A stretch of DNA of 64,000 bases. Origin: Aureococcus anophagefferens (lineage: Eukaryota > Sar > Pelagophyceae > Pelagomonadales > Pelagomonadaceae). Where the stretch lies: positions 1,102,603 to 1,166,602 of the forward strand of contig NW_008705568.1 of the NCBI RefSeq assembly GCF_000186865.1, read 5' to 3'. The notes below the pieces were generated by a model, which saw nothing but the letters and a program-made list of their open reading frames with translations, made no database searches and was not told the DNA's origin. The translations under genes and the position numbers were made by a program. Positions 1 through 64,000 of the stretch are shown in pieces. Position 1 is the first letter of the stretch. Each line of letters begins with the position of its first letter.

Positions 1-1292
1 TCGGCCGTCGCGTCCTGGTACTGCTGGTACTCGGAGACGAGGTCGTTCATGTTGGACTCGGCCTCCGTGAACTCCATCTCGTCCATGCCCTCGCCCGTGT
101 ACCAGTGGAGGAACGCCTTGCGGCGGAACATGGCCGTGAACTGCTCCGCCACGCGCTTCCACGTCTCCTGGATCGCCGTCGAGTTGCCGATGAACGTCGT
201 CGACATCTTGAGGCCCTTGGGCGGGATGTCGCAGATCGCCGACTTGACGTTGTTCGGGATCCACTCGACGAAGTACGACGAGTTCTTGTTGATGACGTTG
301 AGCATCTGCTCGTCGACCTCCTTCGTCGACATGCGCCCGCGGAAGAGGCACGAGCACGTGAGGTAGCGGCCGTGGCGGGGATCCGCGGCGCACATCATGT
401 TCTTCGCGTCGAACTGCTGCTGCGTGAGCTCCGGCACCGTGAGGGCGCGGTACTGCTGGGAGCCGCGGCTCGTGAGGGGCGCGAAGCCGACCATGAAGAA
501 GTGGAGGCGCGGGAACGGCACCATGTTGACCGCGAGCTTGCGGAGGTCGCAGTTGAGCTGGCCGGGGAAGCGCAGGGAGCACGTCGTGCCGCAGAGGGCC
601 GCCGCGATGAGGTGGTTGAGGTCGCCGTACGTCGGCGTCGTGAGCTTGAGCGTGCGGAAGCAGATGTCGTAGAGCGCCTCGTTGTCGAGCGTGAAGCACT
701 GGTCCGAGTTCTCGACGAGCTGGTGGACGGAGAGGGTCGCGTTGTAGGGCTCGACGACCGTGTCCGACACCTTGGGCGACGGGATCACCGAGTACGTCGA
801 CATGACGCGGTCGGGGTACTCCTCGCGGATCTTGGAGATGAGGAGCGTGCCCATGCCGGCGCCCGTGCCGCCGCCCATGGAGTGGGTGAGCTGGAAGCCC
901 TGGAGGCAGTCGCAGGACTCGGCCTCCTTGCGGACGACGTCGAGGACGGAGTCGATGAGCTCGGCGCCCTCCGTGTAGTGGCCCTTGGCCCAGTTGTTGC
1001 CCGCGCCCGTCTGGCCGAAGACGAAGTTGTCGGGGCGGAAGAGCTGGCCGAAGGGGCCCGCGCGGACCGAGTCCATGGTGCCGGGCTCGAGGTCCATGAG
1101 GATCGCGCGGGGCACGTAGCGGCCGCCCGTGGCCTCGTTGTAGTACACGTTGATGCGCTCGAGCTGGAGGTCCGAGTCGCCGTGGTACGTGCCCGTGGGG
1201 TCGACGCCGTGCTCATCGGAGATGACCTCCCAGAACTTGGCGCCGATCTGGTTGCCGCACTGGCCTCCCTGGATGTGGACGATCTCGCGCAT
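1..1292 (-). CDS. TUBB: beta-tubulin, 3' end cut by window edge
   Basis: Beta subunit of the tubulin heterodimer, which polymerises into microtubules of the spindle and cytoskeleton. The minus-strand frame from the ATG at 1290-1292 starts [17 protein letters not shown], has the tubulin GTP-binding signature GGGTGAGMG, and runs uninterrupted to [11 protein letters not shown] at the left edge. That is about residue 430 of the usual ~447, so only the acidic C-terminal tail is missing. No introns are seen. The MREI start is the family's autoregulatory tetrapeptide. It is divergently placed against the glycosyltransferase at 1588, with a 295-bp shared promoter. Identification is certain from sequence. 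Confidence 0.97.
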
Positions 1293-1518
1293 GGTGGATT
1301 ACCTGGCGGGGGCGCGGCGGTCGGTGCGAAGCCAATTCGTTTTCGGGTCGATCGCCGCGACGCGACCTCGCCCCGGCGCGGGCGCCGCGACCGCGGGCTC
1401 GGCGGCCCGGCGGGGGCCCGGGTCGCGGGGCGGCGATGCGAGGGCGCGCGGACGCGCGCGACGCGCGCGTCGGACGCAGCGAGCATACGGTGTGTGTACA
1501 ACGGCGGACAGGTTTGAG

Positions 1519-1538
1519 CAAAGCGCGCGCGCGCTTTG
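1519..1538. promoter_or_regulatory. perfect 20-bp palindrome in the divergent promoter
   Basis: A perfect inverted repeat, CAAAGCGCGC followed directly by its complement, lies in the interval between the divergent beta-tubulin and glycosyltransferase starts, about 50 bp upstream of the latter. It could be a dimeric factor site; no known factor is assigned. Confidence 0.4.
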
Positions 1539-1587
1539 GATACAAAGATTCGTTGGCTCGCTGATCCCGTGGCAAAAGAGACACACG

Positions 1588-2553
1588 ATGCTCACCATCG
1601 TCCGAGCCTTTGCGGAGGTCGCGCTCATCGTGGCCGTGCAGGCCTGGATGCTCGTGCAGGTGAGCTTCGGCTACTGGCGCCTCTGCGCCCGGGCGCGGCG
1701 CGCGGCCGCGACTCCCGTCGCCGCGGCGCCGCTGCCGGGCGACGCGCTGCTCTCCGTCGTCATCCCCGCCTACCGCGAGGCCGCGACCATCGAGGCGACG
1801 CTGCGGCGCGTGCTGTCCGCGGCGGCGGACCCGCGGCGCGTCGAGGTCGTCGTCGTCGACGCCGGCGGCGGCGACGGCACCATGGCCGCGGCGCGCGCCG
1901 TCGCGGCGGACCTCGCGCCGACGCTCCGCGTCGACTGCGCGCCGTCGTCGCGGGGCGGCCGGGGCCCGGCCGTCGCCGCCGGCGCGCGCGCGGCGCGCGG
2001 CGCCGCGCTCCTCGTGCTCCACGGCGACACGCGCCTGCCGTCGGGCTTCGACGCGGACGTCCTGGCCGCTTTGCGGGATCCGAAGACGTTGGCCACGTGC
2101 TTCCGCTTCGGCGTCGACCGCCTCGCCCTCGACGGCGCCCTAAAGTCGCCGCGCGGGTCGCTGTTGCGCCGGCTCCAGGAGCTGCCCTTCGCCGTCATGG
2201 AGGCCACCGTCGCGTTGCGGTCGCGCGTCCTGCAGCTGCCCTTCGGCGACCAGGCGCTGGCCCTCCGGCGCGACACCTTCGAGGCGCTCGGCGGCTTCGA
2301 CGACCTCGCCAAACTGCCCATCCTCGAGGACTTCCTCCTCGTCCACAAGTTACGGGTGGCGGGCGCGCGCGGGTTCGGGACCATCGCGAACCTTTCCACG
2401 ACGGCGCACTGCCACCCGCGGCGCTGGCTCGCGAAGCCCGTCTGGCGCGTCAACTGGACGAACCAGCGCGTCATGGTCCTCTTCACCTATTTCGGCTACA
2501 CGCCCCTCGACATCTACGAGCTCTACTACGGCACGCGCGACGGCGCGACGTGA
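1588..2553 (+). CDS. GT-A family 2 glycosyltransferase
   Basis: Likely transfers a sugar from a nucleotide donor; the acceptor is unknown. The 321-residue product has an N-terminal hydrophobic anchor (about residues 4-28), then the GT2 start SVVIPAYREA (about 56-65), the VVVDAGGGDGT nucleotide-binding strand, an HGDTRLP segment in the DxD position, and the acceptor-side LPFGDQALALRR with a following GGF. This pattern fits the bacterial-type TIGR04283/GT2 subgroup. The start chosen is the first ATG that gives the membrane anchor; an open frame continues upstream without a better start. It ends 13 bp from the convergent methyltransferase-DTW gene. Donor and acceptor cannot be read from sequence. 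Confidence 0.8.
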   Translation: MLTIVRAFAEVALIVAVQAWMLVQVSFGYWRLCARARRAAATPVAAAPLPGDALLSVVIPAYREAATIEATLRRVLSAAADPRRVEVVVVDAGGGDGTMAAARAVAADLAPTLRVDCAPSSRGGRGPAVAAGARAARGAALLVLHGDTRLPSGFDADVLAALRDPKTLATCFRFGVDRLALDGALKSPRGSLLRRLQELPFAVMEATVALRSRVLQLPFGDQALALRRDTFEALGGFDDLAKLPILEDFLLVHKLRVAGARGFGTIANLSTTAHCHPRRWLAKPVWRVNWTNQRVMVLFTYFGYTPLDIYELYYGTRDGAT

Positions 2554-2566
2554 CCGCGCCTAAGTT

Positions 2567-4668
2567 TTACCGCGGCGGCGGCGGCGGGAGCGCGTCGGCG
2601 AGGTCCGCGAGGGCGAGGTCCGCCGGCTCGGGCACCGTCGCCGCGAGCACGGCCGCGGAGTGCGCCGCGAGCGCGCGCGCCGCGTCGCCGGCGCCCGGCC
2701 CGCGCGCGAACGTTTCCGGGTCCGCGGCGCGCAGGCGCGCGGCGACGGTCGCGCAGTGGCGCCGGCCGGCGACGTGGGCGCGCATGCGGTGCGGCGCGGC
2801 CTGCGTCGTCGCGCAGACGTCGCAGCGCCGCAGGCCCCGCGGCGGCGGCGGCGCCGCGGCCGCGGCCGCCGCGAGCGCGTCGACCCAGGCGCCGGCCTCG
2901 ACGGCCGGCGGCGGCGCGGGGGCGCGGCAGAGCGCCACGAGGGGCGCGAGCCCCGCGAGGAGCGCGGCGCCGCCGGGCGCGTCGCCCGCGGCCGACCGGC
3001 AGAGCGCGACGGCCTCGAGCGTGCTCGGCCGGCCCGCGCCTGGGCGGGAACGGGGTGATTCAACGTCGCTTCAACATGAGTGTTCCGCGCGCGCGCGTTC
3101 CAGAAAAAACACCCACGCTTCGAGTGCGCTCCGAGAGATGATCGCTCGTCCAAAGATCAGCCGAAACGAGTGGAAAAGGGCCGAGATAGGAGCCTCCAAA
3201 GTTGGAAATTTCGCACCCGTTTCCCGCCCTGGCCCGCGCCCGCGCCCGGGTGCAGCGCGTCGAGGAGCCGCGACGCGTGGGCCGCGACGGCCTCGGGCGC
3301 CAGGGCCACGCGGCGCAGGCGCCGGCCCGCCCGCGCGTCGAGCGCGGCGACGAGCGCGCGCGCGCACGCCCACGGCCCGTCCGGGACCTGTGTGCAAATC
3401 AAATCTTCAACCCGACTTCAATGTGCGCGTCATCGGACGATTGGACCAGACTCTTTCGCTGTGCTTCGAGAACTCGCTGAGAGCAATCGATTCGTCCAAA
3501 AATCAGCCGAATCGACTTCGATTTGACCGAGCTAGAGAATTCTGAAGTCTGGCCCCGACGTCCCAGCTCACTGGTTGATTTGCACACAGTCCGGGACCAG
3601 GACGACGGGGCGCCGCGCGCCGCCGAGCGCCGCGGGCCCGTCGGCGCCGTCCTCGGGGAAGAGGAGCGCCACGTCCTCGGCCGCGAGGAGCGCGTCGAGC
3701 TGGCGGTCGTGGGCCGGGCAGCCGTAGACGAGGAGCGTCGCCGCGCCGAGCCCCGCGAGCACGCGCGCCGTCGACGTCGGCCGCAGGAACTCCGTCGGAT
3801 GGACGACGACGACGACGCGGAGCGTCGACGGCGCCGGGGCCGGCGCCGGCGCGCAGGCGCAGGCCGCCCGCCAGCAGGACCGGCACCAGTCCGACCGGTT
3901 CGCGTGATGGACCGCGCGGCCGACGAGGAAGCCCGCGGCCGCGAGGCGCGCGTCGCCGCCGGCCGCCGCGCCGGGCGCCGCCGGGTAGGACGCGTCGAAG
4001 GCCGACGCGACGGCGGCGGCGTAGGTCGAGGCGAGGCGGCCGGCGTAGACGGCAATCGAAGCGGCGCCGCGGTGGAACGCGCCCTCCGCCAAAACCTCCT
4101 CCCGCTCCCGCGCCGCCACGGTCTCGAACCCCGCGAGCTCGCGCGCCACGGTCGCCGGCCCCGCGGCGCGGTCGCCGCCGCAGCCGGCGACGCGCCGCGC
4201 GCCTTTAGCCTCCGCCGCGGCGACGACGGCCTCGTGGTTGTCGCCGAAGCCGACGTAGACGTAAACACCACCGGGCCAGAGGCACCGCGCGACGAGCGCG
4301 TGGGCCTCGCGCCGCTCGTCGCCGGAGGCGTAGGCGCAGTAGACGCTCACGACGGCGTCGAAGAGGCCGAGGCCGCCGCGCGCGAGCGCGACGCCCGCGG
4401 TCGACGTCACGCGGTCGACGTCGACGCCGCGCTTCTTCGCGAGCGCCGCGCACTTGGCGAGGCCGGCGGCGCTCGGGTCCAGCGCGACGCAGGCGTAGCC
4501 GCGCGCCGCGAGGGCGACGGCGTTGCGGCCCTCGCCCTCGCCGAGGAGCAGCACGCGGCACGGCGGCGGCGGCAGCCAGCCGGCGGCGACGGCCTCGTCG
4601 ACGACCGGCGACGGCGCCTCGCCGTAGACGTAAGTTTTTCTGCTGTAGCGCTGGTCCCAGTCGACCAT
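2567..4668 (-). CDS. SAM methyltransferase - DTW domain - zinc finger fusion (3 exons)
   Basis: Exons 4668-3598, 3387-3240 and 3039-2567 join in frame to 563 residues; both introns are introners. Residues 1-200 are a class I SAM methyltransferase of TehB-like type (DWDQRYSRKTYVYGE, then LLLGEGEGRNA at 40-50). Residues about 260-430 match the DTW domain of tRNA-uridine aminocarboxypropyltransferases: Cys-rich start (WCRSCW), HPTEFLRPTSTAR at about 290, LLFPEDGA, and VLVPDGPW at 356-363, created only after splicing. In the usual LDGTW the Thr is here Pro, while Asp360 and Trp363 remain. The C-terminus has a CDVC...H...H/C finger (479-502) like U1-type RNA-binding fingers. A tRNA acp3U-type modification enzyme is the likely role. 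Family assignment is from motif memory, not a search. Confidence 0.75.
3040..3231. mobile_element. introner element, family A (192 bp), forms intron 3040-3239
   Basis: The ends are CTGGGCGGGAA and TTCCCGCCCTG, an imperfect terminal inverted repeat of the family-A type CTGGGCAGCAAAAG. The 8-bp target duplication GCCCGCGC lies at 3032-3039 and 3232-3239. In gene sense the acceptor CAG is the element's own end and the donor GC is the first two bases of the duplicated target. Removing 3040-3239 restores the DTW-gene frame in phase 1. Confidence 0.88.
3388..3589. mobile_element. introner element, family B (202 bp), forms intron 3388-3597
   Basis: The terminal inverted repeats are CTGTGTGCAAATCAA and TTGATTTGCACACAG. 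The target duplication TCCGGGAC sits at 3380-3387 and 3590-3597 (GTCCCGGA in gene sense), so the donor GT comes from the target and the CAG acceptor from the element. Splicing joins ...VVL to VPDGPW in phase 0 and reconstitutes the DTW motif. Confidence 0.9.
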
Positions 4669-4902
4669 CGTCAGCGCGGCGACGGCAGCAACAGCAGCGC
4701 TGGGAGCGACATGCTCTCAAAGCGGGCCCATAACGCAGAAGTGCAACTTAAACTTCAACATGCGTCGGATGGCCCAAATCCCACCGCTGCATTCCCCTGA
4801 ACCTCCGGGGGCAACAGTCCTTTAGCTTCGTACAGGAGGAGACGGGGGGGCGGCGGGTCGCGGGGCGGGCGGGCGGCGCGCGGGCGGCGGCGCGCGGCGC
4901 CC

Positions 4903-5595
4903 TCAGTAGGCCGGCGGCGCGCCGTAGGACGGCGGCGCCGGCGCGGGCCGCTCCCAGTGCGTACTCTTCGTGTTGTGGTCGACGTAGTAGGGCTTGCCCT
5001 CGGGCGTGAACTTCTCCTCCCAGCCCGGCGGCAGCGGCGACTCGTAGGACGGCGGCGCTGCCTGCTGCGGCGGCGGCGCGTACTGCTGCTGCTCGTACTG
5101 CTGGGGCTGCGCGTACTGCTGGGGCTGGGGCGCGTACTGGGCCTGGGCGACCTGGGGCTGCGCCGGGGCCGCCTGCGCGACGACGGGGCCCGTCTGGAGC
5201 GGCACCTGCGCGTTGAACGTGCCGCCCTCGGGGACGCCCTCGGGGATGGTCACGTAGTACTGGCGGCCCTCGATGTCGACCTCGACGGCCGTGCCCGCGG
5301 CGACGCCGTAGGGCCGCTGGATCTGGACCATGCGCTCGTGCGGCTGGAGCACGACGCCGGCCGGCGGCGCGACGATGATGACGCGCTGGCCGTAGCGGTG
5401 GTAGCGCGCCGGCCGCCGGTGGCTCGCGATGATGCAGCCCGCGCCGACGCCGACGGCGGCGGCGGCGACGACCGCGCCGGGCCGCGGGCCCCAGAAGGGC
5501 GCGGGGCCGTGGCCCCAGCCGCCGCCGTGGAAGCCGCCGTGGCCGAAGCCGGGGCCGTGGCCCCAGCCGCCGTGGCCGTGGCCGCCTTTACCCAT
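4903..5595 (-). CDS. WW-domain protein with His/Gly-rich N-terminus
   Basis: A 230-residue adaptor-type protein. Residues 1-40 are His/Gly-rich ([16 protein letters not shown]), followed by a short Ala/Gly hydrophobic patch (about 40-58). There is a middle region around the repeated phrase '[15 protein letters not shown]', then a Gln/Pro/Tyr-rich stretch. A single WW domain starts at [17 protein letters not shown] and ends at HWERP (about 190-218). WW domains bind PPxY peptides; the protein carries its own APPSY and [10 protein letters not shown], so intra- or intermolecular self-binding is possible. The His/Gly tract could bind metal. Its ATG at 5593-5595 faces the ALDH gene across 223 bp containing a GGGCTGCCC element. 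Confidence 0.8.
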
Positions 5596-5685
5596 GGCTA
5601 GTTGGTGGTGTCTGGTGATTCCGGGGCTGCCGACGGAGTCGATGCGGTCGATGGCGGCCGCAGGTTGTTATCCAGGCGCGCGGAC

Positions 5686-5694
5686 GGGCTGCCC
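5686..5694. promoter_or_regulatory. GGGCTGCCC promoter element
   Basis: Sits in the 223-bp divergent promoter between the WW gene (start 5595) and the ALDH gene (start 5819). The same 9-mer recurs in other promoter gaps of the window (see findings). Confidence 0.4.
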
Positions 5695-5818
5695 GCTCAT
5701 TGGCCGAGCGGGCCAGCCCGCGGGTGCTCCCGGTCGGCGCTCTCTCCACAGAAGGAGATCCGAACCGACCCGAGTCTCGCCTGTGGCCTCGTCGCGCGCC
5801 TCGACCCGCCCGACTGCC

Positions 5819-7402
5819 ATGGCCCTCCGCTCCCTGCTCCTCGCGCGGCGCCTGCCGGCGCGCGCCGGCGCCCAGCACTTGAGCACCGCGGCGGCGACGG
5901 CCCCCGCGGCGGCGCCGAGCGTGCCGCTGCTCATCAACGGCGAGAAGGTCTTCAGCGCGGCAACGGAGGGCATCGAGGTCAAGTGCCCGGCGACGCAGGA
6001 CGTGCTCGCGACGACGCCCCTCGCGACGCCCGCGGAGCTCGAGGCCGCCGTCGCCGCCGCGGCCGCCGCGTTCCCCGCGTGGTCGCGGACGTCCGTCGCG
6101 AACCGCGCCAGAGTCATGCACAAGCTCGAGGCCCTGATCCGCGAGAACACGGACGAGCTCGCGAAGCTCCTGAGCGCGGAGCACGGCAAGACCGTCGAGG
6201 ACGCCAAGGGCGACATCTTCCGCGGTCTGGAGGTCGTGGAGCACGCGTGCTCCGTGCCCTCGTTGATGATGGGCGAGACGACGCCGAACGTCGGCGGCGG
6301 CGTCGACTGCCACTCCTACCGCGTGCCCCTGGGCGTCTGCGCGGGCATCGCGCCCTTCAACTTCCCCGCGATGATCCCGCTCTGGATGTTCCCCTTGGCG
6401 GTGACGACGGGCAACACGTACGTCCTCAAGCCGTCGGAGCGCGTGCCGCTGTCGACGATGTTCCTCGCGGATTTGGCGACGGAGGCGGGCCTGCCGCCGG
6501 GCGTCTTGAACGTCGTCCACGGCGCCCACGACTGCGTCAACTTCCTCTGCGACGCGCCGGAGATCCGGGCCGTGTCGTTCGTCGGCGGCGACGCGGCGGG
6601 CCGCCACATCCACGCGCGCGCGGCCGCGACCGGCAAGCGCGTCCAGGCGAACATGGGCGCGCAGAACCACGGCGTCGTGCTGCCGGACTGCAACCCGAAA
6701 GCGGCGCTCGCGGCCATCGGCGCCGCGGGCTTCGGCGCCGCGGGGCAACGGTGCATGGCGCTGAGCCGCGTCGTGTTGGTCGGCGACTCGAAAAAGCTCC
6801 TGCCGGAGATCTGCGCGCTCGCCGAAGGTCTGAAGTTAGGCAAGGGCGACGCGCCGGGCGTCGACGTGCCGCCCCTCAACGCCGCGTCCGAGCGCGACCG
6901 CATCGAGGCGTTGCTGACGCGCGCGGCGGACGGCGGCGCGACGTTGGCCGTCGACGGCCGCGCGCCGACGGTCGAGGGCTACCCGGACGGCAACTGGGTG
7001 GGCCCGACGGTCGTCTCCGGCGTGACGCCGGACATGGAGATCTACAAGACCGAGGTCTTCGGGCCCGTGCTCCAGGTCTTGGAGGTCGACACGCTCGACG
7101 ACGCCGTGGATTTGCTCAACGCGAACCCCTACGGCAACGGCTGCGCGGTCTTCACAAGGAGCGGCGCCGCGGCGCGCAAGTTCACCATGGACGTCGACGT
7201 CGGCCAGGTCGGCGTCAACGTGCCCATCCCCGTGCCCCTGCCCAACTTCTCCTTCACCGGGTCCCGCGGCTCCATCCTCGGCGACCTCAACTTCTACGGC
7301 AAGGCCGGCGTCAACTTCTTCACGCAGTGGAAGACCGTCACCTCCTCCTGGAAGGCCGAGGAGGACGAGGCCGTCTCCATGTCCATGCCCACGAACAAGT
7401 GA
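5819..7402 (+). CDS. ALDH6A1: methylmalonate-semialdehyde dehydrogenase (CoA-acylating)
   Basis: Oxidises methylmalonate/malonate semialdehyde to propionyl-/acetyl-CoA in valine, thymine and inositol breakdown. The 527-residue product has an Arg-rich presequence ([21 protein letters not shown]), which suggests mitochondrial import. It then has family landmarks: [28 protein letters not shown], the cofactor loop [12 protein letters not shown], the catalytic Cys in [10 protein letters not shown], the [14 protein letters not shown] loop, and the C-terminal signature [24 protein letters not shown], which separates this family from other aldehyde dehydrogenases. The general-base Glu of other ALDHs is replaced here by Asn (AQNHGVV), as is normal for MMSDH. 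ATG at 5819. Full length and without introns. Confidence 0.95.
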
Positions 7403-7591
7403 GCCTTTCGCCGCGCCGCGTAACAGCATGCAACTTGACGTGCAACATCTAGTCAAAATTGCCACAAGAGAGTTCAAGGACATCACCCCCGACCAGCGCC
7501 GGAGACGCCGTCTTCGACGAGCGTCGACACCGACGCCGCCTTCGGCGGGCCCGTCGACATCTCGAGCAGCGCCGGCACCGTCGTCTTCGAC

Positions 7592-8836
7592 ATGTTCGGC
7601 CTCGGCCCGAAGCCCGGCAAGCCCTTCGCGGACGAGGTCGCCATGGTCGTCGCCATGGGCTTTCCGGAGGACGCGGCCCGGCGCGCCGTCGAGGGCGCGC
7701 GCGGCGACGTCCAGCGCGCCGTCGCGGCGCTGACGGCGCCGCCGCCGGCGGCCGCGTCCGCCGCCGCGCCGCCGCCGGCGCCGTCGCTCGAGGCGACCTG
7801 CGCCGACGCGGCCGCGCGGCTCGCGCGCGCGTCCGACGTCCACGCGCGAGCGGTCGCGTCGTTCCTCCGCGACCTCGCCGACCGGCCGAACGACGCGCGG
7901 CTCAAGGTCGTGCTCACGGGCGGCCGCGGCGCGCTCCAGGAGGCCCTGCGGAGCGGCGACAACGCGGGCGTCGAGCTGCTCGTCGCCGCGGGCTACCGGC
8001 GCCACGACGCGAGCACGCTCGCGCTCGGCCGCCCGGACCCCGCGCGGGTCTTCGCCGCGCGGTCCGCGCTCGAGGCCGCGGCCGGCGGGTCGCCGGGCCG
8101 GGCGGCGCGCGAGGACCGGCGGCGCGCGAGCGAGAACGCCGAGCGGCGCGCGCTCTGCGCCGCGAGCTTCAGGAACGTGTCCGAGCCCGCCGTCGGCGGC
8201 GCGGGCGTCGCCGTCGTGACGTGCGCCGACGCGGCGGGAGCCAAGTTCGCGACGCGGCGCTTCGACGGCGACGACACGCTCGAGCGCGTCGTCCGCTTCC
8301 TCGCGACCTGCGACGTCGGCCCGCCGCGGGACCTCGACGGGGCCCGGGGCTGGCGCCTCGTCGAGGGGACGGGGGCGCCGTGTTGGTGGTGCGACGCGTG
8401 GCGCCTCCGGGACGCGCAGAGCCCACCGGACCGGCCGACGCTCTACGGCGCCGACGATTTGGCGAAGACGCTCACGCACCTGAAGATCTGGCCCTCCGCG
8501 ACTTTGGTCGTCGAGCCCTGGGACGCCCTGGTCCGGCCCAAGGCGTCGCCGCGGCCGCCGGCCGTCGACGACCTCCGCGGCGGCCGGCGCCTCGGCGCGA
8601 AGCCCAAGCCCTCGGACATGTTCAAGCGCACGGGCGACCGCTTCGCCAAGGCGTCGCCCCTCGCCGGCGCGGGCGACCGCAGGGCCCACTACAACATCGC
8701 CAAGTCCGCGGACAAGGTCCCGGGCCTGCCCCAGCTCCTCAGCATGGGCTTCGACGAGGCCAAGGCCCGCGCGGCCCTCAAGCGCCACGCGGGCGACGTC
8801 GACGCGGCCGTCACCGAGCTCCTCGCCGCGGCCTAG
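7592..8836 (+). CDS. UBA - PUB-like - UBX-like - UBA protein (p97/ubiquitin adaptor)
   Basis: A 414-residue protein with a UBA domain at each end: FADEVAMVVAMGFPEDAARRA near residue 15 and QLLSMGFDEAKARAALKRH near 375. Between them lies a PUB-like segment (about 80-130, SFLRDLADRPNDARLKVV... ending AAGYRRH). A ubiquitin-like fold follows (about 195-300) with FDGDDTLERVVRFL and a final LKIWPSATLVVEP strand typical of UBX domains. This set suggests an adaptor linking ubiquitinated clients to the Cdc48/p97 ATPase; that is inference. The first in-frame ATG after an upstream stop is 7592. Another frame holds a short ATG at 7428 (MQLDVQHL...), so an upstream exon cannot be excluded. Confidence 0.7.
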   Translation: MFGLGPKPGKPFADEVAMVVAMGFPEDAARRAVEGARGDVQRAVAALTAPPPAAASAAAPPPAPSLEATCADAAARLARASDVHARAVASFLRDLADRPNDARLKVVLTGGRGALQEALRSGDNAGVELLVAAGYRRHDASTLALGRPDPARVFAARSALEAAAGGSPGRAAREDRRRASENAERRALCAASFRNVSEPAVGGAGVAVVTCADAAGAKFATRRFDGDDTLERVVRFLATCDVGPPRDLDGARGWRLVEGTGAPCWWCDAWRLRDAQSPPDRPTLYGADDLAKTLTHLKIWPSATLVVEPWDALVRPKASPRPPAVDDLRGGRRLGAKPKPSDMFKRTGDRFAKASPLAGAGDRRAHYNIAKSADKVPGLPQLLSMGFDEAKARAALKRHAGDVDAAVTELLAAA

Positions 8837-8895
8837 CTTTCGTCGTAACGGCGCCGCCCGTGTGTCTCCCCGTGGATCTCGAGTTTACGCCGCGG

Positions 8896-11752
8896 TCACG
8901 GCCCGCCGCGGGCGACGAGCTGGGCGAAGGAGCCGCGGATCGCGGCGCGGACGAAGGTCGCGACCTTGGCGGCGTCGTCCGGTGGCTGCTTCGCCTTGGC
9001 CCGGACGGTCTTGCCGCGGTAGGCGGCCTGGAGCTTGGACGCGCCGGCGTGCGCGTCCGCCGGCGGCTTCGCGGGGCTCAGCGCCTCGAGGCGCTCGAGC
9101 CTGGGCAGCAAAAGGGTGATTCAACGTCGCTTCAACGTGAGTGTTCCGCGCGCGCGCGTTCCGGGAAAAGCATCCACGCTTCGAGGCCGTTCCGAGAGAT
9201 GATCGCTCGTCCAAAAATCAGCCAAAACGAGTGGAAAACGGCCGAGATCGGAGCCTTTGAAGTTGGGAATTTCGCTCTCTTTTGCTGCCCTGGCTCGAGC
9301 TGGCCGCGGCGCGCCTCCCAGTCCTTGAGGTCGTCCTCGAGGCCGCGATGCGCGACCGGTCGAGGTCGCCGATCTTCGTCAGCGCCGCGAGCCGCTCCTG
9401 GAGCTTGAGGCGCTCCTGGCGCTCCATGGCGTGCGACGCCTCGATGTCGCCGATGACGCCGTCGAGCTCGTCCATGTTGAACTTGTGGCTGCTCGCCGTC
9501 GCGATGGCCTCGGTCTGGGCCGCGACGCGCTCCCGGAGGCAGAGCACCTCGGCCTCGACCTGGGACCGGCCCAGCGTCCTCACGTCGTCGTAGCCGAGGT
9601 CGTCGAGGTCGACGTCGCACTCGTCGCGCTCGTCGTCGTCCGCGTCGATGGCCGCGGCGACGTCCAGGAGCCGCTGCGACGCGCGCGACTCGAGGGACGC
9701 GACCTCGGACGTGATGCGGTCCTGGTTCTGGACGACGAGGCGCACGTGCTCCATCTTCGTCAAAAAGTCCTCGACGCGCGTCTTCGCCTCCGCGGAGTAC
9801 TGCGTGTCGACCTGGGCGGGACACGAGCGATTCAATGTTCCGCGCGCGTTCCGTAAAAAAGCACCCACGCGTCGAGACCGTTCCGAGAGACGATCGCTCG
9901 TCCAAAAATCAGCCGAAACGAGTGCCGAGAGCGGAGCCTTTGAAGTTGGGAATTTCGCACTGCCCCGGTGCCGACCTTGACGGACGCGCCGAGCGTCTCC
10001 TCCGTGGCCTTCATCATGGCCAGGGAGATGGACGCGGACCGGTTGCGGCCGCTCGCCGCCTTGACGTTGACCGCGGACGCGCGGCGCGCGCCCTTGGCCT
10101 TGGGCGTCGACCGCTCGTCGTCGCGGACCAAGCCCTCGACGCGCGCGTCGCCGGGGGGCGCGCCCGCCGGCGGCGCCTTCGCGTTGGGGCTCGCGGGGGT
10201 CGCGGAGCCGCAGAAGGTGCCGCCGGAGATCGACTCCTCGAGCTTGCGGACCTTGTCGACGGCGAGGTCGCGCGCCTCCTGGGTCATCGCCTGGGCAGCA
10301 AAAGGGTGATTCAACGTCGCTTCAACTTGAGTGTTCCGCGCGCGCGCGTTCCAGGAAAAGCGGCCACGCGTCGAGACCGCTCCGAGAGATGATCGCTCGT
10401 CCAAAAATCAACCGAAACGAGTGGAAAACGGCCGAGAAAGGAGCCTTTGAAGTTGGGAATTTCGCTCTCTTTTGCTGCCCTGGTCATCGCGAGCTGCTTG
10501 CCGAGGCGCGACGCCTCCTCCTCGACGAAGCCCAGCTTCTTCGTCGCGTAGTCGGCGCGGCGCCGCTCGCGCAGCAGCTCGCGGCTCGGGCCCTTGGCCG
10601 CCTTCGCGGGGGACGACGCCGCGTCGCCGAGCGCCGCGACCTTGGCCCGGAGCTGCTCCGCGCTGAGGCCCTCGTCGTGGATCGTCGCGAACTCGGCGAG
10701 GCGCGCCTCGTAGTCGCCGGCCTGGGCCTCGAGGAGCTCGCACATGGACCGGAAGTCGGACGCCTCGTCGCGCGCGAGCCGCGCGTCGCGCTCCGCTTTT
10801 TTGGCCGCGGCCTTGAGCGCCTCGTTCTCGGCCGCGAGCGCCGCGGCCTCCTCGGCCTTGCTCCCGGAGAAGTCCAGGGTCGACGTCTCGGCGAAGAAGA
10901 GCTCGCGCTCGGCGCTGACGGCGTGGAGGCGGTCCAGCGCCGCCGTCGCGGTCTTGAGCTGCGCCTCCAACGTCGCGACCATGTCCTGGTGGTCGCGGCT
11001 CTCGTCGGTCATGAGCCGCAGGTCGCGCTCGAGGCTCGCGATCTTCTTGGCGTCGGGCGCCGCGGCGAAGGCCCGCGTGTCCAGCGTGCCCGCCGTGCCA
11101 ACCGACGCGTCGTCCGCGGCCGCGCGGGGCGCCTCCGGCGCCGCGGCGTCCGGCGCCGCGCCGCCGCCCCCGCGCAGGAGCTCGTGGAGCTTCGCCGCCT
11201 CCTCGCGGCAGGGGTCCACGGTCGCGAGGAGCGCCGCGACCTCCGCGCGACCGGCGCCGTCGTCGCGCGTCCACTCGGCCGCGCCCTCGAGCGCCCGCTG
11301 GAGCTCCGCGTCGAGGTCGCGCACGCGGGCCTTGAAGTCGCCGCCCACGGCGGCCTTCCGCGGCGGGCTCGGCGCGTCGGGCTCGAGGACGTAGGCCGGC
11401 TCCTGGCTCGCCTCGGGGTCCGTCCGCGAGAGCAGCGGCTCGTAGGCGCCGACGTCGCCGCGGATGTCCGGGAAGAACTCGCCGGGCGCCGCGGCGGGCA
11501 CGTACTCGCCGCCGCCGGACCGCGGCTTCCCCGGCGCCGGGTTCGAGTAGACCCTACGGGTGCGTGTGTTGCTGCGCTGGCGCGGGGGGAAGGGGGGGGG
11601 ACCGCGCACCGGATGGCCTGCTCGTAGCGCTCGAGCACGGGCTCCTGGATGACGGCCTGCTGCTGGCGCGGGCTCTTGCCCTTGCCCCGCCCCCGGCCCT
11701 TGGGGCCCTTGTCCTTGGGCGCCGACGGCTGCTTCGCCACCGGTGCCTCCAT
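8896..11752 (-). CDS. coiled-coil / IQ-motif protein with five exons, three introners and one frame break
   Basis: Proposed exons are 11752-11610, 11553-10491, 10290-9976, 9811-9301 and 9100-8896. Intron 1 (56 bp, GTGCGC...GTAG) is ordinary; introns 2-4 are introners. The N-terminus is basic (MEAPVAKQPSAPKDKG...). A long coiled coil follows (LERDLRLMTDESRDHQDM, AALAAENEALKAAAKKAE, LLRERRRADYATKKLGFVEEEA), then a low-complexity Ser/Pro part, another coiled coil (MEHVRLVVQNQDRITSE) and a C-terminal IQ-type calmodulin site LQAAYRGKTVR. Exon 4 does not keep one frame: the segment ending GDLDRSRIA and the following GLEDDLKDWEARRGQLE lie in different frames, so one base is missing near 9345 or the allele is damaged. 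A structural cytoskeletal or basal-body-type role is a guess. Confidence 0.7.
9101..9292. mobile_element. introner element, family A (192 bp), forms intron 9101-9300
   Basis: The ends are CTGGGCAGCAAAAG and CTTTTGCTGCCCTG, matching inverted repeats. The target duplication GCTCGAGC is at 9093-9100 and 9293-9300. In gene sense the donor GC lies in the upstream target copy and the acceptor CAG is the element end. The downstream frame (LERLEALSPAKPP) is rejoined to GQ-LE. Confidence 0.9.
9812..9967. mobile_element. shortened, diverged introner of family A (156 bp), forms intron 9812-9975
   Basis: It keeps the internal family-A core (tcgtccaaaaatcagccgaa) and about 40 bp of the family flank, but has lost roughly 36 bp and its ends are eroded (CTGGGCGGGAC against CACTGCCCCG). 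The target copies differ by one base, GTGTCGAC at 9804-9811 and GTGCCGAC at 9968-9975. This marks an older insertion. The donor is a canonical GT (AAG|GTCGGC) and the acceptor CCCAG|GTCGAC. Confidence 0.8.
10291..10482. mobile_element. introner element, family A (192 bp), forms intron 10291-10490
   Basis: The ends CTGGGCAGCAAAAG and CTTTTGCTGCCCTG are perfect inverted repeats apart from the second base. The target duplication GTCATCGC is at 10283-10290 and 10483-10490. Splicing in phase 0 joins GKQL to AMTQEARDLAVDKV. The donor in gene sense is GC (CTC|GCGATGAC). Confidence 0.92.
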
Positions 11753-11785
11753 TGCTCAGGAGAGAGCCCTCCCGTTTCGGCGTCG

Positions 11786-11794
11786 GGGCAGCCC
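11786..11794. promoter_or_regulatory. GGGCAGCCC promoter element
   Basis: Located 34 bp upstream of the coiled-coil gene start (11752, minus) in the 203-bp gap to the divergent gene at 11956. It is the reverse complement of the GGGCTGCCC element seen in other promoters. Confidence 0.4.
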
Positions 11795-11955
11795 CAACAT
11801 GGACCCAATGGTGAGCGTAAGGTTGAAGATTTATTTTGTGCATCCCAAGTTGAAATTAGCTGCAAAACGTCGGGCGCTGGGCCTGGACCTTGGGCAGCGT
11901 CCCGCGCGCCGCCGCCGCCGCCTCGACGTGCTCGACGCCGGCGTCTCCCCGAGCC

Positions 11956-12714
11956 ATGCCCGGGCGCGTGGCCTGCCCCTACGGGACGGACATCGAGGGC
12001 CAGGACCTCCAGCGCCAGTGCCAGAGCCGCTACCGGCGGCACCCGAACAAGCCCCTCTTCGAAGTCGCGCCCTTCGCCATGGGCGCGGGCTTCGCCGACG
12101 CGACGGGCCACGACCCGACGTGCAACGCGCGCAAGGACGAGTACGCCGTCATCGCGCCGGCCGTCGGCGACGCGCCGAACGACTCGCTCTCCTTCTTCAT
12201 GGAGAACATGCGCGCCTACGACGACCACAAGGTCCGCACGAACAAGACGGAGGCCGCCGTGACCATCTTCCCCCTGGGCATGCCGCCGAAGACGCGCCAG
12301 AAGAAGAAGCGCGCGGCGCCGCCGCTCACGGACGACGAGAAGTACGAGGCGCGGAACTGCTACGACGCGTCGCACCTCCAGTACGACAACATGCGGCGAC
12401 ACGCGCGCGACGACCACGTCAAGCAGGTGCCGCTCCCGAAGCCGCCGTCGACGGTGCCCCGGACGACGCTGCGGAACCGGGGGCTCGACGCGGAGATGAT
12501 GATGGGCAAGGTCGACCGCTTCAAGCACTTCCGCGGCCGCGCGATCAAGGTCGCCCACGTCGACGCGTTGCCGGGCGCGGCCAAGTGCGGCGCCGACCCG
12601 CTCACGGCCCAGCAGACCGTCGACTGCTACGGCTACGCCCTCTCGAAGCGCGAGGGCCTCAAGAAGTCGAACCAGCTCTCCGACGACACGCGCGCGGCCA
12701 TCTTCGGCTACTGA
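11956..12714 (+). CDS. hypothetical protein, 252 aa, basic, unrecognised
   Basis: Starts MPGRVACPYGTDIEGQDLQRQCQSRYRRHPNKPLFE and contains a basic KTRQKKKRAAPP patch near residue 115. The region DEKYEARNCYDASHLQYDNMRRHARDDHVKQVPLPKPPSTVPRTTLRNRG looks like an extended, motif-rich chain without a globular hydrophobic core. No transmembrane segment or signal peptide. The style (short basic/aromatic motifs, Pro-rich linkers) resembles flagellar or cytoskeleton-associated microtubule-inner proteins, but I do not recognise the family. ATG 11956 is the first in frame; the frame is open further upstream from non-ATG codons only. Confidence 0.6.
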   Translation: MPGRVACPYGTDIEGQDLQRQCQSRYRRHPNKPLFEVAPFAMGAGFADATGHDPTCNARKDEYAVIAPAVGDAPNDSLSFFMENMRAYDDHKVRTNKTEAAVTIFPLGMPPKTRQKKKRAAPPLTDDEKYEARNCYDASHLQYDNMRRHARDDHVKQVPLPKPPSTVPRTTLRNRGLDAEMMMGKVDRFKHFRGRAIKVAHVDALPGAAKCGADPLTAQQTVDCYGYALSKREGLKKSNQLSDDTRAAIFGY

Positions 12715-12857
12715 GGCCTCTGTTGTTGTGGGCGCGGCGCACATAAACGCGTGGAGCGCGGCGCGTCTCCGTGGGGAGGTTCCGGCGGCGCCGCGGCCGA
12801 AGCGCGGACGTTCTTTTTTTCACTTCAAGGTGGGGCCTTCAACTCGACGGATATGCT

Positions 12858-12866
12858 GGGCTGCCC
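12858..12866. promoter_or_regulatory. GGGCTGCCC promoter element
   Basis: Lies 74-82 bp upstream of the ATG at 12940 of the LRR gene. An in-frame ATG at 12853 just before it would place the element inside coding sequence, so the element favours the 12940 start. Confidence 0.35.
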
Positions 12867-12939
12867 CGAGGTCGCAAAAACCGTGTGTCGTCGAGCCAAC
12901 GACCATCGGCGGGACCGCCGGCGCGGGAGGGGCGGCGCC

Positions 12940-15528
12940 ATGGTGTCCCCGCAGACGTCGCCGAGTAAGAAGGACGGCAGCCCGACGTTCCACAAGGGCA
13001 TCAAGCGCGTCGCGCGCCACGTCCTCGACTCGGACCGCGTGCTCCAGCTCATGGAAATGAACGGCATCCTCGAGCCGGAGAAGGCCTACGTCCTCGAGGC
13101 GGCGAACCTCCACCTCGAGGACATTTACGATCTGAGCGACGTGCCGCGCCTGCGGACCCTCGACGTGACGAACAACCGGCTGACGAACCTGCGGAACCTC
13201 GTGGGCGTGCGCCACCTGAGGGAGCTCCGCGCGGGCACGAACCGCATCGACGACGCGGACGACGTCGGCGTCTGCAAGGAGCTCGAGGCGCTCTACCTCC
13301 AGGACAACCTGCTCGAGGAGGCGCCGCGGACCCTGGGCGGGTTGCGGAGCCTGAAGACGCTGCGCCTCGACCGGTGCCGGCTCAGCGGATCCGTCGGGCC
13401 GGGGTTGGCGGGCTGCGCGGCGCTGACGTCGCTGGACCTGAGCGGCAACGCCCTCGCGTCCTTCGCGGGCCTCGCGAGCCTCGGGAGCCTCACGGAGCTC
13501 GACATGTCGCGCAACGGCCTCACGGCCGTGCCGCTGGGGGCTCTCGAGGGCTGCCGCGCGACGCTCGCCGAATTGCGGCTCGGCGACAACGAGATCGGCT
13601 CCGTCGCCCTCGACGCCGCCGCGCCGGCGGACAACCCCGAGGCCGACGACGAGTCGACGGACGCGCCGGGCGAGGGCCTGAACCCCGTGCCCGCGCGCAT
13701 GCTCAGCGGCATCCAGCGGAAGATGAAGAACCGGCGGAAGGCGCCGGGCGCGCGGCGGCCGCCCGCGGGCCCCGCGGACGGCCGCGCGCGCGCGAGGCGC
13801 GGCCCCCTGGACGGGCTGAAGGCCTTCCACAACCTGAAGACGCTCGTGCTCGCGCGGAACCACCTCGCGTCGACCCAGGCGCTCCCGAAGTTCGCGGGGC
13901 TCGTCGAGCTCGACGTCTCCGAAAACCGCGTCGCCGACCTGGGCGCGCTCGCGGCCGTCGCGCCGAACCTCGACGTGCTCAACGTCGGCGGGAACCGCCT
14001 CGACGACATCTCGGCCGTCGTCGAGGCGCTTGTGAAGCTCCGGGGTTTGGTCGAGCTCCACCTCGCGGGCAATCCCTGCGCGACGTCCACCGCGACGGCC
14101 GACATCCGCAGCGCCATGACGCCCAAGGCCGCGGCGGAGGACGAGGCGAAACCCTGGCAGCGGCCGTCGAGCCGCGCGGGCGGCCGGCCGAAGACGCCGG
14201 GGGGCGGGAGGCCGGGGTCCGCGCGGCCGGGATCCGCGCGTCCGGGATCCGCGCGGCCCGGAAGCGCGCGGCCGGGCACGTCCGGCGCGAGCCGGCCCTG
14301 CACGGCCGCCGCGGGCGCGCCGGGCTGGGCGCTCCTCTGCGCCCGCGCCTTCGCGAAGCTCGAGGTCCTCGACGACCTGCGCGTGGAGCAGCCGTCGGCC
14401 GACGGCGACGGCGGCGACGACGACGCGTCCGCGCCGCTGCCGACGGCGGCGCCGGCGATCAAGCCCCTGGCGACGCACCACACGAAGACGCTCGAGCGCC
14501 TCGAGCCCATGGACGACACGGACGCGCGGGTCGCGGCCTTCCGGCGGCGGCTCGCGGGCGTCCGCGGCACGCTGCGCGAACTCGAGGTGAAGGAGATGAA
14601 GCTCATGTACAAGGACGACGACGCGCAGTCGCCGCGGACGCTGCGCAAGCGGCGCGGCGCGGAGCCGAACGCCATGCTCCCGAAGCCGCCCCAGGCGCCG
14701 GAGCTCGCGAAGAAGCTCAACAGCTTGGAGCGCGCGCTGTCGTTCGGGCGGCCCGCGCGGCCCGCGGACGCCCCGCGGCCGTCGCCCGCGCGGTCCCCCG
14801 AAAGAAGCTCGAAGCCCGGGCCCGCCGACGGCGCGCCGCCGCCGCCGCCGTCCTTCGACGAGCAGTTCCAGGCCGACGCCGCCGCGGACATGGACCGGCG
14901 CGACGCCGCGGATTCGGCGCTCGACGACGCAAAGACGTGGAAGGCGCGCGTCGACGAGATGATCCGCGAGGACTCGGGCAGCGACTCGAGCGACGACGAG
15001 GGCGCGGGCTACGCCGAGGCGTCGCGCAAGGCCGACGCGGCGCTGCTGCGGTCGCTGGCCACGGACCCCGCGCCCGAGGCGCCGCCGGCGGTGCCGCCCC
15101 TGCCGCCGAACCTCGCAAAGGTCCTCGAGGACCACCTCACGCCGCGCAAGCCGTCGTCCCCCAAGACCTTCGACCCGTCGCCCGTGGACATGGACGACCC
15201 GGCCGTGCCCCTCGCCGCGGCCCTCGCGGACGCGGACGCGCTGCCCGTCAACGTCGACCTCGACGACGACCCGGACGCGTTCGCGACGCGCGCCAAGTAC
15301 GAGTCGATGATGCAGGACTACACGGAGGCCATGGAGGCGGCGAAGATCTCGCCGGCCAAGGACGCCGCCGCGGCCGACGACGACGAGTTCGCGGTGATCC
15401 CCGACGAGCCCGCCGCCGCGCCGGCGCCGCGGAAGGCGCCGCTCCGCCGGAAGAAGAGCGGGCCCCGCGACGAGTTCAAGGTGCCCCGCGGGAAGATCCA
15501 GCACTCGCCGCGCAACGTCCTTCCGTGA
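12940..15528 (+). CDS. leucine-rich-repeat protein with long disordered C-terminus
   Basis: An 862-residue protein. Residues about 45-390 carry SDS22-like leucine-rich repeats (LRTLDVTNNRLTNL, LEALYLQDNLLEEAP, LTSLDLSGNALASF, LTELDMSRNGLTAVP, LVELDVSENRVADLG, LDVLNVGGNRLDDI, LVELHLAGNPC), split by a charged insert. A Gly/Arg/Pro linker follows with a tandem pentapeptide RPGSA repeated four times near 14210-14280. The acidic/Pro-rich C-terminus (about 500-862) has short helices. SDS22-type LRRs usually scaffold phosphatase or axonemal complexes; the partner is unknown. ATG 12940 is chosen over an in-frame ATG at 12853. Its stop is only 3 bp from the convergent EF-hand gene. Confidence 0.8.
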   Translation: MVSPQTSPSKKDGSPTFHKGIKRVARHVLDSDRVLQLMEMNGILEPEKAYVLEAANLHLEDIYDLSDVPRLRTLDVTNNRLTNLRNLVGVRHLRELRAGTNRIDDADDVGVCKELEALYLQDNLLEEAPRTLGGLRSLKTLRLDRCRLSGSVGPGLAGCAALTSLDLSGNALASFAGLASLGSLTELDMSRNGLTAVPLGALEGCRATLAELRLGDNEIGSVALDAAAPADNPEADDESTDAPGEGLNPVPARMLSGIQRKMKNRRKAPGARRPPAGPADGRARARRGPLDGLKAFHNLKTLVLARNHLASTQALPKFAGLVELDVSENRVADLGALAAVAPNLDVLNVGGNRLDDISAVVEALVKLRGLVELHLAGNPCATSTATADIRSAMTPKAAAEDEAKPWQRPSSRAGGRPKTPGGGRPGSARPGSARPGSARPGSARPGTSGASRPCTAAAGAPGWALLCARAFAKLEVLDDLRVEQPSADGDGGDDDASAPLPTAAPAIKPLATHHTKTLERLEPMDDTDARVAAFRRRLAGVRGTLRELEVKEMKLMYKDDDAQSPRTLRKRRGAEPNAMLPKPPQAPELAKKLNSLERALSFGRPARPADAPRPSPARSPERSSKPGPADGAPPPPPSFDEQFQADAAADMDRRDAADSALDDAKTWKARVDEMIREDSGSDSSDDEGAGYAEASRKADAALLRSLATDPAPEAPPAVPPLPPNLAKVLEDHLTPRKPSSPKTFDPSPVDMDDPAVPLAAALADADALPVNVDLDDDPDAFATRAKYESMMQDYTEAMEAAKISPAKDAAAADDDEFAVIPDEPAAAPAPRKAPLRRKKSGPRDEFKVPRGKIQHSPRNVLP

Positions 15529-15531
15529 GCT

Positions 15532-16173
15532 CTACTTAGGTGGCGCCGCCCTAAACTCCTCCTCGCTCTTCGCGCGTTCCGACTTCCCCGCGATCTGCCA
15601 CGGGTGGAGGGTCCGCGCCTTCCGCCGCGCGGCCTTGACGTGCTCGGGGACGAAGTGGTGCGCCTTCTTCGCGGCCGGCGGCTTGAAGACGTGGGGCTTC
15701 CCCGGCTTCGCCTGGAGCAGCTCGTAGTACGCCGGGATGCGCTCCGCGAACTCCTCGAAGTCGACGTGGCCGTCGTCGTCCTCGTCGAGCACGCGGAAGG
15801 CCGCCTCGATGCGCTGGGGGTTGCGGTCGCCCGTGGCCTGGAGCGCCCACTTGAACGTCCGGAACGACAGCGTCCTCCCGCGCGTGCGCGTGCCGTTGAC
15901 GGCCAGGAACCACTCGCGGAACAGCTTCGCCGACTCGGGCGTCGCCGTGGCCGCGCCCCAGAGCGCGCCGGCCTTCGAGAGCCGCTTCATGCGCGCGTGG
16001 CAGGCGCGCAGGGCCTTCACGTCGATCTTCGCCCGCGCGCGGCGCTCCGCGGCGATGCGCTCGTCGTGCGCCTCGGTCTCGGCGCGGTGCTGGGCCGCCT
16101 GCTCCGCGTGCGCCTCGTCGAGCTCGTGCTCCAGCTCGCGCATGTGCGCGTAGGTCGTCACGGCGCCGCCCAT
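15532..16173 (-). CDS. EF-hand calcium-binding protein, 213 aa
   Basis: Begins MGGAVTTYAHMRELEHELDEAHAEQ, a charged N-terminal helix (1-50) that probably forms a coiled coil. It has a canonical EF-hand calcium loop DEDDDGHVDFEE near residue 130, preceded by a paired helix region SFRTFKWALQATGDRNPQRIEAAFRVL. The C-terminus is basic (KAARRKARTLHPWQIAGKSERAKSEEE). Probably a calcium sensor; the target is not evident. The stop codon lies 3 bp from the stop of the convergent LRR gene, so their 3' ends must overlap as transcripts. Confidence 0.8.
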   Translation of the reverse strand: MGGAVTTYAHMRELEHELDEAHAEQAAQHRAETEAHDERIAAERRARAKIDVKALRACHARMKRLSKAGALWGAATATPESAKLFREWFLAVNGTRTRGRTLSFRTFKWALQATGDRNPQRIEAAFRVLDEDDDGHVDFEEFAERIPAYYELLQAKPGKPHVFKPPAAKKAHHFVPEHVKAARRKARTLHPWQIAGKSERAKSEEEFRAAPPK

Positions 16174-16388
16174 GTCTTATTGTAACACTGCTAGCGACAA
16201 AAGATGCCGTGCAGGGCTGCAGGCCTGCAGGATCGATGACTGCTTTGCTTGGGCTGCATCGCGTGGAATGCCCGGAAGGGCTCCACGGGAGATGTTGCCG
16301 TGCAACGTGCATCGATTTCGAGTTTGCCGCGACTGTCACACGATTGCTTTCCGACTCCTGGGCTGCTCATCGTCAGCGACTCGCAGCC

Positions 16389-18173
16389 ATGTCGGTCAAG
16401 ATCTCGGGCCCGGACTGGGATGAGCGCGCCGCGGCGCCGCCATACGCGCGCCCGCGCGCGACGGACCGAAAAAAAAACGAGAGAAGAGAACGAGCGCCCG
16501 CGCGCGGCGACCCCCCCAAAACGAGCGCCCGCGCCCACGACCGCAGGTACATGGAGGAGGTGTCGAAGGACATGGACCCCGGCGCCAACGACCCGCTGAA
16601 GATGACCTACTTCAAGGACGACCCGAAGCGCGACGAGCAGAGCGTGCGGGGCTGCTTCCTCGACGAGATCTACAGCCGGCCGAACATGGAGGAGCGGCTC
16701 GCGGAGAAGTTCTTCGACGGCGACGTGCCGTGGATGTACGACAACCTGGACAACCTGCCCGAGCAGGCCTACGACGAGTTCTTCCAGGAGTATTTAGTCG
16801 AGGCGCCGCCGCGCGCGGACCGGAAATACAAGATCATCTTCTACGGCGTGTCGGGCTACACGGGGTCGCTGGTCATGGAGTACATCAAGCGCGAGTGCCT
16901 CGACGACTTCGAGGTGGCCTTCGCGGGGCGCACGCTCCGCAAGGTCGTGGCCATGCGCGACAAGATTCTGGGGGGCACGAAGTGGGCGAACGCGGACTGC
17001 CTCAAGTGCAACATGGACAACCCCTTCGAGGTGGAGAATCTCGTGGCGAACTGCTGCGTCGTGGGCAACATCGCGGGGCCCTTCATGCTCACGGGCGGCG
17101 AGCGGCTCGTCGAGGCCTGCATCCACTACGACACGGACTACTGCGACGTCAGTGGCGAGATCCCCTGGAGCGCCAAAATTTTACAGTTCCACGACCTGGC
17201 GCGCGACGCGGGCGTCTACATCGTGCCGTCGGCGGCCTACGCGGGCGGGTTGCCCGACATCATGGCCTACATGATGGCGCAGAAGATGCGCGAGGTCGAC
17301 GGCGGCGCGGAAATCAAGAAGCTCCACGGGTACGTGTCCATGTACCAGGAGAACGAGGGCACCGTGGGCTCTTCCGGCGGCACGCTGAGCACGCGCGCGG
17401 CCATGTCCACGGGCGACAAGTGGGTGCGGTCCGTGATGATGAACCCCTTTGCGCTCGGCGGCAAGGTCCAGGACGGGTCGCGCGAGGAGGACCAGGACAA
17501 GGTGCTGACCAAGGTCTTCCGGGACCCCGTGGTCAAGTCCTGGGTCGCGCCCCACGTCTACGCCTTCTTCGAGACGCGCGTCGTCCGCCGGTCGAACATG
17601 CTCCACAACATGCTCGTCGGCGGGCCGGACATGGGCTTCTGGTACGGGCCCGAGCTCAACTTCACGGTCTACGCGCTCATGCCCGACGAGTCCACGGCGA
17701 AGCAGTTCAAGAAGGGGTCGACGTCCACCAAGGCCGAGGAGGAGCGGCTCCGCGCGGAGGGCAAGTACTACGGCGCGGGCGAAGGGCCGCCGCTCGACGA
17801 GCTCTTCGAGATCGGCGTCTACTCGCTGTACCACATGGTCGCCATCTCCGACTCCGGGAAGAAGCTCTGCTGGTCCATCAAGGGCCGCGACGGCTACTTC
17901 GAGACCGCGCGCATGTGCGTCGAGACCGCGCTCACCATGGCCTGCTCCGCGCCGGAGCTCCGGTCCGGGCCCTGCTCCGTGCGCGGCGGCATGCTCGGCG
18001 CGGGCCTCGCGGGCAAGGACATCCTCTTCGACCGCCTCCGCAAGAGCGGCATGGGCTTCATCGACTGGTCCCCGGGCACGGCCAACGACGGCAACCTCCC
18101 GGAGGACCGCGCGGACCACAAGGTCTGGGACATGCGCCCGCCGCCGCCCAAGGCCGAGCCCGAGAACGAGTAG
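16389..18173 (+). CDS. saccharopine-dehydrogenase-like oxidoreductase (SCCPDH / trans-enoyl-reductase type)
   Basis: A 594-residue protein. An N-terminal acidic region (MEEVSKDMDPGANDPLKMTY) precedes a Rossmann domain starting KIIFYGVSGYTGSLVMEYIKREC (about 155-177, GxxGxTG-type). Then come FEVAFAGRTLRKV, NIAGPFMLTGGERLVEACIHYDTDYCDVSGE and VPSAAYAGGLPDIMAYMMAQKM, all typical of saccharopine-dehydrogenase-like proteins (SCCPDH, mycobacterial trans-acting enoyl reductase). Substrate unknown. Residues 13-50 (PPYARPRATDRKKNERRERAP...) look like translated intron. Removing about 16424-16549 (GA|GCGCGC to CCGCAG|GTAC) would keep frame and give DWDE-YMEEV, but both versions are open. ATG 16389 is the first plausible start. 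Confidence 0.75.
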   Translation: MSVKISGPDWDERAAAPPYARPRATDRKKNERRERAPARGDPPKTSARAHDRRYMEEVSKDMDPGANDPLKMTYFKDDPKRDEQSVRGCFLDEIYSRPNMEERLAEKFFDGDVPWMYDNLDNLPEQAYDEFFQEYLVEAPPRADRKYKIIFYGVSGYTGSLVMEYIKRECLDDFEVAFAGRTLRKVVAMRDKILGGTKWANADCLKCNMDNPFEVENLVANCCVVGNIAGPFMLTGGERLVEACIHYDTDYCDVSGEIPWSAKILQFHDLARDAGVYIVPSAAYAGGLPDIMAYMMAQKMREVDGGAEIKKLHGYVSMYQENEGTVGSSGGTLSTRAAMSTGDKWVRSVMMNPFALGGKVQDGSREEDQDKVLTKVFRDPVVKSWVAPHVYAFFETRVVRRSNMLHNMLVGGPDMGFWYGPELNFTVYALMPDESTAKQFKKGSTSTKAEEERLRAEGKYYGAGEGPPLDELFEIGVYSLYHMVAISDSGKKLCWSIKGRDGYFETARMCVETALTMACSAPELRSGPCSVRGGMLGAGLAGKDILFDRLRKSGMGFIDWSPGTANDGNLPEDRADHKVWDMRPPPPKAEPENE

Positions 18174-18398
18174 GGGGGCGCCGCCGCGCCGTCGCCACGT
18201 AAGCGCCCACATCGCGTCACTCGAGAGGCGGCGAGGCGAATTCGTCGGGCGGGGTTCCTGTCACTTGTGCTGTCCATCGTGCGGCAGGACATGTACACGA
18301 GTCAACGTGTGGTTCACTAAAAATCCAATATCTTAAGATGATAGAGGAGAAACGATTCTCGTGCTCACTCTGAGAGCTTCGATCTGTTGTACTCCGTC

Positions 18399-20520
18399 AT
18401 GGAGCCCGTCGCGTTCTCCGTCACGACGCGCGCGTCCCGCGTCCGCCGCTTTCGCGCCGCGCGGCCCCCGCACGACCCCCACCGCCTCTAGGTTCGACCG
18501 CTGGCAGACGGCGTCGAGCGCCTACGGGGGCTGGTACCAGCCGCCCCCGCCCAGCGCCTTCGGGCGGCCCGTGCCGCCGACGACGGCGAACCTCATCAAG
18601 GCGGCGGAGCGCGCGTCCCGCAAGCGCCGCGAGAGCGAGGCGGCGAAGAACGGCCGCCGCGTGCTCGGCGCGACGGGCGCGGCGGGCAACGCGGGCGCGC
18701 CCGGCGGCACGAACGACGCCATGTACCTGACGACGGGCCTGTCCCAGAGCATGCTCGAGGGCCGGTTGCGCAAGGGCGGCTTCGGCCCTTTACGGCCCGC
18801 GGCGGAGGTCGAGCGCCGCGGCGGCGTCGACCTCGCGCCGGACGGCGCGTCCCGCTACGTGCCGCCGGAGCCGCCCGCCGCGTCGCCGACGCTACGGATC
18901 ACGGCGGACCCGGCCTTCGAGGCGGAGACGACGGCCGCCGCCGTCGAGGCCGAGGGCCGCGAGGCCGCGAAGCGCGTGCCGCCCAAGACCTCCGACTCGC
19001 AAAAGTCCGTGCGCTTCGACGGCGGCCCCACGGAGGAGGTGAAGCACTTCATGAAGAACCCGGCCATGCGCAAGATCCACGACCGCGCCTTCGGCCACGA
19101 GTGGCAGGGCGACCTCGCGTCGCCGCTGGACGAGGCGAAGCGGGACGGCGGCGACCACTCCGTGAAGCACTTCATGTCCGACAAGGAGAAGCGGAAGCTC
19201 CACGACCGCGCGTTCGGCAAGGAGTGGGACGGCGACGTCGTCAACCCCCTGGACGCCGCCCGCGAGGCGGGCGGCGACCACTCCGTGAGCCACTTCATGC
19301 ACGACGACGCGAAGCGCAAGCTCCACGACCGCGCCTTTGGGAAGGCGTGGCAGGACCCGGACGCGAAGCCCGAGTGGATCGCGGCCGACGGCGCGGACCA
19401 CTCCGTGAAGCACTTCATGGACGACAAGGAGAAGCGGCGCATCCACGACCGGGCCTTCGGGCACGAGTTCCTGGGCGACCCGGGCGCCGCGTCGCCGCTG
19501 GACCACGTCGACGGCGACGCCGCGGACCACTCCGTGAAGCACTTCATGTCCGACAAGGAGAAGCGGCGCCTCCACGACCGCGCCTTCGGCAAGGAGTGGG
19601 ACCCGGGCGCCGCCGAGGCCGAGGAGGCCTACGCCGAGCCCGCCAAGCCCGCGGCGCCCGCGCACCCCTGGAACCGGGCCGCCGCGGCCGACGACGCCGT
19701 CGCCTTCGCGCTGCCGCCGCCCGAGCCCGCGGTGCCCGCGGCCGCGGCGCCGCCGCCCATGTTCAAGGACCGCCCCCTCCACGGGTCCGACCCGGAGCCG
19801 GAGGTCGCCGCGGACCCGCGGCGGTCGCCGGGGCCCGCGAAGGAGCCCGTGTTCCCCGTCGCGAAGCCGCCGGCCGCCGCCGCGGCCGCGCCGGCCGAGC
19901 CCCGGGCGCCGCCGGAGCCCAAGCCGCGGGCGCCCCTCAAGCCCGCGGCGACCCCCGTCTTCCAGCGGCCGGGCCGCGCGGTCATCGAGGCGCCGGACCC
20001 GGAGAAGATGCGCCGGGAGCTCCACGACGCCGCGTTTCCTCCCAAGCCCGAGCCCGCGGCGCTGGACTGCGACGAGGGCGTCACGAAGGAGGTGGAGCAC
20101 TTCATGCACGACTCGGCGCGGCGCAAGATGCACGACCGGGCCTTTGGCCACGAGTGGCAGGGCGACCTCGTCAACCCCCTCGACGCGGCGCGCGCCGACG
20201 CCGGCGACCACTCCGTGGGCCACTTCATGCAGAACGAGGCGAAGCGCAAGCTCCACGACCGCGCCTTCGGCAAGTCCTGGCAGGACCCGGACGAGGACAA
20301 GCCCCAGGCCCACGGCGACACGTCCATCGAGCACTACATGACCGACGAGTCGAAGCGCAAGCTCCACGACCGCGCGTTCGGCAAGGCCTGGCAGGGCGAC
20401 GACGCGGCGTCGCCGTTGGCCCACGTCGACGGCGCCGAAACGTCCATCGAGCACTTCATGCAAGACAAGGAGAAGCGACGGCTCCACGACCGCGCCTTCG
20501 GCCACGAGTTCCAGGGCTGA
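18399..20520 (+). CDS. HDRAFG-repeat protein (nine copies)
   Basis: Two blocks of a roughly 40-residue repeat: five copies encoded at 19030-19610 and four at 20080-20520, plus a degenerate RRELHDAAFPPKP at the start of block two. Each copy is HSVxHFMxDxxKRKLHDRAFG followed by KEW/HEW/HEF-x-GD and an acidic/Pro linker; the protein ends right after the last copy. The blocks are separated by a 150-residue Pro/Ala-rich spacer. Function not recognised; the uniform basic-aromatic core suggests repeated docking of one partner. The ATG at 18399 (MEPVAF) meets a TAG after 30 codons in its own frame. A 78-bp intron (GC|GTTCTCC to CTCTAG|GTTCGACC, about 18413-18490) would join MEPVA to FDRWQTASSAYGG. 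Confidence 0.7.
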
Positions 20521-20580
20521 GTCCCGGCGATACCCCCCCCGAAGCCCCCCGGGCGACGCCGAAGGAGCGTTCAAACCCCA

Positions 20581-21172
20581 TTAAAGTTCGGCGGCCTTCT
20601 TCTTCTTCGGCGGCGCCGGCGGCGTCCAGGACGACGCGCGGTTCGCGAGCGCGCGGTCGAGCGCGTAGTGGGACATCTGGGGCCCGCCGGGCGGCCAGAT
20701 CGCGCTGAGCTCCGCCTGGACCCAGGCCTTCAGATCGTCGTAGGACGCGTCGTCGGGCAACGCGCCGTAGAAGGCCGCGGCCTGCGCGAGGAAGACGCCG
20801 AGCTCCTGGCGCGACACGTCGCCGTCGCCCGCCAAGTCCAAATCGCCCGCGCGCAGCGTGGCCCCCTTCGCGGGCGGCGCGCGGTCCGGGCAGCGGCCCG
20901 CGTACTGGGCGGCGAGGCACGTCTTCGACGCGCGCGTCGCCTCGGCGCAGACGGGCGCCGCGGAGAAGGCGACGGCGTCGATCGTCGCGGGGGACGGCGG
21001 CTTCTTCGTCACCTCCGTGGGATCCGCCACGACGCCCGCGACGTCGAGGCAGATGAAGCCCGACGTCGTGTGCGCGGCCTCGCCGGGGATGCCCAACCCC
21101 CGCGCGCCCATGGTCCGCGCGCGCAGCGGCGACCCGCCGCGCTCCGCGACCATGGGCTCGCAGAAGTTCTCG
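20581..21172 (-). CDS. EF-hand-like hypothetical protein, 5' part in assembly gap
   Basis: The frame is open from the N run (ENFCEPMVAERGG...) to TAA at 20581. It contains an EF-hand-like loop DLAGDGDVSRQE near the middle (in GDLDLAGDGDVSRQELGVFL), Cys residues that may pair (CAEATRASKTCLAAQYAGRC), and a Lys-rich end (PPKKKKAAEL). The true start is lost in the 50-N gap upstream, so this is a partial gene. One calcium-binding loop is the only readable function. It lies tail-to-tail with the HDRAFG-repeat gene (61 bp). Confidence 0.6.
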
Positions 21173-21222
21173 NNNNNNNNNNNNNNNNNNNNNNNNNNNN
21201 NNNNNNNNNNNNNNNNNNNNNN
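21173..21222. other. assembly gap, 50 N
   Basis: Fifty unknown bases. The round number suggests a placeholder of unknown true length. It removes the 5' end of the minus-strand gene ending at 20581. Confidence 0.99.
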
Positions 21223-21366
21223 GCGGGGGGTTGGTCGTAGGGTTCATGGGGGGTCGTGCGCTGCGTCGGGCACGGTCGGGGTAGCGTCGGGGGGCCACTG
21301 CTAGGTGCTGGAGGGGCTCCCGAAGGCCCGTGGCGCCGTCGACGCGTCCGTACGCGCACTCTGGAG

Positions 21367-22151
21367 CTACATCTCAGCATCTTGTTCCTCTTCCTCGTCG
21401 TCATCGTCGTCGTCGTCGTCTTCTTCGTCGTCGCCTTCTTCTTCATCGTCATCTTCCTCCTCGTCGTCCGCGTCGTCGTCTGACAGCGAATCGGGCTCGA
21501 GGAACGCTTCGGCAGGATCCCACGCGCGGCTGTCGCTCTTGCCGCGAGCCCGGCGCGTCGCCGGCGTGTTCTTGTTCCGCTGGGCCTTGCGAGTGCCGCC
21601 GGGGGACGCGCCGTCGTCCTCCTCCTCGGACGAGCTCGACTCGACGAGTTCCGGTTCTTCGCCCCAGAGCGGCAAGGCCGCCGCGACGAGGTCGCCCTTC
21701 TTCTCCGCGGACTTGAAGGCCCGCAGGCCGGACTGGTACTGGATGTAGGCCTTCAGCTCGGGCACGCTGAGCTTCTTCAAGGCGCCCTCCTCCGTCGCCG
21801 TCTCCAGCGAGTCGAGCTTCTCGAGCACGGGCTCCACCGCGGCGCGGACCGCGTCGCGCTTCGCCTTGAGCTTCTCCTTCGCCTTGCCCTGCTTCTCCTG
21901 CTGCTGCTGCTCCTTGGCCGCGGCGCGGCGCTTCTTAGCATCCGCCCGGTCGAGCTTATTCGAGTTCTCCTGCGCGACCAGCGCCGCGCCAGCGACTTTG
22001 GCCGCGACGAAGCTGCTGTGGTCCATTTCAGGTCCTCGACGGTGCCCGCGACGTCTTTCAATGACTTGCCGTCGGGCGGCGTCGGACGCCAGGGCCCCTT
22101 CTTCGGCGTCTTCGCCGGACGGCCTCGTTTCCCGCCAATCTTCTGGACCAT
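21367..22151 (-). CDS. AT-hook, coiled-coil, acidic-tail nuclear protein (2 exons proposed)
   Basis: Exon 1 (22151-22070) encodes MVQKIGGKRGRPAKTPKKGPWRPTPP, with an AT-hook (KRGRPAK) for minor-groove DNA binding. Exon 2 (22034-21367) continues GPEMDHSSFVAAKVAGAALVAQ, then a Lys/Gln-rich helix (KEQQQQEKQGKAKEKLKAK) and a final tail of about 40 almost purely Asp/Glu residues. The two parts are in different frames; removing 22035-22069 (GACG|GCAAGT...GAG|GACC), a 35-nt GC-AG intron, joins them. AT-hook plus acidic tail is typical of chromatin-associated HMG-type or histone-chaperone-like proteins. A single-base indel is the alternative to the intron. Confidence 0.6.
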
Positions 22152-22254
22152 CGCCGGGCTGCCTCGCGTGAGTGTATCTGTGGCTCCCCACGATAGGATA
22201 CCGAGTTTACGTTGCACCCTGGAGTTTCGAGCTGAGCTCACCTGTAGGAGCCAC

Positions 22255-23008
22255 ATGTGTGCTGCCCTCACGGAATCCGCGGACTACGCCAAGGCGGCCC
22301 ACGCCTTCTTCGAGGAGGCGTGGAGCGACGTCGACTCCATGGCCGTCTGGAACAGCGTCCTGTGGCCGTGACGATGTTCGAGAGATTTGGGATGGGAAAA
22401 CAGTGAGAAATCGTCACCGTCATGCTTGGTAGGTCTGGAAGCAGGACGGCGACTTCACAATACGCACGAAGACCGTGGAGAACGCCGACGGCAGCGGCAT
22501 CTTCATGGCCTCCGGCGAGGTCGCGAAGATGGACGTGAAACCGGAGGAGTTCCTGCCCTACTTTGCGGACTGGGCCGGCAACGTCTGCGAGGTGAACTGC
22601 AACGTGCTCGAGGCCGCCGTCGTCGGCAAGCTCGGCGCCGCGCCCGTGATCCGCTGGGTGACGAAGACGCCGTTCCCGCTGTCGAACCGCGTCGCGTTCG
22701 CCGCGGTCTACCCCGAGCTCGACGACGCGGCGGACCTGCGCTTCTACATGAGCTCCGACGGCACGGAGGCCATCGCCAAGGCCCAGTTCTACGACGTCGG
22801 CGAGGACGCGACCTTCGCGCTGGTGAACATCAAGATGTCCGGCTGGTCCGTGAAGCCGCTCGACGGCGGCGGCTGCCGCGTGCGCTACGCCTACAGCGCG
22901 GACCTCGGCGGCAACGTGCCGCGCTTCGTCGCGAACAAGAAGGCGCCGGGCATCGTCGACGCGGCGCTGCCCGGCGTCGAGGCGTGGATCAAGAAGCGCC
23001 GCGCGTAG
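22255..23008 (+). CDS. START-like lipid-binding protein (2 exons)
   Basis: Exon 1 (22255-22344) encodes MCAALTESADYAKAAHAFFEEAWSDVDSMA. Exon 2 (22433-23008) continues VWKQDGDFTIRTKTVENADG and ends AWIKKRRA. The 221-residue product has the order of alternating strands and a final amphipathic helix seen in START/Bet-v1-like lipid carriers: GIFMASGEVAKMDVKPEEFLPYF, then LRFYMSSDGTEAIAKAQFYDVGE, VNIKMSGWSVKPLDGGGCRVRYAYSADLGGNVPRFV and KAPGIVDAALPGVEAWI. A soluble lipid or sterol carrier is likely; the ligand is unknown. The intron is bounded by an exact 8-bp duplication and may be a mini-introner. The stop is 15 bp from the convergent gene. Confidence 0.72.
22353..22432. mobile_element. candidate mini-introner (80 bp), forms intron 22345-22432
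   Basis: The exact 8-bp duplication GTCTGGAA flanks it (22345-22352 and 22433-22440). The insert carries a 9-bp inverted pair (GTGACGAT near 22368 and ATCGTCAC near 22410) but lacks the long terminal repeats of families A and B. Splicing as for the other introners (donor GT in the first target copy, acceptor TAG at the element end) restores frame in phase 0. No second copy is visible in the window. Confidence 0.5.
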
Positions 23009-23023
23009 AGGGGCCCTGTGTCA

Positions 23024-24269
23024 TTAAGCCGGGGCGACGCTCGCCGCGCGGAAGGAGACGGCCATGGAGGCGAGGATCGACTCGGAGATCTTCAGGGGCG
23101 CGAGGGGGAGCGCGACGAAGAAGGGGAGCTGGCCGCGGCCGAGGACGCGCTGGTACCAGAAGCCCGACGCCGCGAGCGAGCAGATGGCGACCTGGCGGAC
23201 CTGCTTCGACCGCACGAGCCGGTCGAGCGGGCCCCGCGTTGTCCCCGCCAAAAGCAGGCACTTGTCGGCGCAGAGCGTCGCGCCGGCGACGCAGGCGCTG
23301 TAGAGGTACATGACGTCGTCGAGGCGGTGCGCGACGTAGACGCCCGCGGCGGTGGAAGCGAGCGAAATGGCCGACTCGACCCAGGCCAACAACGCGTCGT
23401 CGTCGATGTCGGTCTTCCGCTCCAGGTCGTCCAACGCCTCGCGGACGTCGCCGTTCGCGAGGGCCCGCGCCTTGAGCGTCCGCAAAAGCTTCGAGATGAT
23501 CGGCGCGACGACGACGTTGATCGCGTCCGCGACGGCTGTCCCGAGCCCGACGCCGACGCCCAGTTTCGCCGCGTGGTCGCTCAGCACGGCGGCGAAGGAC
23601 GACGAGATGCCCACGTAGGCCGACTGGAGCACCTTGCCGAGCTTCTTGGGGTCCACGGCCGCAAAGATCGACTCGCCGGACTTTAAGAGCGCGGCGGCGT
23701 CCGCGGCGTCGCCCAGCAGCTTCTTCTGCGCCTCGGGGTTGCCCGCGGCGACGCCCGCGGCGTCCCTGCGGATCTCCGCCAGCGTCTCGCGGGCGCGCTT
23801 GAGCTCGGGCGCGGCCTTGACGAACGCGCGCTTGCCCCGGCGGTAGGACGCGCCGAGCTCCGACAGCGCGGGCTTCAGCGCGGGCCAGCCCGTGGCGGCG
23901 AAGGTCTGGGCGAAGAGGAGCGTGTACTTGAAGTTCGACCCGTAGAAGCAGGAGAGGAAGCCCGCGCCGGCGAGGAGGCTGTCCTTGTAGGGCCGGAGCC
24001 GGTCGACCGCGCGCGTCGCGCACTCCTCCGCGCGGTGGAGCGCGCGGCGCGCGCCGGCCTCGGCCTCGTCCCAGCTCACGCGGCCGTCGCCGTCGGCGTC
24101 GAGGAGCGCGAGGAGGGTCTCCTCCGCGTAGGACGACGGCGGCGCCCTCGAGGGAGATGGCGAGCTTCCGCGCGTCTTCCACCGACAATTTGCCGTCCTC
24201 GTCGGCGTCGAGGAGGGCCTGCGCCTTGGCCTCGACGCCGGCGACGATCTCGTCGAGCTTGGGCGCCAT
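23024..24269 (-). CDS. EF-hand membrane-associated protein with one frame break
   Basis: The ATG at 24267-24269 gives MAPKLDEIVAGVEAKAQALL and EF-hand loop 1 (DADEDGKLSVED). Near 24140 the frame shifts by one base and continues with EF-hand loop 2 (DADGDGRVSWDE) and about 370 further residues to SFRAASVAPA. The main part is helical with several hydrophobic stretches: GVGVGLGTAVADAINVVVAPIISKLL, ISLASTAAGVYVAHRLDDVMYLYSACVAGATLCADKCLLL, and LPFFVALPLAPLKISESILASMAVSF. This suggests a calcium-regulated integral or peripheral membrane protein. Family not recognised. A sequencing indel in the GC-rich CGCCGCCGTCGTC tract is the simplest cause of the break. Confidence 0.65.
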
Positions 24270-24447
24270 CGTGGATCAAGCGGCGGCGAATCGACGGCGA
24301 TGCCAGGCGACGAAGGTCGTGGCGGCCTCACCTGATTACCACAGTGGCGGACCTCTCCTTCAGCGAGCTAAGGGCAGCATTACCCCATATATCTGGCTCT
24401 CTCGCCCCGTAAATCAGCGCCTTGCGTCCTCGCGTCGCGCTAGAGAG

Positions 24448-24456
24448 AGGCTGCCC
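24448..24456. promoter_or_regulatory. AGGCTGCCC, variant of the GGGCTGCCC element
   Basis: Located 93-101 bp upstream of the ATG at 24549 of the coiled-coil gene, in the 279-bp gap between it and the divergent EF-hand gene. One base differs from the consensus. Confidence 0.3.
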
Positions 24457-24548
24457 GTGGAGCCAGCCGCGCGCCGCAGGGGTCGGCGAGCGCCCCGGTA
24501 CCTCGTCTGTTATAGCCGCGTCGCGGTCTGCCTCGCGAAGTTTCGACG

Positions 24549-26066
24549 ATGCCGCTCCGCGCGCCGTCGACGGACGCGCGCATCAGCAAGGCGAAGAAGA
24601 TGCGCGAGGAGGAGAACAAGAAGCAGCACCGCGAGCGGCTGCGCGCCATGCTCATGCAGAAGCTTACCGTGAAATACGGCCGCGGGCGGGACAGCGGCGC
24701 GAACAAGGCCATCAAGGGCGAGGTCGACAGTTTCATGAGCGGCAAGTCGACGATCACGGAGCCGGACCTCGTCGCGCTCGAGAAGGGCATCATCCGGAAG
24801 CTCGAATCCGAGGAGAGCGCGTCGCGGCCGGCGACGGCGTCCCTGGCGGGCAAGCTGCCGCCGAGCCGCGGCGGGTCGCGGCCCGTGACCGCGCAGCCCG
24901 GGAGCGCTAGGCCCGGCGACGACGGCAAGCTCCCGTGGCTCGCGAACACGTCCGAGTGGAAGATTTTAGACGCCTACCACGCCATCCAGAACGAGAACCA
25001 CATGAAGAAGTCGCTGTCCGACTCGCGCAAGAAGCAGGAGTCCTTCAAGGCCATGCTCGACGAGCAGGTCAAATTGAAGTCGGAGAAGAACCCGTCCGCG
25101 GAGCTCCAGGAGCAGGACGACGCGTACGCGCGGACCCAGGCCAAGCTCCTCGACGAGTGGCGCGACGAGATGACCAAGTCGAAGAAGTCCATCGCCGAGC
25201 GGCACCAGGAGGAGAAGCGCGTCCGCGACATGCAGATCGCGTACCGTAAAGCGGAGATCGCGCGCGAGAAGCGGGAGAAGGCCGTCCGCGAGGAGCGCGA
25301 GCTCGAGGACTGCCGCAGCGCCATCGAGGCCCACAAGCAGCGCGTCGCGGAGAAGAAGGAGCAGGCCCGCCAGCGGCTCAAAGAAATAAAAGCCGAGACG
25401 GCGAAGGAGCACGAGGCGCGCGCGCGGCGCAAGGTCGAGGAGGGCCTGGAGGACCAGCGCATGATGCACGAGTACAAGGCCAAGCTCGCCCGCGAGGAGA
25501 TGGACCGGAACAACGCCTTCGCCAAGCGCATGGAGCGCCTCGAGCAGTTCACGAACGCGTCGGGCTCCGAGGGCGGCGCGGGCTACCAGCAGAAGCTCCT
25601 CATCCAGAAGCAGGAGGAGATCGTGCTCGCGGAGGCGCGGAAGAAGGAGCAGGCGGACCTCGAGCGCGAGCGCCGCGACCGCCGCGCCATCCGCGACAAG
25701 CAGATCCAGATGGCGCGCGAGAACAAGTCGCTCGTCGAGTCGAAGCGGCTCCGCGAGAAGGAGGAGAGCGAGCTCGAGCGCCAGTTCGCCGTGCGCTTCC
25801 TCCGCGAGTCCGAGGACTTCCTGCGCGACGAGAAGAACAAGTTCGACTTCATGCGGACGAAGATGGTCGAGCACCAGAAAGCGCTGACGCAGCAGATGAA
25901 GGCCGTCAAGCGCGCGGCCAAGAACGTCGAGATGGACGACCGCGAGCGCCAGATGAACCGCGACCTGCTCAACAAGGTCAAGGAGGACAAGACGCTGCTC
26001 GACGCGCTCCAGAAGCGCCTCACGGCGACCCAGAAGATGAAGCGGTCCGCGTCCACGCCGCTCTAG
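24549..26066 (+). CDS. long coiled-coil protein, 505 aa
   Basis: Almost the whole protein is charged alpha-helix rich in Glu, Lys, Arg and Gln: KKMREEENKKQHRERLRAML at 16-35, EKREKAVREERELEDCRS, KKEQARQRLKEIKAETAKEHEARARRKVEEGLEDQRMMHEYKAKL, LERERRDRRAIRDKQIQMAREN. A short disordered region with PGSARPGDDGKLPW breaks it at about 115-130. No other domain. It resembles trichohyalin-plectin-homology-type cilia and cytoskeleton proteins (repeated RxxER/EKKE), so a centriole or cytoskeletal scaffold is plausible, not shown. ATG 24549 is the first start. No introns. Confidence 0.8.
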   Translation: MPLRAPSTDARISKAKKMREEENKKQHRERLRAMLMQKLTVKYGRGRDSGANKAIKGEVDSFMSGKSTITEPDLVALEKGIIRKLESEESASRPATASLAGKLPPSRGGSRPVTAQPGSARPGDDGKLPWLANTSEWKILDAYHAIQNENHMKKSLSDSRKKQESFKAMLDEQVKLKSEKNPSAELQEQDDAYARTQAKLLDEWRDEMTKSKKSIAERHQEEKRVRDMQIAYRKAEIAREKREKAVREERELEDCRSAIEAHKQRVAEKKEQARQRLKEIKAETAKEHEARARRKVEEGLEDQRMMHEYKAKLAREEMDRNNAFAKRMERLEQFTNASGSEGGAGYQQKLLIQKQEEIVLAEARKKEQADLERERRDRRAIRDKQIQMARENKSLVESKRLREKEESELERQFAVRFLRESEDFLRDEKNKFDFMRTKMVEHQKALTQQMKAVKRAAKNVEMDDRERQMNRDLLNKVKEDKTLLDALQKRLTATQKMKRSASTPL

Positions 26067-26123
26067 GGCCGCGGCGCGCCCGTCCCCCGCCCCCCCCGAG
26101 CGAGTAAGACGAAGTACGATGGA

Positions 26124-26204
26124 GGCGGCCCTCGTATCGACCGAGACGAGCGGGCCGTAAACTCGAGGAGACGGGCGGCCCTGTTATCGACCTAGACGAG
26201 CGGG
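26124..26204. repeat. 31-bp imperfect direct repeat, two copies
   Basis: Copies at 26124-26154 and 26174-26204 share GGCGGCCCT, then ATCGACC, then AGACGAGCGGG, with about five differences. The second copy runs into the stop codon of the minus-strand EF-hand gene (26192-26194). It may be a duplicated 3'-end processing region. Confidence 0.55.
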
Positions 26205-27061
26205 CTCGCCTCGCGGCCCGTGTACGCGGAGATGACCGCGGAGAGGCGCTGCCGCGAGTCGAGCCCGGCCGCGCCCTTCGCCGCCGCCGTCGCGTCGGGC
26301 TCCTCGTCCGCGGCGAGGTCCTCGGGCTCGACGGGCACGCCCGTGAGCCTTTTTTGGGCGTAGAGCGCGAGGTAGAGGTCGCAGCGCCGGTGCAGGAGGC
26401 CGATGCAGAACTCCTCGAAGTCGACGGCGCCGTTCTTCCGGCCGCCGCGCGAGAGGTCCAGCTGCGTGATCATCTTCTTCGCCTCGGCGTCCGTCGGCGC
26501 GTTGTGGAGCCGCGACAGGCCGACCCGCAGCTCCTTGTGGCTGATGGCCCGGGAGCCGTCGACGTCGAAGTGGTCGAAGAGGCGCAGCAGCCGCTGGCGG
26601 CCCGCGCCGTCCAGGTTCCGCGGGTTGTGCTCCTCGGGCAGCTCGAAGCGCTCGAGGAAGAGCTCGAAGCCCGACTCGGTCAAAATGTCGATGTCGCCGC
26701 TGTGGAGCAGCGCGACGTCGTCCTCGGCCGTCGGCGACAGCCAGCCCGCGGTGACCAAAGCCCGCGCGACGGTCTGGCAGCAGCCGTGGCGCCGGCGCCA
26801 GCTCGACGACCGGGACCGCGACCGCGCCGCGGCGGACGCGCGGCCGTCGCCGCGGCGGCTCCCGCCGGGCGACGACTGCGCGAGGAGGATGGACTGGCGC
26901 GGCGTCGCGCGCATCTCGAGCGTCGTCGGCGTCTTGGCCTTGGGCTTCGGCGGCACGGCGCCGTCGTCGTCGCCGCCGCCCATCATGCGCTTGAACTGGT
27001 CGCCGGCCGTCGAGAAGACGTTGGGCTGCTTCTTCGCGAACTTGCCCGTGATGCTCTTCAT
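26192..27061 (-). CDS. EF-hand protein, 289 aa
   Basis: ATG at 27059-27061 (MKSITGKFAKKQPNVFSTAGDQ). After a basic, Ser/Arg-rich N-terminal third, two EF-hand-like units follow: LLRLFDHFDVDGSRAISHKELRVGLSRL (loop DVDGSRAISHKE) and MITQLDLSRGGRKNGAVDFEEFCIGLL (loop with a Gly/Lys insertion). Before them is the helical segment TESGFELFLERFELPEEHNPRNLDG. One loop is near canonical and the other stretched, so calcium affinity may be uneven. The frame is open upstream for 58 codons without another ATG. Confidence 0.75.
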   Translation of the reverse strand: MKSITGKFAKKQPNVFSTAGDQFKRMMGGGDDDGAVPPKPKAKTPTTLEMRATPRQSILLAQSSPGGSRRGDGRASAAARSRSRSSSWRRRHGCCQTVARALVTAGWLSPTAEDDVALLHSGDIDILTESGFELFLERFELPEEHNPRNLDGAGRQRLLRLFDHFDVDGSRAISHKELRVGLSRLHNAPTDAEAKKMITQLDLSRGGRKNGAVDFEEFCIGLLHRRCDLYLALYAQKRLTGVPVEPEDLAADEEPDATAAAKGAAGLDSRQRLSAVISAYTGREASPLV

Positions 27062-27440
27062 CTTCTCGCGCGTGGACGCCTTCGCACGAAGCGCTTCCGT
27101 TCGATGCGACGATCCGTATGTGGCTGCGTGACCGGTCGGCGCGCGCGGTCGTGGAATGCGGCTGTGGTCAAAGGACAGGTTGTCCCATGCCCGATCGGCT
27201 AGGGCTGTGTGGCCGGGGGTGAGCCGCCTCCCCACCTATCTCGTCGTCATCGACGCCGTTGGACGCGCCACTTGGTGTCCAGGCCTCTCGGGAGATAGAG
27301 CCTAGGACGCGCCCTGGCGGAGGAGCTTCTGGGACCGCTGAGGAGCGGTGGGACGCGTGCCACGGCCCAAAACCGCCGCTTGAGGTCCAGCGCCAGCAAC
27401 ATTGCACCTCGCCGACACAGGCCTCGACACGCGGAGCAAC
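27062..27440. other. 379-bp divergent intergenic region
   Basis: Lies between the EF-hand gene (start 27061, minus) and SEC61G (start 27441, plus). It should hold both promoters. No gene, repeat or GGGCTGCCC element was found. Short open frames here have no recognisable content. Confidence 0.5.
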
Positions 27441-27869
27441 ATGTCCGACGTGAACGCGGTCATCGTTCAGCCCCTGAAGCAGTTCGTGAAGGACAGCGTA
27501 CACCTCGTGAAGAAATGCACGAAGCCCGACCGGAAAGAATTCACGCGGATCGCGTGGGCCACGGGCGTCGGTTTCCTGATCATGGGCGCGCCGCCGCGTC
27601 CTGCGATGTGCGCGGGTGTCGGGGCGCACGGATGGGCGCGCGCGCGAGACGGCCGGCGCGCCGACCGCGCGGCGCGCCTCGACGGGCTGCGCCGCCCGGG
27701 CCGGCCGCGCGCGCGCGCGCCTCTGAGGCGACCGCCGCGACGCGGCCGCCGCGACGCGGTCGGAGCCCGCGCCCCCCCCCCCGACCGCCCACGCGCCCCG
27801 CTCCTAGGTTTCGTCGGCTTCTTCGTCAAGCTGATCCACATCCCCATCAACAACATCCTGATGACCTAG
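27441..27869 (+). CDS. SEC61G: Sec61 gamma subunit of the ER translocon (2 exons)
   Basis: Tail-anchored third subunit of the Sec61 channel that clamps the alpha subunit in the ER membrane. Exon 1 (27441-27585) encodes MSDVNAVIVQPLKQFVKDSV...EFTRIAWATGVGFLIMG and exon 2 (27808-27869) FVGFFVKLIHIPINNILMT. Together they give 68 residues, the human length, with the conserved KKCTKPDRKEF and the single transmembrane helix. The 222-bp intron starts GC (ATGG|GCGCGCC) and ends CCTAG. It has no stop in frame, so unspliced reading gives a misleading longer protein full of Arg and Pro. No target duplication flanks it, so it is not an introner. Confidence 0.95.
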   Translation: MSDVNAVIVQPLKQFVKDSVHLVKKCTKPDRKEFTRIAWATGVGFLIMGAPPRPAMCAGVGAHGWARARDGRRADRAARLDGLRRPGRPRARAPLRRPPRRGRRDAVGARAPPPDRPRAPLLGFVGFFVKLIHIPINNILMT

Positions 27870-27917
27870 CGGCGCGGTGTCGCCGGTCGCCGGTCGCCTA
27901 AGGCCGCCGGAAAGGAG

Positions 27918-30105
27918 TTAGGGTAGCAGGGTGCCGCCGTTGGCGAGGATGGACTTGCGCATGTCGATGTTGGCCTTGTAGATGGCCCGCTCGCGCTGGT
28001 CGTGGCTGTTCGTGTTGTCCGAGAGGGCCGCGAGGGACTGGGCGATCCAGGGCTCGATGAGCAGCGCGCACGCGTCCCGCTCGTTGAGCACCGCGAGCGC
28101 GTAGGGCGAGAAGCCGTGGCGGTTCCGCTCGGCGACGACGAGGCGGATGGGCGTGTGCTTGAGCAGCACGCGCATGGCCCACTCGCAGCCGACCTCGGCG
28201 ACGTAGTGGAGCAGCGAGTTGCCCTCGCGCGTGCGGTCGCGCGCGACGTCGTCGACGCCGATCTTCCGCACCTCCGCGTCGAACTTGTGCTCGCCGTTGA
28301 GGTCGACGATGGGCAGCTCGTGGATGACGAGGCGCCAGTGCACGTCGCGCGGGTGGCGCGGGAGCTTGAGGTGGCGGAGCTGGGGGGGCGCGGTCTTGGC
28401 GACCTCGTTCTCGTGGCGCGTCATCGGCTCGCCGAGCTGCCGCTTGAGCCAGTCCTTCTTCTTCTCGCTCAGCGCCGTGACGCCCCGCTTCCGGCCCACG
28501 AGGCCCCGCGCGTAGTCCACGAACTCGAACTTGTCCATGGGCTGGAGGTCGTGGCCGTGGCCTGTGTGGAAATCAACCAGTGAGCTGGGACGTCCCGACC
28601 AAACTTTGAACTTCTCTAGCTCGGCCACATCGAAGTCGATTCGGCTGATTTTTGGACGAATCGATCGCTCTCGTCGAGTTCTCGAAGCAGAGCTGAAGAG
28701 GCTGGTCCAAATCGTTCGATTACGCGCACATTGAAGTCGGGTTGAAGATTTGAGTTCCACGCGGGCCGCGGCGGTCGCTCGTCGCGAAGGCGAAGCGGAG
28801 CTCGTTGAGGAACTTGGACGGCTTCTTCCCGCGCGCGTTCTCGTTGAGCGCGTCGAGGAGCTCGTGGTGCTCCAGCAGCCCGTTCTTGTCGTCGTCGGCC
28901 CGCGCGAAGAGCGCCTCGACCTCGAGGACCTTCGCGTGGGAGAGGTACTTCTGCGTGTTCAGCGACGCCTTCGTCTGCTCGACGATCAAATTCCCGACGC
29001 CGCCCTTGACGATCTCCTGCATGGCGATGATCTGCAGGAACTCGGGCAGCGCGATGCAGCCGTCGTCGTCCTGCGGGACCTTGGCCATGTAGCGCCGGCA
29101 GTCCGCGAGCGTCACGCCGCCGCGGTGGCCCCGGAGCCCGTGGAAGAGCTCCTGGACGTCGATGCCGCCGTTGCCGTCGATGTCGAAGGAGTCGAAGAGG
29201 TCGCTGTAGTGCGCGACCTGGTCCGCGGAGAGCACGCGCGTCGACTGGCGCCGGAGCTTGCCCTCGCCGAGCGTCGCGAGCGCCTGGACCTTGTCCTGGT
29301 GCTCGTGGCCCGCCTCGTCGTGGATCGCGAGGAGGCGCACGAACTCCGCGAAGTCGACGACGCCGTCGCCGTTCTTGTCGACCTCGCCGATGAGGGATTG
29401 GACCTCGGCGTCGCTGCACTTCTGGCCCGCGCGCGACAGGGCCCCGCGCACCTCCTCGGCGTCGAGCGTGCCGTTGCCGTCCGTGTCGCAGGCCGCGAAG
29501 ATGGCGCGGTACTCGCCGATGAGGTTCGCGCTCAGGTGGCCGGCCTTCTGCGACTTGTGGTGGAGCGTGTCCGTGCCCAGCAGCGCCGACATGGACGACC
29601 GGCGCCGCATGGACGAGCCGCGGCGCTTCAGCGCGGGCCGGCCGTCGGCCGCCGACGGCCGCTTCTCGAAGAGGTTCTTCATCGACGACGACAGGCTGCC
29701 CCGCCGCGGCGCGGCGTCGGTTCCCTTCTCCCGGGCGCCGAAGAGCTTCCGCACGGAGCTCGACACGCCCAGCGACGGCCGCCGGTCGGCCGCGGCGCGC
29801 GCCGCGGGCTCGGCCGCGGTCCGCGCGCCCGGGTCGCCGCGCGCCGCCGGCGGCGGGGCCGGCGCCGCCGCCGGACCCTTGTCCGCGGAGCCGCCGAAGA
29901 GGGTCCGCAGCGACGAGTTGATGCCCAGGCTCGCGCGCTTCGCCTTGGCCGGCGCCGCCGTGGCCGGCGCCGCCTTGGCCGGCGCCGCCGGCTCCTTGGA
30001 CGCGCCGCCGCCGTTGATGTCGTCCCAGAGCGCGTGGAAGTCGAAGTCGCCCAAGTCCGCCAGCGGGTTCTTGGATTTCGTCGTCTGCGACGAGCGCTTC
30101 GGCAT
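27918..30105 (-). CDS. multi-EF-hand protein with C-terminal ankyrin-like region (2 exons)
   Basis: Exons 30105-28773 and 28561-27918 give 658 residues. Residues 1-180 are basic, Ser-rich and disordered, with repeated SLG(V/I)-S-S-LF motifs that look like short linear docking sites. EF-hands follow: loops DTDGNGTLDAEE, DKNGDGVVDFAE, DIDGNGGIDVQE, QDDDGCIALPE and DDDKNGLLEHHE, and a sixth, weaker unit cut by the introner (FATSDR|HGHDLQPMDKFEF). The end (about 560-640) has GNSLLHYVAEVGCEWAMRVLL and NRHGFSPYALAVLNERDACALL, matching ankyrin helices. A calcium-responsive scaffold is likely. The start is 105 bp from the divergent tyrosinase start. Confidence 0.82.
28562..28764. mobile_element. introner element, family B (203 bp), reversed orientation, forms intron 28562-28772
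   Basis: The left end CTGTGTGGAAATCAAC matches the family-B repeat; the right end is degraded (TTTGAGTTCCACGCGG). Target copies GCCGTGGC (28554-28561) and GCCGCGGC (28765-28772) differ by one base. Relative to its host gene it is inverted compared with the copy at 3388-3589, yet it is still removed in frame (phase 1), because each end supplies a CAG. Confidence 0.85.
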
Positions 30106-30192
30106 GGCCGAGGGCTCCCCCACCTTTTCGGACGGAGAGCTTGGATCGGGGGCTGCTCCATCGGCCCGGAATCCCAAATCAGTGACCTCGGT

Positions 30193-30201
30193 GGGCTGCC
30201 C
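30193..30201. promoter_or_regulatory. GGGCTGCCC promoter element
   Basis: Within the 105-bp bidirectional promoter between the EF-hand/ankyrin gene (start 30105) and the tyrosinase gene (start 30211), only 9 bp before the latter ATG. This is the shortest distance of the set, so it may be a start-site or initiator element. Confidence 0.45.
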
Positions 30202-30210
30202 GCTCGCACG

Positions 30211-32156
30211 ATGGCCGACTACAAGACGTCGGCGGCGTTCGAGGAGGAGGTGGCGCCGCTCAGCGGCGCGTCCCCGGCGGTCGCCGCGCCGGCGACGTCC
30301 GGGTCCCTGAAGAAGGCGGCGCTCGCGCTCTCCGCCGTCGGCGGCTTCGTCGCCGTCGTCGGCGGCGCCCGGGCCTACGCCGCGCCGAAGCCGGCGCTCG
30401 CCGCCGTGCCGTCGGCGCACTTCGCCGTGTCCAACGAGTACACGGCCACGCGCGGCCTCGTCGGCGACGGCCGCCTCAAGTGGGAGCACATCGTCGAGCC
30501 CCATCGGGCGACGACGTTCACGGCGCTGGTCGACGGCGAGCCGTGCGGCGCGTGCGACGACGCCCTCTGGACCATCGACGGATCCTCCTACGCGGGCGCC
30601 GCGGCCCAGCACGCCTTCGAGCGCGCGGGGCTCCACGACGTGTCGCTCGTCGTGCCGAGCGAGGCGTCGCGTACGAGACGACGGTCATGTCCAAGTGGGT
30701 CCGGCGCGAGATCCGCGATCTGAGCGCCCACGACCGCGAGCGCTTCCTCAACGCGCTCCACACGCTCTGGTTCACGGACACGGCGACGGGCCAGCTCGCG
30801 TTCAACTCGACGAAGTACAAGGGCGCGGAGTACTTCATCCGCAAGCACCTCTACGGCGCGGCGTCGACGGAGTGCGACCACTGGCACGACAACGCGGGCC
30901 TCATGACGCACCACATGGCCTTTACTTTAGAATTAGAACAGTCGCTCCAGGCCATCAACGCCGACATCTCCGTGCCCTACTGGGAGTACAGTTTGGACGC
31001 GCAGATCTACGGCACGTCGTGGCAGGACAGCTTCATCTTCGGCGAGGGCTACTTCGGCGAGGCGTCGCCGACGAACGTGGAGCACACGGTGGCCACGGGC
31101 CGCTGGGCCTACACGCCCATCATGGCCAACGCGCGCGAGTACTCGAACATCACGAACCAGTGGGGTTTGCTGCGGAGCCCCTGGAACCAGGACCCCGTGC
31201 CCTACGTCCAGCGCCACAAGAAGATTTTGGGGGACGGCAACTACCAGCCGACCTTCCCGGGCTGCTCCGACTTCGACGAGGCCTTCACGACGACGTCCTT
31301 CAGCACGATCACGCCGTACCTCAACGGGCTCACGCACGGGCCCGTGCACCTCATGATCGGCGGCCAGTGGCACCAGAACTCGTCGGGCGCCGAGCGCTTC
31401 TGGGCCAACGAGGAGTCGAACTTCCTATTGATGTCCAAGGTGCTCTGGCGCCACGGCTTTGTGCGCTGCGACGACACGTGTACGGAGGGCGAGACGGATC
31501 TCAAGGACTGCACGTGCACGTGCCCGGCGGAGTACCTCGAGCGCTTCACGCCCTACGAGATCCTGACGACGGAGACGGGCATCCTCCACTGGCTGTCGTC
31601 CTATTCGCTCGGCAAGGTCTACTACGACGCGGCGGACGAGCTCTACCACATCGCGGGCTACACCAAGGAGCAGGAGATGAAGGCCTGGGGCGCGGTCTAC
31701 GAGGCCATGTGCGACCCGGGCTGGACGGGCGAGATGTTCACGTCCGGCGCGCCCGCGGACCCCGTCTTCTTCGTCATCCACACGACGGCGGAGCGGTTCC
31801 TGTGGACGCGGATCCTCAATTCCCTGGAGTCCCCGGAGAAGTGGCCCTTCGACCAGACCTGGGGCTACGACCACGACGTCTCGACGCCGTCGGACTACGG
31901 CGAGGTCTGCCACTGGGAGGGCGTCGAGGGCACGCTCAAGCTGCCGACGTGCAATAAGGCGACGTGCGCGGGCCACGACGAGAACGACGTGCTGCCCTTC
32001 GGCGACTTCATCTCCGGCGAGGACGACGCCTGGCCCTACTACACGAACAAGAAGTTCTGGAAGATGATGCAGCCCACGTCCGAGAAGCTCCCCTACACCT
32101 ACGACACGTTCTCCTACCCCTGGTGCTCCGACCTCGGCTACGACTGGTCGGCCTAG
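30211..32156 (+). CDS. tyrosinase-type copper oxidase, membrane-anchored, one frame break
   Basis: Copper-dependent oxidation of phenols. The N-terminal part (30211 to about 30665, MADYKTSAAFEEEV) has one hydrophobic anchor (LALSAVGGFVAVVGGARAYA) and an ectodomain with CGACDDALW. Near 30660 the frame shifts by one base and continues VAYETTVMSKWVRREIRDLSAHDRERFLNALHTL, then the CuA region (ECDHWHDNAGLMTHHMAF ... ISVPYWEYS) and CuB ligands (LTHGPVHLMIGGQWH and DPVFFVIHTTAERFLWTR). Cys-rich insertions (CDDTCTEGETDLKDCTCTCPAEY) may form disulfides. The length (~645 codons) suits a secreted or membrane enzyme. Substrate unknown; such genes are often expanded in this algal group. Confidence 0.85.
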
Positions 32157-32208
32157 GTCGCTCCGCCCCTCGCGTCGCTCCTCTCCCCGCCCCTTAACCA
32201 AGCACCCC

Positions 32209-33230
32209 TCACCAGGGCGAGAAGGCGAGGGTCCGGTCGATGGCGGCGATCCAGTGCGCGGCCGCGAGGTGCGCGAGGCCCGAGCCCGACGCGTCGCCGA
32301 TCTCGGGGATGGCGATGCCGTTCAACGCGAAGCTCGGCGTGCCGTAGACGCCCCTGAGGACCGTGCGCTTCCACTCGGCCTTGGCGTTCCAGAACGCGGC
32401 GGGCATGCCGTGCGCGTCGCCGGCGGCCGCGAGCTGCGCCGAGAACGCCGTCACGTTCGCGCCGACCTTCGCGGCGAAGCGCTCCGCCTGGTACGCCGCG
32501 CGCTCGCGCACGGACATGTTCAGGGCCCAGGCCATCTTGAACGCCGGCTGCTCGTCGTAGACGAGGAAGAAAAAGTCCCAGAACTTCTCCGGGCTCGCGA
32601 GCTTCACGGCGTGCAGGCCCCAGGCCAGGTCGAAGTCGCCGTCGATGTCGCTGAGCGGCGCCAGCCGGACGCGCACCTCCACCTCGCCCTCGTAGTGCGC
32701 CGCGACGGCGCGAAGCGCCGGGAGGGCCTGGGCAGCAAAAGGGTGATTCAACGTCGCTTCAACGTGAGTGTTCCGCGTGCGCGCGTTCCGAAAAAAGCAT
32801 CCACGCTTCGAGACCGTTCCGAGAGATGATCGCTCGTCCAAAAATCAGCCGAAACGAGTGGGAAACGGCCGAGATATGAGCCTTTGAAGTTGGGAATTTC
32901 GCTCTCTTTTGCTGCCCTGGGGAGGGCCGCGCGCGTGTCCTCGCAGAGCGGCGACACGTAGACGTCAAACACGTGCGCCGCCGTCGCGTTCGACAGGCGG
33001 TGGCCGACGTCGGGCGTCGCGGCGAGGTAGGGGATCGAGGGGACGATGGCGCCGTGGGAGTAGGCCACGCTGCCGTCGTCGTTGAGGTGCACGGTCTCGA
33101 CGCCCGCGAGGTCGCCGAGGCTCACGGTGCCGACGTCGCCTTTCTCCGAGACGTGCGGCCCGCGCGCGACGATGGGCTGCGCCGTCGCCGACGCGAGCCA
33201 TAGGGCGAATGCGAGAGCATGGGCAGCCAT
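32209..33230 (-). CDS. secreted thioredoxin-fold (DsbA-like) protein (2 exons)
   Basis: Exons 33230-32928 and 32727-32209 give 273 residues. A clear signal peptide (MAAHALAFALWLASATAQ) precedes a mature domain. It has the first strand VFDVYVSPLCEDTRA, where a DsbA/HCCA-isomerase thioredoxin fold puts its active-site turn; only one Cys is present instead of CxxC. A helical insert follows (FWDFFFLVYDEQPAFKMAWALNMSVRERA), then the cis-Pro strand GVYGTPSFALNG and a final helix. A single-Cys, GST-kappa/DsbA-like role in the secretory pathway is likely; activity is uncertain. The start codon overlaps a GGGCAGCC sequence. Confidence 0.75.
32728..32919. mobile_element. introner element, family A (192 bp), forms intron 32728-32927
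   Basis: The ends are CTGGGCAGCAAAAG and CTTTTGCTGCCCTG. The target duplication GGGAGGGC is at 32720-32727 and 32920-32927. Splicing in phase 0 joins DTRA to ALPALRAVAAH in the thioredoxin-fold gene; the donor is GC (GCG|GCCCTCCC). It is nearly identical to the copies at 9101 and 10291, so it is recent. Confidence 0.92.
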
Positions 33231-33369
33231 CGCCTCAAAGCGGTGTTCTAGATTCGGTTGTTTGAGGTGTACTTGCCGGAAACGAGCAGCGCGAACCTTC
33301 GCGCGTCCAGCTTCGCGCTCTCTGTGCGCTTCGTAAGCTTCGGCTCCGTGCTCAAGCTTGGACTCCACA

Positions 33370-33708
33370 ATGCAGCAGCAGCAAGGACTCAATTATAGTG
33401 AGGACGCCCTGCGGGAGGCGGCCGCGCGGCGCCACCGCGAGGCGCTCGCCGCGCTCCCGCCGGGCTGGAAGCTTTACCGTCGTGAAAAGGACAACAAGCC
33501 CTACTACCACAATGCGGAGACAGGACAGACGGTCTGGCAGCACCCGGGCGGCTGGACTCCGTCGATTTTGTCCGCCTCGGCCATCTCCGTCGGTCTCAAG
33601 GGTTCATTCGCGAAGCTATCCGTCTGCGGTGGCGGCGGCAAGTCAGAGCTCGCGTCGCAAGACCCGGCGCCGCGCAACATCCACATGCCTAAGCCCCTCG
33701 CGTACTGA
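33370..33708 (+). CDS. small WW-domain protein, 112 aa
   Basis: MQQQQGLNYSEDALREAAARRHREALAA, then a WW domain from LPPGWKLYRREKDNKPYYHN to TVWQHP (about 29-62), with both signature Trp residues. The Ser/Gly-rich C-terminus carries no further domain. It binds Pro-rich peptides; the target is unknown. ATG 33370 is the first ATG (a TTG lies 12 bases upstream). It is divergent from the thioredoxin-fold gene across 139 bp. Confidence 0.75.
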   Translation: MQQQQGLNYSEDALREAAARRHREALAALPPGWKLYRREKDNKPYYHNAETGQTVWQHPGGWTPSILSASAISVGLKGSFAKLSVCGGGGKSELASQDPAPRNIHMPKPLAY

Positions 33709-33900
33709 ACGCGACGCGCTGCGCGCTCGGCGCGCGGCCGCGACTCGCTCGCGCCGCTCGGCCGCGCCGCGGCGCCTTCGCGGCGTCCGCTCGGCCGCGC
33801 CTTCGCCCGCGCCTCCGCTGGCGCCCGACCCGACGCGCACCGAAAAGCACCCACCCCTGTCTGTTGTAAGCGTACGATCGAAACACCATTAAGCGCGCCG

Positions 33901-35379
33901 CTAGAGCTCGTCGAAGGCGACGTCGCCGAGCTGGTTGGACCAGGACTCGAGGATGGGGACGGCCTTGGGCGGGAGGACCGTGACGACGGTGCCCGGCCGC
34001 GTCTCGCCGCCGAGGCGCCGGCCCGTGCGCCCCGCGACGTGGAGGTAGGACGCCGGCGTCGCCGGGAGCCCCACGGAGAAGACCGCGTCGACGCCGTCGA
34101 AGTGGAGCCCCCGCGCGGAGTCCTCGAAGGTCACGAAGACGGGCGCGGCGGCGGACGCGGCGCCGCTCGCGGCCGCGGCGAAGGACCCGGCGACGCGCGC
34201 GTGGCCGCCGTCGAGCACCGCCCGCAGGTCCGTCGGGCCCGGCGCGGCGTCCTTGACCGCGCGCTTGTCCAAATTCAGCGCCGAATGCAACGGCTCCGCG
34301 GGCACGCCGGCCTTGTCCAGGGACGACACGGCGTCCTTGACCGTGAAGCCCGACGCCGCCGAGAGGAAGACGAGCGCCGACGTGGGCGCCAGCGCCTCCG
34401 CGGCTTTCGCGACGCGGCGCATCGTCACGTCCAACGACGCGCCCTTCTCCACCGTCGCGTAGCGGTGGGCGACGCAGCTCGGCACGACGACGGACCGCGA
34501 CTTCTGCTCCGCCTCGGCCTCGCCAACCCGAAAGAGGTCGAGGGGCGCCTCGGACCAGCGGCCGTAGGGGTCCTGGCGGAGCACGGACCGGAGCGCGTCG
34601 CGCGTCGCGCGCGACGCCGTCGCCGACGCGGCGACGACCTGGAGCTCGGGCCGCGGGTTCGCCTTGACGACGAAGCGCAAGACGTCCTCCGCGGGCGAGT
34701 TCGCCGCCTGGCGCTTCTCCGTGAGCTGCTTCTTCTTTTTTCCCGTCTGCGCGGCGCGCTTCTTCGTGCCCGCGGAGCGGTAGTCCTTCTTTTTGGGTGG
34801 CAGGAGGGCGTCGACCTCGTCGAGGACGACGGCGCCGAACGCCGCCGCCTTCTTGCCGAGGACCTTGTAGGCGGAGAACGCGTCGAGCGCCTCCTTCGGC
34901 GTCGCGACGACGACGCGTGCGGCCTTCAACGCGTCGGCCGTCGTCGCCGCGCCGACGACGAGGAGCTGCACCTTCGACTCGTCGCCGACGATGCCCGCGG
35001 CGTCCGCCGCGAGCTGCAGCGCCAGCTCGCGCGTCGGCGCGAGCACGAGCACGGCGGCCGCGACGTCGCCGCCGGCGTCGAGCGCCTCGAGCCGCGCGAC
35101 GGTCGGCAGCAGGAAGGCGACGGACTTGCCGCTGCCCGTCTCCGCGGCGAGCATGGCCGACGCGCCGCCGAGGAGCGGGCCCACGGCGGCCTCCTGGATC
35201 GGCGTCGGCGCGACGATGTTCCGCTCCCGGAGGGCCGCGACGAGGGACCCGGGCAGCTCCGGCGCGAGGTCCACGAAGGACGCTCCTACGCGGGTCCGCG
35301 GGCGGGCGCGGCAGGGGGTTTGCGGGGCCAGCAGGGCGCTCGCGCCGCACAGAAGTGCTGCGAACTTGAGCAGCATCAT
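33901..35379 (-). CDS. DEAD-box-type RNA helicase with plastid-like presequence
   Basis: The 492-residue product unwinds RNA using ATP. Visible motifs: Q (APTPIQ), I (AETGSGKS), Ia (APTRELALQ), II written LDEVDALL (DEVD instead of DEAD), III (ASATAS) and VI (HVAGRTGRRLGG). A Lys-rich insert (KKKDYRSAGTKKRAAQTGKKKKQ) follows motif II. The N-terminus MMLLKFAALLCGASALLAPQTPCRARPRTRVGASF is a signal peptide followed by an Arg-rich stretch, the bipartite layout of secondary-plastid precursors, so chloroplast RNA processing is inferred. ATG 35379 has a second ATG just after it. It is head-to-head with the 2OG oxygenase gene across 54 bp. Confidence 0.85.
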   Translation of the reverse strand: MMLLKFAALLCGASALLAPQTPCRARPRTRVGASFVDLAPELPGSLVAALRERNIVAPTPIQEAAVGPLLGGASAMLAAETGSGKSVAFLLPTVARLEALDAGGDVAAAVLVLAPTRELALQLAADAAGIVGDESKVQLLVVGAATTADALKAARVVVATPKEALDAFSAYKVLGKKAAAFGAVVLDEVDALLPPKKKDYRSAGTKKRAAQTGKKKKQLTEKRQAANSPAEDVLRFVVKANPRPELQVVAASATASRATRDALRSVLRQDPYGRWSEAPLDLFRVGEAEAEQKSRSVVVPSCVAHRYATVEKGASLDVTMRRVAKAAEALAPTSALVFLSAASGFTVKDAVSSLDKAGVPAEPLHSALNLDKRAVKDAAPGPTDLRAVLDGGHARVAGSFAAAASGAASAAAPVFVTFEDSARGLHFDGVDAVFSVGLPATPASYLHVAGRTGRRLGGETRPGTVVTVLPPKAVPILESWSNQLGDVAFDEL

Positions 35380-35433
35380 CGCTTGAGGCAGCGGCAACAA
35401 GTGGCAAACGTCTACCTCAAGCCGGCGCGCGCC

Positions 35434-36477
35434 ATGGCGTATGCGCAGCGCGCAACGCGGTTTTGGCGCGCAAACGCTGGCAAAAGAGTCCTCATAAACC
35501 CATCTAGTAACTTGACCAGCACCGCCGCGCCGCCGCCGCCGACGGACCTCGCCCTGCCGGACTTTAAAGCTGTGCTCTCCGACGCCACGGGCGACGCCCT
35601 CCGCACGCAGGGTTACGCCGTCGTCGATGGCGCTTTTGGTGAGACCTGGGCCCACTGCCTGCGCGACGACATCATCACGCTCGCGGAGCGGCGACAATTG
35701 GGCCGCAACCAGACGCACATCGTCGCCGCCGGCGAGACGCGCCTGCTCGAGAAGGACCGCATCTTCGAGGCGGAGCTCACGGCGCCGCGCGCGGAGGCGC
35801 CCTTCCTGACGCGCCTCTGGGCCGCGGCGGCGCTCAGGGAGCGGCTCTCGGCGCTGCTCGGGCGGACGCTAGGCCGCCAGACGCTCAAGGTGCAGGTCAA
35901 CGGCGGCGGCGGCGCGTGCTTCCCCCTCCACTTCGACAGCGACCCGCTCCTGGACGACCGCGTCGTGACCTGCATCGTCTACCTGAACCCGGACTGGGCG
36001 CCGGGCCACGGCGGCGAGCTCCGGCTCGTGCCGTTCCCCTACGCGGCGGCGACGGTCGACCCCCGCTTCGACCGGTTGGCGCTCTTTTCCTCGCCGGATC
36101 TCCTCCACCGCGTCCTGCCGTCGGCCGCGCCGCGCCTCTGCCTCACGCTCTGGTTCTACGCGAGCGAGCGCGCGGGCGCGGCGCCGCGGCCGCGGGACGA
36201 GCGGCCCGCCGGCGACGGCGACGACCCAGTGGCGGCGGCGCTCCGCGACCCGGCCCTGCGCCGCTACCTGGCGCGCTCGGTCTACGCGTCCGACTGGGTC
36301 CGCTCCATCGAGGAGTCGCACGCGCCGTCGGCCGCGCGCGACGCCGCGGTCGCGACGCACGCGGCGGACGTGCGGCGCATCGACGCGGCGCTCGCGCGGC
36401 GCGGCGTCGACCCGGCGGCCGTCGCGGCGCGGCTCCCCCTGTCGCGCGAGGACGTGGCGATCGACTGGTTCCGATAA
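35434..36477 (+). CDS. 2-oxoglutarate/Fe(II) dioxygenase (prolyl-hydroxylase-like)
   Basis: A 347-residue enzyme of the double-stranded beta-helix class. Iron ligands are visible as HFD in FPLHFDSDPLL and the later His in LLHRVLPS; the 2OG-binding Arg follows in RLCLTLWF. The core strand pattern CIVYLNPDWAPGHGGELRLVPFP is typical of prolyl-4-hydroxylase-like proteins (e.g. YbiX or EGLN relatives). The N-terminal region (AYAQRATRFWRANAGKRVLINPSSN) may be a targeting sequence. The C-terminal helix bundle (about 255-347) is extra. It shares a 54-bp bidirectional promoter with the helicase. Substrate unknown. Confidence 0.8.
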   Translation: MAYAQRATRFWRANAGKRVLINPSSNLTSTAAPPPPTDLALPDFKAVLSDATGDALRTQGYAVVDGAFGETWAHCLRDDIITLAERRQLGRNQTHIVAAGETRLLEKDRIFEAELTAPRAEAPFLTRLWAAAALRERLSALLGRTLGRQTLKVQVNGGGGACFPLHFDSDPLLDDRVVTCIVYLNPDWAPGHGGELRLVPFPYAAATVDPRFDRLALFSSPDLLHRVLPSAAPRLCLTLWFYASERAGAAPRPRDERPAGDGDDPVAAALRDPALRRYLARSVYASDWVRSIEESHAPSAARDAAVATHAADVRRIDAALARRGVDPAAVAARLPLSREDVAIDWFR

Positions 36478-36620
36478 TTGTTACCGACGAAGGCGCGCGC
36501 GCGGCGCGAGACCGCGGGCGGACTCGGCGCGGCGCCGCCGTCGGCGAAGCGGGAGCGAGCTGCGGTGCGGCGGGAGTGCGAGATGCGAGCGAAGCGACGG
36601 GCCGGGCCGGGCCGGTTTCG

Positions 36621-36983
36621 TCAGAGCTTCGGCGCGACGACGGCCGCGGAGAAGTTCCCCGCGGCGTCCGTCAGGTTGCCCAGTCTGCTGTGGCCCGACG
36701 CGCTGCCCTCGCCCCGCGACTTCTCCCAGACGTGGAGCAGGCTGCTCCGGTCGAGGACGAAGAAGCACGCGCTGAGCACCGTCATGAGCGCGAGCGTGAG
36801 CAGCAGGACGATGGACGACCCGTAGCAGACGCTGCCCTGCTGCTTGCTGTTCTTCCGCGCGCCGTAGACGATCTCGTCCTCGCCCGGCGGCGGCTCGAAG
36901 AACGTGTAGGAGCTGTAGCCGTGCTGCGGCGCGGCGATGACCGTCGGCAGCGCGTGGCTCGACTTGATCTCCACCAGGGGCAT
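36621..36983 (-). CDS. single-pass membrane protein, 120 aa, unknown
   Basis: MPLVEIKSSHALPTVIAAPQHGYSSYTFFEPPPGEDEIVYGARKN forms the N-terminal side. Then comes one transmembrane helix (SSIVLLLTLALMTVLSACFFVL, about 70-91) and a short C-terminal side with an N-glycosylation-type NFS. No signal peptide, no known domain. ATG at 36981-36983; the frame continues upstream only from non-ATG codons. Confidence 0.6.
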   Translation of the reverse strand: MPLVEIKSSHALPTVIAAPQHGYSSYTFFEPPPGEDEIVYGARKNSKQQGSVCYGSSIVLLLTLALMTVLSACFFVLDRSSLLHVWEKSRGEGSASGHSRLGNLTDAAGNFSAAVVAPKL

Positions 36984-37330
36984 GGCGCCTGTTTTTTTTT
37001 CGCGGAAGCCGCGGCGCCTGGTCACGTCCCCCCCGCGCTTCGCCGCCCGCGCGGCTCCGGTGTCCGCGGGTCTGGCGCGGCGCGGGGCGCGAAGGTGGGC
37101 GCGCTTGTTCTCACCCGCCGGCCGTCACTAGAATCTGGCTGCCCCGCGGCTTCGGCGGCTTCTCGTATCTGTCCGACGCTAGGTTGCTCTTCAAGTTGTT
37201 GCTGCGAACGACTCGGACTCGGAGGATGATTCCGCTGCTGCGGCCGCTGCTGGGCACCCTCGGGCGCCCGGCGCCGGCGGGCGCGATGCACGGAAGGGGG
37301 GGCGAGCACGCAAGGCTGCCACTTACGACG
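36984..37330. other. 347-bp intergenic region
   Basis: Between the small membrane protein (start 36983, minus) and the 3' end of the GT8 gene (37331, minus). It contains a T9 tract near 36991 and a TGGCTGCCC variant of the promoter element at about 37136. No coding content recognised. Confidence 0.5.
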
Positions 37331-38641
37331 TCACGCGGGCGCGAAGAGCGACGCGCGGAACGCGTCGGGCGGCCGGAGGGAGGGGTCCAGCGGCGGCCAG
37401 CGCGGGTTCCAGTCCTTGCACGCGGGCGTGTAGTTGGCCATGGCCGGGTCCGCGAAGGCCCCCCGCTCCCGCTGGAGCCGGTCCAGCAGCCCGAGGCACT
37501 TGGCCGCGCAGGACTTTGGCGGCGCCGCGAGCGCCGGCCGGCTGACGACGTACTGCCACCACCAGTCCTTGGCGCACTTGTGGCCGCCCCAGCGGAGGTC
37601 CACGGGGTCGCCCTCGCGGTAGGCCTCGTGGCGCTTGCAGTGCCGCCCGGGGCAGAACCAGGGCTTCGGCGGCATGTTGAAGTGCACGTACTTGAGCTTG
37701 CACGTGCGGTGCGACAGCGAGTAGACGGACCTCGTTTTGAGCGAAAAGTGGTACTCGGCGAAGCCCTGGTCCGTGAAGCCGGCGCCCATCTGGTCCCAGG
37801 GCGACTGCGTGAGGCGCATGCGCTTGCGGCCGTCGCCGGGCCGCCGGCGCATGGCCCACGCGTGCGGCCCGAAATCCTTGCGCGGCTCCGAGACCTTCTC
37901 GGGCAACGGCGTCGTCGCGTTCGCGTCCCAGCCGAGGTGGTAGACGCGCTTCTTGTTGCAGACGGCGCCGCCGCCGCAGGCGCGCTCGAGGTCCGCGGCG
38001 AAGGCCCGCCAGCGGTCGATCGACGGGAGCGCGACCATGAACGCGGTGAGGATCGGCGTGCCCGCGGTCTGCTGCGCCGCGATGGCGACGTCAGTTTCGC
38101 AGATGCCGGCGTCCGTCTCCGGCCAGCAGCGCTCGTGCTCCGCCGGGTCCCGGGCGAGCGCGGCGCCGCAGCGGTAGGTCGTCTCGTCCGCGAGGAGGTG
38201 GCGCAGGCTCCCGACGACGATCGTGTCCGTGTCGAGGAGCAGCACCTTGTCGTAGCGCGTCATCTTCAACACATAGAACTTGCGCATCAACAGGTAGTCG
38301 CCGAAGAGCTTCCCGTAGGTCCCAAAGTCCATCTCCTCGGCGACGATCGCGTTCGCCTCCAGCGACGCCTTCAGCGGTTCCGGACACGGCGCGTCGACCA
38401 TGGCCACAAAGTCGGCGTCCGGCACGTTGCCGAAGCGCCGCACCGTGTCGCGCAGCACGAGCACGGCGCAGAGCGACACGCCGGCGGCGCAGGCGTTGGA
38501 CGAGTCCGCCGCTTTCACGCTGCGCGGGTTCCAGCCGTCGCTCTTGCCCGACGGTTTCGTCGTGAGGAGCACGGCGACGGCGGACGCGGCGTGCGCGACG
38601 GCGGGGAGGACGCACGCGACGAGGAGGCGCAGGGCGCGCAT
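37331..38641 (-). CDS. GT8 (glycogenin/galactinol-synthase-like) glycosyltransferase, secretory
   Basis: The 436-residue product starts with a signal peptide (MRALRLLVACVLPAVAHAASA). The GT-A fold of family 8 shows SLCAVLVLRDTVRRFG, ADFVAMVD, the metal-binding DxD in DKVLLLDTDTIVVGSL, and TAFMVALPSIDRW. The C-terminal region is rich in Cys/Trp (KPWFCPGRHCKRHEAYREG, CAKDWWWQYVV). It likely acts in the Golgi or ER on a secreted or surface glycan; donor and acceptor are unknown. It is head-to-head with selenoprotein K (190 bp between starts). Confidence 0.85.
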   Translation of the reverse strand: MRALRLLVACVLPAVAHAASAVAVLLTTKPSGKSDGWNPRSVKAADSSNACAAGVSLCAVLVLRDTVRRFGNVPDADFVAMVDAPCPEPLKASLEANAIVAEEMDFGTYGKLFGDYLLMRKFYVLKMTRYDKVLLLDTDTIVVGSLRHLLADETTYRCGAALARDPAEHERCWPETDAGICETDVAIAAQQTAGTPILTAFMVALPSIDRWRAFAADLERACGGGAVCNKKRVYHLGWDANATTPLPEKVSEPRKDFGPHAWAMRRRPGDGRKRMRLTQSPWDQMGAGFTDQGFAEYHFSLKTRSVYSLSHRTCKLKYVHFNMPPKPWFCPGRHCKRHEAYREGDPVDLRWGGHKCAKDWWWQYVVSRPALAAPPKSCAAKCLGLLDRLQRERGAFADPAMANYTPACKDWNPRWPPLDPSLRPPDAFRASLFAPA

Positions 38642-38831
38642 GGCGCGCTGCTATCGTCGCGCGGCGAGGCGGCAGCGCCGGCGATTTTTCATCTCCATCG
38701 TGTGCCCAGGGCTGCGTGTGCAGTGCTCCTTTGGCCTGGCGCCGCCGTCGGCCAGCATCTCCGGCCAGCTTGAGACCTCGAGGAAGCTGCGCCGCCGCCA
38801 GCGTCGTCGACGCCCGACGCGAGACAACACG

Positions 38832-39131
38832 ATGGTCTACCTCCGCGCCGACGGCACGGTCGTCGAGAAGCGCTCCATGTGGCGCCTGTCCATCGTCCCC
38901 GACTTCCTCTGGGGCGTCGTCGACTTCTTTTGGCTCTTCGTGAGCACGCTGATCAACCCCCAGAGCGAGCACAACTCCCTGCGACCAAAGCGGAGCTCCG
39001 GCGGCGCGACGGGCCGCGGCGGCGGCGGCGGCCGGCCCGGCGGCTCCGGCGGCGGCGCGCGCAAGGTCAAGGGCCTCAAGGACTGCTCGTCGTCGAGCAT
39101 GTCCGCCGCCGGCGCGGGCGGCTGAGGCTAG
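38832..39131 (+). CDS. SELENOK: selenoprotein K; TGA at 39123-39125 read as selenocysteine
   Basis: ER-membrane protein of the SelK/SelS family linked to ER-associated degradation and palmitoylation in animals. It starts MVYLRADGTVVEKRSMWRLSIV (animal SelK also starts MVYIS-type and has WRLS), has one transmembrane helix (about 19-41, DFLWGVVDFFWLFVSTL), then a Gly/Arg/Ser-rich tail. The frame reaches ...GAGG-TGA-GGC-TAG: reading TGA as Sec gives a GGUG terminus, with Sec as residue 98 of 99, the same place as the penultimate-region Sec of SelK (GGUGR). A SECIS-like stem lies 25 bp downstream. Ending at TGA would delete only U and G. Confidence 0.85.
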
Positions 39132-39149
39132 AAGCGCCCGAACCCCCGC

Positions 39150-39251
39150 CCCCGCGGCGTCGGCGAGCGACCTGCTCGCGCCATGACTCGCGCGCGGCGC
39201 ACCCGTTCCACACGACGGGAGCCGCGCGCGACGACCACCGACGCCGCGGGG
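39150..39251 (+). ncRNA. SECIS element in the 3' UTR of SELENOK
   Basis: Stem I: 14-bp perfect pairing, CCCCGCGGCGTCGG (39150-39163) with its complement at 39238-39251. Quartet: ATGA at 39183-39186 against GA at 39233-39234, giving the G.A/A.G tandem with a flanking C.C. Stem II: 11 bp (39188-39198 with 39221-39231). The apical loop has a small CCCGT/ACGGG stem; the usual AA apical motif is not evident. A side hairpin CGAGC-GCTCG (39164-39178) sits in the internal loop. It would recruit SBP2 for Sec decoding. Confidence 0.72.
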
Positions 39252-39310
39252 CGGGGACCACCCCCGCCCCCCCCCCCCCCCCTAGAGCTAAGATCCATGT
39301 GCCTTCCTTA

Positions 39311-40171
39311 CTATGACGTCGGCGCCGTGATCGTCGCGGCGCCCGCGGACGCGTCGGCGAAGAACGCCGCCCAGGCGGCGTCGTCCGCCGGGAGGATACC
39401 GGGCAGGCCCGTCTCGACGTTGAGCGTGAGGTCGACGACGTCGTCGGCGAAGAGCGCGGCGACGAGCGCCTTCGCGGCGACGGCGCGGTTCGAGACGCCG
39501 TCGGCGCGCTCGAGCGACTGCTTCGCCGCGATCTTCTGGAAGAAGTTCACGGGCGCGTCGCCCGCCTTCGCGGAGACGCCCGCGCAGTAGCAGTCAGAGA
39601 ACTGGTTCGCCTGGTAGTTGAGAATATCGGCGTCCGTGTCGTAGAAGTGGCGCGAGAGGCCGAGGTCGTCGGAGCCGTCGTCGGTCTCGCCCGGGCCGCC
39701 GCCCTTGAGCTTGCCCACGCGGAGCACGGACACCGGGATGTCGCGCGCCGCGCACATGGACCGCGTCTTGGCCACCGCGTCCTTGGACTGGCCCGCCTCG
39801 ACGCACACAGCGACCTTCTTCAGGGCGGGGCCGTTGTCCAAAGCGATAGCGGCGAACCTGTCCGTGAGGCCGCCGAATTCGGCGCCGTTGAGCACGAGGC
39901 CCTCGCAGTCCGCGAGCGCCTCGCCGATGGCGTCCGGGCCGTTGACGACCTTGACGGGCGACGCGCCGTCGAAGCCCTTGCCCCAGAGCATCTTCAACGC
40001 CTCGGGCTCGTTGTTGGACACGCAGGTCGCCGGCAGGCCGCGGGCCGACGCCGTCTTGGCCGTGCAGAGGCTGAGCCAGGGGTCGCCGGAGCCGAGCACG
40101 ACGACGTTCTTGAGCGCTGCTGTCGGCGCTGCGGCGCAGAGCAGCGCGAGGATGCTGCGCCAGGATTTCAT
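39311..40171 (-). CDS. Rossmann-fold NAD(P)-binding protein (atypical SDR-like), signal peptide
   Basis: 286 residues. A signal peptide (MKSWRSILALLCAAAPTAAL) precedes KNVVVLGSGDPWLSLCTAKTASARGLPATCVSN, a dinucleotide-binding start without a full GxGxxG. Later segments include ADCEGLVLNGAEFGGL, ALKKVAVCVEAGQSKDAVAKTR, IPVSVLRVGKLKGGG, and a C-terminal SNRAVAAKALVAALFADDVVDLTLNVE. The pattern recalls atypical short-chain dehydrogenases / NmrA-like proteins of plastids. A secretory or plastid location is inferred from the presequence. An ATG 22 bases upstream (MPPRSCN) gives a weaker start. Its 3' end faces SELENOK over the SECIS-bearing interval. Confidence 0.65.
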   Translation of the reverse strand: MKSWRSILALLCAAAPTAALKNVVVLGSGDPWLSLCTAKTASARGLPATCVSNNEPEALKMLWGKGFDGASPVKVVNGPDAIGEALADCEGLVLNGAEFGGLTDRFAAIALDNGPALKKVAVCVEAGQSKDAVAKTRSMCAARDIPVSVLRVGKLKGGGPGETDDGSDDLGLSRHFYDTDADILNYQANQFSDCYCAGVSAKAGDAPVNFFQKIAAKQSLERADGVSNRAVAAKALVAALFADDVVDLTLNVETGLPGILPADDAAWAAFFADASAGAATITAPTS

Positions 40172-40494
40172 GTTGCACGATCTCGGAGGCATGCTCCGCT
40201 TCCTCCCTCGTTTTGCGAGTCCTTCAACAAAGTCCTTATGCACGAGCTTGCAGTCCTGTTGCTTCCGATCCGTTTGACCGCAGCTCCCCAAACTACAACA
40301 AAGAGCAGCTGGCTTTTCGAATGATTGAGGTTTTCGGTCATTTTGTGGTTCTGGGTCACTGATAAAAAGCCGTGGCTTGAAGTTCCGAGCGGCTAGAAGA
40401 ACTTTTAGATTCTGTAAGCGCGCTTTGACACGAGGATCTGGATCGAGCTCGCCGCTCGTGCCACCGTCGTCGGCAGCCCGCGTTGCAATTGCAC
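40172..40494. other. 323-bp divergent promoter region, AT-richer than surroundings
   Basis: Between the Rossmann-fold gene (start 40171) and the unknown gene at 40495. Bases 40290-40440 are clearly AT-richer than the neighbourhood. No gene recognised and no GGGCTGCCC element seen. Confidence 0.45.
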
Positions 40495-41331
40495 ATGATC
40501 GGCATGCGCTGGACCATGCGGCGGTCCTTCCAGTTCTCGCACGACCAGCAGATGTCGACGAGTCCCATCCGCGTGTCGCCAGGGTTGTCGCCGCTCCAGC
40601 GTTCCGAGGGGCTCAACCAGTGGCAGCGGCGCGACGGCCGGTCCGGCCCGCCGCCGCGGTCGCGCTCGAACCCCTACGAGATGGCCTCGTGCCTCGCGCG
40701 GCTGCCGCCGGCGTCGGCGCCCTGGCCCGTGCGCAGCGGCGGCACGCTCCGGTCCCGGTCCGGCGCCACCGACGGCCCGAGCCTCTCCGGCTCCTTCGGC
40801 GAGTACTTCGATGAGTCGCCGTCGCCGCCGCGGCGGCCGCGACCCGGCGCCTGGCCCGTCGTCGGGTCGCCGCCGCGGCAGAGGGCGCCGCGGGCGCCCT
40901 GGCCGCCGCGCCGCGTCGGCCACGACGACGACGACTCGTCGTCGCCGAGCGACGGCGACAGCCTCGACGGCGACGACGGCGACAGCCTCGCGCGCGCGTC
41001 GCCCCGCGAGAACCACTACCTCGTCGTCCAGACGCCCTACCGCGACACGGTCGTCCACCCGCCCTGCGACGTCGTCGACGACGGCGGCGACGACGCCGCC
41101 TGGGGCTTCTTCCTCGACTTTGACAAGGAGGAGAAGCTCCCCGCCTCCATGGAGGCGCCGGCGGTCGAGGCGGTCGAGGCGCCGGAGTCGCCGGCGACGG
41201 TCGAGGCGGTCGAGGCGCCGGACGCCGCCGGCGAAAACCGCGCGACGCCGCCCATCGACATCCCGGGCAACCGCGTCCACCCGTACGCGAAGACGCGCGG
41301 CGCGCTCCTCGACTGGGAGCTCGACCTCTAG
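40495..41331 (+). CDS. hypothetical disordered protein, 278 aa
   Basis: MIGMRWTMRRSFQFSHDQQMSTSPIRVSP. The body is Ser/Pro/Arg- and Asp-rich, with a Pro-rich section (SPPRRPRPGAWPVVG), an acidic stretch (DDDDSSSPSDGDSLDGDDGDS) and a short EAVEAPE repeat at about 218-236. It ends VHPYAKTRGALLDWELDL, perhaps a C-terminal docking motif. No domain recognised. The ATG at 40495 is the first in frame. Confidence 0.5.
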   Translation: MIGMRWTMRRSFQFSHDQQMSTSPIRVSPGLSPLQRSEGLNQWQRRDGRSGPPPRSRSNPYEMASCLARLPPASAPWPVRSGGTLRSRSGATDGPSLSGSFGEYFDESPSPPRRPRPGAWPVVGSPPRQRAPRAPWPPRRVGHDDDDSSSPSDGDSLDGDDGDSLARASPRENHYLVVQTPYRDTVVHPPCDVVDDGGDDAAWGFFLDFDKEEKLPASMEAPAVEAVEAPESPATVEAVEAPDAAGENRATPPIDIPGNRVHPYAKTRGALLDWELDL

Positions 41332-41400
41332 GTCGGCCCCAAATTCATTTTCCAGCCCCCCGCTCGACGCGCCCGGGCCCTAAGTAGCATTCTAGTACGC

Positions 41401-43155
41401 TCATCGCCGCCGCGGGTCCTCGCCGCTCTCCGCGGGTCTCCGCGGGTCCTCGCCGAACTCCTCCTCGTCCTCGTCCAGCGCCCGGCGCGCGAACTCGTAG
41501 TGGAAGACCCAGGCCGGCGGCACGGGCGGCGGCCGCGGCGGCGCGCGCGGCGCCGCGGGCGCGTCCCGCGGGAGCCGCCAGTCGTCGGGCGCCCATTCCT
41601 TCTTCCTCCCGAGCATCTTCCGCGCCTTCGACGCGACGCGGCGCGATATGGACTTCCGCGGCGGCTTCTTCCGCAGCACGCAGGGCGGGGGCGTCGCCGC
41701 GTAGGCGTGCTCGCGCTCGGGCCGGCCCGGCCCGCCCGCGTCGAAGACGTACTCCAACTCGTCCTCGTCGACGTCGTAATCCGACCACGGGCGGTTTCGC
41801 GCCGCGAGGCCCGGGATCGGCGGCTCGTCGTCGGGGCCGAGGAAGGTCTCCAGCGCCGCGTGCACGGCGAGGCGCGCGTCGTCGCGGTAGCAGGGCGTCG
41901 GGAAGAGCGACGCGTCGCCCGGTCGCGGCGTCGTCGCGGTGTCTAGGACGACGACGTCGCCCGCGCGGCGGAGCGCGTCGACGACCTTCGCCGTCGACGC
42001 CGCGCGCTCCGCGAGGGACGTGTCCGCGACCACGAGCGCCGGCGCGGTCACGCGGCCCGCCGTCCGCCGGCCGTCGATGGCGCCGAGGTCGGCCAAGGTC
42101 CGTTTCTGGATGCTATGCAACACGATCGGTAAAGACGCGGACACGACGGGCGTCGCGAGGGCCTGGAGCTTCCAGTCGGGCATGTCCGTCATCTCCGACT
42201 TGGACGCGGCGATGCCGTCGAAGACGAGGCCGCGCACCGTGCACCAGGGCGCGTCCAGGAGCAAAAAACTTGGAAAAGCGCCGCCGCCCGTCGCTCTGAA
42301 CGCGGCGTCCGGCGCGAGCGGCCGCGGCCGCGCGACCTTCAGCGTAGTATCCAGGCCCTTGGCGGCGCGCCAGGCGAAGTCCGCGTGGAGCTCGTCGTGG
42401 CCGTGGGGCAGCGAGATGTCGTCGCCGACGCCGCAGACGACGTCGCCCGGGAGCAAACCCGCCCTCGCCGCGTTCGACCCGCGGTCGACCCGCTTCACCT
42501 TGAGCGCGGGCTTGGACACGTTGAAGAACATCGTCGTCGGCTGGAAGCGGGCGCCCGCCAGGGCGTGGTCCTTTTCCGGCGCCTTGCACTCGAGGCTCAG
42601 GACGCGGGGCGTCTCCGCGGCGCACGCGGCGTCGTGGTCGGCCCGGTCCGCGAAGAGGAGGGCCGCGACGGCGCCCGCGCCCCGGCCGTAGAGGATGAGC
42701 GGCGCCTCGCCGGGGCCGCCGACGCCGTAGCGGTTCCGGATTTCTGCCGCCACGCACGCGACGTCGTAGCGCTCGAAGAAGCCGAGCGTGACGTGGCTGC
42801 CGCCGGACGCGCCGCAGCCCGTCGTGTCGAGCGCGGCGACGGCGCAGCCCGCGGCAAGGAAGGGGCCGAGCAGCTCCAGCGCCGCGGAGCGGTTGCCCAT
42901 GACGTCGTGGACGTAGAGGACGACGCCGCGGCACGGTGTCCTTAGATGCCAGACGGACACCGCGAGGTCCAGGCCCCGCTCGTTGGCGACGCACCAGTCC
43001 TCGCGGAAGCCCTCCGCGTCCGGGGCGACGCGGAAGAGGGACGGGCCCAGGTCGCCCGCGCCGACGGCGACGCGCGGCGGGTGCGTGATCTCCTTCAAGA
43101 TCGACAGGTAGTACTCCTGCGCAAAGTCCTTGAGGTCCTTCATCATGTCCGCCAT
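41401..43155 (-). CDS. alpha/beta-hydrolase-like protein with inserted PDZ domain, nucleophile lost
   Basis: 584 residues. The hydrolase start CRGVVLYVHDVMGNRSAALELL, ALDTTGCGASGGSHVTLGFFERYDV and LILYGRGAGAVAALLFA follow the family pattern of plant/protist alpha/beta-hydrolases, but the GxSxG elbow is GRGAG (Gly159 where the catalytic Ser should be), so ordinary esterase chemistry is unlikely. A PDZ-like domain is inserted at about 195-270 (TTMFFNVSKPALKVKRVDRGSNAARAGLLPGDVVCGVG...). After it the hydrolase fold resumes (RVTAPALVVADTSLAERA) and a long Pro/Arg/acidic tail follows. Probably a pseudo-hydrolase scaffold. ATG 43155. Confidence 0.8.
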   Translation of the reverse strand: MADMMKDLKDFAQEYYLSILKEITHPPRVAVGAGDLGPSLFRVAPDAEGFREDWCVANERGLDLAVSVWHLRTPCRGVVLYVHDVMGNRSAALELLGPFLAAGCAVAALDTTGCGASGGSHVTLGFFERYDVACVAAEIRNRYGVGGPGEAPLILYGRGAGAVAALLFADRADHDAACAAETPRVLSLECKAPEKDHALAGARFQPTTMFFNVSKPALKVKRVDRGSNAARAGLLPGDVVCGVGDDISLPHGHDELHADFAWRAAKGLDTTLKVARPRPLAPDAAFRATGGGAFPSFLLLDAPWCTVRGLVFDGIAASKSEMTDMPDWKLQALATPVVSASLPIVLHSIQKRTLADLGAIDGRRTAGRVTAPALVVADTSLAERAASTAKVVDALRRAGDVVVLDTATTPRPGDASLFPTPCYRDDARLAVHAALETFLGPDDEPPIPGLAARNRPWSDYDVDEDELEYVFDAGGPGRPEREHAYAATPPPCVLRKKPPRKSISRRVASKARKMLGRKKEWAPDDWRLPRDAPAAPRAPPRPPPVPPAWVFHYEFARRALDEDEEEFGEDPRRPAESGEDPRRR

Positions 43156-43159
43156 GACG

Positions 43160-43218
43160 GCTTCGCGGGGCTGCCCGCGCTCTTCGGGGGCCGCGTGTGT
43201 GCTTCGCGGGGCTGCCCG
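43160..43218. repeat. 18-bp direct repeat carrying two GGGCTGCCC elements
   Basis: GCTTCGCGGGGCTGCCCG occurs identically at 43160-43177 and 43201-43218, just upstream of the minus-strand hydrolase gene (start 43155). A further GGCTGCCCC lies at 43278-43286. The repeats suggest a duplicated promoter element for one or both divergent genes. Confidence 0.6.
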
Positions 43219-43416
43219 GTGGAGGTCGGGGCCGCACTTGTTCTTCGCGTCACATGCTTTATGCCGCGCAAACCGGAGGCTGCCCCTCTTTAATTGCAGT
43301 TCAACGTGGAACTTTAAAAACAGTTTCATCGAGAAGGAGTCCTCCTCGACGCTGCCGCCAGCCCTCTTTGGGCGCCGCCGCGGTCCGGCCGTCGCGGCTC
43401 GCGCGAGCGGCCGCCC

Positions 43417-43956
43417 ATGGAGCGCGACGAACACCCGGTCCTCGCGGTCGTCGCCGACCGGACGCTGGCGAGCCTCGAGGCGTCGCTGCAGGTGCTCGAG
43501 CTCGTGGGCGTCAGCGGCCTCAACGCGTCCCAGCGGTCGCGCCTGCGGTCCATCGAGGAGCGCGCCGCCGAGCTCAACCGGGACCCGCTGGGCCTCTCCG
43601 ACGCGCTGAGCGGTTCGGGGAGCTCCGCGCCGCCGCCGCGGCAGCCGCAGCTCCCGAGCCTCCAGCCGTCGCGGCCCGCCGTGCCGCCGCTCAGCGGCCG
43701 CTCCCAGGGCTCGTCGAGCTCGGGCCGGTCGCGGAGCCGCCGGGGAAGAGCGGAGCCGGACCCCCTCCTCGCGGACGTCGCGCCGCCGGGCTCGCAGGTC
43801 CGGCCCGCGGCGCCGACGGCGTCCGTCGTCTCGCTCGAAGAGCTCGAGCGCCTCGACGTCGCCAGCCCCTTCGAGCCGTCGCCGCCGGACCTCGAGGCCG
43901 CCAAGGGCCGCGCCCTCAACGCGCCCATACGCATCAAGAAGGTCTCCCTGCGATAG
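43417..43956 (+). CDS. hypothetical protein, 179 aa
   Basis: MERDEHPVLAVVADRTLASLEASLQVLELVGVSGLNASQRSRL forms one helical N-terminal unit (1-60, SRSIEERAAELN). A Pro/Ser/Arg-rich linker (about 65-130) and a short acidic end (VSLEELERLDVASPFEPSPPDLEAAKGRALN) follow. No known domain, no membrane segment. It shares a 261-bp divergent promoter with the alpha/beta-hydrolase gene. Confidence 0.55.
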   Translation: MERDEHPVLAVVADRTLASLEASLQVLELVGVSGLNASQRSRLRSIEERAAELNRDPLGLSDALSGSGSSAPPPRQPQLPSLQPSRPAVPPLSGRSQGSSSSGRSRSRRGRAEPDPLLADVAPPGSQVRPAAPTASVVSLEELERLDVASPFEPSPPDLEAAKGRALNAPIRIKKVSLR

Positions 43957-44053
43957 GCCGCCGCGCGCGCGCGGTTCGCGCGGGACCTTCGCCTGTGTTT
44001 TTGGTTGTGCTTGGTTTTTTTGTTCGCCGGTGTGCTCGTCCTTCTTCGATGTT

Positions 44054-44062
44054 GGGCTGCCC
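44054..44062. promoter_or_regulatory. GGGCTGCCC promoter element
   Basis: Lies 171-179 bp upstream of the MFS transporter ATG at 44233, in the 276-bp gap after the preceding plus-strand gene. Confidence 0.35.
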
Positions 44063-44232
44063 ATCGTAGGACACATCGTGCGCACGAAGCCGCGCGAAGT
44101 CGGGCAGTGAGACAAGTAGTGAGACGGCTATGCGTCCAAGCTCATGATGAAATATTGATGAAATTCACAAAACCAATCAAGCAGCGTGGCGAGATGCGCG
44201 GCTGATGGGCTGTTGATTAATCGCGCTCTTGA

Positions 44233-45774
44233 ATGAGCGACGGCGACAAGCTCGTCGAGATGTCGGTGTCCGTGAATGGCGAGACAACAAACCCGATGGC
44301 CTCGTCGGCCTACGATTCGCTCCGCCAGGACTCGCCGCGGCCCGGCAACCGCGCGCCGTCCACCGGCGAGGCCGGCGCGGCCGACGACGCGTGGCAGAGC
44401 GTGTCGCGGACCTTCTTCTTCAGCGTCATCGCCGTCATGAACCAGGTGACCTTCGGCTACGACGTCGGCGCCGTGTCCCAGTGCCTCGTGCCCATCCAGA
44501 AGACGTTCCACCTGACGACGTTGGAAGTGGGCGCGGTGACGTCGGCGCTGAACTACTTCGCGGCGGGCGGCGCGCTCGTCGTGAGCGGGTTGCTCCTGGA
44601 CCGCATCGGCCGGCGGGGGTCTTTGCTGGTGGCCGCGGGGCTGCTGATTCTAGGCGGCTGCGTCGTCGGCGGCGCCTGGAGCTTCGAGGCGCTCGTCGCG
44701 GGCCGCTTCGTGCAGGGTCTCGGCGTGGGCGCGTCCTGGGCGTCGTCGGGCATTTATGTGACGGAGATCGCGCCGAGCCACAAGCGCGGCGCGCTCGTGT
44801 CGCTGGTCGACGTGTCCATTAACCTGGGCATCGTCGTCGGATACGTGCTCGCGTACGTCATCGATTCCGCGTCGATCGGCCGCGCGTTCGGCGTCGCGCC
44901 CTGGCGCGTCGCCATGGGCGTGAGCGTCGTGCCGCCGCTATTATTCGTGGTCTGCGCGCCGTTCCTGCCCGAGTCGCCGCGGTGGCTGCTGGCGCGGCGG
45001 CGGGACGACGAGGCGCGCGTCGCCGTGCGGAAGCTGAGAAGAAGGGGCGCGCCGGAGGCCACCGTCTCCGACGCCTTCGACGCCCTGCGGCGGCAGCGCG
45101 ACGCGCACGCCGCGGGCGACGACGTCGTCGAGGGCACGTGGGCCGGCGCCGCGGCGTCGAAGGAGGGGAAGTACGCCGCGTTATTGGGCGTCGCGCAGCA
45201 GGCGACGGGCACGGAGGCCATCCTCTACTTCGCGCCGACGGTGCTGCCGAAGCACAACCCCTTCGACGCCTTCCTGGGCAACGTGGGCATCGGGCTGGCC
45301 AAGTTCGGCGGGGAAGTGGTGGCGTCGTACCTCAGCGACAGCCCGCGGCTCGGCCGCCGCGCGATGATGGTCGGCGGCAACGTCGGCGTCACGCTCGGTT
45401 TATTGGCCTTCGGCGTCCTCGTGCGCGGGCCCCCGGGCCACACGGCGGCGTTGATTGTGGCGCTGTCGCTCGTCATGCTCTCGTTCTCGCTGGGACCGGG
45501 CCCGTTCACGACGGTCTTCGTCAACGAGGTCGTCCCGACGCGCAACCGGGCCAAGTCGAGCGCGCTGTCCTGCTTCCTGAACCGCATCACGTCGGCCTGC
45601 GTCGCCCTGTCCTTCCTGCCCCTGTCCCAGGCGTGGGGCGCGTCCGCGGTCTTCTTCTCCTACGCGGCCGTCGCCGCGGCCTGCACGGGCCTCTACGCGG
45701 CGACGCTGCCGGACACGCTCGGCAAGTCCCTGGAGCAGATCGGCGCCCAGGCGGGCGAGGCGGGGCTCGTATAG
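44233..45774 (+). CDS. MFS sugar-porter-family transporter 1
   Basis: 513 residues with about 12 transmembrane helices after a 60-residue cytosolic N-terminus. Sugar-porter landmarks: FGYDVGAVSQCLVPIQ (helix 1), LLLDRIGRRGSLL (loop 2-3), GRFVQGLGVGASW, PESPRWLLARRR (end of helix 6 region), GVAQQATGTEAILYFAPTV (helix 7), and the shortened second-half loop SPRLGRRAMM. It likely moves sugars or polyols across the plasma membrane or an organelle membrane; the substrate cannot be read. ATG 44233. No introns. A second MFS gene lies 2.9 kb downstream, with the histone-fold gene between them. Confidence 0.9.
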   Translation: MSDGDKLVEMSVSVNGETTNPMASSAYDSLRQDSPRPGNRAPSTGEAGAADDAWQSVSRTFFFSVIAVMNQVTFGYDVGAVSQCLVPIQKTFHLTTLEVGAVTSALNYFAAGGALVVSGLLLDRIGRRGSLLVAAGLLILGGCVVGGAWSFEALVAGRFVQGLGVGASWASSGIYVTEIAPSHKRGALVSLVDVSINLGIVVGYVLAYVIDSASIGRAFGVAPWRVAMGVSVVPPLLFVVCAPFLPESPRWLLARRRDDEARVAVRKLRRRGAPEATVSDAFDALRRQRDAHAAGDDVVEGTWAGAAASKEGKYAALLGVAQQATGTEAILYFAPTVLPKHNPFDAFLGNVGIGLAKFGGEVVASYLSDSPRLGRRAMMVGGNVGVTLGLLAFGVLVRGPPGHTAALIVALSLVMLSFSLGPGPFTTVFVNEVVPTRNRAKSSALSCFLNRITSACVALSFLPLSQAWGASAVFFSYAAVAAACTGLYAATLPDTLGKSLEQIGAQAGEAGLV

Positions 45775-46035
45775 TTCTCTGCGAGGTTACGAGGTCGCGG
45801 AGCGCGATGTCTGCGCGGACGACCGCGACCGCGCGCATTCTTAATGCTGTTGATGCCGCGATGCTGCAGCTCCCGCGGCCGTCCGGCCGCGGCCTCGGGC
45901 TGGGAATCGTCCCAGTGCCTCGCCTCGCGCCTCGACGCGCGCGCGCGTCCTTGCGTCGGCCCCCGTCGAGCCACACGAGTCGTCCGCGCGAGCGCGCGTC
46001 ACGTCGAGCGCCCGTGCGACCGCGGAGGATCGGAC

Positions 46036-48231
46036 ATGGCGGCCGCGGCCCCCCAAGTTCCCTCAAACACGATTGTCCTTATGCGGAGGCAGAGAAGCGC
46101 AAGAATGCCTCATGCCGAGAGAGTGGATCGCCTGCAAGCAGTACTCATGGGCCGCGCCCAGCTGGCAGGTTCTTTCCCCGCGATCAACAGCCGGGCTTTC
46201 GACGAACTGCTCGTCGGCGCCTGCGGCGTGCAGCGATGGTCGCAAGTTCTGAATCGGCGACTGGATCCGGACACACTCGCGCTCGTCGAGTCCTACGTCC
46301 GGCCGCGCATCGCGCCCCACGCGGCGGCGATGTTGAGATCGGCCGCCGAGGACTTTTTGATCCGCCTCTTCCAGGGCGCGAATACGGTGGCCATCGGTCG
46401 CGGCTCCCGGTGCGTCTGGGCTCTCGACGTCGAGGATGCTCTGTTTCTTTCCGGCGACGACCGCATCGCGGGCGTGCGACGGCCTGCAGCGACGGCCTGC
46501 GCGTGCGCCGGGACCGTGGAGGCGGCAGTTCCACGGCGTGCGGCGCGCGCGCCCGGAAGCCTGCCCGAGTCCAGTCGGTATCCTGAAGCCGGCCGGGCTC
46601 CATCTGTGACGTTCCGCGAGGAGTCGGGATGGTGCGACGTGGCAGCCGACGGAACAGCCTACATCAAATCCATTCGTACGTCGTTGCGCTGGATCGCGCT
46701 CCGCGGGGGCGCGGCGTACGTGACGCCTGACGCGTTCGACACCGCCTGTTCCGCCATGGTCGGCTTCCTCCGTACCGCGCTCGCGTGTGCGCGCGGCGAC
46801 TCAACGCCTCTGCTGCGTGATCTCTACGAGGCGGACGCGACACTTGCCACGCTTCGGGCGCTCGTCTATGCTCACGGGCGCTTGGACTCAAACGACGCAT
46901 CGGTCGAAGACAAGTCCGCATCTGACGACTCAGAGGACGATGAGAACGACTGCTTGGCCAAGTACGCGTGGGTCGAAGGCGCACTCTCCAATTACTTCAA
47001 GGCATTCGGTAGTCTGACGACGGAGGCCGTGGGAGGCGCGCTGCAATACCTGGGGGCCAGTGTCGCCGGGCAGCACCTCTGTCCCAAAGAACTTGGTGCC
47101 GATATCAAGCATGAGTATGGATCGGATGTGCTCGATTTGATACGTATGGGGGAATTGCCCATCGAAAACTATTTGAATGTTCCCGGTGGTGAGAAACTTA
47201 TTTTTGGCGATGGCGACTGCGACAAAGAATTGCTGAAATTGGACGGTGCAGACGTTGACCCGCGAACGGTGGTTGGCGAACGTCGATGCTGCGCGCTCGC
47301 TACCCACTGCCCGATCTGCGGGACATGTCGAGTCTTGCGCATCGTCGAATATGGTTCAGTTCAGTGCACACCGAAGAGCAGGCTCGTCGATCGTATCCTC
47401 GCGGTGCGGACCCCACGCAGCCAGGAAGAGTTCGTCGACGCGATGACGCGGGCCGAAGCCGCCGGCCGCTGGGACGGCGTCCACGTGCTCGATCTCGGCG
47501 AGGCCGACTCTAACCTGGCGAGCATCGCCTTGTTACCCGAGAACTTGAACACCTTTTCAAAGCCGCCGGTGCAGTCGTCGCGGGCCCAGGTCAATCGCTT
47601 CATAGGCTCGGTCAATCGCTTCGTCGAAAAAATGGCACGTCACTCTGGCATCGCAGCTTGGCATCCGGAGGTTGAAAGATTCGTCCAGTTGAGGATGCAA
47701 CACTCAATCTTTGAACTTGTCGATTTGGCGAACGTGTTTCGAGACCACGACGAGGGAACCACTGCCACGGCTGCCGTTCAATGGGACCCGCGGCCACTCC
47801 CACTCACTTATGTCGCCCGTGCCATGGTATCGCTTCTCGAGGATAGCGTCCGCCACTGCCACGCTGTGCCCCTTCTATGGTTCCTCAGTGAGGTGCGGGT
47901 AGTCTTACACGCAGCCGAAACGGGCATGACGCCCTCTCCGAACCTCGAACAGTTTGACCCTCTCGCGGATGACTTAGTACAGCGATATCTCCTACTCCAT
48001 ATCGCCTACCTCTTTCATCGTGCGCGACGTATCTGCCCCGAGACGATCTTTGGACCCACTTTGACGCCATACGTCGTCAATGTTGTCAGTGGACTCTTCG
48101 GCTCGCTACCCATGGAGGCCTTCACCCTCGACATGCACCAAAAGACGAGGTATCAGGCTTTTACCAGCACCATGATCGCGAGGAGGGTCGCGAGGAGCGC
48201 TAGCACCGCCGACCCGGCGCCGTCTAGCTAG
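46036..48231 (+). CDS. multi-histone-fold protein: H3-like then H4-like, possibly H2A- and H2B-like
   Basis: 731 residues. Residues 94-145 (APHAAAMLRSAAEDFLIRLF, then NTVAI, then DVEDALFLSG) align with the H3 alpha-2/alpha-3 core. Residues 210-280 contain SLRWIALRGGAAYVTPDAF and MVGFLRTAL, which align without gaps with the H4 alpha-1/L1/alpha-2 region (AIRRLARRGGVKRISG...VFLENVI). Weaker: 329-392 like H2A (AVGGALQYLGAS; LDLIRMGEL; PGGEKLI) and 528-600 like H2B (VEKM...GIAAW...SIFELVDLA). A Cys cluster CCALATHCPICGTC lies at 418-431. Base composition is clearly less GC-rich than in the neighbours, suggesting transfer, perhaps from a large DNA virus. ATG 46036 is chosen; 45844 is an alternative that adds 64 unlikely residues. 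Function: DNA packaging or nucleosome mimic is inferred only. Confidence 0.68.
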   Translation: MAAAAPQVPSNTIVLMRRQRSARMPHAERVDRLQAVLMGRAQLAGSFPAINSRAFDELLVGACGVQRWSQVLNRRLDPDTLALVESYVRPRIAPHAAAMLRSAAEDFLIRLFQGANTVAIGRGSRCVWALDVEDALFLSGDDRIAGVRRPAATACACAGTVEAAVPRRAARAPGSLPESSRYPEAGRAPSVTFREESGWCDVAADGTAYIKSIRTSLRWIALRGGAAYVTPDAFDTACSAMVGFLRTALACARGDSTPLLRDLYEADATLATLRALVYAHGRLDSNDASVEDKSASDDSEDDENDCLAKYAWVEGALSNYFKAFGSLTTEAVGGALQYLGASVAGQHLCPKELGADIKHEYGSDVLDLIRMGELPIENYLNVPGGEKLIFGDGDCDKELLKLDGADVDPRTVVGERRCCALATHCPICGTCRVLRIVEYGSVQCTPKSRLVDRILAVRTPRSQEEFVDAMTRAEAAGRWDGVHVLDLGEADSNLASIALLPENLNTFSKPPVQSSRAQVNRFIGSVNRFVEKMARHSGIAAWHPEVERFVQLRMQHSIFELVDLANVFRDHDEGTTATAAVQWDPRPLPLTYVARAMVSLLEDSVRHCHAVPLLWFLSEVRVVLHAAETGMTPSPNLEQFDPLADDLVQRYLLLHIAYLFHRARRICPETIFGPTLTPYVVNVVSGLFGSLPMEAFTLDMHQKTRYQAFTSTMIARRVARSASTADPAPSS

Positions 48232-48653
48232 TCCCCGAACTTAAGCTCGAGCGCCTGCTCGACGCAGCGCATGCCGAGCTCGTTCCGCGTCTCCGTGTCC
48301 AGCGCGAGCTCGCCCGCGTCCGCGGCGGGCTGGCTCGAGGTCGACCTGGACGACGCCGTCGATTACGCGCGTCGCGTGGACGACGGCGCGGCCCGGCCCG
48401 CCGCCGAAGGCGCTCACGCACTCGCCCGACACCGTGTCGTAGACGTACGAGTGCAGGCACGTGGAGCGCAATGCTGAAGTGGTCCTTGAAGCGATCGCGA
48501 AACATTTTTGCCGCAGGCAGCATGGTGACCTATTGAGCACTGCTGCCGCGACGTACGCGTCGGCGTCGCCCGTGAGGTGCGGGAGCTGCTCGTCCAGCGA
48601 GCGCTTCTCCTCGACGGCGCTCGCAGCGAGCGCCGATCGACGAGGCCCATCGA
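48228..48653 (-). pseudogene. broken gene, unidentified
   Basis: Fragments of protein-like sequence lie in different minus-strand frames: SAVEEKRSLDEQLPHLTGDADAYVAAAVLN, then AKMFRDRFKDHFSIALH, then LHSYVYDTVSGECVSAFGGGPG...VIDGVVQVDLEP, then ADAGELALDTETRNELGMRC...ELKFGD and TAG. At least two frame changes are needed. Its stop shares the CTAG of the histone-fold gene's stop. Short introns could explain part of this. Function unknown; the middle part resembles several small enzymes only loosely. Confidence 0.45.
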
Positions 48654-48668
48654 GGCCAAGCGAGCCCC

Positions 48669-50228
48669 ATGGAGGAGATCAGCCTGCGCGACGAGCCCGA
48701 CGCGCGCGCGCGAGCCAAGGCGCAGTCCCGCGCGGAGTGGCGCGTGCTCTGCGCCGCCGGGTGCTTCGTGGGCATCGGCGGCTTCGCCTGGGGCCTCATG
48801 CTCGGCGCGGTCTCCGGCGCGCTCTCCGGCGCGGCGAAAGCCTTCGACCTCTCCGCGCGGGAGACGGGGCTCGTCGTCGCGCTCATGGGGCCCGGCGAGC
48901 TCGTGGGCAGCGCCGCGGGCGGCGTCGTCGGCGACGCGCTCGGCCGCCGCGCCGCCCTCGTCGTCGCGGCCGCGCTCGTCGTGGTCGGGTCGCTCGCGGC
49001 GGCCGCCGCGCCGACGCTGAACGCGCTGCTGGCCGCGCGCGTCGTCTGCGGCGTCGGCGCCGGCGCGTCCTACGTCGCGCAGCTCGCCTGGGCGTCGGAG
49101 CTCGCGCCGAAGCACCGCGTCGGCGGCCTGACGACGGTCTTCGAGCTGAGCATCAGTCTGGGCTACGTCGCGACGTTCGCGGCGTTCGCGGCGGAGCTCG
49201 TGGACTGGCGCGGCCTCTTCGCGCTGCCCGCGGGCCCCGCGGCGTTTCAGCTGCTGCTCGTGGTCTCGAAGGTCGCGCCGGAGAGCCCGCGGTGGCTCGC
49301 GACGGCGCGGGGCGAGGACGCGGCGAAGGCGGAACTCGCGAACTGCTACGCGCGCTTCGGCGGCGACGGCGCCGCCGCGCCCGTCGACGACATCGCGTCC
49401 CTGCTCAAGGAGGACGCGCTCAGGGACCGGTCGTCGCTGCGGGCGGACCTGCACCGCTGGCGCTGGCCGAGCGGCGTTTTTGTTGGTTTGACGTTCCTCA
49501 CGTTTTTCTCCGGGGGCTTCAACCTCCGGCTCTACGTCGTCGCGGTCTACCGCGCGGCGGGGCTCGGCGACGCGAGCGCGCGGCGCATGACGCTGGCCCT
49601 GGGCCTCGTCAAGTTCGCGACGACGCTGGCGATGATCCTGAAGATCGACGGCCTCGCGCGGCGGCCGCTCCTTTTGGGGTCGCTCGCGGCGACGGTGGTC
49701 CTCGCGGCGGCGCTCGCGGCGATCTTCGGGACGGACCCCGACGGCGCGGGGCCCGTGGTCGTCGTCGCGTGCCTGCTCTACACGGCCGCGTTCCAGGTGG
49801 GCTTCGGCACGCTGAATTTTTTGCTCCTCGGCGAGGTCTTTCCCCCGCGGCTCAAGGGCCGCCTCGTCGCGCTCCAGCAGCTGCCCGCGGCGGCCTTCAA
49901 GTTCGCGTCGCAGTACGCCTTCGCGCTCGCGCTCGCGGAGGACGGCCTCGGGGGGCTCTTCGGCGCTCACGCGGTCGTCGCGGCGCTGGGCCTCGCGTTC
50001 AACGCGTTGGCGTTCCCGGAGACGCGGGGCAAGTCGCCGGAGGCGGTCCGCGCGGACTTCGAGGCCATGCCCCTCGCGGCGTGCTGCGGGCGCCGGGCGC
50101 CGCCGCCGGGGGACGTCGAGCTCCGGGGCGCGTCCTTCTCCGCGTCCGACGAGGAGGAGGACGACGCCACGCTCCTCGCGGTGGACAACCCCATCCGGGC
50201 CGACGCGGGGGAGGAAAGCGCGGCCTAA
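48669..50228 (+). CDS. MFS sugar-porter-family transporter 2
   Basis: 519 residues, about 12 helices. Landmarks: GFAWGLMLGAVSGALSGAAKAF (helix 1), GGVVGDALGRRAALV (loop 2-3), ARVVCGVGAGASY, APESPRWLATARGEDAAKAEL (after helix 6), GVFVGLTFLTFFSGGFNLRLYVVAVYRAAG (helix 7), NFLLLGEVFPPRLKGR (loop 10-11) and FPETRGKSPE at the end of helix 12. The last gives a textbook sugar-porter PET motif. The C-terminus is acidic/Ser-rich. It is only moderately similar to the transporter at 44233, so not a recent tandem copy. Its stop is 10 bp from the convergent PH-domain gene. Confidence 0.9.
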   Translation: MEEISLRDEPDARARAKAQSRAEWRVLCAAGCFVGIGGFAWGLMLGAVSGALSGAAKAFDLSARETGLVVALMGPGELVGSAAGGVVGDALGRRAALVVAAALVVVGSLAAAAAPTLNALLAARVVCGVGAGASYVAQLAWASELAPKHRVGGLTTVFELSISLGYVATFAAFAAELVDWRGLFALPAGPAAFQLLLVVSKVAPESPRWLATARGEDAAKAELANCYARFGGDGAAAPVDDIASLLKEDALRDRSSLRADLHRWRWPSGVFVGLTFLTFFSGGFNLRLYVVAVYRAAGLGDASARRMTLALGLVKFATTLAMILKIDGLARRPLLLGSLAATVVLAAALAAIFGTDPDGAGPVVVVACLLYTAAFQVGFGTLNFLLLGEVFPPRLKGRLVALQQLPAAAFKFASQYAFALALAEDGLGGLFGAHAVVAALGLAFNALAFPETRGKSPEAVRADFEAMPLAACCGRRAPPPGDVELRGASFSASDEEEDDATLLAVDNPIRADAGEESAA

Positions 50229-50238
50229 TTTTAATTTT

Positions 50239-52893
50239 TTACAGCAGCGACCAGGGCGCGTCCCTTCCCCCACATCCCAGCCGCGGCGTCTTCGGCGCGT
50301 GGGCCGCGGGGACGTTCTCCTCGTCGCCCGCCGCCGCGACCGCCGGCGCGGGCAGCGCCGCCGCGAGGCGCCGCTCCTCGAGCGCGCACTGCTGCTCGAC
50401 GCCCGCGCAGATCCAGCGCGTCCGCGCGGCGACGCCAGGCCGGCGGACGGCCTCCTCGCGGTTCGCCGTCGCGCGCCGGTGGAGCCGGCGGACGAGCGCG
50501 AGGAGGTCCGGTAGCGTCGCGGCGTCCTCCGCGGCGACGGCCGCGCGGAGCCGGTCGATGACGTCGCGCGCCTCGAGCTCGAGGTCCGCGACGTAGCGCG
50601 CGCGCGCGCGGAGGCCGTAGGCGCCGTCGGCGCGCTGGCGCTCGCGCGCGGCGTGCGCCGCCGCGCCCGGGGGCGCGCGGACCGCCGGCGCCGCGCGCTT
50701 CGGCGGTTTCGTCGACGCGCGCGCCGGCGGTTTCGTCGACGCGCGCTTCCGCGCCGCGGGTGGGGCGCCGTAGAACGTCGACGCGTCGGGCGCCCTCGGC
50801 GCGTAGGAGAGCGGGTCCCGGGCCCAGGCCGCGTCCTCGACGTCGTCCTGGATCGTCGCCAGCTTCCGCTCGCGCCGCCGCCGCTCCGCGGTCTTGGGCG
50901 TCGCGGGCGCCGGGACGCGCGGCGCGCTCGTCCGCGGCCGCCGCGACTCGCCGGCGACCCAGCGGTTCCCGCAGTCGAGGCAGAGGAGCGCCGGCGCGTC
51001 GGCCGGCGCCGCCGCGGTGACGACGTGCGTCCGCAGCGACGCGCAGCGCGGGCAGCCCGCGGCGACGGCCGCCGGCGGCGGGCCCGGCGCGAGGATCCCG
51101 AGCCGCGACCGCGAGAGCAGCTGCGACGCGCGCGCGAGCGCGGGCGACTCCGGCGCCGCCGCCGTCGCCGCGCGCGCCCGCCGGGGCTCCGCGAGCTCCC
51201 AGGGCGGCGGCGCCGCGGCGGGCGGGGCCGCCGCCGTCGACGCGCGGGCGCGCGTCGGCGCCGCGCGCGCGCGCGCGGCCGCCGCCGGCTCCGGCGCCTC
51301 CTCGGCGGCGTCGTCCTCGAGGGGCGGCGCCGCGGCGAGCGGCGGCGCCGTGGCGGCCTCCTCCTCATCGTAGGCCTCCCCTCGCTCGTCGTAGGCCTCG
51401 CCTCCGTCGTCGTCGACCGCGGCCGCCTCCTCCTCGACCGCCTCGGCCGCCGGCGGCGGCGGCCGCGGCGCCTCGATGGGCGCGACGAGCACGTTCGCCT
51501 CCGACGCCGACGGCGCGAAGTGGGCCCGCGTCCGCTTGTGCTTCCCCGGCGACCGGGTGACGCCGCGCGCCGCGACGGGCTTCCCCGGCGCCGCGGCGGG
51601 CCGCGCGAGGACCGGCGGCGGCTCCGCCTCGTCGGAGTACGAGTCCGTGTCCGCCGGCGGCGGCGGCTCGGCCTCGTCCGACGAGTCCTCCTCGATGCGC
51701 GCGAAGACGCTCCTGCGCTGCGCGACGGCGCTGGCGCGCGCGACCGGCGCGGCCTCGCGGAGCGGCGGCGGCTCTTCGCGGAGCGGCGGCGCCGCGCGCG
51801 TCGGGGGCGGCGCCGCCTCGTCGGACTCGGACGCCGACGGCTCGTCGTCGTCGGCCTCCAACACTTCGCCGGGCGCGGCGCTGAGCCGCGCCTTGAGCGC
51901 GCGCGACTCGCGCTTCGCCGCGCGGCTCTCCTTCTTCGCGGCCGCGAGCTCCGCCGCGTGCTTCGCCAGCGCCGCGTTATGCGCCCGCAGCGCCGCGGCG
52001 TGGAGCCGGTCCTTCTGCTTCTGGCGCCAGGCGAGGACGCGGCCCACGAGCTCGATGCCCTCGCGCAATAACTTGGCCGTCTTCTTCTCGTCGCGTTCGC
52101 CCTCGACGGCGTCGCCGAAGAAGTGGACGAACTCGTCCACGCTCAAAAACCCGTCGCCGTCGCCGTCGAGCCGCTCGAGCAGGGCCTTGTCGAAGTGGAC
52201 GGCGGCGAGCTCCGCGCAGGCGAGCTGGCCGTCGGTCTGGATCGCGCGGAAGACCTCTTCCAGCGATTCGCGGAAGAGCTTCGCGGCTTCCTCTTCCTTG
52301 TTCAAACCGACCAGGCTCTTCCGCACGCTCTCGGAGAAGCTCGACCGCCGCGGGCTCGCCGAGGGCCGCGGCGACGGGGACCGGTCGCTCGGCGCCCGCG
52401 CGCGCGGCGGCGTCGCCGCGCTCTCGCGCTCCGCCGCGCGCGTCGACCCCTCGGCCGCGCCGCGCCGCGTCGCGACGTCGGCGACGTGGGCCAGCGTGCG
52501 CATCCAGACGCCGCGCTCCCGGCCCGTCGGGGCGCGCAGGGTCACCGTGACCCACGCGCGGCCCACGCGCGCGTGGAGCCGGAAGTCGCCGTCCGTGTCC
52601 GCGACCGCGTCGACGGTCGCGCCCTCGAGGGCGAAGGCGCCCTTGGGCTTGCGCTTGGCGTCGCCGTATTGGAGTACGTAGTTCTCGCCCGCCGCGGGCG
52701 CCGCGATCTCGACCCAGAAGAGCCGGCTCTTCCACTGCGGCGCGCGCGAGAAGACGCTCCGCCGCTTCGCCGTCCCCTTTTGCGCCTCGCTGGCGCCGGA
52801 GCCGCCGAGCTTCTTGAGCGTGCCGCCGATGCAGTCCAGCTCCGCGAGCCAGGACGCGGCGACGTCGCGCTTCGCGACGACGGGCAGCGCCAT
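50239..52893 (-). CDS. PH domain - EF-hand - coiled coil - zinc-ribbon protein, 884 aa
   Basis: A PH-like domain at about 20-140 ([12 protein letters not shown]...[10 protein letters not shown] ... ending [17 protein letters not shown]) should bind phosphoinositides or proteins. An EF-hand loop [12 protein letters not shown] lies near 245, then a coiled coil ([22 protein letters not shown]). A long acidic/Pro disordered middle follows, then a zinc-ribbon-like [12 protein letters not shown]...[10 protein letters not shown] (two CxxC pairs) and a helical C-terminus ([21 protein letters not shown]). The combination is unusual. A membrane-attached calcium-sensitive signalling scaffold is a reasonable guess. 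ATG 52891-52893; divergent from the enolase-superfamily gene (162 bp). Confidence 0.75.
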
Positions 52894-53055
52894 GGGGGCT
52901 TTACAATGTTATGCGCGGTCCATGCAGATGGTCCATGCGCTAAAAAACTGCTGTACTTGCAGGGCAATAATAATCGGGCTTCCCAAGAGCTCTTTGAGAA
53001 CGCGCATTCTCGCATTCCCGCCGGCGACGTCGGCGACGCGCCCGAAACTCGCGCC

Positions 53056-54235
53056 ATGAGCGGCGACGTCGTGGCCTCCTACGAGCTCTTCAAGGTGCCG
53101 CCGCGCTGGCTCTTTTTGCGCGTGGAGACGCAGCGCGGCGTCGTCGGCTGGGGCGAGCCGAACGTCGAGGGCTTCAGCGACACGGTGCGGACGGCCGTCG
53201 AGGAGCTCATGAGGAGCGTCGTCGGCCAGGACCCGAGCCGCATCCAGTACATCTGGCAGAAGCTCTTCCGCCAGAAGTTCTACGGCGGCGGGCCCATCCT
53301 CATGAGCGCCATGGCCGGCATCGACCAGGCGCTGTGGGACATCGCGGGCAAAACTTTTGAACGCGCCCGTGTCGCGGCTCCTCGGCGGCGCCGTGCGCGA
53401 CCGGCTCAAGGTCTACCGCTGGTGCGGCGGCGACGAGAACTCGCCGGAAGAGTCGGCGGCCGAGGCGACGCGGGTCCTCGCGACGTCGAACTACAAGCAG
53501 CTAAAGATGAACGCGTGCTCCCGCATGGAGTACGTCGACACGGAGGGCGCCGTCGCCGCCGCCGCCGCGCGCTTCAAGGCCGTGCGCGAGGCCGTCGGGC
53601 CCGGCGTCGGCGTGGGCTTGGATTTCCACGGCCGCGTGAAGCTGCCCATGGCCAAAAAGCTCATGGAGGCGCTCGCGCCCTACGACCCCCTCTTCTTCGA
53701 GGAGGTGCTCGTGCGCGGCCAGAACCCGGCGCTCCACGCGACCGTCGCCCATCACACGTCGGTCCCCCTGGCGACGGGCGAGCGCATGTACACCGTCGAG
53801 GAGTTCCGCGATTTGCTGGAGACGCGCGCGGTGAATATTTTGCAGCCGGACTGCAGCCACGCGGGCGGCATCTCGTCGCTCCACACCATCGCGCGCATGG
53901 CCGAGGCCTACGAGGTGTCCTTCGCGCCCCACTGCCCCCTGGGGCCCATCGCGCTCGCGGCGTGCCTCCAGGTCGACGCGACGGCCGTCAACTTCTGCTT
54001 CCAGGAGACGTCCCTGGGCATCCACTACAACGGCGAGGGCGGCATGGATTTGCTGGATTACGTGGCGAACAAGAAGGCCTTCGACGTCGACGCCGAGGGC
54101 TACGTCGCGACGCTCGCGGGGCCGGGGCTGGGGGTGGAAATCGACGAGGCCGCGGTGCGCGCGGCCGCGGTGGCGGGCCACGCCTGGGCGGACCGCGAGT
54201 GGACGCTCCCGGACGGCACGCCGACGACGTGGTAA
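53056..54235 (+). CDS. enolase-superfamily (galactonate-dehydratase-like) enzyme with a frame break
   Basis: Mandelate racemase/muconate lactonizing class enzymes abstract a proton alpha to a carboxylate of sugar acids. The first part ([39 protein letters not shown] ... [15 protein letters not shown]) and the second part ([27 protein letters not shown] ... to PTTW) match DgoD-type proteins: GLDFHGRVK (metal Asp), FFEEVL (metal Glu), [35 protein letters not shown] (third ligand and the His base). The frames are joined at an A4 run (53350-53353): one A too many shifts the frame; with AAA the junction reads GK-LLNAPV. Probably an assembly error, otherwise a null allele. Confidence 0.85.
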
Positions 54236-54584
54236 GGCGCTTCGTTTTTACGAGGGGGATCCGGCGCGATCCCGGCGCGATCCACGGCGATCCGCGGCGA
54301 TATCGATCCGGCGCGGGGATCCGGCGCGACCCCGCGCGCTCGGACGCGATCCTGGCGGTCCGGCGCGACCCGGAGCGATCCCGGGGCGATCAGGGGTGAC
54401 CCGGAGCGATCCCGGGTCCGGCGCGCGCACCACAGCCGCGCGGGTCATAATGTTCAACGCAGCTTCACACATGATTCAAGTAAGCGGCAGCTCATCGAGA
54501 TCGTCTACAGCGTGGCAGCCAGCCGCAGACCTCAGGCGCCGCCCACGCATTCCGCGGCTTGACGCCCCTGGTGCTGCGCGATCG
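54236..54584. repeat. 349-bp region with degenerate GATCCGGCGCGA-type short repeats
   Basis: From about 54251 to 54427 variants of GATCCGGCGCGATCC recur in tandem, spaced 10-25 bp apart with heavy divergence. A weaker GATCG-rich tract of the same flavour lies at 55450-55565. No gene is seen here. It may be a decayed minisatellite or a structured 3'/5' flank. Confidence 0.55.
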
Positions 54585-55439
54585 ATGAATCGTTGCACGG
54601 GTACGGTCGATGGCTGCGGGGCCCCGCTCGTGCCGTACGTGACCTTGAGTAGCCTGGGCACGCCGACGAGGCGCCGCGACAAGCGCGTGGCCCGCGTCCG
54701 CGACGCGGCGCGGCTGCTCGCGGCGCTGCGCAGCGACGACGCCTGGGAGGCGCGCATCCGCGCGGAGAGCCACGGCGCGCCCGTCAGCCGGCTGCTCTCG
54801 GCGCACGCGTGGCGCGGCGCGTTCGCGCCCGCGGAGGTCGCGGCGGTCGTCGCGCTCGCGGGCGCGCACGTGGCGCGGCGCGGCTGGCAGACGACGCGGC
54901 ACGCGACCCACCCGACGACGGACTTCTCGCTGCACGACGCGCCGCACATCTGGGCGGTCTGCGCGCCGATCGTCGCGGCCGTCGTGCTGCCGGCGCTCCG
55001 CGCGGCCTTCTTTGCCGCGGGCGACCCGGGCGCCGGCGCGGGGCTCGAGGTCGACGACCTCTTCTACGTGCGCTACGACGCGGACGCGCCGGGCGCGCAG
55101 ACCGAGCTCGAGGCGCACCGCGACGCCTCGCTGCTCTCGTTCTCGGTCGCGATGAGCTCGCCCGACGACTTTGTCGGCGGCGGCACGCGCTTCGTCGGGT
55201 CGGGCCGCGTGCTCCGGCCCGAGGCCGCCGGCGACCTCGTCGCGCACTCGGGCAAGGTCCTCCACGCCGGCGAGGCGGTCACGGCGGGCGTGCGCGACAT
55301 CCTCGTCGGCTTCGTCGCGGTGACCGGCGAGGCGGTCAACGTCAACTTCCTCGCCTCGCCGCTCGTCACCGCCGCGCGCGAGCACCCGCGCCTCGACGTC
55401 GCCATCGTCAACGGAGCGCTCGTCGCCACCGCCCTCTGA
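54585..55439 (+). CDS. 2OG/Fe(II) oxygenase, prolyl-4-hydroxylase-like
   Basis: 284 residues. Catalytic core: DDLFYVRYDADAPGAQTELEAHRDASLLSFSVAMSS (HxD ligand HRD), GGGTRFVGSGRVLRPEAAGDLVAHSGKVLHAGEAVTAGVRDILVGFV (distal His and the Arg/2OG-binding region), the layout of procollagen-type P4H C-terminal domains. The N-terminus is Arg-rich (TPTRRRDKRVARVRD) without a clear signal peptide; ATG 54585 is the best start. Hydroxylates a protein or small molecule; the substrate is unknown. Not closely similar to the oxygenase at 35434 beyond the fold. Confidence 0.8.
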   Translation: MNRCTGTVDGCGAPLVPYVTLSSLGTPTRRRDKRVARVRDAARLLAALRSDDAWEARIRAESHGAPVSRLLSAHAWRGAFAPAEVAAVVALAGAHVARRGWQTTRHATHPTTDFSLHDAPHIWAVCAPIVAAVVLPALRAAFFAAGDPGAGAGLEVDDLFYVRYDADAPGAQTELEAHRDASLLSFSVAMSSPDDFVGGGTRFVGSGRVLRPEAAGDLVAHSGKVLHAGEAVTAGVRDILVGFVAVTGEAVNVNFLASPLVTAAREHPRLDVAIVNGALVATAL

Positions 55440-55712
55440 GTCGCCGTCCGACCGTTTCGTCGTCCGATCGCTCGCTCCCGTCGTCCCGGATCGCTCCGAT
55501 CGCCCGGATCGCGCCCTTCCCCGCCGGATCGTCCCCGCCGCGTCCTTCTCCGCCCGATCGTCGTTTCCCGCCCCGCCCCCCGCCTTCGCAATTACAATGC
55601 GAATCAAGTATTAACCAGCGTATCGAACCTGAGGAATTTATATCTTTTATTTCCCTCCCACAGCCTGACCATGAAGGCGGCCTTCGCCCCCGGCGACGAG
55701 CACGCGAGACAC

Positions 55713-57554
55713 TTACGCGCCCTCCTCGCGGATCGCGCGCATCTCGTCCGCGAAGGCCGCGGAGACGGCCTGGAGCTCGCGCTGGCCGCCGTCCTTGCGC
55801 CGCCGCGCGGCGTCGACGGCCGTTTCGTCGCCGGCGGCGAGGCCGTCGGCCTCGGCCGCCGCGGCGTCGGAGATGGCCGCGAGGATCGGGTTCGACGCCG
55901 CGAGCTGGCGCCGGAGGCAGCCGAGCCGCGCGGCCGCGTTCGCCGCCGCCGCCGGCGTGTCCGCGCGCGCGAGCGCGTCCGCCGCGGCGTTGAGCTCGAT
56001 GGACAGGAAGAGCACGAGGAAGTTGCGGATGCCGAAGCCGCCGCAGCCCGCGCGCGGCGCGTCCCGCTTCGCGCAGACCCTTTGGATGAACTCGAGGAAG
56101 GGCGCCTCCTCGCCCGGCGCCCGCCGAAGCACGGGCTGCGTGAAGATCTGGAGCAACACGTCGTCGCCCTGGGCGTCGACGAGCACGTTCGCGCGCACGA
56201 TGGCGACGTAGCCCGCTTCGTCGAACTCGTCGCCGAGCATGTCTTTCAAGTTGGCGTAGCGGCTCTCGGCGACGGCCGCCGCGACGGCCCCGTCGCCCAC
56301 CAACATCTCAGCCCGCGCCGCGTCCAACTCCAGGTCCACGAGCCCCGCCGCGTCGACGGCGCCCGCGGCCCGGAGCGCGTCGAGCGCGGCCTCCGCCGCC
56401 TCTAAAGACGCGCCGGACCGGCGCGCGAGCGTCGCCGCGTCGGGGAGATCCCCGTAGTAGCTCCGGGGCACGTTGAGGAACGCCAACCCCTCGCCCGTCG
56501 CGTCGCGGAGCTCGTTGGCGCGGTCCACGAGCGCCACGAGGTCGTCGACGCGGCTCGCGACGTGCTGCACGCCCTGGCCCATCTGCTCGAGGTACTGCGC
56601 GACGTGCCCCGCGGGCGACAGCGCGTTGTTCACGGGCAGGAACACCACGGAGCCGTCGCGCGCCTCGCCGCCGCCGGCGACCGTCGACTCGATGACGGCC
56701 TCGCCCGCGGCGACGACGCCCGACGCGAACTCGACCTTCGATTCGTAGCCCAGCGCGTCCCGCAGCGTGTCGAGGAAGCCGCCGCGGTCGTCGACGTTGC
56801 TCACCCAGTGGTCGCTGCGCGCCCGGGGCGTCCGGGAGAAGTCCGCCGTTGTGGGTGTGAGGCCCGGCAGGAGCGGCGCGCCGTCGTCCCGTTCGACGAA
56901 GCGCAGCACGGTCCCCCGGTCGGGCCCGCCGTCGGCGTCGCGATAGGCGTAGGCCTCGACGACGCGGACGCCCTCGCCGAGGTCGACGACGGCGTCGTCG
57001 ACCAGCAAATCCCGGTGCGACCGGCGGTACGCGTCGAGCACGGCCGCGCACGACGTCGCGCCGAGGGCCTCGAACGCCAGCACCCCAAAGGACCCGCGGC
57101 CCCGCTTCGCGTCGACGGCGGCGCGCCAGCGGTCGAGGCCCGCCCAGGCCGGCGCGGCGCGGTCCGCGTCGTGCGCCGCCGGCGCCGTGACGACGAAGTT
57201 CGCGCCCGCGCCGTCCGCCGCGGAGGAGACGAGCACGGACGCGGTGTCGCGCGCCTCGCAGGACGCGGCGACGCGCCACTGGAGCGCGCAAACGAGCTGC
57301 CGCACGACGTCGCGGTTGAGGCCGTCGAAGGCGTCGCCCGCCGGCAGCGCCTCGCCGGCGTCGAGGCGCGCGCCGAGGGCCGCGGCCTCGGCTTCCAAAC
57401 GTTTGTAGTCGGCGACGGGCGCGACTTCGTCGGCGAAGATCTGCACGTGGTCGAAGCGCAGTTCCGCGGCGCGCGGCGCGACGGCGCTGAAGGGCGCGGC
57501 GCAGTGCGTGAGCGACCAGGCGACGAGCCACGCAAGAGCTTGAGCTGACCTCAT
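55713..57554 (-). CDS. 4-hydroxyphenylpyruvate-dioxygenase-like protein with plastid-type presequence
   Basis: 613 residues. A signal-peptide-like start (MRSAQALAWLVAWSLTHCAAPFSAVAPRAAE) is followed by a VOC-fold first half and the diagnostic second half: DHWVSNVDDRGGFLDTLRDALGYESK, VFLPVNNALSPAGHVAQYLEQMGQGVQHVASRVDDLVALVDRANE, LNVPRSYYGDL, and FIQRVCAKRDAPRAGCGGFGIRNFLVLFLSIE, the HPPD C-terminal block. Likely Fe ligands are the His in DHW, the His in GVQH and the Glu of LSIE. HPPD makes homogentisate for tyrosine breakdown and plastoquinone/tocopherol synthesis. The extra ~100 residues after LSIE are unusual. Activity is likely but not certain. Confidence 0.8.
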   Translation of the reverse strand: MRSAQALAWLVAWSLTHCAAPFSAVAPRAAELRFDHVQIFADEVAPVADYKRLEAEAAALGARLDAGEALPAGDAFDGLNRDVVRQLVCALQWRVAASCEARDTASVLVSSAADGAGANFVVTAPAAHDADRAAPAWAGLDRWRAAVDAKRGRGSFGVLAFEALGATSCAAVLDAYRRSHRDLLVDDAVVDLGEGVRVVEAYAYRDADGGPDRGTVLRFVERDDGAPLLPGLTPTTADFSRTPRARSDHWVSNVDDRGGFLDTLRDALGYESKVEFASGVVAAGEAVIESTVAGGGEARDGSVVFLPVNNALSPAGHVAQYLEQMGQGVQHVASRVDDLVALVDRANELRDATGEGLAFLNVPRSYYGDLPDAATLARRSGASLEAAEAALDALRAAGAVDAAGLVDLELDAARAEMLVGDGAVAAAVAESRYANLKDMLGDEFDEAGYVAIVRANVLVDAQGDDVLLQIFTQPVLRRAPGEEAPFLEFIQRVCAKRDAPRAGCGGFGIRNFLVLFLSIELNAAADALARADTPAAAANAAARLGCLRRQLAASNPILAAISDAAAAEADGLAAGDETAVDAARRRKDGGQRELQAVSAAFADEMRAIREEGA

Positions 57555-57637
57555 CGTCGAGAGCTTCTGCAACGTCTATGCAACACCACATCAAGTTGCA
57601 GTACCACACCCTCAGGCTTAATCACACAAAGGGGTCG

Positions 57638-60172
57638 TTAGGACGGGACGACGCGGGCCCGGGGCTTGGCGACGCAGGCGCAGAGCCGCGACACGAGCGA
57701 CGAGCCGACGCCGCGCTCGCGCTCGAGCTTGTGGGCCGCGGACCGGAGCTGGGCCCGGCAGTTGCGCGCGCGCGCGTCGTCGCGGCCGTACTCGCGCTCG
57801 AGGATGGCGAGCGCGCGCTGCTCGCGGTGGCGCCGGTGGTCGCCGAGGTGGCCGTAGGCCGTGCCCAGGTTCACCAGGGCGATGGCGACGTCCGGGTGGT
57901 GCCGGCCGTAGTGCTTCTCGAAGAGCGTCCTCGCTCGCTCGAAGAAGTCGCGCCGCTTCAGCGGCTCGCCGAGCTTCCCGTAGGCGTGGCCCAGGTCCGT
58001 CAACGTCTCCGCGACGGACAGCGTGCAGTCCGCCGCGCCGCCCTTGAGCAGCGCCTCGTAGATGTTCAAAGCGCGTTCCAGGTGGTCGCGCGCGCCCGGC
58101 GCGTCGCCCAGATCGCCCACACACACCCCCAAATCGACGAGCACGGACGCGACGCTTCGGTGGTGCAGGCCGTGGCGCCGCTGCTCGTGCTTCAAGGCCT
58201 CCTCGAGGTCGTCGCGCCTTTTTTGCAGCGTCTTCAGGCGGTGCTGCTCGTCCTCGCGGTCCCGCAGGTGCCGCTCGCCACGCCGATCCCCGCCGGACGC
58301 CGAGAGCAGCTGCGTGCCGATGCCGCGGCCCGGGGAGACGAGGGGCAGCCGCGCCCCGGGCGACCCGTCGACGGGCGGCGGCGGCGCCATGCCCGTCAGG
58401 GGCGCCAGCGGCGCGCCGCTCGCGAGGGGCGGCAGCTGCGGCCGCGCGCCCTCGCGGACGACGCGCGCGTCCGGGCTCCGCAGCGACTTCGCGAGGTCCC
58501 AGGCCGGGGACCCCGACGCGGGCGGCGGCGGCGCATCCCCCGTGAGCGGCGCGAGGGGCCCCGCGGCGTCCTCGCGCTCCGAGAAGGAAGCGTCGCCCGC
58601 GCCCTTGATCGCGTTCGCGCGGTCGATGAGCCTCCGCCGCTTGTCGACGTCGCCGAGGCGGCCGTAGGCGATGCCCAGGTTGTTGAGCGTCGGTGCCACC
58701 GCCCGGTGGTCCCGCCCGTACTCGCGGTAGTCGATGGCGAGCGCGCGCTCGAGCAGGTCCCGGCTCTTCGCGGCCTCTCCGAGGTCGCCGTAGCAGTTGC
58801 CGAGGTTCGTCAAAGTCACGGCGACCTCGCGGTGGTGCGGCCCGTGCTCGCGCTCCTCGAGCTTGAGCGCTCGTTCCAACAGATCGCGCGCCGTCGGGTA
58901 GTCGCCGAGCCGCTGGTAGGCCACCCCCAGCGCGGCGAGTGTCGCCGCGGCCTCGACGGAGTTCTTGGAGCGGTAGACGCGCTTCTCGATGCCGTGGGCG
59001 CGCTCGATCATGTCCTTGCCGCGCTTCGCATCTCCCAAACAGCCGACGCAGTCCCCTAAACTCACGAGGCACGCCGCCACGTCCAGCGACGTCTTCGGGT
59101 CGCCGGACTTCTTTTCGAAGATCGCGAGCGCTCGTTCCTGCAGCTCCTTCTGCCGTCGCCGGTCGCCGAGGTCGCCGTAGCAGTCGCCGAGCGCGACCAG
59201 AGTCCGCGCGACCTCCGGGTCGGAGCGGCCCCGGTCCCGCTCCTCCAGCGCCAGCGCGCGCTCCAAGAGCTCCGACGCGCGCGTCGGCAGCCCCAGGTCG
59301 ACGTAGCACTGGCCGAGGTTGCCCAGGGTCGGCGCGACATCGCCGTGCGTCTTGCCCAACACCCGCTCCTCGATGGCCAGCGCCCGCTCCAGGAGCCCCC
59401 GCGCCTTGTGCGCCTCGTCGCGCGACGCGTAGTGCGCGCCCAAGCTGACGAGCGTCGACGCGACTTCCGCGTGCTCCGCGCCGTATTCCCGCTCCTCGAT
59501 GGCCAGCGCCCGTTCGAGCATGCGCCGCTCGTCGTCGGGCTCGTCGTCGGACTCGGGGCAGTCGTCGATGGCGTCGACGAGGTTCACCAAGATGGGCGCG
59601 ACCTCGCGCGCGTTCTCGCCCTTTTGAGCCTCGTAGACGTCGAGCGCGCGCTCCAGCAATCGCCGCCGCTTCTCCGCGTCGCCGAGCGCGCCGTAGGTCG
59701 ACGCGAGGTGCGTCAGCACGGAGGCGACTTCTAAACTCTCGGCGCCGTGGGCGTCCTCGCTGACGCCCAGCGCCCGCTCCAGCGCGTCGCGCCGCGCCGC
59801 GTGGTCTCCGGCGCGCAGGTGCAGCGCGCCGACCCGCAAGCTCGCGCGCGCGACCTCGCCGTGGCGCTCGCCCTTCTCCCGCGCGACGGCTTCCAAGGCC
59901 GCCTCGCGCACGCGCAGCGACGCGCCGTACTCGGCCATGGCCTCTAAAAGCGACGCGACGGTCTCGAGCTCGACCGCGGTCGACGGCCGCCGGCCGCCGC
60001 CCTGGGGCCTCGTTCGCCCGCCGAGCACGGACGCGACGAGGTCGTCGAGGTCCCTGGCCTCCTCCGGCAGGCCGTCGACGAGCCCCTTCTCCTCGGCGAA
60101 CTGGCGCACGGAACTCCACCAGGCCCGCTGCCGCGCGAGGGCGGCCTCGTCCGACGCGCCGCCGCTGGCCAT
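57638..60172 (-). CDS. tetratricopeptide-repeat protein (kinesin-light-chain-type)
   Basis: 844 residues made mostly of about a dozen 42-residue TPR units of the type ALAIEEREYGAEHAEVASTLVSLGAHYASRDEAHKARGLLERAL, in three blocks separated by a Pro/Ser-rich linker (about 560-640) and a charged helix (LKTLQKRRDDLEEALKHEQ). The 42-residue spacing with His/Tyr-Gly-xxH at the turn is the kinesin-light-chain / Nephrocystin style, common in algae and cyanobacteria. An N-terminal helical cap (1-60) and a C-terminal tail without domain are present. It should bind protein partners; the partner is unknown. It lies upstream of the HPPD-like gene on the same strand (83 bp). Confidence 0.85.
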   Translation of the reverse strand: MASGGASDEAALARQRAWWSSVRQFAEEKGLVDGLPEEARDLDDLVASVLGGRTRPQGGGRRPSTAVELETVASLLEAMAEYGASLRVREAALEAVAREKGERHGEVARASLRVGALHLRAGDHAARRDALERALGVSEDAHGAESLEVASVLTHLASTYGALGDAEKRRRLLERALDVYEAQKGENAREVAPILVNLVDAIDDCPESDDEPDDERRMLERALAIEEREYGAEHAEVASTLVSLGAHYASRDEAHKARGLLERALAIEERVLGKTHGDVAPTLGNLGQCYVDLGLPTRASELLERALALEERDRGRSDPEVARTLVALGDCYGDLGDRRRQKELQERALAIFEKKSGDPKTSLDVAACLVSLGDCVGCLGDAKRGKDMIERAHGIEKRVYRSKNSVEAAATLAALGVAYQRLGDYPTARDLLERALKLEEREHGPHHREVAVTLTNLGNCYGDLGEAAKSRDLLERALAIDYREYGRDHRAVAPTLNNLGIAYGRLGDVDKRRRLIDRANAIKGAGDASFSEREDAAGPLAPLTGDAPPPPASGSPAWDLAKSLRSPDARVVREGARPQLPPLASGAPLAPLTGMAPPPPVDGSPGARLPLVSPGRGIGTQLLSASGGDRRGERHLRDREDEQHRLKTLQKRRDDLEEALKHEQRRHGLHHRSVASVLVDLGVCVGDLGDAPGARDHLERALNIYEALLKGGAADCTLSVAETLTDLGHAYGKLGEPLKRRDFFERARTLFEKHYGRHHPDVAIALVNLGTAYGHLGDHRRHREQRALAILEREYGRDDARARNCRAQLRSAAHKLERERGVGSSLVSRLCACVAKPRARVVPS

Positions 60173-60429
60173 TGTGTTGTTTTCGCGCTAGGCGCGTCCC
60201 ATGCGCGGCGCCGCCGCTAGCGCGCCGGGCCCATGGCTCCGGAGCCGCGCGTCCCGCGACGACCCTCGGGACACCGCCGGCAGAGGCTGGCGCCCCTGCT
60301 GTGGGACGCCCGGGGCTCTCCCAAGGCGTTGCTTAGCGCAGGGCAGTTGTCAATGCTGTTGACGGAAACATTAGCTCCCAAAAGTGCTTGTGGCAAAACT
60401 ATGGAGCTTGGCGGCTGACGACCTATTAG

Positions 60430-61416
60430 ATGATGGCCTGCAACTCGAAGCTACGGCTGGCGCGCGCGCTCACATCACGTTGGCCGTCGCGCGCGCTGCG
60501 GCGCGGCGCTGCGACGCATGGAGCCGCCACCGACGCCTTCTCGGCGCTGGAGCACGACATGTGGCAGCGCGGCGCGAGCGCCTACGACGCGGGCTTCGGC
60601 CCGCTCACGTCGCAGGCCGCGCCGGCGCTCGTCGACGCGGCCCTCGGCGGGCGCGACGCGGCGCGCGCGCGCGTGCTCGACGTCGCGACGGGCCCCGGCT
60701 TCGTCGCCGACGACGCCGCGGAACGCGGCTGCGACGTCGTCGCGCTCGACTTTAGCTCGGAGATGCTCGCGCTGGCGGAGCCGCTCGCGCGGAAGCACGC
60801 CAGATTAACGCTGCGCCAGGGCGACGCCCAGGCGCTGCCCTTCGCCGACGAGACCTTCGACGCCGTCGTCGTCGCCTTCGGGCTGCTGCATTTGCCGCGG
60901 CCCGCGGACTGCCTCCGCGAGGCGTTCCGCGTGCTGCGGCCCGGCGGACGGCTGAGCTTCTCGGTCTGGGACGCGCCGCGGGCGGGCGAGGGCTTCGACG
61001 TCGTCCTCTCGGCGCTCGCGGCCCACGGCGACCCGAACGTCGCAGCTCCCGGGCGGCGACGGCGTGCTGCCCTTCTTCCACTTCGCGGACGAGCGCAGCG
61101 CGGCGGAGGCCCTCGCGGACGCGGGCTTCGAGGCGCCCGAGTCGTCGCGGCTGCCGCTCGTCGCGCGGCTCAACGCGGCCGACGACCTCTACGACATGTT
61201 CGCGACGGGCACCGCGCGGACGCGCGCGATCCTCGAGCGCCAGACGGAGCGCCAGCGGGCCGCGATCCGGGCGGCCGTCGCGGCCGGCATCCGAGCGCAC
61301 GCGGCCGACGGCGGCTACGACGTGCCCATGCCCGCGGTCCGCGTCGCCGCCCGGCGAAGCCCGGACCGCGACGCCGCGGCAACCGCGCGCGGCGCGTCCA
61401 GGGCAATCCGAATTAG
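60430..61416 (+). CDS. class I SAM methyltransferase (UbiE/Coq5-like), frame break
   Basis: MMACNSKLRLARALTSRWPSRALRRGAATH is a mitochondrial-type presequence. Domain: RARVLDVATGPGFVADDAAERGCDVVALDFSSEMLALA (motif I and post-I), GDAQALPFADETFDAVVVAFGLLHL (motif II/III) and FRVLRPGGRLSFSVWDAP. At about 61040 the frame changes by one base: GDPNV is followed by QLPGGDGVLPFFHFADERSAAEALADAGFEAPESS in another frame, which continues to MPAVRVAARR. The stop given here (61414-61416) belongs to the first frame and is therefore provisional. It overlaps the stop of the convergent phosphatase gene. Substrate unknown. Confidence 0.72.
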   Translation: MMACNSKLRLARALTSRWPSRALRRGAATHGAATDAFSALEHDMWQRGASAYDAGFGPLTSQAAPALVDAALGGRDAARARVLDVATGPGFVADDAAERGCDVVALDFSSEMLALAEPLARKHARLTLRQGDAQALPFADETFDAVVVAFGLLHLPRPADCLREAFRVLRPGGRLSFSVWDAPRAGEGFDVVLSALAAHGDPNVAAPGRRRRAALLPLRGRAQRGGGPRGRGLRGARVVAAAARRAAQRGRRPLRHVRDGHRADARDPRAPDGAPAGRDPGGRRGRHPSARGRRRLRRAHARGPRRRPAKPGPRRRGNRARRVQGNPN

Positions 61417-62138
61417 TCCGCCTGTGCGTCGGCGTACTTCTTCAGCCCCGCGACGAACTCGGAGTGCTGCATGCCGCGCGGCGTCCGCTGCGTGACGACG
61501 CCCGGGCAGTTCTGGGCGACGATGCGGCAGTGGTCGGACCAGTTGCTGTCGTCGAAGAAGAGCATGCCGTCGTAGTCGACGCCCGTCGCCTCCCGGAGCA
61601 GCGGGAAGTGCGTCTTCGACTTGTCGCTCGACAGCGGCGGCGCGCGGCCGATCTTGATGTGGTCCTCGAAGCCCGCGGGCCAGCCCCGGCACAGGACGTC
61701 GCGCACGGTGACGCCCGGCACGACCTCCAGGATCGACAGCGCCGCGTGGGCGATGGACGCGGCGAGCGGCGTGTCCGCGGACGACGCGACGGCGAGGCGG
61801 CTCGGGTCGTGCGCGCCGTCGTGGCACTCCTGGAGCGCCCGGAGCGCGCCGGGGAAGAGGCGGATCGTCTCGAGGCCGCTCTTGACGCCGACGACGCCCT
61901 CGCCGCGCGCGTCGAGGTCGCCGCGGATCGGCGTCGACGGCATGTCGTTGAGCGTGTACATCTCGGGATGCCAGACGCAGTCGTCGAGGTCCAGGACGAT
62001 GAGCTCCGGCGCCGCGCTGCGAATCGCAGCGCGCCGCGCGAGCGCGCGACGCGCCGGCCGCGCGAAGCCGGCGCAGCGCGCGACGACGTTCAGCGCGACG
62101 GCGGCGCGGAGAGCGGTCGACATCGGGTGCTGTCGCAT
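61413..62138 (-). CDS. HAD-superfamily phosphatase, MDP-1-like, plastid-targeted
   Basis: The N-terminus MSTALRAAVALNVVARCAGFARPARRALARR is a signal peptide followed by a FARP motif, close to the A-F-A-P motif at which diatom and related plastid precursors are cut, so plastid targeting is inferred. The phosphatase core has LIVLDLDDCVWHPEMY (motif I, DxD), LAVASSADTP (motif II) and MLFFDDSNWSDHC (motif III). MDP-1 acts on protein tyrosine phosphate and fructosamine phosphates in animals. ATG at 62138 or, better for the signal peptide, 62123. The stop TAA (61413-61415) overlaps the stop of the convergent methyltransferase. Confidence 0.85.
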   Translation of the reverse strand: MRQHPMSTALRAAVALNVVARCAGFARPARRALARRAAIRSAAPELIVLDLDDCVWHPEMYTLNDMPSTPIRGDLDARGEGVVGVKSGLETIRLFPGALRALQECHDGAHDPSRLAVASSADTPLAASIAHAALSILEVVPGVTVRDVLCRGWPAGFEDHIKIGRAPPLSSDKSKTHFPLLREATGVDYDGMLFFDDSNWSDHCRIVAQNCPGVVTQRTPRGMQHSEFVAGLKKYADAQAD

Positions 62139-62260
62139 CGTGTGCAGCTATTATCGTGTGCTGAGGCAAATTTGTCAGCGATGCACATCCTCGAAGTACA
62201 AGGTGCTTTTTTACACGAACGCAGCCCGCGGAACATCGCTGGGAGCCAATCGCGGCCATT

Positions 62261-63133
62261 ATGCTCGCGGCCTACCACGCGCTGTACGGCGCCGCGCGGG
62301 CGCTCTTCGAGAGCGAGCGGAACTTCTGGGTCGTCGCCATCAGCCTCGCCCACGGCGTCACGCTCCTATCGACGTCGGCCTGCTTCCTGGCGCTGGACCG
62401 CTTCCCGTCCATGGATAAGTACCGTTTGCAGGACAAGCGCGCGCCCGAGGCCCTCTTCAGGCAGGCCTTCCGCGGCCTCTTCTTCAACTCCGCGGTGACG
62501 TACCCCGTGTTCGCTTTGCTGCTCTACCCAATAGCCAAGGGCTTCGTCGCCGTGTCCGGCGCCGCGCCGTCGGCGTCCGAGACCGCCGCGCACCTGCTGG
62601 GCTGCATCCTCGTGGAGGACTGCCTCTTCTACTGGATCCACCGCACGCTCCACCACAAGAGCATCTACAAGTACGTCCACAAGACGCACCACGAGTTCAA
62701 GCAGAACGTCGCGCCCGCCGCGGAGCACTTCCACCCGGCGGAGGACGTCATGAACGTGATCCCCTTCCTCGCGGGGCCCCTCCTCTTCCGCGTCCACTTC
62801 GCCACGCTCCTGCTCTGGGTCGTGGTCCGCGTCCACGAGATCGTCGACGCGCACAGCGGCTACGGCCTGCCGTGGAGCCCCTGGAGCTACACGCGGCCGA
62901 GCGAGCGCCACGAGTTCCACCACAGCCACAACCAGGGCTGCTACGGCTCCTTCTTCCCCTTCTGGGACTGGGCCTTCTCCACGGACGCCCAGTTCCGGGC
63001 CTTCATGGCCAAGGGCGCGTGGCGGAACCGCGGCGCGGCCGCGCCCGCGAAGGCCCGGCCGACGCCGAACAAGGACGGCAGCCTCCCCACGCCGCGGCGG
63101 AACCCGCCCCGCGCCGCGAAGAAGGCCCACTGA
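62261..63133 (+). CDS. fatty-acid-hydroxylase / C4-sterol-methyl-oxidase-superfamily protein
   Basis: 290 residues with about four transmembrane helices and the three His clusters of non-haem di-iron membrane oxygenases: HRTLHH, HKTHHEF, and HEFHHSHN, plus an additional HEIVDAHSGYG. Spacing matches the ERG25 / sterol C4-methyl oxidase group, which hydroxylates sterols in the ER with NADH and cytochrome b5. The start MLAAYHALYGAARALFESERN has no signal peptide, as expected of an integral ER protein. The C-terminal basic tail (KARPTPNKDGSLPTPRRNPPRAAKKAH) may hold an ER-retrieval KK. Substrate class (sterol or fatty alcohol) is not certain. Confidence 0.85.
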   Translation: MLAAYHALYGAARALFESERNFWVVAISLAHGVTLLSTSACFLALDRFPSMDKYRLQDKRAPEALFRQAFRGLFFNSAVTYPVFALLLYPIAKGFVAVSGAAPSASETAAHLLGCILVEDCLFYWIHRTLHHKSIYKYVHKTHHEFKQNVAPAAEHFHPAEDVMNVIPFLAGPLLFRVHFATLLLWVVVRVHEIVDAHSGYGLPWSPWSYTRPSERHEFHHSHNQGCYGSFFPFWDWAFSTDAQFRAFMAKGAWRNRGAAAPAKARPTPNKDGSLPTPRRNPPRAAKKAH

Positions 63134-63163
63134 GCGAGTCGGAAGTAACTTGAGCTTGTGACG

Positions 63164-64000
63164 CTACTTAGACGGCTCGCCGGGCGACGCCGCGGCGAAG
63201 GCGGCGTGGAGCCGTCCGCAGGCGAGCTTATGCATGCTCCAGTGCTTTCTCTGGCACTCTTTGCTGCAATAGACGGCGAGCTTGCAGCGCGAGCAGCGCG
63301 AGAACGAGGTCGTGTCGCCCTCGGTCTTGCCGCAGGCCACCATGCAGCATATCGCCCTGCCGCCCACGGCCGATGCCTTGACGGGCACCGACTTGGAGTT
63401 TCCCCGGTTCGCCTCGTCGATCGTGTCCAGGTCGGCGATGATGCGGTGCGTGAGCCCATTGGGCCCCTCGATCGCCAGCTCGATGAGGCGCGCGTCCTCG
63501 ATCGCGGGCCAGCCGGAGGCGGTCGCGCTCCGTCGACGGGCCGCCCGGACGATTTCGGCGGCGCCGCCGTGCGTCATGAGATCCGCCATCATTTCGAACA
63601 TTTGCTTTTTGCCCTCGTCCGGCATCCGATGCTCAATATCTCCATAGCTCGCCGTCTCGACGGACGCGATGGCGCTGCGGCAGATCGGGCACTCGTGGAG
63701 CCGCGTCGCGCAGCGCTTGCAGACGGCGTGGCCGCAGGGCCGAAATGCACGCATGTCACTGTTTGTCTGCGACTCGAGACAGACCGCACAGTCGTCGGTC
63801 CGCATCTCGCTGAGGGTCTCGGGTGCCCAGCGAGTGCCGCCGCAGCGCACGAGCGCGACGCGGAACGCGGCCACGCCTTTGATCGTCGTCGGCGCGAATT
63901 CGAGGGGAAATACGCCCTTGCCGATCCCCTGGAAGAGCGCGCGGAGAGCGATGGTCTCAAAGGGCGCGCCGCGATCCCAGGCGCTCGGCGGCGGCACGAT
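63164..64000 (-). CDS. RING - MYND zinc-finger protein, 5' end beyond window
   Basis: A RING finger CAVCLESQTNSDMRAFRPCGHAVCKRC...CPICRSA (C3HC4) and a C-terminal MYND finger CMVACGKTEGDTTSFSRCSRCKLAVYCSKECQRKHWSMHKLAC define a ubiquitin-ligase-like protein with a protein-interaction finger. The stretch between has ADLMTHGGAAEIVRAARRR. The frame is open to the right edge and no convincing ATG is seen in it, so the 5' end is missing. Composition is a little less GC-rich than neighbours. Ends 30 bp from the convergent di-iron oxygenase gene. Confidence 0.8.
   Translation of the reverse strand: MVPPPSAWDRGAPFETIALRALFQGIGKGVFPLEFAPTTIKGVAAFRVALVRCGGTRWAPETLSEMRTDDCAVCLESQTNSDMRAFRPCGHAVCKRCATRLHECPICRSAIASVETASYGDIEHRMPDEGKKQMFEMMADLMTHGGAAEIVRAARRRSATASGWPAIEDARLIELAIEGPNGLTHRIIADLDTIDEANRGNSKSVPVKASAVGGRAICCMVACGKTEGDTTSFSRCSRCKLAVYCSKECQRKHWSMHKLACGRLHAAFAAASPGEPSK

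Follow-up and report, generated by a model that had tools for sequence, protein, structure and literature searches.

In a 64,000-nucleotide stretch of the Aureococcus anophagefferens genome (hereafter the window), we found a gene whose product has an H3-like sequence, is acidic as a whole and carries an acidic stretch ahead of residues 326-342, and structure models suggest that a second histone fold follows in tandem in the same chain. Our best explanation, in which we place about even confidence, is a small family of acidic proteins with a single-chain H3-H4-like pseudodimer at their core, possibly with a second pair in the C-terminal half, that would act as a scaffold in chromatin or transcription and would not wrap DNA.

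The reading frame and its coordinates proved to be exactly those called beforehand (Table 1). A near-identical public protein, P0002, has the same length (731 aa) and start and shares 99% identity with the window protein. A longer N-terminus is possible, since the frame is open upstream (window 45844-46035) to an in-frame ATG at 45844, which would give 795 aa; the public copy, however, begins at 46036. Two sugar-transporter (MFS) genes flank the gene at 44233-45774 and 48669-50228, all three on the same strand. A mobile element was rejected, because the repeats around the gene are short and imperfect and no second DNA copy was found in the 49,050,692-base genome (86 contigs). One of these, a 17-nt direct repeat (82% alike), closely flanks the gene at 46004-46020 and 48247-48263, probably by chance, and an inverted pair of 24 nt (75%) also happens to span both sides.

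Table 1. Features of the histone-fold gene in window positions, and loci of its two paralogs
Feature	Position	Strand	Description
Gene of the histone-fold protein	46036..48231	+	Open frame, 731 codons plus stop, intron not required
Fold 1, H3-like	46171..46473	+	Residues 46-146; modelled helices 78-88, 94-121, 129-139
Small Cys cluster after fold 1	46498..46530	+	CAC here; CSCAxC in several relatives (alignment A2)
Fold 2, H4-like partner (modelled)	46654..47070	+	Residues 207-345; modelled helices 207-223, 231-252, 329-338
Acidic insert, loop 2 of fold 2	46888..47013	+	Residues 285-326; 11 D/E, 3 K/R
CPxCG beta hairpin, possible metal site	47281..47385	+	Residues 416-450; strands 416-424, 431-440 (low-confidence model)
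Possible fold 3, H2A-like	47581..47856	+	Residues 516-607; helices 516-536, 544-569, 590-607 (model 1)
Possible fold 4, H3/H2B-like	47866..48105	+	Residues 611-690; helices 611-629, 641-666, 678-687 (model 1)
Paralog loci	L002 298-2316; L009 3725-6160 (contig 14)		

A protein search of the genome with the window protein returned, besides the gene itself, two paralogs that lie on different contigs, with identities of 43% over residues 36-285 and 39% over residues 34-275, and the same three genes were retrieved with one paralog as query. Both paralogs are open frames from an ATG (674 and 811 codons) without inner stops. When residues 22-300 of a paralog were used against the protein database, 11 proteins were obtained at E ≤ 1, all of them at E ≤ 4.8e-52, which together with P0002 makes 12 relatives, a lower bound with about 8,000 candidates scored per protein-database search; the other such searches, of the same depth, returned the near-identical copy alone. 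As no weaker matches lay beneath the 4.8e-52 group, the family looks narrowly distributed. The set of 14 proteins used below (P0001-P0014) includes the near-identical pair P0001/P0002, and in its alignment (A2) fold 1 is absent from P0008, P0012 and P0013 and mostly absent from P0014. Across the family MYND was the only Pfam domain to pass its cut-off, in one paralog and one relative, with Histone next best and stray matches in single members (e.g. DUF982, E 0.0069). The MYND zinc finger of paralog L009 sits between possible folds 3 and 4, and P0014 has it too. The literature searched held no report recognisable as this family of acidic histone-fold proteins.

The H3 core, originally placed at residues 94-145, was confirmed at residues 91-140, which align without gaps to residues 83-132 of the genome's own H3 (15/50 identical); among the 10 family rows covering the core, 11-17 of 50 residues are identical to H3. 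Single-sequence signals were weak (Pfam Histone E 0.15 for the window protein, and no histone in a PDB search with it), so that detection of H3 depends on the relatives. A search of the PDB with a three-paralog profile yielded 57 matches at E ≤ 10 (best 0.022), comprising 53 histones (H3, CENP-A or Cnp1, and one labelled 'Histone domain-containing protein') and four thioredoxins. With a fold-1 profile of seven sequences the best E was 3.1e-5 and 169 matches were obtained at E ≤ 1, the best 60 of which were all histones, 59 of them labelled H3 or CENP-A; the match spans profile positions 22-95 of 105, from alpha1 to alpha3 (about residues 67-140). Of the 13 proteins in alignment A8, 5 match Pfam Histone at E ≤ 10, P0009 best (E 7.7e-5; 23.4 bits, below the Pfam cut-off of 26.4); by comparison, two further ORFs with histone folds in the same genome reach 3.8e-5 and 4.1e-5 against this domain. 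Moreover, hhalign scored fold 1 against the genome's own H3 at 34.2 (probability 77.7%), the maximum for 120 shuffled H3 sequences being 23.4. The significant profile match from alpha1 to alpha3 places fold 1 in the histone fold superfamily. Compared with H3 and CENP-A, D123 is retained in all 11 rows covering that position; H113, which pairs H3 with H3', is retained in 6 of 10 rows and is Gly in the window protein, whose 45-residue N-terminus is basic but bears no recognisable H3 tail. Elsewhere in the genome, a BTB domain (E 3.1e-4) and a core-histone match (E 3.8e-5, under the Pfam cut-off) share one ORF at L013 (G000:C19:219000-221000), a layout resembling that of ABTB2, and the ORF at L014 (G000:C12:1311500-1313500) combines an HMG box (E 1.5e-20) with a histone fold of the NF-Y/archaeal type (E 2.2e-9).

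For the second fold, the evidence comes from structure models. Low-confidence models of two relatives that are 31% identical agree, their input being shared, and in both cases the best structural matches were double-histone-fold chains (Foldseek E above 0.001), spanning residues about 44-345, or about 40-361 in the relative P0004. H4 had been proposed at residues about 216-252; the models do place alpha1-alpha2 at 207-252, but the sequence lends this little weight, since hhalign against H4 gave 15.8 (probability 1.4%, 18 columns), a score equalled by 1 of 120 shuffles, and PDB profile searches of fold 2 found no histone, the best non-histone row being a designed helical repeat (E 0.017). In the structural matches, the second fold is completed by a short strand and the helix at 329-338 (346-355 in P0004). 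Judging by where the helices lie and how far the matches reach, we assign residues 326-342 to loop 2 and alpha3 of the H4-like fold and take 346-415 to be a linker; the H2A once assigned to residues 329-392 was consequently rejected, both models placing the strand and helix of fold 2 there, and the order H3 then H4 holds. All 14 rows of A2 carry a net-acidic stretch of 42-74 residues ahead of the third helix of this fold. Beyond the linker, the predicted Cys cluster between the two halves is present as CPICGTC (residues 425-431), with C425, P426, C428 and G429 invariant in 14/14 rows of A2.

The acidity extends to the whole family, all 14 proteins having a pI of 4.41-5.99 and a net charge of -10 to -38. 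In the window protein it is unevenly distributed, with +5 in residues 1-45, -1 to +2 in the folds, -8 in the insert and -9 in the linker 346-415; the H3 core of the same genome carries +6. Among the 10 rows covering fold 1, the equivalents of the H3 DNA contacts R116 and T118 are replaced in every one and that of K115 in 9, while the R83 equivalent is retained in 7. All 7 rows of alignment A4 have Arg at residue 122. Loop 2 of H4, where the acidic insert would lie, normally contacts DNA. Judged by sequence, the family lacks what marks a nucleosomal histone, namely a basic protein with conserved DNA contacts in its loops.

We propose that the two N-terminal folds would pack together intramolecularly, like those of Methanopyrus HMk or Spt3. 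The protein would not wrap DNA as a nucleosome, because its folds are near neutral, several H3 DNA contacts are replaced and an acidic loop stands at the DNA-contact site of H4; without the positive charge by which histones wrap DNA, it is probably a scaffold rather than a packaging histone. Such a scaffold could dock onto histone-fold partners or histone-binding proteins, its acidic loop serving as a DNA mimic or a histone-chaperone-like tract. The acidic insert, together with the paralog's MYND finger, a domain that points to transcription, makes it most likely that the protein acts in chromatin or transcription as a scaffold or in a chaperone-like manner, a judgement we would put near the midpoint between doubt and belief. 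It is rather unlikely that the histone folds serve instead for protein-protein contacts away from chromatin, as those of Sos do, given that Pfam revealed no signalling domain in the family and that MYND suggests transcription. The near-neutral folds nevertheless parallel those of Sos, which according to a 2026 review lack DNA-binding electrostatics (PMC13088155).

The C-terminal half bears on how far the resemblance to histones extends. In model 1 it forms two sets of helix, long helix and helix, with mean pLDDT per block of 28-58; model 2 is less tidy (helices 481-490, 508-529 and 540-553, then 574-582, 603-611, 621-644 and 662-678), and the structural matches of both models barely cover this half. 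Segments 3 and 4 were chosen by eye ahead of the hhalign comparison. In 16 such comparisons (four segments against four core histones) the best partners were H3, H4, H2A and H3, respectively: segment 3 scored 19.3 with H2A (probability 3.8%, 22 columns, shuffle maximum 17.2) and segment 4 scored 22.0 with H3 (7.5%, 27 columns, shuffle maximum 15.7), neither being equalled in 120 shuffles. A sliding scan of 40 overlapping windows peaked at 35.0 (H3) in fold 1, 15.4 (H4) in fold 2, 19.9 (H2A) and 19.0 (H4) in segment 3 and 20.3 (H3) in segment 4, and remained at or below 12.7 for all four core histones between residues 229 and 527. The 1,280 shuffled comparisons that served as its null came from 32 shuffled sequences and are therefore not independent; their 99th percentile was 15.1 and their maximum 19.0, a range that includes the fold 2 peak. 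Neither PDB profile searches nor Pfam found a histone in segments 3 and 4, the best non-histone row for segment 3 being a 'hypothetical p60 katanin' chain (E 0.021). All-against-all hhalign for internal repeats gave nothing usable, the high score between segments 3 and 4 being a shared-boundary artefact and segments 1 and 4 reaching 16.2 over 9 columns.

From the helix pattern of the model and hhalign, the chances that segments 3 and 4 are both histone folds seem about equal either way. The original prediction of all four core histones on a string, in the order H3-H4-H2A-H2B, is therefore borne out for H3-H4 and unproven beyond. Its H2B at residues 528-600 does fall inside a possible third fold, yet the best histone match there is H2A, which, if present, starts about 190 residues later than claimed. 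H2B was likewise rejected as fold 4, a segment that had gone unnamed, since its score of 11.4 lies inside the sliding-scan shuffle range, against 22.0 for H3. With some reserve, as a less probable variant, a set of four folds resembling core histones (H3, H4, H2A-like and one more) might form a DNA-free mimic of the nucleosome core, in which the acidic loop would replace DNA and the protein would occupy or regulate histone chaperones and remodellers.

The three family genes also share an odd composition. Their third-position GC is 0.70-0.72, against 0.95 and 0.97 in the MFS genes flanking the window copy and 0.85-0.98 in the larger ORFs adjoining the paralogs; of the 33 window ORFs picked mechanically, 25 reach at least 0.85, and some of the remaining eight may be spurious frames. 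This may hint at a common foreign origin, weak expression or relaxed selection. That the gene descends from a histone-repeat gene of viral or other foreign source, as a domesticated relic that now evolves fast or is weakly constrained, we consider unlikely, because the residues invariant across the family argue for constraint and low third-position GC can arise otherwise; this idea concerns origin and can be compatible with the scaffold reading. Viral relatives, a search for which had been suggested at the outset, were not found in scans of viral contigs with alignments A1, A5 and A2 (two peptide patterns each), a weak negative, since plain H4 and H2A queries also confirmed nothing with the same tool although viral histones exist. 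Foldseek against viral predicted structures returned viral histone-like proteins, one of them an H3-H4 fusion from Medusavirus; these stood among many unrelated rows, and every row had E > 0.05.

Improbable, in our estimate, is a true histone quadruplet, whose four core-histone folds would dimerise into a nucleosome-like particle around DNA. The further helix sets of model 1 and the sliding peaks at the four segments speak for it, and viral quadruplets, in which the four core histones follow one another, assemble into nucleosome-like structures in E. coli (PMC11222145). Against it stand the acidic pI of every member, the loss of several DNA contacts, the insert in H4 loop 2 and a fold 4 that is not H2B-like. 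Moreover, the same genome carries core H3, H4, H2A and H2B genes, whereas viral quadruplets were not found together with other histones in one virus (PMC11222145), an observed trait and not a formal definition, which is absent here. In architecture the protein is comparable to the fused histones of viruses, Melbournevirus 7n8n_A being among the structural matches of the models, but in chemistry it is not, the present protein being acidic throughout the family, with long Cys- and acid-rich linkers and an acidic H4-loop insert, and encoded in a cellular genome with normal histones; its H3-like fold also comes first, unlike in the Marseillevirus doublets, named H4-H3 and H2B-H2A in the same paper (PMC11222145). 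That an alpha-helical protein merely happens to resemble histones is very improbable, despite the weak single-sequence searches and the absence of histones from the PDB profile searches of folds 2-4, in view of the uniformly histone best 60 fold-1 matches, the H3 score well above its shuffles and the agreement of the two models, shared input included.

Among cellular double-histone-fold proteins (Methanopyrus HMk, Spt3, the Sos H domain, ABTB2), the present one differs in a first fold recognisably H3 by sequence, an acidic insert in fold 2 and an extra half with the CPxCG hairpin and two possible folds. The 2026 review tables such cellular proteins and, in its available text, names no algal example (PMC13088155), and present-day eukaryotes are generally without fused histones according to PMC10919886. 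The fold-1 profile and the structure models support the predicted gene of a cell in which an H3-like fold is followed by an H4-like one. If the scaffold reading is true, an acidic H3-H4-like chain beside normal histones would mean that eukaryotes can retain or give rise to fused histones of this kind, and the family would offer a testable case of a histone pseudodimer serving a purpose other than DNA wrapping.
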